Of a stretch of 37,254 bases of DNA, positions 1 to 37,254 are shown piece by piece. Source of the stretch: Verrucomicrobiaceae bacterium (lineage in GTDB: Bacteria; Verrucomicrobiota; Verrucomicrobiia; Verrucomicrobiales; V1-33); the NCBI GenBank assembly GCA_027486335.1, contig JAIXPK010000187.1, forward strand, positions 1 through 37,254, given 5' to 3'. The number at the start of each line of letters is the position of its first letter. Position 1 is the stretch's first letter. A model generated the notes under the pieces. It did no database searches. It was not told the origin of the DNA and saw nothing but the letters and a program-made list of their open reading frames with translations. A program made the translations under genes and the position numbers.

Positions 1-483
1 CTGGACAATGACAGTGAGGGGTTGATTGTGATGACGAATGACGGGGCGCTGACGCAGAAGCTGACGCATCCGAGTCACAAAGTGGACAAGGAGTACATTG
101 TGACGACGGACCGGCCGTTCCGGAAGGAGATGATTGAGAAGATTCTGAAGGGGATACCGCTGGAGGAAGGATTGGCGAGAGCGGTGGCGGTGCATCCGAT
201 TTCGCCGCGGCGGTTGATTGTGGTTTTGCAGCAGGGATTGAACCGGCAGATTCGGCGGATGTTCGAGGCATTGGGATTTGAGGTGGAGCGACTGATTCGG
301 TCGCGGATCGGGAGTTTGACGATTGAGCATTTGAAGCCTGGGAAGTGGCGGGTGCTGAGGCCTGACGAGGTGAAGCGACTGGGGCAGGAGGCTGGTGGCG
401 AGAAGAGTGCGGCGAAGCGAGTGCCGCGGATTCGGCCGCCGGGAGCGTCGGCTGCGCCGAGTGAGCCTGAAGCTGACGAGTGA
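1..483 (+). CDS. rluF: RluF/RsuA-family 23S rRNA pseudouridine synthase, 5' end missing
   Basis: The reading frame is open from base 1 and starts with LDNDSEGL, the block that carries the catalytic Asp (second codon) in RsuA/RluB/RluE/RluF pseudouridine synthases. The N-terminal S4 RNA-binding domain and first part of the catalytic domain therefore lie upstream of the window. The later block QGLNRQIRRMFEALG matches the RluF type best from memory; RluF modifies U2604 of 23S rRNA. The exact paralogue is inferred and could instead be RluB or RluE. The last 30 or so residues form a Lys/Arg/Pro/Ala-rich tail beyond the catalytic fold, which is common in this family. An internal TTG at 22 is not a plausible start because it would cut off the catalytic Asp. 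About 80 bases separate it from the next gene. Confidence 0.85.
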   Translation: MDNDSEGLIVMTNDGALTQKLTHPSHKVDKEYIVTTDRPFRKEMIEKILKGIPLEEGLARAVAVHPISPRRLIVVLQQGLNRQIRRMFEALGFEVERLIRSRIGSLTIEHLKPGKWRVLRPDEVKRLGQEAGGEKSAAKRVPRIRPPGASAAPSEPEADE

Positions 484-562
484 GTGGTCCGCCTACTTGA
501 CATCCTGTGGACGGAGGTATGCTGAGCCCCCAATTTTGATCGAGTGAACCGCCCCCTGCGAA

Positions 563-1048
563 GTGAAGCACGTTCTATTTGTCTGCACAGGTAATATCTG
601 CCGGAGTCCGATGGCGGAGGGGTTGTTTGCGGAGATGGTGCGGCAGCGGCCGGACGTGGTGGTGAGCAGTGCGGGGTTGAGTGCGGCGGACGGGCAGCGT
701 GCGAGTGCGCACACGGTGGAGGTGCTGAAGCGGGAGGGGATTGATCTTTCGTCGTTCCGGAGCAGCATGATCACGCGGGCGATGGTGCGGGAGGCGACGC
801 ATATTTTCTGCATGACGTCCGGGCACCGTGAGGGGATTGAGATGATGTTTCCGCAGGCGGCGGAGAAGACGTATCTGGTTTGCGAGTTCTGTGCGGATGA
901 TGAGTTGAGGGGGGAGGACGTGCCTGATCCGATCGGGATGGGGCGCGGGGCGTATGAGGAGACATTCCGGACATTGAAGCAGGCGTTGCCGAGTGTGCTG
1001 GCGTACATTGACCAGACGTGGAAGGAGCCGCCGGCGAAAGGATCCTGA
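563..1048 (+). CDS. Low-molecular-weight protein-tyrosine phosphatase
   Basis: A 161-residue protein that begins with the phosphatase P-loop: residues 4-15 read VLFVCTGNICRS, fitting the C-x5-R-S signature, with the nucleophilic Cys and the phosphate-binding Arg present. The general-acid Asp lies in the DPIG segment near residue 120, followed by a Tyr in the usual spacing. Length is close to the family norm of about 150. The start is GTG at 563; no in-frame ATG lies before the P-loop, and the beta strand needs this N-terminus. It probably dephosphorylates protein phosphotyrosine, or phosphoarginine as in the YwlE branch. The gene is followed after 52 bases by the RpiB-GlyA fusion. In Firmicutes ywlE, rpiB and glyA are also neighbours, so this is a conserved neighbourhood rather than chance. 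Confidence 0.9.
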   Translation: MKHVLFVCTGNICRSPMAEGLFAEMVRQRPDVVVSSAGLSAADGQRASAHTVEVLKREGIDLSSFRSSMITRAMVREATHIFCMTSGHREGIEMMFPQAAEKTYLVCEFCADDELRGEDVPDPIGMGRGAYEETFRTLKQALPSVLAYIDQTWKEPPAKGS

Positions 1049-1100
1049 GAGGAGAGAGACAGAAGAGAGATAGAAAAAAGGTATAGAAATAGAGTTTCCC

Positions 1101-2795
1101 ATGCAACCCCCTGAATTTGCTACTGCTGCTGCATCTGACCGAGTGAAACGCATCATTGCCGGTGCTGACCATGGCGGGTATGTTTTGAAGAATGCGCTGG
1201 TGGCGCGGTTGCGTGCGCAGGGTTACGAGGTGGAAGATGTGGGGACGCAGAGCGGGGATCGGGTGGATTATCCTGATTATGCGGAAGTGGTGGCGGCGGC
1301 GGTGCTAGGCGGTGCGGCGGATGCGGGGTTGCTGGTGTGCACGACGGGTATCGGGATGAGCATTGCGGCGAACCGGTATCCGGGGATCATGGCGGCGCTG
1401 ATTCATGATCGCGGGGCGGCGGAGATGACGCGGCGGCACAACAATGCGAACGTGATGGTGTTTGCGGGGTCGACGGCGGAGGAGGAAGCGGCGGCGGCGG
1501 CGCTGACGTTTCTGAGTACGGAGTTCGAGGGTGGGCGGCATGGATGCCGGGTGGAGCGGATGAATGCGGGGATGGCGGCGACGGATCCTGTGATTGCGGG
1601 GATCATTGCGGATGAGGGGCTGCGGCAGCAGAACAACATCGAGCTGATCGCGAGCGAGAATTTTGCGAGTCGTGCGGTGCGCGAGGCGCAGGGTTCGGTC
1701 CTGACTAACAAGTACGCCGAGGGGTATCCCGGGAAGCGGTGGTATGGTGGTTGTGAGAATGTGGACAAGGTGGAGCAGCTGGCGATTGACCGTGCGAAGG
1801 AATTGTTCGGGGCGGAGCATGCGAATGTGCAGCCGCATTCCGGGAGCCAGGCGAATGCGGCGGTGTATTTTGCGTTTTTGAATCACGGCGATCCGATTCT
1901 GGCGATGAATCTGGCGCATGGCGGGCATTTGACGCATGGGAACCCGGCGAATTTCTCGGGGAAATTCTATACGATTCATGCGTACGGGGTTGGTGAGAAT
2001 GACGGGTTGATCAATTATGATGAACTGGCGGCGAAGGCGCTGGAGGTGAGGCCGAAGATGATCACGGCGGGTGCGAGTGCGTATCCGCGGGTGATTGATT
2101 TTGCGAGGATGGCGGAGATTGCGAAGAGTGTTGGGGCGTTGTTGTTTGTGGACATGGCGCACATTGCGGGGCTGGTGGCGGGCGGGGTGCATCCGAGTCC
2201 GGTGCCGTATGCGGATTTTGTGACGACGACGACGCACAAGAGCCTGAGGGGGCCGCGTGGCGGGTTGATTCTGTGCAAGGCGGAGCATGCGAAGAAGATT
2301 GATTCGATGGTGTTCCCGGGGGTGCAGGGCGGGCCGCTGATGCATGTGATTGCGGCGAAGGCGATTTGTCTTGGGGAGGCGCTGCGGCCTGGGTTCCGGG
2401 AGTATCAGGAGCAGATTGTGAAGAATGCGCGGGCGCTTGCGGCTGGGTTGACGGGGCATGGGTACCGGCTGGCGAGTGGCGGGACGGACAATCACCTGAT
2501 GCTATTGGATCTGCGGCCGCAGGGGTTGGATGGAAAGATTGCTCAGGAGGCGCTGGATGAGGCTGGGATCACGGTGAACAAGAACAGCATTCCGTTTGAT
2601 ACGGCGAGTCCGTTCAAGCCGAGCGGGATTCGGCTAGGGACGCCGGCGGTGACGACGCGTGGGATGAAGGAAGCGGAGATGGGGGTGATTGCGGATCTGA
2701 TTCATGAGGCGCTGACGCACCGCGAGGATGTGGCGCGGCTGCATGCGATCCGGGAGCGGGTGGTGGCGTTGAACCGCGGGTTTCCGCTGCCTTGA
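1101..2795 (+). CDS. rpiB-glyA: Ribose-5-phosphate isomerase B fused to serine hydroxymethyltransferase
   Basis: One 564-residue frame encodes two enzymes. Residues about 15-150 are RpiB: GADHGG near residue 21, VDYPDY near 55, the catalytic Cys80 in [13 protein letters not shown], and the HNNANV block near 113. Residues about 155-564 are a complete serine hydroxymethyltransferase: ELIASENF (181-188), [15 protein letters not shown], the DMAHIAG segment, and [14 protein letters not shown] with the PLP-binding Lys380. RpiB interconverts ribose-5-P and ribulose-5-P; GlyA moves a one-carbon unit from serine to tetrahydrofolate. No stop or frameshift separates the domains. ATG codons at 1560 and 1572 lie at the junction and could allow internal initiation of GlyA alone, but no strong ribosome site is seen there. 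The start ATG at 1101 follows a purine-rich leader; GTG 1143 is an alternative. The Gly after Cys in most RpiB active sites is Thr here. Confidence 0.93.
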
Positions 2796-2898
2796 GGCTG
2801 CGGGGCCGTGGACGTTGCGGGTGTGCGTGAGCGCTTGCGCCGGAAGGTGACGGGCGTGAGTGGAGAGCCCGCCTGAACATCCAGCGGAGAGAACATCC

Positions 2899-4905
2899 AT
2901 GCTGCTATCCAGGCTTCGCCAATCCCGTTTCGGGCTCCCGGTCATTTATGCTATGCTGCTGTGTCTGCTGGGGCAGGTGCTGCGGCTGGTGATCTGGCTG
3001 GAGTTTGCGCGGCAGACCCCGATGAGTGGGGGTGAGGCGGTGCAGTTGGTGCTGACGGGGCTGCATGTGGATGTGGTGACGGCGCTGGCGGTGACGACGC
3101 CGCTGGCGATCTGGTGTGCGTTGAGGAAGCGGCCGTGGGAAGGGACGCGGGCGCGGCGGGTGCTGTTTGTGATGGCGTGTGCGGCGTGGAGCGTGCAGGT
3201 GTTTCTGTTCATCACGGAGTATTATTTTTTTGAGGAATTTCTGTCGCGGTTCAACACGGTGGCGATCGACTATCTGATTTATCCGACGGAGGTGACGACG
3301 AATTTGTGGGAGTCCTATCCATTGGGGAGACTGGTGGTGGCGGCGGTGGCGATGGGGAGTCTGCTGGCGTGGGTTGGATTCCGATGGAGTCCGCCGCGGG
3401 CTAAGGGTGGGGAGCGGTTAGGCAAGCGGTGGGGGCGGGCGATGGTGTGGCTGGCGGTGGTGGCGTGCGGCGTGCTGACGGTGAATCAGAGCCGGTTGCG
3501 GGTGAGCCGGGAGCGGATTGTGAATGAGGTGGCGGTGAACGGGGCGGTATCCGGGGCGATCGCGGAGTTGTCGCGGAATCTTCCGTACGATGCGTTTTAT
3601 GCGACGCTGGAGGTTGGAGCGGCGGTGAAGAGGGCGCGATTGGCGCTGACGAGTCCGGGGGTGGAGTTTGTGCATCCGGAGGCCCCGGCGGTGCCTGGTG
3701 GTGGGAAGACGGATGAGGAGTGGCTGGATGCGGTGAGGCGGTCGCTGGTGAGGCGGGTGCCGGGGGATGCAGCGAAGCCGAGGCTGAACGTGTGCATTAT
3801 TCTGGAGGAGAGCCTTGGGAGTGAGTTCTGGGGTTGTCTGGGGGCGAAGAACCGGGCTGGGGAACCGATCTCGATGACCCGGAGGATGGACAAGCTGGCG
3901 ACTGGTGAGGGATTGCTGTTTGAGAATCTGTGGGCGGACGGGAACCGGACGATCCGGGGGTTTGAGGGCGTGTTTTCGAGTTTCCCGCCATTGCCTGGGG
4001 ATGCGATTCTGGCGCGGGATCGGACGGAGAATGTGGAGACGATTGCGCGGGTGCTGAAGCGTGATGGTTACCGGACCTTGTTTCTGTATGGCGGGCGGGG
4101 GACGTTTGATTTCATCAAGAGCTACACGGGGCAGAACGGGTGGGACGGGTTGATTGAGCAGGATGATTTCGTGAATCCGGCCCACACGACGGCGTGGGGG
4201 GTATCGGATGAGGATCTGCTGGGTCGGGGGATTGAGGAGATGCGGGCGCTGCACGGGAAGGGCGAGCCGTTTCTGGTGTCGTTCATGACGGTGTCGAATC
4301 ACCGGCCGTATACGTTTCCTGAGGGGAGGATCAAGGATGCGCCGAATCCGTCGGATCGGCGGCCGGCGGTGCGGTATGCGGACTGGGCGCTGGGGGACTT
4401 TTTCAAGAAGGCGAAGAAGGAAGCGTTCTGGAAGGACACGATTTTCGTGGTGGTGGCGGATCACGGGGCGCGGGTGTACGGGAGCCAGCAGATTCCGCTG
4501 ACGAGTTACCGGATTCCGATGGTTGTGCTGGGGCCTGCGGCGGTGCCGGGGGCGCGGCGGGTGGACACTCTGGGGTGCCAGCTGGATGTGACGCCGACGA
4601 TTCTGGGATTGATCGGGCGGCCTTATGAGAGCTTGTTTTTCGGGTCGGATCTACTGGCGGAGGGAAGGCCGAGGCGTGTGCTGATGCATCACAACCGGTC
4701 GGTGGGGATTTACCGTGATGAACGGCTGGCGGTGTTCGGGTTGAATAGCACGGTGACGTATTATCGGGGGGATGCGCGGACGGGGTTGCTGGAGACGATG
4801 AGTGAGCCTGACGGCGTGGCGTTGGAGATGGCGGAGGAAGGGAAGTCGTTGTTTCAGGTGGCGGACCTGCTGTATATGAACCGGCGGTACCGGCTGGACC
4901 CGTGA
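2899..4905 (+). CDS. LtaS-type phosphoglycerol/phosphoethanolamine transferase-like membrane enzyme
   Basis: Built like LtaS: five predicted N-terminal helices (about residues 12-34, 48-74, 88-108, 144-160 and 181-196), then an alkaline-phosphatase-fold domain on the outer face of the membrane. Catalytic features are Glu303 in ILEESLG (metal), Thr351 in GNRTIRG (nucleophile position), His468 in SNHRPY and Asp521-His522 in VADHG (metal). The family transfers phosphoglycerol, phosphoethanolamine or similar groups onto envelope polymers or lipids; the substrate here cannot be read from sequence. ATG 2899 is chosen over GTG 2860 because GGAGAG lies about 7 bases upstream. The length of 668 residues suits the family. 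The next gene is an LptF/LptG permease about 90 bases downstream, so a role in decorating lipopolysaccharide or another outer-envelope glycan is a reasonable inference. Confidence 0.85.
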   Translation: MLLSRLRQSRFGLPVIYAMLLCLLGQVLRLVIWLEFARQTPMSGGEAVQLVLTGLHVDVVTALAVTTPLAIWCALRKRPWEGTRARRVLFVMACAAWSVQVFLFITEYYFFEEFLSRFNTVAIDYLIYPTEVTTNLWESYPLGRLVVAAVAMGSLLAWVGFRWSPPRAKGGERLGKRWGRAMVWLAVVACGVLTVNQSRLRVSRERIVNEVAVNGAVSGAIAELSRNLPYDAFYATLEVGAAVKRARLALTSPGVEFVHPEAPAVPGGGKTDEEWLDAVRRSLVRRVPGDAAKPRLNVCIILEESLGSEFWGCLGAKNRAGEPISMTRRMDKLATGEGLLFENLWADGNRTIRGFEGVFSSFPPLPGDAILARDRTENVETIARVLKRDGYRTLFLYGGRGTFDFIKSYTGQNGWDGLIEQDDFVNPAHTTAWGVSDEDLLGRGIEEMRALHGKGEPFLVSFMTVSNHRPYTFPEGRIKDAPNPSDRRPAVRYADWALGDFFKKAKKEAFWKDTIFVVVADHGARVYGSQQIPLTSYRIPMVVLGPAAVPGARRVDTLGCQLDVTPTILGLIGRPYESLFFGSDLLAEGRPRRVLMHHNRSVGIYRDERLAVFGLNSTVTYYRGDARTGLLETMSEPDGVALEMAEEGKSLFQVADLLYMNRRYRLDP

Positions 4906-4995
4906 GCTGGGCGCGGGTGGTGGTGGTGTGGTGGATTGACTCGCCGGTTGACGCTGGGGGAACGAGCGGGCACGGGAAATGAACGAGTTCTGCCG

Positions 4996-6717
4996 ATGCC
5001 TTCGAGAATTGCTGTGGTTACAACTGCTGTCCGGGAGATGGTTGGGGCGGCCCTGCGCGGGGTTAGGGCGGTGCCGTGGCTGGCGAGTGTGCTGGGGCTG
5101 GTGGGAGTGGGGTTGTTCACGTGGCTGACCTTGCGGGACATGAGGGGGCTGGCGTCGGACGGGATGGCGGCGGAGCATGTGCGGTTTGTGAGACGGCCGG
5201 AGGAGCGGTGGAGCATGATGGCGGTGTTTTTCCGCGAGCATATCCGGCTGGGGACGTGGTGTCTGCTGCCGGGGCTGGTGGCGGCGCTGCTGCGGTTGCG
5301 GGGTCGGGATCTGGTGCTGCCGGTGACGCTGGCGGGGCTGTGGGTGGCGCTGGCGTGGGTGGGCGGGGATTTTCTGACGAACTGGGAGAACGTGCGGTAT
5401 GATCCGATGGGGATGGATGCGTCACCGGGGCCGTATTTTGTGAAATTGGGACTGATGGTGCTGCTGGCGCTGAGTCCGGCAGTGCTGCTGCTGCTGTATC
5501 ACGGGAGCAGTCTGATGGACCGGTATCTGGTGAGGAATTTTGCGGTGCCGTTTTTTCTGTGCACCGGGGGGATTGCGGGGATCATGATCACGATGGATCT
5601 GCTGAATCATGCGAATGATTTTGTGGAGGTGAAGTTCGGGGTGGGGGAGGTGCTGGGTTTTTATGTGAGGCAACTGCCGCATATTCTGACGACGATTGTG
5701 GAGCCGGCGCTGCTGCTGGCGACCTTGTATGCGTTAGGGAAGATGTCGCGGCACAACGAACTGATTTCGATGATCAGTGCGGGGCGGAGTGTGGTGCGGG
5801 TGCTGATGCCGCTGTTTGTGGCCGGGCTGTGGTGTTCGCTGGTGGTGCTGGCGTTGAATTTCGAGATGGCACCGCAGGCGCAGCGGGTACAGGAGCAGAT
5901 CCTGAAGGAGGCGAGGGATACGGTGCGGGGGAAGGGGAAGAAGAAGCTGATGGCGGAGGCGGATCAGACGAGCACATATAACGTGCTGTACCGGAACCGG
6001 GAGGCGCACCGGACGTGGTACATCTGGAAGGTGAGCCTAACGCCGCGGGAGGCGAGCCGGTTTACGGAAGTGTGGCTGCTGGAGCAGAATGAGAAAGGCG
6101 AGATGGAGCGGGCGATTTTTGCGCGGAATGCGCGATGGAGTCCGGGGAGTGGGGTGTGGCGGTTTTATCAGGCGTGGGAGTATGGGTTTACGGGTGGGGT
6201 GCCGGCGGTACGGCTGGAGCATCCGCGGCGGGTGTACAAGGAATTGATCGAGGTGACGGAGCCGGTGTGGTCGGAGACGCCGGGGATTATTCTGAGCAAT
6301 CGGTTGGATCCGGAGCATCTGGGTGTGCCGGAGCTGCTGTCGTGGCTGCGGACGAACGAGGCGTTGCCGGAGTCGACTCGGGCGCGGTTTGCGGTGGCGC
6401 GGCACTGGCGGCTGGCGTTGCCGTTCCGGTGTTTTCTGATGGTGCTGATAGCGGCACCGCTGGGGATTGTGGCGTCGCGGCGGAACATGCTGGGTGGGGT
6501 GTCTGCGGCGGTGGGGTTGTTTGTGCTGGCGTTTTTCCTGTCGACGGTGGTTTTGAAGGCTGGGGAGGGCGGGTATTTGAAGCCGGTGGCGGCGGCGTGG
6601 GCGGTGAATGGGGCGTGTGCGGTGGCGGGGTGCTGGATTTTGTATTTCCGGGCGGCGGGGCGGCCGATACCGTCGTTGAATCCGTTCCGGTGGTTCCGGC
6701 GCGAGGCGGTGTTGTGA
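4996..6717 (+). CDS. LptF/LptG (YjgP/YjgQ) family permease with an extra N-terminal membrane region
   Basis: The segment that starts MDRYLVRNFAVPFFL (about residues 168-182) opens a typical LptF/LptG domain: three helices, a periplasmic beta-rich part around codons 290-450, and three more helices near the C-terminus (for example MVLIAAPLGIVASRR). These subunits, with LptB and LptC, extract lipopolysaccharide from the inner membrane. About 165 residues precede this domain and hold roughly four more hydrophobic helices; canonical LptF/G proteins are about 360 residues and lack them. Start is uncertain: ATG 4996 is used, TTG 4936 would add 20 polar residues. Neither has a convincing ribosome site. 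Only one such permease is seen here; its partner must be elsewhere or the complex may be homodimeric. The adjacent LtaS-like enzyme suggests an envelope-assembly pair. Confidence 0.85.
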   Translation: MPSRIAVVTTAVREMVGAALRGVRAVPWLASVLGLVGVGLFTWLTLRDMRGLASDGMAAEHVRFVRRPEERWSMMAVFFREHIRLGTWCLLPGLVAALLRLRGRDLVLPVTLAGLWVALAWVGGDFLTNWENVRYDPMGMDASPGPYFVKLGLMVLLALSPAVLLLLYHGSSLMDRYLVRNFAVPFFLCTGGIAGIMITMDLLNHANDFVEVKFGVGEVLGFYVRQLPHILTTIVEPALLLATLYALGKMSRHNELISMISAGRSVVRVLMPLFVAGLWCSLVVLALNFEMAPQAQRVQEQILKEARDTVRGKGKKKLMAEADQTSTYNVLYRNREAHRTWYIWKVSLTPREASRFTEVWLLEQNEKGEMERAIFARNARWSPGSGVWRFYQAWEYGFTGGVPAVRLEHPRRVYKELIEVTEPVWSETPGIILSNRLDPEHLGVPELLSWLRTNEALPESTRARFAVARHWRLALPFRCFLMVLIAAPLGIVASRRNMLGGVSAAVGLFVLAFFLSTVVLKAGEGGYLKPVAAAWAVNGACAVAGCWILYFRAAGRPIPSLNPFRWFRREAVL

Positions 6718-6745
6718 AGGCGGGGATTGGTATTACGATGTGGGA

Positions 6746-7132
6746 ATGAAGACGAAGCAGCGAGAGCAGACGGTGGTGGTGCTGGGGGCGTCGGCGGATC
6801 CGGAGCGCTATGCGTACCGGGCGGTGGCGTTGCTGGTGGAGCACGGGCACCGGGTGATTCCGGTGCATCCCGCGCTAGCGGAGGTGCAGGGGATTTCGGT
6901 GGTTAGGAGTCTTGAGGAGATCGGGGAGCGGGTGGACACCCTGACGCTTTATGTGGGTCCGGCGCGGCTGGCGGCGCTGATTCCGGCGATGGTGGGGTTG
7001 CGGCCCGGGCGGGTGATTTTCAATCCGGGGACTGAGAGTGCGGAAGTGGCGGCGGCACTGGATGCGGCGGGGATTCCGTGGGAGGAAGCGTGCACGCTGG
7101 TGATGCTGCGGACCGGGCAATTTGATTTTTAA
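6746..7132 (+). CDS. CoA-binding domain protein (YccU-like Rossmann fold)
   Basis: A 128-residue single-domain protein. VVVLGASADPERYAYRAV near residues 9-26 is the glycine-containing nucleotide-binding turn of the CoA-binding family, and VIFNPGTES near residue 89 is its second conserved block. It resembles the CoA-binding domain of succinyl-CoA synthetase alpha subunits and stand-alone YccU proteins. The cellular role of such stand-alone domains is poorly defined. ATG 6746 is preferred over the in-frame GTG at 6740 two codons earlier. It lies 28 bases after the permease gene and its stop overlaps the ribosome site of the next gene, so the two downstream genes are probably co-transcribed. Confidence 0.85.
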   Translation: MKTKQREQTVVVLGASADPERYAYRAVALLVEHGHRVIPVHPALAEVQGISVVRSLEEIGERVDTLTLYVGPARLAALIPAMVGLRPGRVIFNPGTESAEVAAALDAAGIPWEEACTLVMLRTGQFDF

Positions 7133-7135
7133 GGA
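7131..7135 (+). promoter_or_regulatory. Ribosome binding site AAGGA overlapping a stop codon
   Basis: AAGGA begins inside the TAA stop (7130-7132) of the CoA-binding gene and lies 7 bases before ATG 7143. It decides the start of the TIM-barrel gene and suggests that ribosomes ending the first gene restart on the second. Confidence 0.6.
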
Positions 7136-7142
7136 TATGAAG

Positions 7143-8027
7143 ATGAAGCCTGCGATTGGGACGGTGGTGAGAGGTTGGGAGCGGACGCCTGAGGTGATTC
7201 GCGGGTTGGCGGAGCATGGGTTTGAGTGCTGGCAGCCGGCGTTTCCGCTGAAGCACGGGCCGATGCCGCCGTTGCTGCCGATGGCAGGGGAGATTCGGGC
7301 GGTTTGCGAGGAGACGGGGACATTTGTGAGTGCGCTGGGGGTTTATGGGAATCCGCTGGATGGGGGCGAGCGCGGGGAGGAATCGCGGCGGTGTCTGAGG
7401 GAGGCGATGGATGCGGCTGAGGAGATAGGGACTGGGGTGATCGGGTGTTTTGCGGGGCGGGTGCCGTGGGCGTCGATACCGGAGTCGGTGGAGAGGTTTC
7501 GGGAAGTGTGGATGCCGCTGGCGGAGGAGGCGGCGGAGCGCGGGCTGGCGTTTGCGTTTGAGAACTGCCAGCAGGGAGGGACGTGGGAGCGCGGGGATTG
7601 GAACATGGCGCACCAGCCGGATGCGTGGAGGCTGATGTTCGAGGCGGTGCCGTTGCCTTCGTTAGGACTGGAGTGGGAACCGGCGCATCAGATGTGTCTG
7701 CTGATTGATCCGGTGAGGCAGCTGGAGGAATGGGCTCCGCGGGTGCTGCATGTGCATGGGAAGGATGCGAACGTGCACAGGGACGTGCTAGCGGTGCATG
7801 GGGTGAGCAGTCCGGAGCGGTTTGCGTGGCACCGGACGCCTGGGTTCGGGGACAGCGACTGGACGGAGATCATGGAGATCCTTGTGAGGGGCGGTTCGAG
7901 GGCGGCGATCGCGATCGAGGGGTTTCACGACCCTGTTTACCGCGGCGAGCGGGAGCTGGAGGGGCAACTGGCGGCGCTGGCGTATCTGAAGGCGTGCCGT
8001 CAGAGGATGAGCATGCAGTCGCCGTAG
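7143..8027 (+). CDS. Sugar phosphate isomerase/epimerase-like TIM-barrel protein
   Basis: A 294-residue protein with the pattern of the xylose-isomerase-like TIM-barrel superfamily: strand FAFENCQQGG (metal-binding Glu position), LGLEWEPAHQ, VLHVHGKDA with the His/Lys/Asp strand end, and a terminal AIAIEGFHDP. Proteins of this group isomerise or epimerise sugars and inositols or cleave keto-intermediates; the substrate is not identifiable. Three starts are possible (TTG 7122, ATG 7137, ATG 7143). ATG 7143 is chosen because AAGGA at 7131-7135 sits 7 bases upstream, and this site overlaps the stop codon of the preceding gene, which suggests translational coupling. The 3' end overlaps the converging queA gene by 28 bases, so there is no room for a separate terminator. 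Confidence 0.8.
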   Translation: MKPAIGTVVRGWERTPEVIRGLAEHGFECWQPAFPLKHGPMPPLLPMAGEIRAVCEETGTFVSALGVYGNPLDGGERGEESRRCLREAMDAAEEIGTGVIGCFAGRVPWASIPESVERFREVWMPLAEEAAERGLAFAFENCQQGGTWERGDWNMAHQPDAWRLMFEAVPLPSLGLEWEPAHQMCLLIDPVRQLEEWAPRVLHVHGKDANVHRDVLAVHGVSSPERFAWHRTPGFGDSDWTEIMEILVRGGSRAAIAIEGFHDPVYRGERELEGQLAALAYLKACRQRMSMQSP

Positions 8028-8983
8028 CTGTAGAAGCGGTAGCGTTCGGCGACGGCGGCGGCGTAGGCGGCTTTCATGAGGTCGGTGCCTGCCATGGCGG
8101 AGACGAGCATGAAGAGTGTGGATTTTGGCAGGTGGAAGTTAGTGAGGAGGGCGTCGGCGCGTTGGAACGACCATGGCGGGTGAATGAAGATCGCGGTATC
8201 GCCGTGGTGCGGGGTGACGGCTCCGTGGGTGGCGGCGCAGTGTTCGAGGACGCGGGTGACGGTGGTGCCGATGGCGATGCGGCGGGAGGCGGATTCGATG
8301 GCGGCGGCGGCATCGGGGGTGATTTCGTAGCGTTCGCGGTGCATGACGTGGTCGGTGATGACGTCTGCTTTGACTGGTTGGAACGTGCCTGCGCCGACGT
8401 GGAGAGTGATGGCGGTGTGGGGGATGGTGGATAGGATTTCCGGGGTGAAGTGGAGCCCGGCGGTGGGGGCAGCGACGGCGTCGGCGGCATCGCGGCGTGC
8501 GTAGACTGTCTGATAGCGTTCGTCGTCCTCGGTGTCGTCGTCGCGCTGCATGTAGTGCGGGAGCGGGAGGTGGCCGAATTTCTGTTCGTCGGGGATGGCG
8601 TCGAAGTGGATGAGGCGGGTGCCGTCCGGTTCGACGGCGGTGACGGTGCCGGTGCAGCCGCCGATGGTCAGGGAATGGCCCTCACGCATGCGTTTGCCTG
8701 GTTTGACCATGCATTGCCAGTCGACGGGGGTGACGGCGTTGAGTCGGAGGATTTCGATGCGGCCGTCGTCGGAGAAGAAGCGGGCGCGGGCGACGCGGAC
8801 ATTGTTGAGGACGACGAGGTCGCCTTGGTGGAGGAAGGAAGGGAAGTCGCGGAAGCTGCGGTGTTCGAAGGATTGGGCGTTGCGGTGGACGACGAGCATG
8901 CGGGAGGCGTCGCGCTGCGGGAGCGGGCGGCTGGCGATGAGTTCGGGCGGAAGGTGGTAGTCGAAGTCGTCGGTGCGGAGCAT
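8000..8983 (-). CDS. queA: tRNA preQ1(34) S-adenosylmethionine ribosyltransferase-isomerase QueA
   Basis: A 327-residue protein. The N-terminus LRTDDFDYHLPPELIASRPL is the typical QueA opening (D-F-D-Y-x-L-P-x-E-L-I-A), and the middle has AAPTAGLHFTPE and LHVGAGTFQPVK, both hallmark blocks. LTNFHLPKSTLFMLVSA near the C-terminus is also conserved. QueA transfers the ribosyl part of SAM onto 7-aminomethyl-7-deazaguanine at position 34 of tRNA to give epoxyqueuosine. queE, which acts much earlier in the same pathway, is 7 kb away, so the window carries two unlinked queuosine genes. It is the last gene of a leftward CPBP protease > thiL > queA run, 61 bases after thiL. Length is slightly short of the usual 340-350 but all blocks are present. 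Confidence 0.95.
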   Translation of the reverse strand: MLRTDDFDYHLPPELIASRPLPQRDASRMLVVHRNAQSFEHRSFRDFPSFLHQGDLVVLNNVRVARARFFSDDGRIEILRLNAVTPVDWQCMVKPGKRMREGHSLTIGGCTGTVTAVEPDGTRLIHFDAIPDEQKFGHLPLPHYMQRDDDTEDDERYQTVYARRDAADAVAAPTAGLHFTPEILSTIPHTAITLHVGAGTFQPVKADVITDHVMHRERYEITPDAAAAIESASRRIAIGTTVTRVLEHCAATHGAVTPHHGDTAIFIHPPWSFQRADALLTNFHLPKSTLFMLVSAMAGTDLMKAAYAAAVAERYRFYSYGDCMLIL

Positions 8984-9044
8984 GGGGGAGGAGGGTGCGC
9001 GTGGGGGTGTTGGGGGGAGAGGCGGAAAAGAGAGCGCCGAGGAA

Positions 9045-9956
9045 TCAGGGAGAGGGGAAGTGGTCCCAGCCGCCGGAGAGTGGCGGGGTTTTGATGTCAG
9101 GGGAGGTGAGAGTGCCGATGGCGGTGAGCGGGAGTTTTGGGAATTGGAGACGCCATGCGGCGGAGAGATCGGGCCAGAGGTCTGGGGGGAACGTGGCGAG
9201 GAGTTCGTAGTCTTCGCCGTCGCTGAGGGCCTGGTGGATGGAGCAGCGGCGGTTGCGGGGGATGGAATCGGGGAGGAGATGCCAGCCGGTGCGGCTGGCG
9301 GCGGCGAGGCGCGGGAGGTCTTTAGCGAGGCCGTCGCTGAGGTCCATCATGGCTGAGGGCGGGCCATGGGCTGCGAGCCATTGGGCTTCGGCGAGGCGTG
9401 GTTTGAAGTCGAGGTGGTGGCCGTGGATGGAGCCGCCGAGGCGTCCGGTGACGGCGATGATGTGGGAGGGTTGGCCTGTGGAGCGGAGGACGAGGTGGGG
9501 TGGGGCGACGGTGCCGAGGAGGGCGATGGAGATGACTGGTGGGGCACCTTTGGGGAGGGAGGAGGTTTCGCCGCCGGCGATGCCGGTGTGGGCGCGGCGG
9601 GCGGCGTTACGGAGTCCCTTGTAGAGCCCGAGGGGCCATGAGATCGGGAGGTCCGGCGGGAGGGCTAGGGTGACGAGGGCTTCGGTGGGCTGGCCACCCA
9701 TGGCGGCGATGTCGCTGATGGTGCGGTTGAGGGCTTTGGCTCCGACGCGTGCGGGGTCGGTGTCCATGGTGAAGTGGATGCCGGCGACGAGGCAGTCGGT
9801 TTTGAAGAGAGTTAGGGAGGAGGAATCGTGGTTCTGGAGGACGGCGCAGTCGTCGCCTGGGCCGTGGAGCGTGCGGGCGGACTGGGGGAGGCCTTTGGTG
9901 AGGAGGGAGACGAGTTGGTCTTCTCCGATGGCGGCGAGGGAATCAGACGGGGACAT
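9045..9956 (-). CDS. thiL: Thiamine-monophosphate kinase
   Basis: A 303-residue protein that begins with the ThiL opening: IGEDQLVSLL near residue 10, then GPGDDCAVL, the acidic metal- and ATP-binding block, followed by FKTDCLVAGIHF. NRTISDIAAMGGQP and MMDLSDGLAKDLPRL are the other family signatures, and GGETSSL lies between them. ThiL phosphorylates thiamine monophosphate to the active cofactor thiamine diphosphate using ATP. Its ATG overlaps the 3' end of the upstream protease gene by 14 bases, so the two are translationally coupled or at least co-transcribed. No other thiamine genes are nearby. Length is slightly below the 320-330 of typical ThiL. Confidence 0.95.
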   Translation of the reverse strand: MSPSDSLAAIGEDQLVSLLTKGLPQSARTLHGPGDDCAVLQNHDSSSLTLFKTDCLVAGIHFTMDTDPARVGAKALNRTISDIAAMGGQPTEALVTLALPPDLPISWPLGLYKGLRNAARRAHTGIAGGETSSLPKGAPPVISIALLGTVAPPHLVLRSTGQPSHIIAVTGRLGGSIHGHHLDFKPRLAEAQWLAAHGPPSAMMDLSDGLAKDLPRLAAASRTGWHLLPDSIPRNRRCSIHQALSDGEDYELLATFPPDLWPDLSAAWRLQFPKLPLTAIGTLTSPDIKTPPLSGGWDHFPSP

Positions 9957-10827
9957 CCGGGGCGAAGACGAGGATGAGGAAATTGGAGAGATTGAAGCAG
10001 CCGTGCATGATGACTGGGACGGCGAGGTTGCGGGTGCGGTCGTAGACTTCTGCGAAGACGGCGCCGAGGGCGGCTAGGGGGATGAAGGAGAGGAGATTGG
10101 CGTGGACGACGGCGAAGAAGATCGAGCTGGCGGCGAGGGCGTACCATTTGGGGAACCAGCGTCGGGCGTTGCTGTAGAGGACCCCGCGGAAGACGATTTC
10201 CTCCATGAGGGGAGCGCCGACGGCGAGGGCTAGGGCGGAGAGGGCGAGGAGGGAGGGGTTGGAGACGTCTTTGAGGGCGTGGGTGATGGGTTGGGCGTCG
10301 AGGGAGACGCCGGAGGCTTTGAGGAGAGTGATGAGGCCGAGGTTGAAGGCCCCGAGGATCAACATGGTGGGGATGATCCAGAGGAGGGCGGTGCCGGTGG
10401 TGGCGATGATGCCGGTGCGGAACCAGCCGGAGAGTTGGCGGACGGGGAAGCCGCGGTAGTCCTTGAGGAAGACGATGACGAGCGCGGCGATGCCCAGCTG
10501 GAAGACGAGCTGGACCTGCATGTGGAGGGGGGTGAGGCTGAGGGGGCGGGGAGGGTCGGAGCCATTGGCGACTGGGCCCATGATGAGGGAGAGGCCGAGG
10601 GTGAGGATGATGGCGAACCATGCGTCCTTGCGTTGCCACCATTGGTGGAGGGGGAGGGCGTCGAGCGGGACGGGGGGCGGTGCGGGATCTGCGGCGGGGG
10701 TGTCCGGGGGAAGCGGGTTGAGGGGAGCGGGAGTGACGGGGCGGTGCCACCATGCCATGAGGGGAATGGAGAGGAGGACCGCGAGGAGGATGGATTGCAG
10801 GATAACGGGCTCCATGGAGGGGGACAT
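9943..10827 (-). CDS. CPBP-family intramembrane metalloprotease (CAAX protease homologue)
   Basis: A 294-residue membrane protein with the complete Abi/CPBP motif set: EEIVFRG with Glu209, Glu210 and Arg214, FAVVHAN with His242, and VIMHGCFN with His275. Glu/Glu and the two His residues form the metal site of this family. About seven hydrophobic helices are visible, at residues 8-26, 70-86, 105-120, 138-167, 192-207, 230-258 and 268-289. A proline-rich stretch at residues 30-60 separates the first helix from the rest. Members process prenylated or other membrane peptides, and many have no known substrate. The gene leads the leftward protease-thiL-queA run. An alternative start at Met5 would change little. 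Confidence 0.88.
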   Translation of the reverse strand: MSPSMEPVILQSILLAVLLSIPLMAWWHRPVTPAPLNPLPPDTPAADPAPPPVPLDALPLHQWWQRKDAWFAIILTLGLSLIMGPVANGSDPPRPLSLTPLHMQVQLVFQLGIAALVIVFLKDYRGFPVRQLSGWFRTGIIATTGTALLWIIPTMLILGAFNLGLITLLKASGVSLDAQPITHALKDVSNPSLLALSALALAVGAPLMEEIVFRGVLYSNARRWFPKWYALAASSIFFAVVHANLLSFIPLAALGAVFAEVYDRTRNLAVPVIMHGCFNLSNFLILVFAPDVPV

Positions 10828-10915
10828 CTGGAGGGATCATGGCCCGGGGCTGCGGCGGCGCAATGCGGTTGCTGGCGGGGCGGGAGCGGGGGAGAGGGAG
10901 ACAAAGGACTGCATT

Positions 10916-11671
10916 ATGATGAAGACGAGACTACTGATGATGAGTTGTGTGCTGGCTGGCGTGGTGCTGCCGTTGCGGGGCGAGGACGCGAAGCCTGCTG
11001 AAGCGGCGGGGCCGCCGGCGGTGACGGAGTACAAAGGGAGGAAAGTGGCGCAGACGATGCACTGGACGGGTGCGGAGTGGCTGCTGCGGGCGAATCGGGA
11101 GCAGGAGGAGAATGCGGCGCTGATGCTGGAGGAATTGAAGATCAAGCCGGGTTGGACGGTGTGTGACTTGGGGTGCGGGAACGGGTATCATGCGCTGACG
11201 ATGGCGCGGACGGTGGGGGAGAAGGGGAGTATTCTGGCGGTGGACATTCAGGTGCAGATGCTGGAGCTGCTGAAGGCGCGTGCGGAGGGTCGGGGGTTGA
11301 AGAACATCCGGACGATTCAGGGGGAGGCGTGGGATCCGAAGCTGCCGGAGGCGTCGTGCGATTTGATTCTGCTAGTGGACGTGTATCATGAGTTCAGCCA
11401 TCCGGAGGAGCAGATGAAGGCGTTGCGGCGGGCGTTGAAGCCGGAGGGGCGGATTGCGCTGGTGGAGTTCCGGGAGGAGGACGAGACCGTGCCGATCCGG
11501 CCGGAACACAAGATGAGCAAAGCGCAGATTCTGAAGGAATGGCTGCCGATGGGATTTGAGTTGGATCGATCGTTTGACGAATTGCCGTGGCAGCATCTGA
11601 TGTTTCTGCGGAAGGCGGAAGCGAAGCCTGCGGCGAAAGCCGAGGGAGCGAAGCCTGAAAGTGCGCGTTGA
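10916..11671 (+). CDS. Class I SAM-dependent methyltransferase with an N-terminal signal peptide
   Basis: The frame is open far upstream but the real start is ATG 10916, since AAAGGA sits 7 bases before it and the protein then opens with a signal-like segment (MMKTR followed by a hydrophobic run to about residue 20). The mature part has motif I VCDLGCGNGYH (82-92), an acidic end of strand 2 in ILAVDIQ, and ILLVDVYHEFSHP as the strand-4 motif, with the ALKPEGRIALVEFR strand following. The fold is that of UbiE-like small-molecule methyltransferases. The substrate is unknown. The tail is Ala/Lys/Glu-rich and probably disordered. The odd point is the export signal: SAM is not known to be available outside the cytoplasm, so the leader may instead be a membrane anchor or the enzyme may no longer methylate. 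Confidence 0.8.
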   Translation: MMKTRLLMMSCVLAGVVLPLRGEDAKPAEAAGPPAVTEYKGRKVAQTMHWTGAEWLLRANREQEENAALMLEELKIKPGWTVCDLGCGNGYHALTMARTVGEKGSILAVDIQVQMLELLKARAEGRGLKNIRTIQGEAWDPKLPEASCDLILLVDVYHEFSHPEEQMKALRRALKPEGRIALVEFREEDETVPIRPEHKMSKAQILKEWLPMGFELDRSFDELPWQHLMFLRKAEAKPAAKAEGAKPESAR

Positions 11672-11691
11672 ATTGAGAAAACTATCTGACC

Positions 11692-12300
11692 ATGCCCCGA
11701 CCAGCCCGATACAGTGATCCCCGCCGTCAGCCGAGCCCGAGCCAGCAGGGGCCGAGGCGGCACAAGCATACTGATTACACGAAGGAGGCGGCGAGCGGGA
11801 CGGAGGAGGATTTGTTTGCGCTGCTGGAGACGGTGACGAATCCGCTGCTGCTGATCCTTGATCAGGTGACGGACCCGCACAATCTGGGGGCGTGTCTGCG
11901 GACGGCGAATGCGGCCGGGGTGGCGGCGGTGATTGCGCCGAAGGATCATTCGGCGGCGCTGACGGAGACGGTGCGGCACATTGCGTGCGGGGCGGCGGAG
12001 GCGACGCCGTTCATTCAGGTGACGAATCTGGCGCGGGTGATGGAGAAGCTGAAGGAACGGGGCATCTGGATCACGGGGACGGCGGAGGAGGCGACGAAGA
12101 GCCTTTACGAGAGTGATTTCACAGGGCCGTGCGCGATTGTGGCTGGTGCGGAGGGAGCGGGGATGCGACGATTGACGGGGGAGAAGTGTGATTTTCTGGT
12201 GAGGATCCCGATGCGCGGGACGGTGCCGTGTCTGAATGTGTCGGTGGCGGCGGGTGTGTGTCTGTTTGAGGCGGTGAGGCAAAGAGAAGTGAGAAGTTAG
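11692..12300 (+). CDS. rlmB: SpoU/TrmH-family rRNA 2'-O-methyltransferase (RlmB-like)
   Basis: A 202-residue SPOUT methyltransferase with the three family motifs: [17 protein letters not shown] (motif 1, with the RNA-contacting Asn and Arg), [11 protein letters not shown] (motif 2) and [17 protein letters not shown] (motif 3, trefoil-knot SAM pocket). RlmB methylates G2251 in 23S rRNA; assignment to RlmB rather than another TrmH branch rests on these motifs and is moderately sure. The usual N-terminal L30e-like RNA-binding domain is replaced by about 45 basic, proline-rich residues, so the protein is short. Motif 3 reads CLN where SLN is typical. The gene follows the exported methyltransferase by 20 bases. 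Its last codons run into a GAAG-rich direct repeat that continues past the stop. Confidence 0.88.
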
Positions 12301-12317
12301 AAGTTAGAAGTGAGAAG
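12281..12317 (+). repeat. Degenerate GAGAAGT/TAGAAGT direct repeat over the rlmB stop codon
   Basis: Five or so tandem, imperfect copies of a 7-base GAGAAGT or TAGAAGT unit run from inside the last codons of the methyltransferase across its TAG stop into the gene-free block. The final Arg-Glu-Val-Arg-Ser of the protein is therefore encoded by repeat sequence. Confidence 0.6.
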
Positions 12318-12335
12318 GGCTGGTTGGGAGGGGTG

Positions 12336-12541
12336 GGTTGCCGCCCTTGCCGGGGCGGGGTTTTATTGTTGTGTTAGACCGGTGGCTGACGCCACCGGCT
12401 AATTTCCGTTAAGCCTTCGGCTTGGAGAGGGCGAGTTGTGAGGGGGCGATCTCTTGCGCCCTTTCAGGGCTTGGGGTCAATCGTTCTGATGACCTGGGGC
12501 GTTGCCCCAGTCTATCACCTTTCGTCCCTTTGGGACTGGAG
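12336..12541 (+). repeat. Hairpin-string block, copy A (two three-hairpin units)
   Basis: No gene lies between 12301 and 12838. Copy A has two units of the same layout. Unit 1: stem-loops at 12341-12358, 12379-12398 and 12411-12423. Unit 2: stem-loops at 12458-12470, 12494-12510 and 12524-12536. In each unit the first and second hairpins are about 20-23 bases apart, with TTG-rich linkers such as ATTGTTGTGTTAGA or CAATCGTTCTGATGA, and the second and third are 12-13 bases apart, with linkers CTAATTTCCGTT or TCTATCACCTTTC. Stem sequences differ completely between units while spacing and linker style are kept. Similar hairpin-rich intergenic repeats are familiar to me from Planctomycetes and Verrucomicrobia genomes, but I cannot name a described family. 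Short ORFs here are shadows of the repeats. Confidence 0.8.
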
Positions 12542-12557
12542 GTGTGTTCGGGGGAGG

Positions 12558-12812
12558 CGGGTTGCCGCCCCTGCCGGGGCGGTGTGTTATGTTTGTGTTA
12601 GACCGGTGGCTGACGTCACCGGCTAAGTTCCGTTAAGCCTTCGGCTTGGTTGACGCGGGGGAGGAGGGCGTGTTGGGAGGGCGTGCCGCGCGCACTCCGT
12701 GCGCCCCGAGAGCTGTGATGCTCCCGGCAGTCCAGAGCCTGCGGCGCTCTGGTTCGGAGATGACCTGGGGCGTTGCCCCAGTCTATCACTTTTCGTCCCT
12801 TTGGGACTGGAG
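12558..12812 (+). repeat. Hairpin-string block, copy B (diverged copy of the 12336-12541 block)
   Basis: This is a second copy of block A in the same order. Unit 3 has hairpins at 12565-12582, 12603-12622 and 12635-12647 and is nearly identical to unit 1. Unit 4 has hairpins at 12732-12752, 12765-12781 and 12795-12807; its second and third hairpins are identical to those of unit 2, but its first hairpin is different, and an extra hairpin (12690-12704) lies between the units. Compared with unit 1, stem position 12616 is T where unit 1 has C, and position 12571 is C where unit 1 has T. Both changes keep pairing as G-T versus G-C when read on the + strand. The block ends about 27 bases before the converging kinase gene and might also end its transcription. 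Confidence 0.8.
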
Positions 12813-12838
12813 GGAGGCTGGTGGAGGGAGAGGGGGTG

Positions 12839-15382
12839 TTAGGGGGCGGTGATGGTGATTTCGCGGATGTTCATGAGGGGTTGGCCGGGGGTGGAGCGGA
12901 GGGGTTCGATCCAGAGGCGCCATGTGCCGGGTTTGGGGATGGTGAAGGAGCCGGCGTCGATGGCTTCGAATTGTTCATTGGCGCCGGTGACGCGGACATT
13001 GCGTTCGGTGGCGGAGGTGCCGAGGGCGATGCGGCAGGAGCGGTCGCCTTTCTGGCCGCTGCTCTGGAGGATGGAGACGGAGAATTTGCCTGCTTTGGGG
13101 ATGGTGATGTCCCATGCGAGGCGGGTGGAGGGCTGGAGCCAGCCGGAGATGTAGCGGACGGTGGGGGAGTGGAAGGCGTCCTTGGTGTTGCTGACGATGA
13201 CGGCGGCGGCGGCGGGGAGGACGTTGGGGCCGGATTGGATGGTGGTGATGCGTTTGATGTTGTCGGCGATGGCGGCCTGGGCAGGGGCGGCGGCGTCGCT
13301 GGGGATGGAGGCGACGAGGGCGGCGGCTTCCGGGGAGGCTAGGGAGGCGGCGGCGAGGCAGAAGTCGGTAGCGGCTTTTGGTGAGGAAGCGGTGGCTGGG
13401 ACGAGCCGGGCGAGGGAGGCGGCCGCGGCGGGGGCGTCGAGGTCCTGGAGACGGGCGAGGAGACGTGCGGCGGGGCCGGTGAGGGAATCGTGGTCACCGG
13501 TGAGGGTGGCGGCGAGGACGGCGCTGGCGAGATTGGCGTCGGCGGCGGGCCATGCGTCGAGCTGGTTGAAGGCGTCGCGGAGACGGTCGCCGCCGGCTTT
13601 GATTTCGTCGATGAGGACATCGGAGGCGGAGGCGTCGCCGGTGGCGGCGAGGAGCCGGAGGAGGTCGGGGCGGAAGGCTGGGTCGCAGGAAGGCAGGAGG
13701 GGAGCGATCGTGCGGACGCGGGTGGCTGGGTCGGCGGAGCGGGCGAGGATGGCGGAGACGCCGTTGGCGATATTGCGTCGGGACTGGTCGTCTTTGGCGA
13801 TGGCGGCGGCCTTGACCATGGCGAGGGCTTCGGGGGCGTTGCCTGATTTGCCGAGGGCGTCGGCGGCGAGGTTGCGATCCTCGGGCGAGCCGGAGGCGAG
13901 GATTTCGAGGAGGGCGGCGTTGCCGGCCGGGGATGGGCGGTCGCCGGCGATTTCGGTGAGGACCGTGCGGGCGGCTCCTTTCGCGGTGGCGAGCTGGGTG
14001 CCGATGGCTTCGTTGATGTCGGGGCCTTTGAGACGGCCGAGGACGGCGGCGATTTTCGGGGTTTCGGGGGAGGCGGTTTCGCCGATCCACGAGACCAGTT
14101 CTGCGACGAGGGTGGCGTCGCCTTGGGGTTCATCCTGAGTGGCGAGCCGGGTGACGAGTTCGTCGTGGTCGGCGCGTGGGAGGATGGGGGTACGGGGTTT
14201 AAGGATGACCCATGTGAGGTAGGCGATGAGGGCGACGCCTGCGAGGATCCACCATTTGAGGGCGGCCTTGGGGTCTTTTGGGGTGGTGGGGCGGGACGGT
14301 TTGGAGGAGGTCGCGCGGGGAGCGGCGGTGGTGGTGGGAGGAGAGGCAGCGGCGACGGGGCGCGTGGCTGGTTTCGAGGCAGCGGGTTTCGCGGCGACGG
14401 GAGCTGCGGGTGTGGCGGTTGGGCGCGTGACGGCGGCTGGGGAGCGCGCGGGTTGGGATGGGTGGCGCTGGCCCGGGGCGGTACCGCGGCCGACGATGCG
14501 GACTGAGGCGGCTTTGGGGGGCGGAGGGGGAGGCGGAGCGGGTTCGGCGGGGAGCCCGGAGGCTTCGGCGAGGAAGAAATTGAGGGCGGTGCGCGCGTCG
14601 TGGGGGCGATCGTCCATGTTGCGGCTGACGAGCCACATGACCCAATCGGCCATCCAGCGGGGGACATCGCTGCGGAGGTCCTGGAGCGGGGTGACGGAGT
14701 GCTGGAGGTGGCTGACCATGACATCGACGGGGGAAGTGCCGTCGAAGGGGTGGCGCTGGGTGAGGATTTTGTAGAAGATGCAGCCGAGCGAGTACATGTC
14801 GGTGCGTGCGTCGAGCGGGCGGCGCTCGAATTGTTCCGGGGCCATGAACCAGATGGAGCCGAAGATGCCGTCGCCCTGGTCCTGAGTCTGGGGGACGGCG
14901 GATTTGGAGAACCGGGCGAGGCCGAAGTCGAGGATTTTGATCTGGAATTTGCCACTGGCGAGCCAGTTGACCATGAGGTTGCCTGGTTTGAGGTCGCGGT
15001 GGACGAGTCCGAGGGATTGGGCGGCGACCATGCCTTCGAGGACCTGGAGGACGACCTCGCGGAAGTCTGCGACGGTGAGTTTGCCGCGATCGCTGACCTG
15101 GTCGAGGGTTTCGCCTTTGAGGAGTTCCATGACGACGAAGGAGCCGGACTCGTTGCGGCCGACGTCGTAGATGGTGACGATGTTGGGGTGCTGGAGGGAG
15201 GAAAGGGTGCGGGCCTCGCGGATGAGATCGGCTTCGAGGTTGGCGGCGCTGATGGCGGAGTCTTCCGGTGGGCGGACCCGTTTGAGGGCGACCTCGCGGT
15301 CGAGCTGGGTATCGTGGGCGAGGTAGACGTCGCCGAGGCCGCCTTGGCCGATTTTTCCTTTCACTTGGTAGCGGTTGGTCAT
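12839..15382 (-). CDS. Transmembrane Ser/Thr protein kinase with an extracytoplasmic HEAT-like and sugar-binding-like region
   Basis: ATG 15382 gives an 847-residue protein starting at MTNRYQVKGKIGQGG; longer versions to 15679 would overlap the divergent HIT gene and read as basic shadow sequence. Residues 1-275 are a Hanks-type kinase: Gly loop GQGGLG (12-17), Lys34 in VALKRV, HRDLKPGN (catalytic Asp130), DFG (152-154), and an APEQF activation segment. Residues 277-375 are Pro/Ala-rich. A single helix follows (about 377-394). Beyond it lie alpha-helical, alanine-rich repeats resembling HEAT repeats (about 405-700) and a C-terminal beta-rich domain of about 130 residues, which looks like a galactose-binding or CBM-type sandwich. 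This arrangement suggests a receptor kinase sensing something outside the inner membrane. The outer-domain calls are weaker than the kinase call. No substrate gene is identified nearby. Confidence 0.88.
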   Translation of the reverse strand: MTNRYQVKGKIGQGGLGDVYLAHDTQLDREVALKRVRPPEDSAISAANLEADLIREARTLSSLQHPNIVTIYDVGRNESGSFVVMELLKGETLDQVSDRGKLTVADFREVVLQVLEGMVAAQSLGLVHRDLKPGNLMVNWLASGKFQIKILDFGLARFSKSAVPQTQDQGDGIFGSIWFMAPEQFERRPLDARTDMYSLGCIFYKILTQRHPFDGTSPVDVMVSHLQHSVTPLQDLRSDVPRWMADWVMWLVSRNMDDRPHDARTALNFFLAEASGLPAEPAPPPPPPPKAASVRIVGRGTAPGQRHPSQPARSPAAVTRPTATPAAPVAAKPAASKPATRPVAAASPPTTTAAPRATSSKPSRPTTPKDPKAALKWWILAGVALIAYLTWVILKPRTPILPRADHDELVTRLATQDEPQGDATLVAELVSWIGETASPETPKIAAVLGRLKGPDINEAIGTQLATAKGAARTVLTEIAGDRPSPAGNAALLEILASGSPEDRNLAADALGKSGNAPEALAMVKAAAIAKDDQSRRNIANGVSAILARSADPATRVRTIAPLLPSCDPAFRPDLLRLLAATGDASASDVLIDEIKAGGDRLRDAFNQLDAWPAADANLASAVLAATLTGDHDSLTGPAARLLARLQDLDAPAAAASLARLVPATASSPKAATDFCLAAASLASPEAAALVASIPSDAAAPAQAAIADNIKRITTIQSGPNVLPAAAAVIVSNTKDAFHSPTVRYISGWLQPSTRLAWDITIPKAGKFSVSILQSSGQKGDRSCRIALGTSATERNVRVTGANEQFEAIDAGSFTIPKPGTWRLWIEPLRSTPGQPLMNIREITITAP

Positions 15383-15502
15383 GCGGCGGAAGGGGGCAGC
15401 GCCGGGGTTGGGGAGAGGCGCGGAAATCGAGTTAAGGGAATTGCGGAGCGGCGGCAAATGGTTTCTCTGTGACGATTGGAAGAACCTGAACTGAAGAGAA
15501 CC

Positions 15503-15931
15503 ATGGCGACCTTGTTTACCCGAATTATTGGAGGAGAGATTCCCGGGCGATTTGTCTGGAAGGACGAGAAGTGTGTGGCGTTCATGACGATTGCGCCGAT
15601 TCGGCCTGGGCACACGCTGGTGGTGCCGAGGGAGGAAGTGGATCACTGGGTGGATGCGCCTGAGGAGCTGGCGGCGCATTTATTTGTGACGGCGCAGAAG
15701 GTGGGTCGGGGGATTGAGGCGGCGTTTCCGTGTACGAAGGTGGGGTTGATGTGTGCGGGGCTGGAGGTGCCACATTTGCATCTGCATCTGACGCCGATTG
15801 ATGAGATCGGGGACATGGATTTCGGGCGGCAGGACAGCCGGGCTGGGGCGGAGGCGCTGGATGCGGCGGCGGAGCGGTTGCGGGCGGCGCTGCGTGCGGC
15901 GGGGCACGGGGAATTTGTGCCGGAGGCGTGA
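15503..15931 (+). CDS. HIT (histidine triad) family nucleotide hydrolase
   Basis: A 142-residue protein with the histidine triad HLHLHL at residues 91-96 (His91, His93, His95), and the N-terminal block FTRIIGGEIPG and PIRPGHTLVVPR typical of HinT/Fhit-like enzymes. These hydrolyse nucleoside phosphoramidates or dinucleoside polyphosphates. ATG 15503 is preferred over the in-frame ATG-less extension to 15476 because MATLFTRII is the conserved family start. The gene is divergent from the kinase, with 120 bases between the two starts that must carry both promoters, and precedes queE by 12 bases, so the two are probably co-transcribed. Confidence 0.9.
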   Translation: MATLFTRIIGGEIPGRFVWKDEKCVAFMTIAPIRPGHTLVVPREEVDHWVDAPEELAAHLFVTAQKVGRGIEAAFPCTKVGLMCAGLEVPHLHLHLTPIDEIGDMDFGRQDSRAGAEALDAAAERLRAALRAAGHGEFVPEA

Positions 15932-15943
15932 GCGGGAGGAGCG

Positions 15944-16642
15944 ATGCTGATTTCCGAGATTTTTTACAGTTTGCAGGGGGAGGGCGTGCTGACTGGCGTG
16001 CCTTCGGTTTTTGTGCGGACGAGCGGGTGCAATCTGCGGTGCCGGTGGTGCGACACCCCGTATGCGTCATGGAAGCCTGAGGGGAAGGAGATGGGGGTGG
16101 AGGAGATTGTGGGTGCGGTTGGGGAGTGGCCGGTGGCGCGGCATGTGGTGCTGACGGGCGGGGAGCCGATGGTGGCGCGGGGGATTCACGAGTTGGCGGC
16201 GGCGTTGCGGGAGCGCGGGTATCACATCACGATTGAGACGGCGGGGACGGTGCCGCCGGCTGGGATTGCGTGTGATTTGGCGTCGTTGAGTCCGAAATTG
16301 GCGCATTCGGTGCCGCTGGAGGGAGAGGCGGAGGCCGGGTGGATCCGGCGGCATGAGGAGGCCCGGTGGCGGCCGGATGTGCTGCGGGCGTGGCACGGGC
16401 ACAGTGCGTGCCAGTGGAAGTTTGTGATCGCGGCGCGGGAGGACCTTGAGGAGATGCGGGCGCTGATGGAGGAGACGTGCTGTGAGGTGCGGCCGTGGGA
16501 GATTCTACTAATGCCGGAGGGCAGGGAGCCGGGTGAGCTGGCGGAGCGGAGTGCGTGGCTGAGCGACGTGTGCAAGGAGACCGGGCACAGGTTCTGCCAG
16601 CGGTTGCACGTGGCGTTGTACGGGAACCGGCGCGGGACGTGA
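15944..16642 (+). CDS. queE: 7-carboxy-7-deazaguanine synthase QueE (radical SAM)
   Basis: A 232-residue radical SAM protein. The cluster motif is Cys29-x3-Cys33-x2-Cys36 in SGCNLRCRWCDTPYASW, with the QueE-specific opening IFYSLQGEG (residues 6-14) and the glycine-rich SAM motif TGGEPM near residue 71. The C-terminal block LHVALYGN is also typical. QueE converts 6-carboxytetrahydropterin to 7-carboxy-7-deazaguanine, the shared precursor of queuosine and related deazapurines. It follows the HIT gene by 12 bases. No queD, queC or queF is in the window; queA is on the other strand at 8-9 kb. With queA present, tRNA queuosine is the likely end product rather than deazapurine DNA modification. 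Confidence 0.93.
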   Translation: MLISEIFYSLQGEGVLTGVPSVFVRTSGCNLRCRWCDTPYASWKPEGKEMGVEEIVGAVGEWPVARHVVLTGGEPMVARGIHELAAALRERGYHITIETAGTVPPAGIACDLASLSPKLAHSVPLEGEAEAGWIRRHEEARWRPDVLRAWHGHSACQWKFVIAAREDLEEMRALMEETCCEVRPWEILLMPEGREPGELAERSAWLSDVCKETGHRFCQRLHVALYGNRRGT

Positions 16643-16662
16643 GTCAGGGGTGGGCGGGTCGG

Positions 16663-17967
16663 TCAGTTGCCGTCCCACCATGTGTTGATGCGGGCGCGGA
16701 GACGGGCAGCGGTTTCGGGTTGGTCGGGCGCGAGGTTTTTGGACTCCGAGGGATCAGCGATGATGTCGAAGAGTTCGACGGGGGCGTCGGGTTCGTTAGG
16801 GCCGGGGATGAGGAGTTTCCAGCGGTCGTCGATGGCCCAGCGCCAGCGGAGACTGGCGGCGGGGCGGTTGAGGTCCATGGAATAGTGAGTGAAGCAGGCA
16901 CCGAAGACACCGTGGCGAGCGGCGAGGGCGGCGGAGTCGCGGAGGTCGAGACCTTGCATGGAGTCGGGTTTGGCGAAGCCGGCGCAGCTGAGGAGCGTGG
17001 GGGCGAGGTCGATGCTGCTGACGGGGACGTCGGGTTGGGCTGGGGCGATGTGATCGGGCCAGCGGATCATGATAGGCGTGCGGAGACCGCCGTCGTAGGG
17101 GGATTGTTTGGAGCGCGGGGCGTAGCGTGGATTGTCAGGGGATTGGATCCAGCCGTTGTCGGCGACGTAGGCGACGATGGTGTTGCGGTCGGTGCCGGAG
17201 GTTTTGAGGATATCCATGAGCTGGCCGATGGATTCGTCGAACCATGCGACCATGGCCCAGTAGCGGGCGATGTGGATGGAGGGGGCTTTGTCGCGATAGA
17301 GGTCGAGGAGCCGTTTCGGGGGCGTGTGAGGGTCGTGCGGCATGAGCGGGGCATACCAGACGAAGAATGGTTTTTTTTCCGAGCGTGCGGTGGCGATGAA
17401 GTCGGTGATGGGCTGCATGGTTTTGCGGCCGATTTCGAGACCTGCGTCGCCGTGGCGGCCGCCGGAGTCGGGGTCACCGAGGGACATGCCGTGGGTGAAG
17501 CCGCCGCGTTTGAAGTTGCCCTGCCACCATTTGCCGGTCTGGAGGGAGAGGTAGCCGTGGGTGCCGAGGATTCTGGGGAGCGAGGGGGCGGCGTCCATGA
17601 ATTGGTTCATGGTTTCGCGGCCGGATTTGAAGAGAGGGTCTTTGACTCTGGGGGTGCCCTGGGGGAGATCTTTGGTGACGGGTGGGTCGTTGGAAGTGAT
17701 GCGGTGCTGGTGGGGGTACTGGCCGGTGAGGATGGTGGCTAGGCTTGGGCAGCAGAGACTGGAGGTGACGTAGCCGCGGCGGAACGTGAGACTCTGGGCG
17801 GCGAGCTGGTCGAGGTTAGGGGTTTTGATGTGAGGGTGGCCCATGAAGCCGTAGTCGGTCCATGCGTGGTCGTCGGAGACGATGAGGACGATGTTAGGCG
17901 ATGGCGGGTCGCCGGCGGAGGCCGCGAGGGTGGAGAAGAGGAGAAGGAGGAGCCAGCGGCGGAGCAT
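16663..17967 (-). CDS. Exported sulfatase-family protein with altered active-site motifs
   Basis: A 434-residue protein with a signal peptide (residues 1-18, cut after ASA). Metal residues Asp32-Asp33 in SDDH and Asp270-Asn271 in VADNG, the lysine in RSKQSP (287) and the His of PLMPHDPH (211) are all present, so the sulfatase fold is clear. Two expected residues are changed. The formylglycine motif C-x-P-S-R reads Cys72-Cys-Pro-Ser-Leu76, and the GKWH motif reads GKWW (145-148). Neighbouring residues are conserved (LATILTGQYPHQH), which points to a divergent subfamily more than to decay, but I cannot verify this. It might be a sulfatase for plant or algal polysaccharide, or a phosphodiesterase-like relative. 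It starts 20 bases after ligA in the same direction and is last in the leftward five-gene run. Confidence 0.85.
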   Translation of the reverse strand: MLRRWLLLLLFSTLAASAGDPPSPNIVLIVSDDHAWTDYGFMGHPHIKTPNLDQLAAQSLTFRRGYVTSSLCCPSLATILTGQYPHQHRITSNDPPVTKDLPQGTPRVKDPLFKSGRETMNQFMDAAPSLPRILGTHGYLSLQTGKWWQGNFKRGGFTHGMSLGDPDSGGRHGDAGLEIGRKTMQPITDFIATARSEKKPFFVWYAPLMPHDPHTPPKRLLDLYRDKAPSIHIARYWAMVAWFDESIGQLMDILKTSGTDRNTIVAYVADNGWIQSPDNPRYAPRSKQSPYDGGLRTPIMIRWPDHIAPAQPDVPVSSIDLAPTLLSCAGFAKPDSMQGLDLRDSAALAARHGVFGACFTHYSMDLNRPAASLRWRWAIDDRWKLLIPGPNEPDAPVELFDIIADPSESKNLAPDQPETAARLRARINTWWDGN

Positions 17968-17987
17968 GGGAGTGGGGCGGTGGAGGT

Positions 17988-20165
<2,178 letters not shown>

Positions 20166-20179
20166 TTAGGTGGTGATGA

Positions 20180-21502
20180 TCAGGCGTGACGGGCGGGGAA
20201 TTTTTCGACGCGGAGGAGGACTGGGGGTTGGCGGACGCAGTCGAGGGCGGCGATGGCGTTGCGAGCGGCGAGCATGCTGCCGTAGGAGGCCTTGTGGAGC
20301 ATGAGCATGAGGTCGGCGCCGTTGGCGGCGGCATCGACTTCCGGCTGGTTCATGGAGAGGATGCCGATGGAGTGGTCGGCGAGGATGGAGGCGATGGCGG
20401 CGATGACGCCGGGGCGGTCGTCGACGTGGAGACGGAGGTAGTAGCTGGAGACCGTGTCGGCGACCGGGAGGGAAGCGCCGTACTGGCCGTGGGGGACGAA
20501 GCCGTTGTTCGTGCCGGCTTCATTGATGAGATTGTCGGCGGCGTCGACGAGGTCGCTGATGACCGAGCTGCTAGTGGCGTCCTGGCCTGCGCCGCTGCCG
20601 TAGAAGAGCGTTTCGCCGACGATGTCGCCGTAGACGGCGACGGCGTTCATAACGCCGTTGATGCTGGCGAGGATGCTGGAGCGCGGGACGAGGGAAGGCT
20701 GGACGCGGACCTCGATGTTTTTGGAGGCGTCGAGGCGGACGACGGCGAGGAGCTTGACGGCGTAGCCCATGGAGCGGGCGAAGGCGAGGTCGCTGCGGGT
20801 GAGGTGGGAGATGCCTTCGACGTGAACCTGATCGGGGCTGACCCACTGGCCGTAACTGAGCCACGCGAGGATGATGGCTTTGTGGCCGGCGTCCCAGCCG
20901 GAGACATCGAGGTAGGGATCGGCTTCTGCGAAGCCGAGTTGCTGGGCTTCGGCGAGGGCGTCTTCGTAGGAGAGCCCGTCGTCGCTCATGCGGGTGAGGA
21001 TGAAGTTCGTGGTGCCGTTGATGATGCCGTAGATGGCCTCGATGTTATTGCCGATGAGGGCTTCGCGGACGGCTTTGATGATGGGGATGCCACCGGCGAC
21101 GGCGGCTTCGAAGTAGAGCGGGACGTTTTCGCGCTCGGCGAGAGCGACGAGTTCGATGCCGCGTTCGGCGAGGAGGGCTTTGTTGCCGGTTACGACGGCT
21201 TTGCGGGCGAGGATGGCGCTTTTGACGAGATCGTAGGCGTCGGTGGTGCCGCCGATGAGTTCGACGATGACGGAGATTTCGGGGTCGTTGACGAGGTCGT
21301 GCCAGTCGGTGGTGAGGAGGGATTCGGGGACGCCTGCGGCGAGGTGTTTATCCTTGTCGCGGATGGCGATTTTGCGGACGTCGAGGCGGACTCCGGAGCG
21401 ACTGGCGACGAGGTCACCGTTGCGGATGAGGTTTTTGTAGACGCCCATGCCGACATTGCCGAGGCCGGCGAGGCCGAAGTGAACCGTGGGGATGGAAGGC
21501 AT
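20180..21502 (-). CDS. hom: Homoserine dehydrogenase with C-terminal ACT domain
   Basis: A 440-residue protein. The NAD(P)-binding turn GLAGLGNVGMGVYK (10-23), the catalytic block GIINGTTNFILTRM, and the substrate-binding GFAEADPYLDVSGWDAGHKA are all classical. The C-terminal 80 residues (LRLHVDDRPGVIAAIASIL) form an ACT domain as in feedback-regulated homoserine dehydrogenases, usually inhibited by threonine. The enzyme reduces aspartate semialdehyde to homoserine for threonine and methionine. It is not linked to thrB, thrC or lysC here but sits 116 bases after nuoG and 26 bases before ligA. Confidence 0.97.
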   Translation of the reverse strand: MPSIPTVHFGLAGLGNVGMGVYKNLIRNGDLVASRSGVRLDVRKIAIRDKDKHLAAGVPESLLTTDWHDLVNDPEISVIVELIGGTTDAYDLVKSAILARKAVVTGNKALLAERGIELVALAERENVPLYFEAAVAGGIPIIKAVREALIGNNIEAIYGIINGTTNFILTRMSDDGLSYEDALAEAQQLGFAEADPYLDVSGWDAGHKAIILAWLSYGQWVSPDQVHVEGISHLTRSDLAFARSMGYAVKLLAVVRLDASKNIEVRVQPSLVPRSSILASINGVMNAVAVYGDIVGETLFYGSGAGQDATSSSVISDLVDAADNLINEAGTNNGFVPHGQYGASLPVADTVSSYYLRLHVDDRPGVIAAIASILADHSIGILSMNQPEVDAAANGADLMLMLHKASYGSMLAARNAIAALDCVRQPPVLLRVEKFPARHA

Positions 21503-21618
21503 AGAGAGTTAGCGGCCTGCGGCGATGTGGGCCGAGGAGGGGGGAGCAGTATTGCGGGGGAAGCGGCGGGCACAAGCGCCGGGTGAGGCGAAGGCGAGCC
21601 GGGGGCGGCTGGGGATGA

Positions 21619-23361
21619 TCAGCCGACGATGATGCCTTTGGCGCGGCGTTCTTTTTCGCGCTCGAGGAGCGGAACGGATTCGGTGGTGGGGACGAGGGGG
21701 ACGCCCTGGTCGCCGATTTTGGCGAGCGAGAGACCGGCGAAGGCAGGGATTTCGGCGGCCATCGATTTGAAGACATCGTCGATGGAGTAGAGCCCGTTCT
21801 GGCCGGAGACGGCGAGGGTGAGGTCGCGGAGGATTTCCCAGTCGTCGCGGGCGTTGCCGGGGGTGGCGACGGCGATGTTGAGGCGCTGGAGTCGACCGGT
21901 GGCGTTGACCATGGAGCCGCGTTTTTCGGCGTAGGCGGCGGAGGGGAGGGCGACGTGGGCGAGTTCCGCGCCGGCATTGAGCATGACGTGGGACTGGAGG
22001 ACGAAGGTGGCCTTGGCGAGGGATTCGGCTGGGAAGCCGGCGCCGGCGAGGAGGTTTTCGCGGAGCGAGATGACCGTGGTGATTTCGCCGGAGGCGAGAC
22101 GGTCGCGGATGCCTGCGAGTTGCTGGCCCGGGGTGCTGGTGAGGATGAGTTTGGCTCCGAGCGTGTTCGGGTTGCGGTCGGCGTGGACGAGGTAGTTGTC
22201 CGGGGTGCCGGAGCGCGGGACGATGTCGATGTTCTGCGCGGGGATTTTGAGGGCGGCGGCGAGACGGCGGGTGAGGAAGAGTTCCTCGTTGGTCATGCGG
22301 CCGCTGGCGACGATGGCGATTTGTGAGGGGGCGGCCTTGGAGAGGGCGGCGGCGGCGGACTGGAGGGCGTCCTGCCATGAGGCGATGCGGTGGGTGCTGC
22401 CGACCTTGATAGTGGGGTCGGTCATGCGGCGTTCGCTATTGACCCAATGGAAGTCGAGACGGCCGGAGTCGCACATCCATGCTGAGTTGACGTCGTCGTT
22501 GAGACGTGGAGTCTGGCGGTGGATGATGTCGTTGCGGGAGCCGATTTCGGTATTGCAGCCGCGGGCGCAGCCTGTGCAGAAGCTGTTGATTTCCTTGAGG
22601 AACCAGACCCGCATGGAGAAGCGGAAGTCAGTGCTGGTGAGGGCTCCGACCGGGCAGATGTCGACGGTATTGAGAGAGTAGTTGTGGGCGAGTTCCTTAC
22701 CTGGGTGAGTGGTGAGGACCGTGTAGCTGCCGCGTTCGGTGAAGCCGAGGACGGGTTCGTCGGCGATTTCTGCGGTGAAGCGGATGCAGCGGCTGCACAT
22801 GATGCAGCGTTCGTCGTCGAGCGTGATGCGTGGGCCAATGCTGACGTTTTTGGGTTTTTTGACCTTGTCTTCGAGGAAGCGGCTTTCGCCGCGGCCGTGT
22901 TCGACGCTGAATTCCTGGAGACGGCATTCACCGGCCTGGTCGCAGATGGGGCAATCGAGCGGGTGGTTGATGAGGAGGAATTCCATGACCCCGCGGCGGC
23001 ATTCTTCGACGAGCTTGCCCTGGGTGCGGATGCCGATGCCTTCGGAGACGGTGTTGGCGCAGGCGATGACGGCGCGCGGGCTCCACATGATTTTGGCGAA
23101 GCCGTGTTCGTCTTTTTCGACGTCGGACTGGCCGGGTGCTGGGCGTGCGGGCATGCCCATTTCGACGAGGCACATGCGGCAGTTGCCGGGGCTACTGAGT
23201 TTGGGGTGGTAGCAGTAGTGGGGGACCTCGACGGAGGCTTGGCGGAGGGCTTCGATCATCCGCATTCCTTTGGGGAACTGCATCCATTGGCCGTTGACCT
23301 GGACATTGACGAGGTCGACTGGGGGTGCGGCAGGGGTAGGGGAAGCTGTGGCAGTGCTCAC
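21619..23361 (-). CDS. nuoG: NADH-quinone oxidoreductase subunit G (NuoG-like)
   Basis: GTG 23361 is used because the conserved protein begins just after it; no ATG lies near. The 580-residue protein carries all cluster motifs of NuoG: [2Fe-2S] Cys50, Cys61, Cys64 and Cys101; His133-x3-Cys137-x2-Cys140-x5-Cys146 (N5 type); Cys186, Cys189, Cys192 and Cys236; and the extra N7 set Cys262, Cys265, Cys269 and Cys297. The molybdopterin-like domain follows but is shorter than in E. coli NuoG (about 900 residues in total). NuoG is the large peripheral-arm subunit of complex I. No other nuo gene is near: a glycosyltransferase lies upstream and hom downstream, so the complex I genes are scattered or a second locus exists. 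A formate-dehydrogenase relative is a less likely alternative because of the N7 set. Confidence 0.9.
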   Translation of the reverse strand: MSTATASPTPAAPPVDLVNVQVNGQWMQFPKGMRMIEALRQASVEVPHYCYHPKLSSPGNCRMCLVEMGMPARPAPGQSDVEKDEHGFAKIMWSPRAVIACANTVSEGIGIRTQGKLVEECRRGVMEFLLINHPLDCPICDQAGECRLQEFSVEHGRGESRFLEDKVKKPKNVSIGPRITLDDERCIMCSRCIRFTAEIADEPVLGFTERGSYTVLTTHPGKELAHNYSLNTVDICPVGALTSTDFRFSMRVWFLKEINSFCTGCARGCNTEIGSRNDIIHRQTPRLNDDVNSAWMCDSGRLDFHWVNSERRMTDPTIKVGSTHRIASWQDALQSAAAALSKAAPSQIAIVASGRMTNEELFLTRRLAAALKIPAQNIDIVPRSGTPDNYLVHADRNPNTLGAKLILTSTPGQQLAGIRDRLASGEITTVISLRENLLAGAGFPAESLAKATFVLQSHVMLNAGAELAHVALPSAAYAEKRGSMVNATGRLQRLNIAVATPGNARDDWEILRDLTLAVSGQNGLYSIDDVFKSMAAEIPAFAGLSLAKIGDQGVPLVPTTESVPLLEREKERRAKGIIVG

Positions 23362-23446
23362 GTGGGAACGTCGGGAGACGGGTTGGTTGACCTTTAAGAA
23401 ACGATGCCTTTGGGGATGGGAGCGGCAAGGGTATTTGTGAAAAATT

Positions 23447-24538
23447 TCACAAGCGGGAGGTGGGGATCCACTGGAGCCATGAGTGGAGGTGGGCCTGCCA
23501 TGTAAGCGGGAGCATGGAGGCGCGGGCGGCGTGGCCGATGGCGGGGAGGTCGGAGGCGAGGGCGGATTCGATGAGAGTGGCGAGATCGGAGGGTGAGTGG
23601 CTGTTGTCGAGCCGCCAGCCGTTGGTGGTGTGGTTGATGAATTCGGAGGCACCGTCGTCGGCGGAGATGATGCCGGGGAGTGCGGAGGCCATGCTTTGGA
23701 GGACGGTATTGGCGCAGGCGTCGTAGTGGGAGGGGTGGACGAAGAGGTCGGCGGCGGCGTACCACGGGCGGAGGTCGGTGACGTTCCCTGCCTCGATGAT
23801 GCGGTGGGAGAGGCCTGCGGCGGCGATGCGGGAGCGCCATGGGGCGAGCGGTTTGCCGGCGACGGCGAGCGTGACGTCCTTGCGGGGGAGACGGGCGAGG
23901 GCGTCGAGGAGGACGCCGAGGCCTTTGCGGCGGTGGTCGAGGGAGACGAAGAGGAGGAGTGGGCCGGAGGCGGGGAGATTGAGGGCGGCGCGGGCGGCGG
24001 CGCGGTTGTCTGGCGGGTGCCAGAAGGTGGTGTCGACGGCGGTGTGGATGACGCGGATGGAGTCGTGGGGGACCTTGTAGAACGAGTGGAGTTCGGCGGC
24101 GACCTTGGAGGCATTGACGACGAAGCGCTGGGTGAGGCCGCTGGTGTAGAGCTGGCGTTCGAGGGCGAGTTCGGTCTGGTTTTTGGGACGCCAGCGTTTC
24201 CACCATGGGAGGTCTGAGGAGAAGCGGGCGTGGCAGCCGCCGCCGGCGCGGTGGACGTGCTGCTGGTAGGTGCGGCCGAAGCCGAGGACGGCGTCGACGT
24301 CCCATGAGGGGACGAAGGCGGCGGACTGGGAGGCGAAGCGGCGGAGCGTGCGGTTTTTAGTCAGGGCGGCGGGGAAGAGACGGACGGAGGAAGCGAGGTG
24401 GCGGAAGTTGTCGTCGCAGTGGACCCCGGCGAGGTGGAGCGAGTGGCCGGCGGCGGCGAGTTCTCCGCAGAATTTGAGGAGATAGCCTTCTAGCCCGCCG
24501 CGGCGGAGGAACTGGTGGTAGAGGATGCCTAGCTTCAC
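23447..24538 (-). CDS. GT4-family glycosyltransferase (WaaG/RfaG-like)
   Basis: A 363-residue GT-B glycosyltransferase. The N-terminal half opens with ILYHQFLRRGGLEGY, the glycine-rich acceptor loop. The C-terminal half has LLFVSLDHRRKGLGVLLDAL and FVHPSHYDACANTVLQSMASALP, where the acidic residue near DACANTVLQSM is the nucleotide-sugar contact of GT4 enzymes. The sequence resembles WaaG, which adds glucose to the inner heptose of the lipopolysaccharide core; donor and acceptor cannot be determined. ATG 24538 is the only sensible start. It is the first gene of the leftward five-gene run, 85 bases before nuoG. Confidence 0.88.
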   Translation of the reverse strand: MKLGILYHQFLRRGGLEGYLLKFCGELAAAGHSLHLAGVHCDDNFRHLASSVRLFPAALTKNRTLRRFASQSAAFVPSWDVDAVLGFGRTYQQHVHRAGGGCHARFSSDLPWWKRWRPKNQTELALERQLYTSGLTQRFVVNASKVAAELHSFYKVPHDSIRVIHTAVDTTFWHPPDNRAAARAALNLPASGPLLLFVSLDHRRKGLGVLLDALARLPRKDVTLAVAGKPLAPWRSRIAAAGLSHRIIEAGNVTDLRPWYAAADLFVHPSHYDACANTVLQSMASALPGIISADDGASEFINHTTNGWRLDNSHSPSDLATLIESALASDLPAIGHAARASMLPLTWQAHLHSWLQWIPTSRL

Positions 24539-24841
24539 TGGCGAGGGTGGGTCGTCCGCGGGATACTATTTGTCAGGAGGAACGAGCGCAGGCTGTGTTT
24601 GAAAAAGGTGGAGGGGAAGGGACAAGGCCGGGACGGCCTTGCTACGGGGGGCTTGTGGGGAGACAAGGCCGGGACGGCCTTGCTACGGGGGGCTTGTGGG
24701 GAGACAAGGCCGGGACGGCCTTGCTACGGTGGGCTTGTGGGGTGCTGCCGTCCGCCGGGTGGGCCCTTGGGTCGTCAGGAGACGGCGAGGGAGGGGCGGT
24801 GGACGACAGCACCGGGAGCGGGCCGTCAGGCGGAGGGGTGG
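24539..24841. other. Gene-free spacer with tandem repeats, glycosyltransferase promoter side
   Basis: Around 300 bases between the glycosyltransferase start and the DUF1080 stop. I see no gene. It holds the three 41-base repeats listed separately and a G-rich stretch. The glycosyltransferase promoter should lie in its left part, but I find no convincing -35/-10 pair on the - strand. Confidence 0.6.
24621..24743 (+). repeat. Three tandem 41-bp repeats with an internal hairpin
   Basis: Copies start at 24621, 24662 and 24703. Each carries AAGGCC-GGGAC-GGCCTT, a perfect 6-base-pair stem, then GCTACGG and a G-rich GGGCTTGTGGGG tail. The first two copies are identical over the unit and the third differs by at least one base (GGTGGG for GGGGGG). 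The copies touch each other with no unique spacers, so this is a minisatellite-like array and not a CRISPR. The hairpin resembles repeat elements I recall from Planctomycetes and Verrucomicrobia intergenic DNA. Tandem copies with a stem could be slippage products. Confidence 0.9.
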
Positions 24842-26011
24842 TTATTCATCCCAGCCGAGGTCGGTGATGAGTTTTTTGAGGGGCGCGTTGAGAACGAACG
24901 AGTCCGGGAGCATTTTGAAGCGGACGAGGTACTGGACCGCTTTGTTGACCTGGAGGACCTCGCCTTTTTTGTCGGCGAGTTTGTCAGGGGCGAGGTCTTT
25001 GAAGGAGGCGTGCCATGCGGTGGCGAGATCGGTGACCTTGGTGATGGTGGCGGGGTCGGCGTCGTAGGTGAGGGACTCCATGAAGTGGAGGAGTTGTTCC
25101 TTGCCCTGCTGTTTGGCGGCGGCGTCGCGGATGGAGGTGGCGATCTGCTTGCGTTTGGCGGCGGTGGCTTCCGGGCTCATGGTGCTAGTGTCACCGCCTT
25201 CAGAGGCGCGTTTGGGGAGCGGACGGTACCAGATGTTGCGGTAGCGGACCGGGTTGCCATGGTCCTGGAGTTTGAGAGGGCCTTTTTCAGGGAACGGATG
25301 GGGTTTCGAGCGACCCATGTGGCCGCCGCCGCCTTCGAGGGCGGTGTGATCCTGGACGAGGACCCCGTTGAGGAAGACGGTGAGGTAGCCGGTTTCGATT
25401 TCCTTGCCGTCTTTGAAGACCGGGCGGCGGAAGATGATGTCGTAGATCTGCCATTGGCCGGGTGCGACGAGCGGGTTGGCCATGGGCGGGTTGATGCCGT
25501 AGACCGAGCCGGCGAAGCCGTCGGCGTAGGTGGGGTTGTTGAAGTTGTCGAGGACCTGGACTTCGACCTGGCCCATGAGGAAGACCCCGCTGTTGCCGCG
25601 GCCCTGGCTGGAGCCTTCGGGTTTGGCAGGAGCGGACCATTCGAGGTGGAGCTGGCAGTCGCCGAATTCCTCGCGGGTTTTGGTGTAGCCTGCGCCGGGG
25701 ACGCACTGGAGCGTGCCGTCCTTGACGATCCACTTGGTGGGTTCTAGCGGGTTTTTATCGGCGGCCCATTTTTCGACGGAGGCTGGGGAGCCGTCGAAGA
25801 GGATGATGGCGTCCGACGGAGGTTTGCCTGGTTGTTCCTGAGTGCTGAAGGAGCCGGGTTCGACGCGCGCGGGCTGGGCGCGGTTCATGTCATGGATGGT
25901 CCATGGGTGGGTGGCGTCGGGTGGGTCGCCGTAGAAGGCGCCGTCGGCGAAGACGGAGGGGGAAGCGGCGGCGAGAGCGGCGAGGGAGACCGGGAGGAAT
26001 TTGGAACGCAT
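24842..26011 (-). CDS. Exported DUF1080 (3-keto-disaccharide hydrolase-like) protein
   Basis: A 389-residue protein with a signal peptide (residues 1-22, cut after VFA). From about residue 68 the DUF1080 jelly-roll begins: IILFDGSPASVEKW, KWIVKDGTLQCV, GNSGVFLMGQVEVQVLDNF, and a terminal GNPVRYRNIWYRPL, all family hallmarks. The family is a concanavalin-like hydrolase or lyase fold described for 3-keto-glycosides and abundant in Planctomycetes and Verrucomicrobia. A helical C-terminal extension of about 120 residues follows (from residue 268), which I do not recognise. The first 65 mature residues are also outside the domain. It lies 63 bases after the exonuclease gene and is the last gene in that leftward group. 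A polysaccharide-degrading role is inferred. Confidence 0.88.
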   Translation of the reverse strand: MRSKFLPVSLAALAAASPSVFADGAFYGDPPDATHPWTIHDMNRAQPARVEPGSFSTQEQPGKPPSDAIILFDGSPASVEKWAADKNPLEPTKWIVKDGTLQCVPGAGYTKTREEFGDCQLHLEWSAPAKPEGSSQGRGNSGVFLMGQVEVQVLDNFNNPTYADGFAGSVYGINPPMANPLVAPGQWQIYDIIFRRPVFKDGKEIETGYLTVFLNGVLVQDHTALEGGGGHMGRSKPHPFPEKGPLKLQDHGNPVRYRNIWYRPLPKRASEGGDTSTMSPEATAAKRKQIATSIRDAAAKQQGKEQLLHFMESLTYDADPATITKVTDLATAWHASFKDLAPDKLADKKGEVLQVNKAVQYLVRFKMLPDSFVLNAPLKKLITDLGWDE

Positions 26012-26074
26012 CCCGCGGCTTTAGAGCGTGGGCGGGGCGGCCGCAAGGCGTTCGGTGACGGTGAAATGCGGAGA

Positions 26075-26626
26075 TTACTGCCAGTCGGGCCAATCGACTT
26101 CGACGGTCTGGTCGCGGCCGTAGCGGTCGCGGAAGCGGACGTAGCCGTTACGGACGCCGAATTCGTGGACGAGCTTGGTGACCTTGACGTCGAAGCAGCA
26201 GTACTCGGCGATTTTCATGATTTTGCCTTCGCGCCACCAGCGGATGGCGTCGAGCCCGTCGGCTGTTTTGCCGGTGCCGAGGGAAGCGGTGGCGATGTCG
26301 TCGAGTTTGATGCGGTGGCCGAGTTTTTTCTCGATATCGAGGAGGAGGTCGAGACTGGTCATCTGGCTTTCGACGTCCCACATGGAGTAGCCCTGGAGGA
26401 CGCGGTAGTCGAATTCGACGTGGTTGAAGCCGATGACGAGGTCGGCGCGGGCCATGTCGGCGATGAGTTGGTCGACCTTGTCTTCCGGGTAGATGGTGTA
26501 GGAGGAGGTGGCGGTGCTGTAGAGCACGCCGACGGACATGCCCATTTTGTCCTTGTGGTCCCAGCCGCCGACGTCGCCGGCGGAGCGTTGGGTTTCGAGG
26601 TCGAAGTAGAGGAAGTGCTTCGGCAT
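26075..26626 (-). CDS. DEDD-type 3'-5' exonuclease domain protein
   Basis: ATG 26626 starts a 183-residue protein; the frame is open further upstream but only as a shadow of the next gene. Asp9 and Glu11 in LYFDLET give ExoI, FNHVEFD (Asn, Asp) gives ExoII, and AEYCCFDVKV gives the Y-x3-D ExoIII motif, so all four acidic residues of a DEDDy RNase H-fold nuclease are present. It is shorter than a DNA polymerase proofreading domain with its neighbours and stands alone, as in YprB-like or helicase-associated exonucleases. Probable role: trimming DNA or RNA 3' ends; target unknown. It starts 8 bases after the unknown secreted-protein gene, so the pair forms an operon. Confidence 0.72.
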   Translation of the reverse strand: MPKHFLYFDLETQRSAGDVGGWDHKDKMGMSVGVLYSTATSSYTIYPEDKVDQLIADMARADLVIGFNHVEFDYRVLQGYSMWDVESQMTSLDLLLDIEKKLGHRIKLDDIATASLGTGKTADGLDAIRWWREGKIMKIAEYCCFDVKVTKLVHEFGVRNGYVRFRDRYGRDQTVEVDWPDWQ

Positions 26627-26634
26627 GGTTTGGG

Positions 26635-28125
26635 TCACTTGGGTTCGGGTGAGGGAGACTGCAAGGGTAAGCCGCGGGGTGGGGACGGCGGAGGGAGAGC
26701 AGCGGGGTTGAGGGCGGCGGTGATGTCGCGGAGGGCGGCGGCTTTGCGGGCTGGGTTGCGGAGGAGGGCGGCGGCTGGGGATTCGGGGAAGGCGGCGGAG
26801 AGGGTCAGGTTGAGCGGGGCGAGGGACTGGCTGGAGGCGGAGGCGAAGGGTGTCGGGAGTGGGGCGGCGATGCGTAATGAGCACTGGGTTTGGATGGACC
26901 AGAGTTCGGGGCCGACGGGGAGGGAGGCGCGTTCGAGGGCGAGGAAGGCGGATGAATGAAAGACGTTGAGTGAGACTTCTGCGTCGGGGGAGAAGGGGAG
27001 GCCGGAGACGCGGCCGAAGATGGCACTGTCGCTCGAGCGCAGGGGGATATTGCGGAAGAGACGGTGGGAGGGCGAGTGGAGCTGGAGGTTGAGAGATGAT
27101 GGGGGGTAGGAATGAAGGACGAGACCGGCGATGGCGTTGCGGGTGGGGCCGCGTGCGGAGACGTAGAGGAGGCCGAAGCGCGGGACGAGCCATGCGGATT
27201 CGCCGGGTTTGGTGGTGATGCCGCGGGAGGCGAGCCAGCGGCGGGCGTCGACGAGACGGGGAGCGTTGGGGGTGGCGGTGCCGGGTTCGATGAAGGCGCA
27301 GCTGTCTTCGGCGGAGAGGTCAGGCGGGGCGGGGAGGAGATCGGATTGGATTGTGAGGAAGCCCGGGGATGCGGTGGCGCGGATTTCGGCGTCGATGGCG
27401 TTGGCGGTGCGGTCGAAAGGGTTGAGAGGAAATGTCAGGGAGAGACGGCCGATGGCGGAGGATTGCGAGGACGAGCCGTTGCCTATCCAGATGATGGTGC
27501 CTGACGGGTTGGTTGCATAGACGGAAGACTCGCCGGACCATGAGGCGGAGAAGGAAGGGGTGCGGACGTGGCCGGAGGATTCGATGGAGACAATGTCAGG
27601 GAAGTCGGTCTCGGAGAAGGCGAATTCGGATTGGACGTCGAGGGTACCTGGGCGGGATCGGGCGAAGCGCGTCCACTCGCCGCGGCTGCAGGCGATGGAT
27701 TGATCGAGGAGAGTGCGGGGCGGGGAGGATGGGGAGGATTCGGTGAACCAGAGCCGGAGGGAGGCGTAGGGCGAGCGGAAGGCGTCGCTGTAGGGGGCGA
27801 TGGTGGCGACGAGGTCGGTGTTGGGTTGGTTGGCGCGGAAGAAAAGGACGGAGATGGAGTCGGGGCGACCCATGGAAATGAGAGCTATTTCGTCGTCGGC
27901 GAGGGTGACGCCGGCATTGGCGAGGGCGAGCCGGGCGTCGATGGGAGCGAGCGGTCCGAGAGAGGGGATGACGACGGGGAAGCGCGGATGGGTGGTGGCT
28001 GGGGTGGTGGAGAGACGTTCGAGCCAGTCGGGCGGGACGAAGATGAGCGAGGGGGCAGGGGACGCGATGGCGGTCGCGGCTGCGAGGATGAGGATTGCGG
28101 CGGAGCGCAGCAGAGGCGACGGCAT
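26635..28125 (-). CDS. Secreted protein of unknown function
   Basis: A 496-residue protein that I do not recognise. ATG 28125 gives a clear signal peptide (MPSPLLRSAAILILAAATAIA, cut near residue 21). The upstream extension to 28239 is basic shadow sequence that would overlap the pheA start. The mature protein is rich in Ser, Pro and Leu, appears to contain repeated beta strands, and has no Cys pairs or metal motif that stands out; it ends in a Pro/Ser-rich tail. This pattern suggests an envelope-exported structural or substrate-binding protein. It is followed after 8 bases by the exonuclease and diverges from the prephenate dehydratase gene with 97 bases between starts. The amino-acid make-up reflects the strand bias of the region. 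Confidence 0.6.
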   Translation of the reverse strand: MPSPLLRSAAILILAAATAIASPAPSLIFVPPDWLERLSTTPATTHPRFPVVIPSLGPLAPIDARLALANAGVTLADDEIALISMGRPDSISVLFFRANQPNTDLVATIAPYSDAFRSPYASLRLWFTESSPSSPPRTLLDQSIACSRGEWTRFARSRPGTLDVQSEFAFSETDFPDIVSIESSGHVRTPSFSASWSGESSVYATNPSGTIIWIGNGSSSQSSAIGRLSLTFPLNPFDRTANAIDAEIRATASPGFLTIQSDLLPAPPDLSAEDSCAFIEPGTATPNAPRLVDARRWLASRGITTKPGESAWLVPRFGLLYVSARGPTRNAIAGLVLHSYPPSSLNLQLHSPSHRLFRNIPLRSSDSAIFGRVSGLPFSPDAEVSLNVFHSSAFLALERASLPVGPELWSIQTQCSLRIAAPLPTPFASASSQSLAPLNLTLSAAFPESPAAALLRNPARKAAALRDITAALNPAALPPPSPPRGLPLQSPSPEPK

Positions 28126-28222
28126 GGGAAGGGAGGGTAGCGTGTTGGGGCGGGCGAGGGCAAGGATGGAAGGTGGCGCGAACGACTTGATGCGTGGCGA
28201 GGGACGGGGTAGGGACGGGGCG

Positions 28223-29314
28223 ATGGAACTGCCCCGCATTGGATTTCTGGCACCGGCCCCGCTGACGAATGGCTACACGGCGGCGCGGCGGTTTGCGGCG
28301 CAATTTACGGGGAGAGTGGACGGGCTGGCGGGGTTTCGGGAAGTGCCGTTGAAGACACATGCGGCGATTGTGCAGGCGGCGGCGGCGGGGGAGATCGAGT
28401 ACGGGGTCATTGCGGTCGAGAACACGCTGGATGGGATCATTGTGGAGTCGATCCGGGAGCTGGAGCGGTTGTTCGAGACGGAGACGGTGAAGCGGCCGTA
28501 CATCTGCTGGGAGGAGTTGCTGCCGATCCGGCATTTGCTGATCAGCCGGACGGGGAAGTTCGGGGATGTGAGGCGGATTGCGAGTCATGCGAGTGCGCTG
28601 CGGCAGTGTTCGCGTTTTCTGGGGGCGGTGCAGCAGGCGCGGCCGGAGATTGAGTTCACGCAGGCGCTGAGTACGGGGGATGGAGTGGAACAGGCGTTAG
28701 GGGATGAAGGGGTGGCGGCGATGGCGTCGCCGGAGGCGCTGGAGCGGCATGAGCCGGAGCTGAGGGAGGTGGTGTTAGGGGAGGCGATGGCGAGCGGGGA
28801 ATTGAAATGGGATGATGCGGCGTGGCTGACGGATGTGAGGGGAGGGCTGACGAGGTTCTGGATTCTGGGGCCGCAGCCGATGCCGCCGATGCGGGATGCG
28901 AGAGTGCGGGTGACGCAGCGGGATCAACTGGCGCAGATCACGGGGACGGAGGATCACGATCTGCAGAAGACGTGTTATCTTTTGAATCTGGCAGACAAGC
29001 CCGGGTCGGTGCACCGGGCCCTGGGGGCGTTTGCGAGCCGTCAGATCAATGTGGCGTGTGTGTATCCGTATCCGAGGCTGGGGAGGCAGTTTGAGTATCT
29101 GTATTTTGTGGAGATTGAGGGTCACGCGGCGGATCCGCTGGTGGCGGAGGCGGAGGATGAGATCAATGGCGGGGCTGCGGGGCGGCCGGAGCGGGAGCGG
29201 AACTGCATTCTGTTGGGTTCCTATCCGAACACGGCGCTGCTGCAGCGGCACGGGATGCACCGGGAGGAGTTCCGGCGCGGGCATTATCCGGAGGGGATGG
29301 TGTGGCGGGAGTGA
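28223..29314 (+). CDS. pheA: Prephenate dehydratase-like protein with modified ACT domain
   Basis: ATG 28223 gives 363 residues. The dehydratase core is recognisable by VENTLDGIIVESI (66-78, family ENS-EG), SHASALRQCSRFL (121-133), and Thr210-Arg211-Phe212, the catalytic TRF. An ACT domain follows from about residue 256 (LADKPGSVHRALGAFASRQINV). The motif normally ESRP, which binds phenylalanine for feedback control, is Tyr281-Pro-Tyr-Pro284. The N-terminal GPxGT-F block is also changed (GFLAPAPLTNGY). The enzyme converts prephenate to phenylpyruvate in phenylalanine synthesis. A tail of about 60 residues, rich in Arg and Glu, follows the ACT domain. Because the core is divergent, a related but different activity is possible. 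The gene is monocistronic in view. Confidence 0.75.
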   Translation: MELPRIGFLAPAPLTNGYTAARRFAAQFTGRVDGLAGFREVPLKTHAAIVQAAAAGEIEYGVIAVENTLDGIIVESIRELERLFETETVKRPYICWEELLPIRHLLISRTGKFGDVRRIASHASALRQCSRFLGAVQQARPEIEFTQALSTGDGVEQALGDEGVAAMASPEALERHEPELREVVLGEAMASGELKWDDAAWLTDVRGGLTRFWILGPQPMPPMRDARVRVTQRDQLAQITGTEDHDLQKTCYLLNLADKPGSVHRALGAFASRQINVACVYPYPRLGRQFEYLYFVEIEGHAADPLVAEAEDEINGGAAGRPERERNCILLGSYPNTALLQRHGMHREEFRRGHYPEGMVWRE

Positions 29315-29685
29315 GGGGGGGCGCAACTGGAGGCGGGGTGGTTTCAAGATGGATCGTCAGGTAGGGAGGGGCGTTGTGGGAACGGAGAAGGGTGGCGTGG
29401 TGCGGGGCTGTCGCTTGCCGATCACGCGGGCGTTCCCTGCTCCCTGCATTGGATCGCGAGGCGATGATTCCCGGGCAGGGCCACGTTCCAGCATCGAAGA
29501 TTCAGGCACGCATTGTCCATGGGGCCGATTTCACGCGTCATCGCCGGTGCGTAAGCCGCATGTCAGGTTTGACAGCAATTCGTCGTCGTGATATTGTCCC
29601 GGGGAGATTGCGGTTTTCGACGGTCGGATATGGTGATGCCAGTCGAAGATTGCGGTCATGATTACACTGTTAGGCAAAAAAATAT
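29315..29685. other. Gene-free stretch at the change in composition
   Basis: About 370 bases. One open frame (29374-29661) has no start support or family resemblance. From about 29.45 kb the + strand loses most of the excess of G over C seen upstream. I see a candidate promoter at 29569-29597 (listed) and no tRNA or transposase remnants. The end before 29686 is A/T-rich (AAAAAAATATATG). Confidence 0.55.
29569..29597 (+). promoter_or_regulatory. Candidate sigma-70-type promoter for the small membrane protein gene
   Basis: TTGACA at 29569-29574 and TATTGT at 29592-29597 are 17 bases apart. The -35 box is a perfect match and the -10 box fits at the most conserved positions (TA...T). A start about 7 bases downstream would leave a leader of roughly 80 bases to ATG 29686. 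The assignment is by pattern only. Confidence 0.4.
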
Positions 29686-29997
29686 ATGAACCTCGCAGAT
29701 CTAAGCACGTTTTTGGGATTCATCATCTTTTCCATCTTCACTCCAGTATCAGCAAACGGAGCTGGAGCACCATTTTGGCTTGCGGTTACCTTGGTGCCAG
29801 TTGGGATTGGAATTGGGGCGGGGGCGGCCTATCTAAATCATCGTCTGATGTATCGGTTTCTAGGAGTCAAACTGTCACCAAAAGATAAGAATGAGGGAAA
29901 TTTATTTTTATACATGCTTTATCCATTTGCCTCAATTACACTGAGCATAGCCGCTTCCGCAGCTATAGGGAATCTTGCAGCACGAATGATGAAATGA
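29686..29997 (+). CDS. Small three-helix membrane protein, unknown function
   Basis: A 103-residue protein with about three hydrophobic segments (residues 7-24, 30-48 and 73-95) and a charged loop LSPKDKNEGN. I do not recognise the family. Codon use and base content are more A/T-rich than in genes left of 29.3 kb (for example TTTATTTTTATACATG), and G does not outnumber C as it does there, so the gene may be a recent arrival. ATG 29686 has no clear ribosome site, though A/T-rich sequence precedes it. The preceding spacer has a good promoter-like pair. The next gene is 186 bases further on. Confidence 0.55.
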   Translation: MNLADLSTFLGFIIFSIFTPVSANGAGAPFWLAVTLVPVGIGIGAGAAYLNHRLMYRFLGVKLSPKDKNEGNLFLYMLYPFASITLSIAASAAIGNLAARMMK

Positions 29998-30183
29998 ATA
30001 CCACGGAGCCTAATTAATGGATGGAGCCAATGCGGTTGCTTGTCACGGATACTGCTGGCAAGCCTCCGGGCTCTCTCCCTTCTGCAATGACTTACCGTAA
30101 TTTCCACCCTCACCGTGCGTTCCACGCGCAGTCCCGCCCGGAGGCTGCCTGCGCTTGAGACGTTCGGCACAATTCAAATCCAA

Positions 30184-30627
30184 ATGAAGAGAAAACTGAC
30201 GATCATCATGACCATTCTGGCGGCGGCATTTGTGGCTTCCTCGTGTTCCCAGCCGGTGCCCCAGCCGGCGCCAACCGGGGGCGATTACGGGCCGGTCCCC
30301 GCGAGCCGATTCCGAGGCAAGCATTTGGTCTTCGCGACCGGGACTTCCGGTGACAAGTTCATCTGGGAGTTCAGCGGAGACCGATTTAAGATTTCGGGCG
30401 ACGACGGTCCGATCCCCGGGGACGCTGTCTTCACGATCCTCGGGAAGGGGCAGGTGGCCAAGGCGATCGATGGCCGGTGGACGGTGGACGAACAGGGGTT
30501 GACGCTCACCGGCATTACGGCGGATGGGAAGGACGGCTACAAGAATGTCACCCTCCGCCCGTTTCAGACGCCGGTCGTCCGGGTTGATTTGAACGGGACG
30601 CAGTATGTATTCCGCCAGCTCCCGTAG
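30184..30627 (+). CDS. Small lipoprotein, unknown function
   Basis: A 147-residue protein. The N-terminus MKRKLTIIMTILAAAFVASSC is a type II signal peptide: two basic residues, hydrophobic core, then A-S-S-C, with Cys21 as the lipid anchor. The mature part starts with a Pro/Gln-rich linker (QPVPQPAPTGG), then about 110 residues with alternating strands (HLVFATG, KFIWEFSG, VTLRPF), looking like a small beta-barrel or lipocalin-like fold; this is a guess. ATG 30184 follows CAAATCCAA and has no strong ribosome site, but the signal peptide makes the start secure. Codon use has only a mild strand bias. No neighbour explains its role. Confidence 0.7.
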   Translation: MKRKLTIIMTILAAAFVASSCSQPVPQPAPTGGDYGPVPASRFRGKHLVFATGTSGDKFIWEFSGDRFKISGDDGPIPGDAVFTILGKGQVAKAIDGRWTVDEQGLTLTGITADGKDGYKNVTLRPFQTPVVRVDLNGTQYVFRQLP

Positions 30628-30799
30628 CTGCCACGCCGAGCATGCAAGGGTGCATGGCTGCGCGGAACGAGCCAGCCAATGCCCCTGTGGTTGAACGAGG
30701 CTGGCAATAGCTGCGTGGCGGCCGTGGCGACCGGGGTCGATTGGTTGGTTGGGTTTGGGGACGCAGTCATGTTAGGTTTGGGGGTTTGTTGGGGTTTTA

Positions 30800-30863
30800 C
30801 CCAAGGTAGGCCTTCGTGCCTCAGGCCAACCTTGGGCTCTGGGACGCAATCCCGTTGGGATTG
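30800..30863 (+). repeat. Two-hairpin unit of the same layout as the 12.3-kb block
   Basis: A long hairpin (arms CCCAAGGT at 30800-30807 and ACCTTGGG at 30829-30836) is followed after 10 bases by a short hairpin (CAATCCC-GTT-GGGATTG, 30847-30863). Order and spacing match the second and third hairpins of the units at 12.3-12.8 kb, though the stem sequences are unrelated. Confidence 0.7.
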
Positions 30864-30959
30864 TGGGGGGCGTTGGCAGGAGGGCGAAGGTTGAGGCACA
30901 GGATGAGGCGGCGGGAGATGATGGTGTGCCTGGTGGGTTTGTCTCCAGGTTGTCCTCTC

Positions 30960-31053
30960 GCGCCCCGTTGGGGCGCAGGGGTTTACAATCGTGTGATCCC
31001 AGGGCCTCCGCGTTGCTGCGTCCCTGGGCTATGTTCTTTGGGCCCGTTAGGCC
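30960..31053 (+). repeat. Three-hairpin unit of the same layout as the 12.3-kb block
   Basis: First hairpin GCGCCCC-GTT-GGGGCGC (30960-30976), 21-base linker with TTTACAATCGTGTGAT, second hairpin CCCAGGG...CCCTGGG (30998-31028), 11-base linker CTATGTTCTTT, then a weak third hairpin GGCC-CGTTA-GGCC (31041-31053). Linker lengths and the CAATCGT and CTAT words match unit 2 at 12458-12536. Confidence 0.75.
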
Positions 31054-31110
31054 GGAATGGATGGGAGATGGTCTTGCGGTTCGTTGGGGCCGGATGGGAT
31101 GGGGCGGTTG

Positions 31111-31158
31111 GGGCAGATAGGGCGAATAGGGCGAATAGGACGGATGGGACGGATAGGA
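31111..31158 (+). repeat. 9-bp degenerate tandem repeat (GGGCGAATA / GGACGGATG type)
   Basis: At least four consecutive 9-base units: GGGCGAATA twice (31121-31138), GGACGGATG (31139-31147) and GGACGGATA (31148-31156), with weaker copies before. The period is three codons, so any frame across it reads as a tripeptide repeat. It looks like a minisatellite. Confidence 0.75.
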
Positions 31159-31203
31159 ATCAGTGAGTGGAGATGTGAGGATTGGTGGGGAGAGGGGCGA
31201 GTG

Positions 31204-31279
31204 CGGAGCCTCGCGTTTACGGGGCGTGTTCGGAGAGGGAGGGGTGGGAGAGGGTGCGAGGTCGGAGCCTTGCGTTTAC
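31204..31279 (+). repeat. Duplicated 17-base motif (CGGAGCCTCGCGTTTAC)
   Basis: Copies at 31204-31220 and 31263-31279 differ at one base (C/T) and lie 59 bases apart, each preceded by a G-rich stretch. Function unknown; they could be remnants of a longer duplicated block. Confidence 0.6.
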
Positions 31280-31551
31280 CTGGGCATGCAGGCGTGCTGT
31301 GGACGCGGAGGGGCTTGTGTGGAGGGGGGGTGTGGGCGACAAACTGGTTGGCGCGGGCGGTTGGAGCGGTATGTTCGGGGAGGAAGGGCCCCCCCGCTGT
31401 GAGATGTGTTCGAACTATTTTATCGTCATTGGAATTGCCGCCTGGGCGGGCGGTTGGCTGGTCGTTTGGCGGTGTGCCGGGGTTTGGTGATGGAGGGGAT
31501 GGTTGTGCGGATGCGGGTGGAGGCGGACGTTGGAGGAATGGATTGGTGGGG

Positions 31552-34500
31552 ATGGTTGTGCGTGCGGCGGTGCTGATGGGGGTGATGGGGATGTGGGGCC
31601 TGCATGCAGGTGCTGCGACGCGGTATTGGGATGGGGGGACGGTGGATATTGCGGCGAACGGGGATGGGAACAGTGATGGGGTGAGCGGGATTTGGAACAC
31701 GACGGTGAGGAACTGGGATCAAGGCAGTGGATTGCCGCATGTGGCGTGGGTGAATGGCGGGGACATTGCCGACATCAATGGTGCGTCGCAGACCCTGACG
31801 TTGGGAGCGAACATTGGACTTGGGGGGATCGTGCAGAAGTCCGGAGGTGTGTCTGTGGTGATTGCGGGTGGCAGCGGCCCGTTCACGCTTACGTTGAACA
31901 ATTCCGGGGCGAATACCTTCCTTGCGGCGGCGAATGCGACGACTGGCAGAACGCTGACGGTGAATGCCGGGATTGCGGGGGCGGCGGGGAGGAACCTTGT
32001 TCTTGCGGGGCCTGCGACGTCCGGCATCGGGACGATCAATCTGGGTGGGGCCAACACGTATGCTGGCAGCACGAGTTTCAGCGCTGGAGCGACGGGTGGT
32101 GCCCGTGTGTATCTCAGGAATCGGCTCGCGTGTCAGAACAGCACGGTGATCCTGAGTTCGGACGCCGACCTGATCTTTGATGACAACGTCACGGCGAACG
32201 CCTTTGCGTTTGGTGGACTGGCTGCGAGCGGCAGTGGCACGGGATCGAACCTTGCGCTGCGGAACGATGCTGGCGTTGCGATTGCGTTGACGGTGGGCGG
32301 CAACAACAGCAGCACCGTTTACCTCGGGGTGCTGAGTGGAGGGGGTTCGCTCAGTAAAGTGGGTAGTGGCATACTGACGCTTGGCGGGGTGAATACCTAC
32401 AGCGGCGTTACGACGGTGAGTGCCGGGACCCTGCAGGTGGATGGGAGCATCACGAGTCCGACGACGGTGAGCAGCGGGGCGACCCTAGCGGGAGACGGCA
32501 GCGTGAACGCGGCGGTGACGGTGGCTGCGGGTGGTTCGATCACGGCTGGCAGCGGCAACCTGACTGTTTCCAGCCTGACCTTCGGTGGCGCGGGGACCAT
32601 GAATGTCGGGTCCCTGTCGGCATACACGAGTGTCGCGGCGATCCGGGTGACGAACGCCGTGAGTTTTGGTGGCGGTGCGGGAGCGGTGACAATCAACCTG
32701 CCGACCGGACTAGCGTTCAATGGCAGGTTTCGATTGATGCAGATCGGCAGCGGCGCGGTCGATGCCAGCCGGTTCGTGCTAGGGACTGTTCCGGCGCTTG
32801 CCTGGAATCAGAGCGCCGCCTTGCAGGTCAATGGAAGCTATCTGGAGTATGTGATCACGGCGAGCGGCGATACGACGCCGCCGGTGTTGGTCGGAATGGT
32901 GCCGGGCAACAACGCGGTGGGTGTGTCGCCCGGGGCGGAGTTGGTGGCGACCTTCAGTGAGACGGTCGTGGCCGGGAGCGGCAGTATTGAGGTGCGGCGG
33001 AGCAGCGATGGGGTGCTGGTGGAGTCGTTCAATTTGGCATCGTCCTCCCGGCTGAGTTTTGGCGTTGAGCGACTGGTTATCCAACCGACGAATGAGCTGC
33101 CGGCGGGGCAGAGTTATTACGTGGTGATTCCTACGGGGGCGGTGAGGGACACGTCGGGGAACAGTTATGGCGGGATCAGCGGGAGTGCAGGCTGGAGGTT
33201 TACGGTGACGGTTCCGGCGGCACTTTTTACGGACACTGGCAGTCCGGCGAATCCCCTGTGGAGCGAGATTCTGCCGACCCTGAACGTGGATTCCGCAGAC
33301 CCCGGTCCGGTTTATGGATCGCTGATCAATGTGAACAATGCAGCGGTCGAAGTGGGGCTGTACGGCAACCGGCCGATTTCGGTCGGGGCGCAGCGAATTC
33401 ATGTCGCCTGCCATACCTCCACGTCGAATTTCGCGGCCTTCAGTCGGTGGTTCCAGACGGATGGCAACACGCATGTGCTGCGGGTGTTTGTGGACGACGA
33501 GAACACGGCGACGACGCGGGAGGGCACCTCGTCGCACACGGAGGCGTTTACTGCGGATGGCTGGAACTACACAGACAACAGGACCTGGGAATGGACGGCT
33601 CGTTACACGATTGCTCGCCACGCGCAGGGCTATGCCTGTTTTCAGCTCAAGAACACTGACAATGACTGGGCGGTGATGCTCAATATGGGGATCAGCGGTG
33701 CGCTGACGGTGAACAATCGACTGGGTGCGGACCGGGTCGTCACCAATCCTGACGGAACGGCGAAGAGTTTCATCGGCGATGGCTTTGATGTGCGGGTTCT
33801 GGATGACGGCCTGAATTATAAGTTGTGGGTCGATGGGGTGCTGTATGCGGATGGCAGTTATGCGCGGCCTACGGGGGTCACCGCGTTCCGCTGGGGCATG
33901 TATTTCGGGGCGAACAACCTGAATGCTCCGGCCGATTATAACGTGCTGCTGGTGAGCGGCGCGCAGGTGAGATCGTGGCGGGGGACGATGGCGACAGCCT
34001 CGTCGACGGTGGCGAAGGCGAACAACACGACGAATCTGGACAATGGAGCGAGCTGGATCGGGGGCGCGAGTCCCGGCATTTTCAGTCAGGCGCTGTGGAA
34101 CAATGCGGTGACTGGTGCGAACACGGCGACGCTGGGCGCGAGTCAGTTGTGGGAGGGCATCAGGATCGCGAATCCGGGAGGGACGGTGACCATCAATGGC
34201 GGGGCAGTGCTGACGCTTGATGATCTTGGGGTGGACATGACTGCGGCCACCCGGGATCTGGTTGTGAATGGTCCGGTGCAGATGGCGGTTCCGGGGGCAT
34301 GGCGCGTTGCGGCGGGGCGGACGGCGACATTCAATGGAGCGATCAGCGGCTATCCGGGTCTTGCGGTGAGCGGCCCGGGAACCGTGAGGCTGGAGTCGGC
34401 GAACACCTATGGCGGCGGCACGGTCGTCGACGGCGGGACGCTGGTGGCGAACGACAATGCGGCGCTTGGGACGGGACCGCTGGTGCTCGAGGGTGGGGGA

Positions 34501-36123
34501 CTAGCCAATAGTGCGAGCTGCGTTCTGGGGAATGAGGTGAGATTGAATTCGGATGCGGCTGTGGATGTGACGGCGTCGCAGACCCTGACTTTGAATGGCG
34601 TCATTTCCGGGGCGGGGGCATTGACGAAGAGTGGGGCGGGCACGCTTGCGTTGTCCGGCGAGAACCGTGCGACGGGATCGTTCCTTGTGAGTGGGGGCAC
34701 GCTGGCGATTGGCGATGCGTCGGCGCTGCTGCCGACGACGGGCGTTGCGCTGGGCGACGGGGCCGTGCTGCGGCCGGAGCTGGACGGCGTGGTGATCCGA
34801 TCCCCGGTTGCGGTCGGTCCCGGCGGGACAACCGCCATGATCAGTGCGCCGAGCAATGCCCCGGGGGGAGGAGTGGTTTCCACCCTCACGTTGAAGAGTG
34901 CAGTGAGTGGGGCAGGGAATGTGACCTTTTTCAGCGGCGTCAATCAGAATGCGCTGTCGACGGTGTATCTGGGTGCTCAGAGCACTTATGCGGGCAATAC
35001 GCTGCTGCACACGTCCGCTCCTGTGGATGGCACGACGGCAGGGGAACAGCAGATCATTGTGCGGCTAGGAACCCATGACGCGCTGCCGCCGACGACAGTG
35101 GTGACGATTGATGGTGGGAACGGGAGTGGCACCGGAAGGTTTGCGGAGTTGAATCTGAATGGGTGGAACCAGCAGGTCGCCGGTCTGACAAACGTTGCAA
35201 GAACTGGAGCGAGGGGGGCGCTGAGAAGACAGCGAGTGGTGAACAGCAATGTTTCCCCGACAGCTACCCTGACAATCAACAGCAGTGCGGATCACACCTT
35301 TTCGGGCAGCCTCGGGAGCGATGCTGCCATTGGGTCGGTTGCGGCGTCTGCGATGCCGGGATCGACGAACGGTAATAATTTCCGCCTCGCGAAGAGCGGC
35401 GCGGGTGCCTTAACGCTCACCGGTGGGATCACTTACAGCGGAGATACGATTGTCAGCGGCGGGACACTCAGTCTTGGAACGAGCAATCCGAGCAACGATT
35501 CGTCCACGGTGATCATTGCGGCGTCCGGTGCGCGGGTGAGGCTGAACTTTGCGGGCACCGATACCGTGGCGCGGCTTGTGATTGGGGCGAGCCAGATGCC
35601 AGCCGGTCAGTATGGCCACAGCAGCACTGGCGCGAACAACGGCGGCCTCGGGGTGGGTGCGATGGATGCCTTGTTTGCGTCGGGCACGGGAACATTGATG
35701 GTGACGAGCAATCCGCCATTGAGCGGCTACGCGGCGTGGAGGGCGGCAAACGCACCGACGGGCACGGCGTCCGACGATTCCGATGGCGACGGTGTGGCGA
35801 ATGCGATCGAGTATGTGCTCGGAGGCACCAGCGGCACGAGTGATCGCGCGAAGCTGCCGGTGATTTCCATGGTGGGAGGCAATGCGCAGTTCCGTTTCGT
35901 CCGCGACCATGCGTCCATTGATGGCACGACTACCGTCGAGATCGAAGTGAGTTCGGATCTGCGTGACTGGAGCACTCGGTATGCCGTCCCGGCTGGAGCC
36001 GTGGCGAACCAAGCGGGTGTGACTGTGCAGAAGAATTTTCCGGCTGCGGGCAAGGATACGGTGACGCTCGTGCTGCCGCTGACTGGCGTGACTGGATTCG
36101 TGCGCTTGAAGGTCACGCCGTGA
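31552..36123 (+). CDS. Giant surface protein with autotransporter-associated beta-strand repeats, Ig-like and jelly-roll-like domains
   Basis: About 1,523 residues. ATG 31552 opens a signal peptide (MVVRAAVLMGVMGMWGLHAGA); GTG 31546 or TTG 31543 fit the GGAGG site at 31532-31536 better and add 2-3 residues. Beta-strand repeats of the LTKxGxGTLxLxGxNTYxGxTxVxxGTL type are seen near 32.35-32.45, 34.38-34.51, 34.62-34.71 and 35.39-35.48 kb. An Ig-like Big_5-type domain (VPGNNAVGVSPGAELVATFS) lies near 32.88-33.22 kb, and a sandwich domain rich in Trp, Tyr and His at 33.23-33.97 kb that I cannot assign. The C-terminus (near 35.78 kb) has DSDGDGVANAIEYVLGG, a Ca-binding-like segment, then about 95 residues common in Verrucomicrobia surface proteins. 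No translocator barrel or PEP-CTERM tail is visible, so the secretion route is unclear. Probably an adhesin or polysaccharide-binding surface protein. Confidence 0.8.
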   Translation: MVVRAAVLMGVMGMWGLHAGAATRYWDGGTVDIAANGDGNSDGVSGIWNTTVRNWDQGSGLPHVAWVNGGDIADINGASQTLTLGANIGLGGIVQKSGGVSVVIAGGSGPFTLTLNNSGANTFLAAANATTGRTLTVNAGIAGAAGRNLVLAGPATSGIGTINLGGANTYAGSTSFSAGATGGARVYLRNRLACQNSTVILSSDADLIFDDNVTANAFAFGGLAASGSGTGSNLALRNDAGVAIALTVGGNNSSTVYLGVLSGGGSLSKVGSGILTLGGVNTYSGVTTVSAGTLQVDGSITSPTTVSSGATLAGDGSVNAAVTVAAGGSITAGSGNLTVSSLTFGGAGTMNVGSLSAYTSVAAIRVTNAVSFGGGAGAVTINLPTGLAFNGRFRLMQIGSGAVDASRFVLGTVPALAWNQSAALQVNGSYLEYVITASGDTTPPVLVGMVPGNNAVGVSPGAELVATFSETVVAGSGSIEVRRSSDGVLVESFNLASSSRLSFGVERLVIQPTNELPAGQSYYVVIPTGAVRDTSGNSYGGISGSAGWRFTVTVPAALFTDTGSPANPLWSEILPTLNVDSADPGPVYGSLINVNNAAVEVGLYGNRPISVGAQRIHVACHTSTSNFAAFSRWFQTDGNTHVLRVFVDDENTATTREGTSSHTEAFTADGWNYTDNRTWEWTARYTIARHAQGYACFQLKNTDNDWAVMLNMGISGALTVNNRLGADRVVTNPDGTAKSFIGDGFDVRVLDDGLNYKLWVDGVLYADGSYARPTGVTAFRWGMYFGANNLNAPADYNVLLVSGAQVRSWRGTMATASSTVAKANNTTNLDNGASWIGGASPGIFSQALWNNAVTGANTATLGASQLWEGIRIANPGGTVTINGGAVLTLDDLGVDMTAATRDLVVNGPVQMAVPGAWRVAAGRTATFNGAISGYPGLAVSGPGTVRLESANTYGGGTVVDGGTLVANDNAALGTGPLVLEGGGLANSASCVLGNEVRLNSDAAVDVTASQTLTLNGVISGAGALTKSGAGTLALSGENRATGSFLVSGGTLAIGDASALLPTTGVALGDGAVLRPELDGVVIRSPVAVGPGGTTAMISAPSNAPGGGVVSTLTLKSAVSGAGNVTFFSGVNQNALSTVYLGAQSTYAGNTLLHTSAPVDGTTAGEQQIIVRLGTHDALPPTTVVTIDGGNGSGTGRFAELNLNGWNQQVAGLTNVARTGARGALRRQRVVNSNVSPTATLTINSSADHTFSGSLGSDAAIGSVAASAMPGSTNGNNFRLAKSGAGALTLTGGITYSGDTIVSGGTLSLGTSNPSNDSSTVIIAASGARVRLNFAGTDTVARLVIGASQMPAGQYGHSSTGANNGGLGVGAMDALFASGTGTLMVTSNPPLSGYAAWRAANAPTGTASDDSDGDGVANAIEYVLGGTSGTSDRAKLPVISMVGGNAQFRFVRDHASIDGTTTVEIEVSSDLRDWSTRYAVPAGAVANQAGVTVQKNFPAAGKDTVTLVLPLTGVTGFVRLKVTP

Positions 36124-36308
36124 CTTGCGGGTTGCCGGATGTCGTTGGTTTTGCTGGAGGGAGTGGTTCACGGCGCGCTGACGTGGGGGAGGAATGCTCT
36201 TGTTGTCCTCACCGAAAATCCGCTTTCCTCCGTGCGGGGTCCATGCTAGAAATTGCTCCGATCACCGCGACGCTGTCCGGTTGTCAGAAGTAACCCATTC
36301 AGCATTTC

Positions 36309-36779
36309 ATGAGAGCAGTACCCATATTCATCATCGCGCTTCTTGGAGTTCAACCAGTCATGGCGGACGAAGCCAAGGTCGAGAGTCTCTTGCGGCGAAT
36401 CGAGGTGCTCGAGCAGAAGGTGGCGACGCTTACTGAGCAAGTTGCGGCTTCGAAGCCCAGAGAGGTGACTTTGCCCGTTCCGGCGTTGGCTGTGCGGGGC
36501 GATATGATTATTGATATTCAAGGTGATGGGCTATTCCGACTTGAAGGAAAGCCGTTGGACGATACAGAGATTACAAAAAGGTTGAAGGCCGCGGCAGCGC
36601 AGCATCCGAATCAGACGGTAGGAATCAGTGCAGCCGAGAACACAGATTATCGGAATACGATGCGTGCGATGGAAATCCTCAAGAAATCAGGGATCCAGCA
36701 CGTTTACCTTACGATCAAAGAGTCGGGCGAAAAGAAAGCAGCGGGTGGACAACCGGCCTCCAGGTCTGAGTCGAAATGA
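36309..36779 (+). CDS. Exported ExbD/TolR-like periplasmic domain protein without membrane anchor
   Basis: A 156-residue protein. Residues 1-19 form a signal peptide (cut after VMA). Residues 21-48 are a likely coiled coil (VESLLRRIEVLEQKVATLTEQV pattern split by Leu). Residues about 53-137 resemble the periplasmic domain of ExbD/TolR: a strand MIIDIQGDGLFRLEG, a helix with EITKRLKAAAAQHP, a strand QTVGISAAENTDYRN and a helix with MEILKKSGIQHVYLTI. In true ExbD an N-terminal helix with a conserved Asp takes part in proton flow; here it is replaced by a cleavable leader, so proton-driven work is unlikely. It may be a soluble partner that binds a peptide or peptidoglycan. No exbB or tonB is visible. 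Base content is less G-biased than upstream genes. The C-terminal 20 residues are polar and probably disordered. Confidence 0.65.
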   Translation: MRAVPIFIIALLGVQPVMADEAKVESLLRRIEVLEQKVATLTEQVAASKPREVTLPVPALAVRGDMIIDIQGDGLFRLEGKPLDDTEITKRLKAAAAQHPNQTVGISAAENTDYRNTMRAMEILKKSGIQHVYLTIKESGEKKAAGGQPASRSESK

Positions 36780-36865
36780 GCCGGTTGATGGCAGATCCTG
36801 CCCCTGTTGCAGAGTGGCGTTCCCGGTGACCGATGCCACGCTTTGACGTTTCAAGAATCCCAATC

Positions 36866-37123
36866 ATGAAAACTCCCACATTAATTGTCAGACTGGCGGG
36901 TATCTACCTTCTGGTGAATGCGTTTTTTGCGCTATTCAGTCTTACGCAAGTTCCGGTTCCTGATGGGAGTGCGCTTGGGGTGTTCAAGTATAGCTGTGCC
37001 TTTGGTGCCTGCCTTGGGCTGGTTGTCACAAGGTATGCAGGGTGGTTTGCGAAGATACTGACATTTGATGCTCAGGATGAGCCGCGGGACGATTCTGGCC
37101 GTGCAGGTGACGAGGAGGCGTGA
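36866..37123 (+). CDS. Small two-helix membrane protein, unknown function
   Basis: An 85-residue protein starting at ATG 36866, 86 bases after the ExbD-like gene. Two hydrophobic segments (residues 8-26 and 38-55) are joined by a short loop, with a charged, Asp/Glu-rich C-terminus (DAQDEPRDDSGRAGDEEA). I know no family. The +strand bias of G over C is absent in the first line of the gene. A longer version from 36833 would add 11 residues with no obvious function. It could be co-transcribed with the ExbD-like gene, but the 86-base gap makes this unsure. Confidence 0.45.
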   Translation: MKTPTLIVRLAGIYLLVNAFFALFSLTQVPVPDGSALGVFKYSCAFGACLGLVVTRYAGWFAKILTFDAQDEPRDDSGRAGDEEA

Positions 37124-37156
37124 GCCTTGTTGTTTCGTAACCGTGTCAGCAACCCA

Positions 37157-37254
37157 TCACCCTGCCGTGACGACTGGCGCGCGGGCGGCCTGCCAGCGGC
37201 TCGGCGTCAGGGTCTTCGCCAGCTCTGCAACCTTGTCGGGGTGCGCCGCGGCGA
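37157..37254 (-). CDS. 3' end of a gene entering from the right edge, possibly a sulfatase
   Basis: On the - strand a frame runs from the window edge to TGA at 37157-37159. The last residues include AAHPDKVAELAKTLTPSRW and end in PVVTAG. The HPDKVAELAKTL stretch resembles the C-terminal helix common in arylsulfatases, but this is a weak basis. Only 31 codons are present, and the gene starts outside the window. It converges on the small membrane protein gene with 33 bases between. Confidence 0.45.
   Translation of the reverse strand, partial: AAAHPDKVAELAKTLTPSRWQAARAPVVTAG

Follow-up and report, generated by a model that had tools for sequence, protein, structure and literature searches.

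Three-hairpin intergenic repeats of a Verrucomicrobiaceae bacterium as probable mobile DNA partners of subclass-1.2 Y1/HUH transposases

The window analyzed here, i.e., the whole 37,254-nt stretch of DNA from a Verrucomicrobiaceae bacterium, contains a four-unit hairpin block, onto which a SpoU rRNA methylase gene and a Ser/Thr protein kinase gene converge with their 3' ends, and two further units near 31 kb. All units in the window are on the + strand. The features are listed below, with the three hairpins of a unit referred to as H1, H2, and H3 respectively.

11692..12300, + strand: SpoU rRNA methylase gene, left neighbour (PF00588, E 1e-40)
12338..12427, + strand: unit 1, family A, complete (covariance model 60.6 bits); H1 12341-12358, H2 core 12379-12398 with TTAG/CTAA foot 12374-12402, H3 12411-12423
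12453..12540, + strand: unit 2, family B, complete (47.8 bits); H1 12458-12470, H2 12495-12509 then TCTATC, H3 12524-12536
12562..12651, + strand: unit 3, family A, complete (54.3 bits); H1 12564-12583, H2 12603-12622, CTAA, H3 12635-12647
about 12683..12742, + strand: type D dispersed repeat, unrelated to the units
12757..12811, + strand: unit 4, family B, truncated; H2 12765-12781 and H3 12795-12807 only
12839..15679, - strand: Ser/Thr protein kinase gene, right neighbour (PF00069, E 3e-47)
30798..30866, + strand: family C unit, truncated, without H1; H2 30800-30836, H3 30845-30865
30957..31057, + strand: B-like unit, complete (42.8 bits); H1 30960-30976, H2 about 30998-31028, CTAT, H3 about 31041-31053

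The covariance model was trained on nine units, all from other genomes, and gave five matches and no further unit in the 37,254-nt window at E<0.01; its match to unit 4 spans 12721-12811 on the + strand (28.3 bits). An earlier sequence-only reading of this DNA had described the block as four three-hairpin units of one layout. The hairpins do lie where that reading placed them and are not due to chance, as units 1-4 fold as single-stranded DNA with z = -5.2, -3.5, -4.8, and -3.7 respectively, and none of 200 dinucleotide shuffles folds equally well. Only three of these units are complete, though, and they are of two kinds, family A being represented by units 1 and 3 and family B by unit 2. The presumed hairpin 1 of unit 4 is actually the unrelated type D repeat, which forms a chimera with a B unit lacking H1. 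Two more examples had been proposed at 30.8-31.05 kb; the one at 30.96 kb is complete, whereas the one at 30.80 kb is a family C unit with H2 and H3 only (z = -2.4 and -4.9 respectively against dinucleotide shuffles, the 30.96 kb unit being less striking).

Other repeats are interspersed with the units. The type D repeat was considered as a part of the units and rejected, since 12 other near-identical copies, found at loci in this genome and in that of the sibling species, have no downstream hairpins. It has the sequence pattern GCGCACTCCGTGCGC...GAGAGCTGTGATTCTCC...CAGTCCAGAGCCTGCGGC, is present in many near-identical copies in both genomes, and had no transposase partner that we could find. 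Positions 30628-30711 match many sites in the sibling species (G096) and resemble a further dispersed repeat family. Degenerate short tandem repeats, with the motifs AGAAGT(T/G)(A/G)GA and GGGCGAATA/GGACGGATA, adjoin the unit blocks at 12285-12318 and 31097-31160.

The general plan of a unit is a short hairpin, 20-25 nt, a long hairpin with a TAG/CTA foot, 10-14 nt, and another short hairpin. This spacing is kept in relatives, where the H1-H2 gap is mostly 20-25 and the H2-H3 gap mostly 10-14. Of the linker words noted by the sequence-only reading, the one shared 3' of hairpin 2 is CTA, in which C, T, and A are conserved at 99, 98, and 89% respectively among 150 aligned units; this nearly invariant CTA corresponds to an NTAG 5' of the hairpin on the opposite strand. 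TAG is thus near invariant, while an exact GTAG is found in 27% of the 150 units, and the window units carry TTAG or ATAG. H1 and H3 resemble each other more within units (similarity 0.746) than between units (0.658; shuffle maximum 0.678). Units also follow one another in tandem, repeating about every 70-84 bp, at L081:3575-3689, L103:689-874, and L018:740-1000; in these arrays, hairpin 3 of one unit doubles as hairpin 1 of the next.

The view that the stems are free to change while remaining paired, as in a selected structure, is borne out by the 150 aligned units. In this alignment, 94.4% of the stem cells are paired and 654 cells are changed on both sides, vs. 166 in shuffles and at most 146 in slid controls; fitting these units to the structure of the model favours covariation, but a MAFFT alignment of nine sequences gives the same outcome. 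Among 2667 interior stem cells, 2613 are Watson-Crick pairs, 13 are G.T, and 26 are A.C. An RNA stem is expected to tolerate G-U and a DNA stem is not. Because the covariation shows no such wobble tolerance, it points to the stems being DNA structures rather than RNA, with the qualification that the tRNA control for wobble consisted of 10 tRNAs and is too small.

The motif is not undescribed, as had been supposed, because the last two hairpins of unit 1 correspond to Acido-Lenti-1 (RF01687), which matches 12379-12424 with 40.6 bits, above its gathering cut-off of 37. Unit 2, of family B, scores 31.3 bits, so that only family A reaches the threshold. Acido-Lenti-1 goes back to Weinberg et al. 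(2010, PMC2864571), who presented it as a probable RNA in Acidobacteria and Lentisphaerae, and it has since been proposed as a regulator of Tannerella protease genes (PMC13298647). Rfam lists it as a 46-nt family labelled 'Gene; sRNA' whose function is not known, and in the literature searched, the papers naming it give no mechanism.

A TnpA-like gene, which the sequence-only reading had suggested looking for, is indeed present: the genome encodes three intact Y1/HUH (Y1_Tnp) transposases, each in a single copy, with B and C sharing 40 and 44% identity with A. A unit lies beside each of them (beside A in contig C150, on both sides of B in C321, and beside C in C408), and because each tnpA adjoins its own unit family A, B, or C, the window holds repeats of all three tnpA types. 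The transposases contain the full catalytic set of DH[VL]H, Tyr, and Gln, and have profile matches to the IS608 and ISDra2 structures. A Y-x3-Q-x2-HH motif is present in all three and in 66 of 80 relatives. Together with DHuH, WQ, a length of about 148 aa, and the low copy number, this fits TnpA-Y1 subclass 1.2, to which we assign them by motif, length, and copy number. Subclass 1.2 has been described without REP or terminal hairpins and mostly from Cyanobacteria and Bacteroidetes (Quentin et al., 2018, PMC6006769).

Using the three transposase proteins, we searched genome contigs and obtained 80 loci in Verrucomicrobia, Planctomycetes, Acidobacteria, Lentisphaerae, Desulfuromonadales, Bacteroidetes, Ignavibacteria, and Sumerlaeota. 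A descriptor without sequence content, consisting of three stems and two gaps, scored at least 18 in 36 of the 80 regions upstream of tnpA; among distant windows, none of 979 antisense ones and 0.2% of the sense ones reached this score, and none of 400 shuffles did. With the covariance model, a unit was found within 160 bp of tnpA in 56 of 71 held-out loci, which represent several phyla. Common positions are 11 nt ahead of the tnpA start and 11 nt past its stop codon, and inverted unit pairs surround tnpA in 26 of these 71. In total, 122 of the 125 units at held-out loci are near tnpA, a 144-fold enrichment, and unit similarity is correlated with TnpA similarity (rho 0.48; reached in none of 500 permutations). 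The independent Rfam model gave 20 matches in 18 tnpA loci, nearly all of them within about 500 bp of tnpA. One inverted pair counts against the units being tnpA substrates: at L258:417-1079 (Adhaeretor mobilis), it surrounds, with tnpA-like spacing, a 95-aa ORF that does not encode this transposase and is a possible passenger gene. At C216:12195-12442 of our genome, a transposase remnant (the last 45 residues) lies about 25 bp from a unit and is apparently a decayed fourth cassette.

The two components also occur together across genomes. Among 96 genomes of the phylum, 12 contain both RF01687 matches and the transposase, 80 contain neither, one contains the transposase alone, and three contain RF01687 matches alone (Fisher p = 9e-12, which is nominal because genomes within one phylum are not independent). 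Presence of the transposase was defined by a profile score above 100 bits, with IS200 types separating at 50-71; in this set, genomes with only an IS200-type transposase (10-12 copies) have no RF01687 matches. The single occurrences are G014, G055, and G059 for RF01687 matches without a subclass-1.2 transposase, and G091 for the reverse. In the literature searched, which covered few subscription papers and supplements, we found no earlier report of an association between the units and a transposase.

The genome carries at least 126 A/B-type copies according to the covariance model, a lower bound because 150 of 1184 candidates were scored, and at least 81 copies of the family C H3 string. The units have a strict orientation. 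Among the 30 contigs that carry at least two units, 29 have them all pointing the same way, the exception being C321 with its inverted pair around transposase B; likewise, 24 of 26 close neighbouring pairs are direct and the two inverted ones are both in C321 around tnpA. Unit direction agrees with the sign of the GC skew in 53 of 53 contigs (mean skew +0.316 and -0.317; p = 2e-16), and the same is true of all 25 contigs with family C, whose copies were located by a string search rather than with the model. GC skew is very strong in this genome (mean absolute 0.318 over 73 contigs). Since the skew in the window is +0.38 over genes on the + strand and +0.36 over those on the - strand, it follows replication and not gene strand.

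In a complete genome (G083), all of the 17 strongest Acido-Lenti-1 matches follow the skew across two switch points: they are on the - strand from 0.28 to 2.24 Mb, on the + strand from 2.37 to 4.59 Mb, and on the - strand at 5.46 Mb, while the skew changes sign near 2.1-2.3 Mb and near 5.0 Mb. Two single 15-kb samples in which the skew is weak, at 1.53 and 3.70 Mb, carry the opposite sign, and weaker 33-base partial matches of mixed direction were excluded because it is a palindrome that defines their orientation. Skewed mutation could add to the pattern by eroding copies in the wrong orientation, although it would hardly give such agreement in the weakly skewed G083. The lagging-strand template is the strand from which IS200/IS605 transposases excise and into which they insert (PMC6006769), and an orientation lock is therefore what their substrates would be expected to look like.

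Comparison with the sibling species G096 shows flanks that are 95-96% identical up to the edges of the block at 12.3 kb, which is absent as a whole. The G096 site instead holds a shorter, different sequence without a unit, and because this sequence is its own, loss in G096 is possible too. Other unit sites are common to both species, and on two other contigs some sites are shared while others differ. The 30.8 kb site is not informative, as its two sides match different G096 contigs, and no target-site signature of the units was observed.

Several other explanations need to be weighed against this evidence. That transcripts of the units serve as small RNAs or as RNA sites for protein binding would agree with the RF01687 match and with the strongly conserved, covarying structure. 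We nevertheless consider a structured RNA, one of the candidates named by the sequence-only reading, very improbable: the interior stems show no preference for G.T over A.C, the copies adjoin a transposase and not a conserved operon, and their direction follows the replication strand, with the window units pointing one way between convergent genes. The absolute orientation and the high copy number would also suit polar marks for chromosome organization or replication (nucleoid, segregation, or pausing), spread or maintained by directional selection. Against such marks stand the tight linkage to tnpA and the joint presence and absence with it; several families of unrelated sequence occur per genome, different families lie side by side, and the units are missing at an orthologous site, all of which make this quite improbable.

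Intrinsic transcription terminators were another of the earlier candidates and have little in their favour beyond the position between convergent gene ends and a weak excess of terminator-like sites (four vs. 1.1 +/- 0.8 expected). T-rich tails are weak and located 3' of H1 or H2, not of H3, termination requires neither the three-part layout nor the CTA foot, and the tnpA linkage would be left without explanation; the chance that this is the right account is next to negligible. It is also extremely improbable that the units are simply the termini of an ordinary IS200/IS605 insertion sequence and that solo units are what deletions left behind. While the HMM matches to IS200 transposases and the inverted pairs around tnpA at held-out loci are in line with this, each divergent tnpA type is present in a single copy against more than 100 units, the Adhaeretor chromosome has three inverted-pair cassettes that have diverged and are not recent copies, and the genomes rich in IS200-type tnpA lack RF01687 matches.

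REP-like mobile repeats, also among the earlier candidates, thus find support here. We consider it very likely that the units are non-autonomous REP-like mobile DNA, and substrates of the subclass-1.2 Y1/HUH transposases that they flank. Acido-Lenti-1, which has the same H2, H3, and linker, is then most likely the H2-H3 part of these three-hairpin, transposase-linked DNA elements: what was modelled as a 46-nt small RNA lacks the H1 that the units add, and the units behave as a transposase-linked DNA repeat. A broader proposal is that a class 1 IS200-like transposase keeps several parallel directional three-hairpin families per genome across Verrucomicrobia, Planctomycetes, Acidobacteria, and others, with polar arrays perhaps serving the host as replication-direction marks; this is rather unlikely.

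With the units as transposase substrates, a possible mechanism is that they fold whenever replication exposes the lagging-strand template at the fork. TnpA would then bind the long hairpin, the TAG foot would act as the guide, and the tyrosine would cut, after which TnpA would move or copy the unit into nearby single-stranded DNA; insertion into nearby single-stranded DNA would produce same-direction clusters locked to the replication strand. Hairpin 2 together with the TAG foot would be the core site, and hairpins 1 and 3 accessory. Direct movement of the units, and binding and cutting by TnpA with TAG as the guide, are what we infer; E. coli-type REPs have, at the place of the NTAG, a GTAG that is needed for recognition and cleavage (PMC8266576). 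One observation counts against this mechanism, as the G-rich strand carries CTA, placing the TAG foot opposite the presumed lagging-strand template. The G-rich strand is usually the exposed lagging-strand template.

The system is similar to REP/BIME/REPIN sequences with their RAYT (TnpAREP, class 2), i.e., REPtrons, in its short intergenic palindromes with a TAG-type foot in more than 100 copies, and in having one single-copy Y1/HUH transposase per family, which is flanked by the repeat that is abundant elsewhere. A REP palindrome is 20-40 bp, however, whereas the units are about 90 bp with three hairpins; REPs have GTAG or GTGG 0-2 nt from the palindrome, instead of NTAG; RAYTs are of class 2 with Y-x3-NP, instead of Y-x3-Q-x2-HH; and BIMEs and REPINs are built on inverted pairs, whereas neighbouring units here are mostly direct. 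Because GTAG, the class 2 motif, and the inverted-pair organization are all lacking, the units are not REP/BIME, and their strict replication-strand orientation also sets them apart from REPtrons. TIRtrons, described by Di Nocera et al. (2013, PMC3733652), likewise have a Y1 transposase (TIRYT) between long inverted repeats that are also dispersed. Their transposases belong to class 2, namely to subclasses 2.1, 2.2, and 2.5 (PMC6006769), whereas the inverted units here accompany a subclass 1.2 motif and have three hairpins. The IS200/IS605 elements (IS608 and ISDra2) share, judging by sequence, the HUH fold family, as well as terminal hairpins, and the orientation of the units is fully consistent with their preference for the lagging-strand template. 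Their tnpA is multicopy; since ours is not, and solo units with three hairpins per end dominate, the system is not an insertion sequence. Compared to subclass 1.2 as described, our transposases share DH[VIL]H, WQ, Y-x3-Q-x2-HH, the length, and the low copy number, but have hairpin units on their flanks and occur chiefly in Verrucomicrobia and Planctomycetes, with others in Acidobacteria and elsewhere. The unit-transposase system would work like a REPtron or an IS200-type element but is a member of neither.

For the transposase subclass described as having no repeat, the units would supply a partner, and an orphan Rfam family annotated as a small RNA in many genomes gains a likely identity. The lock to the replication strand, furthermore, opens the question of how REP-like repeats spread to a direct test that needs no more than a single enzyme and its substrate.
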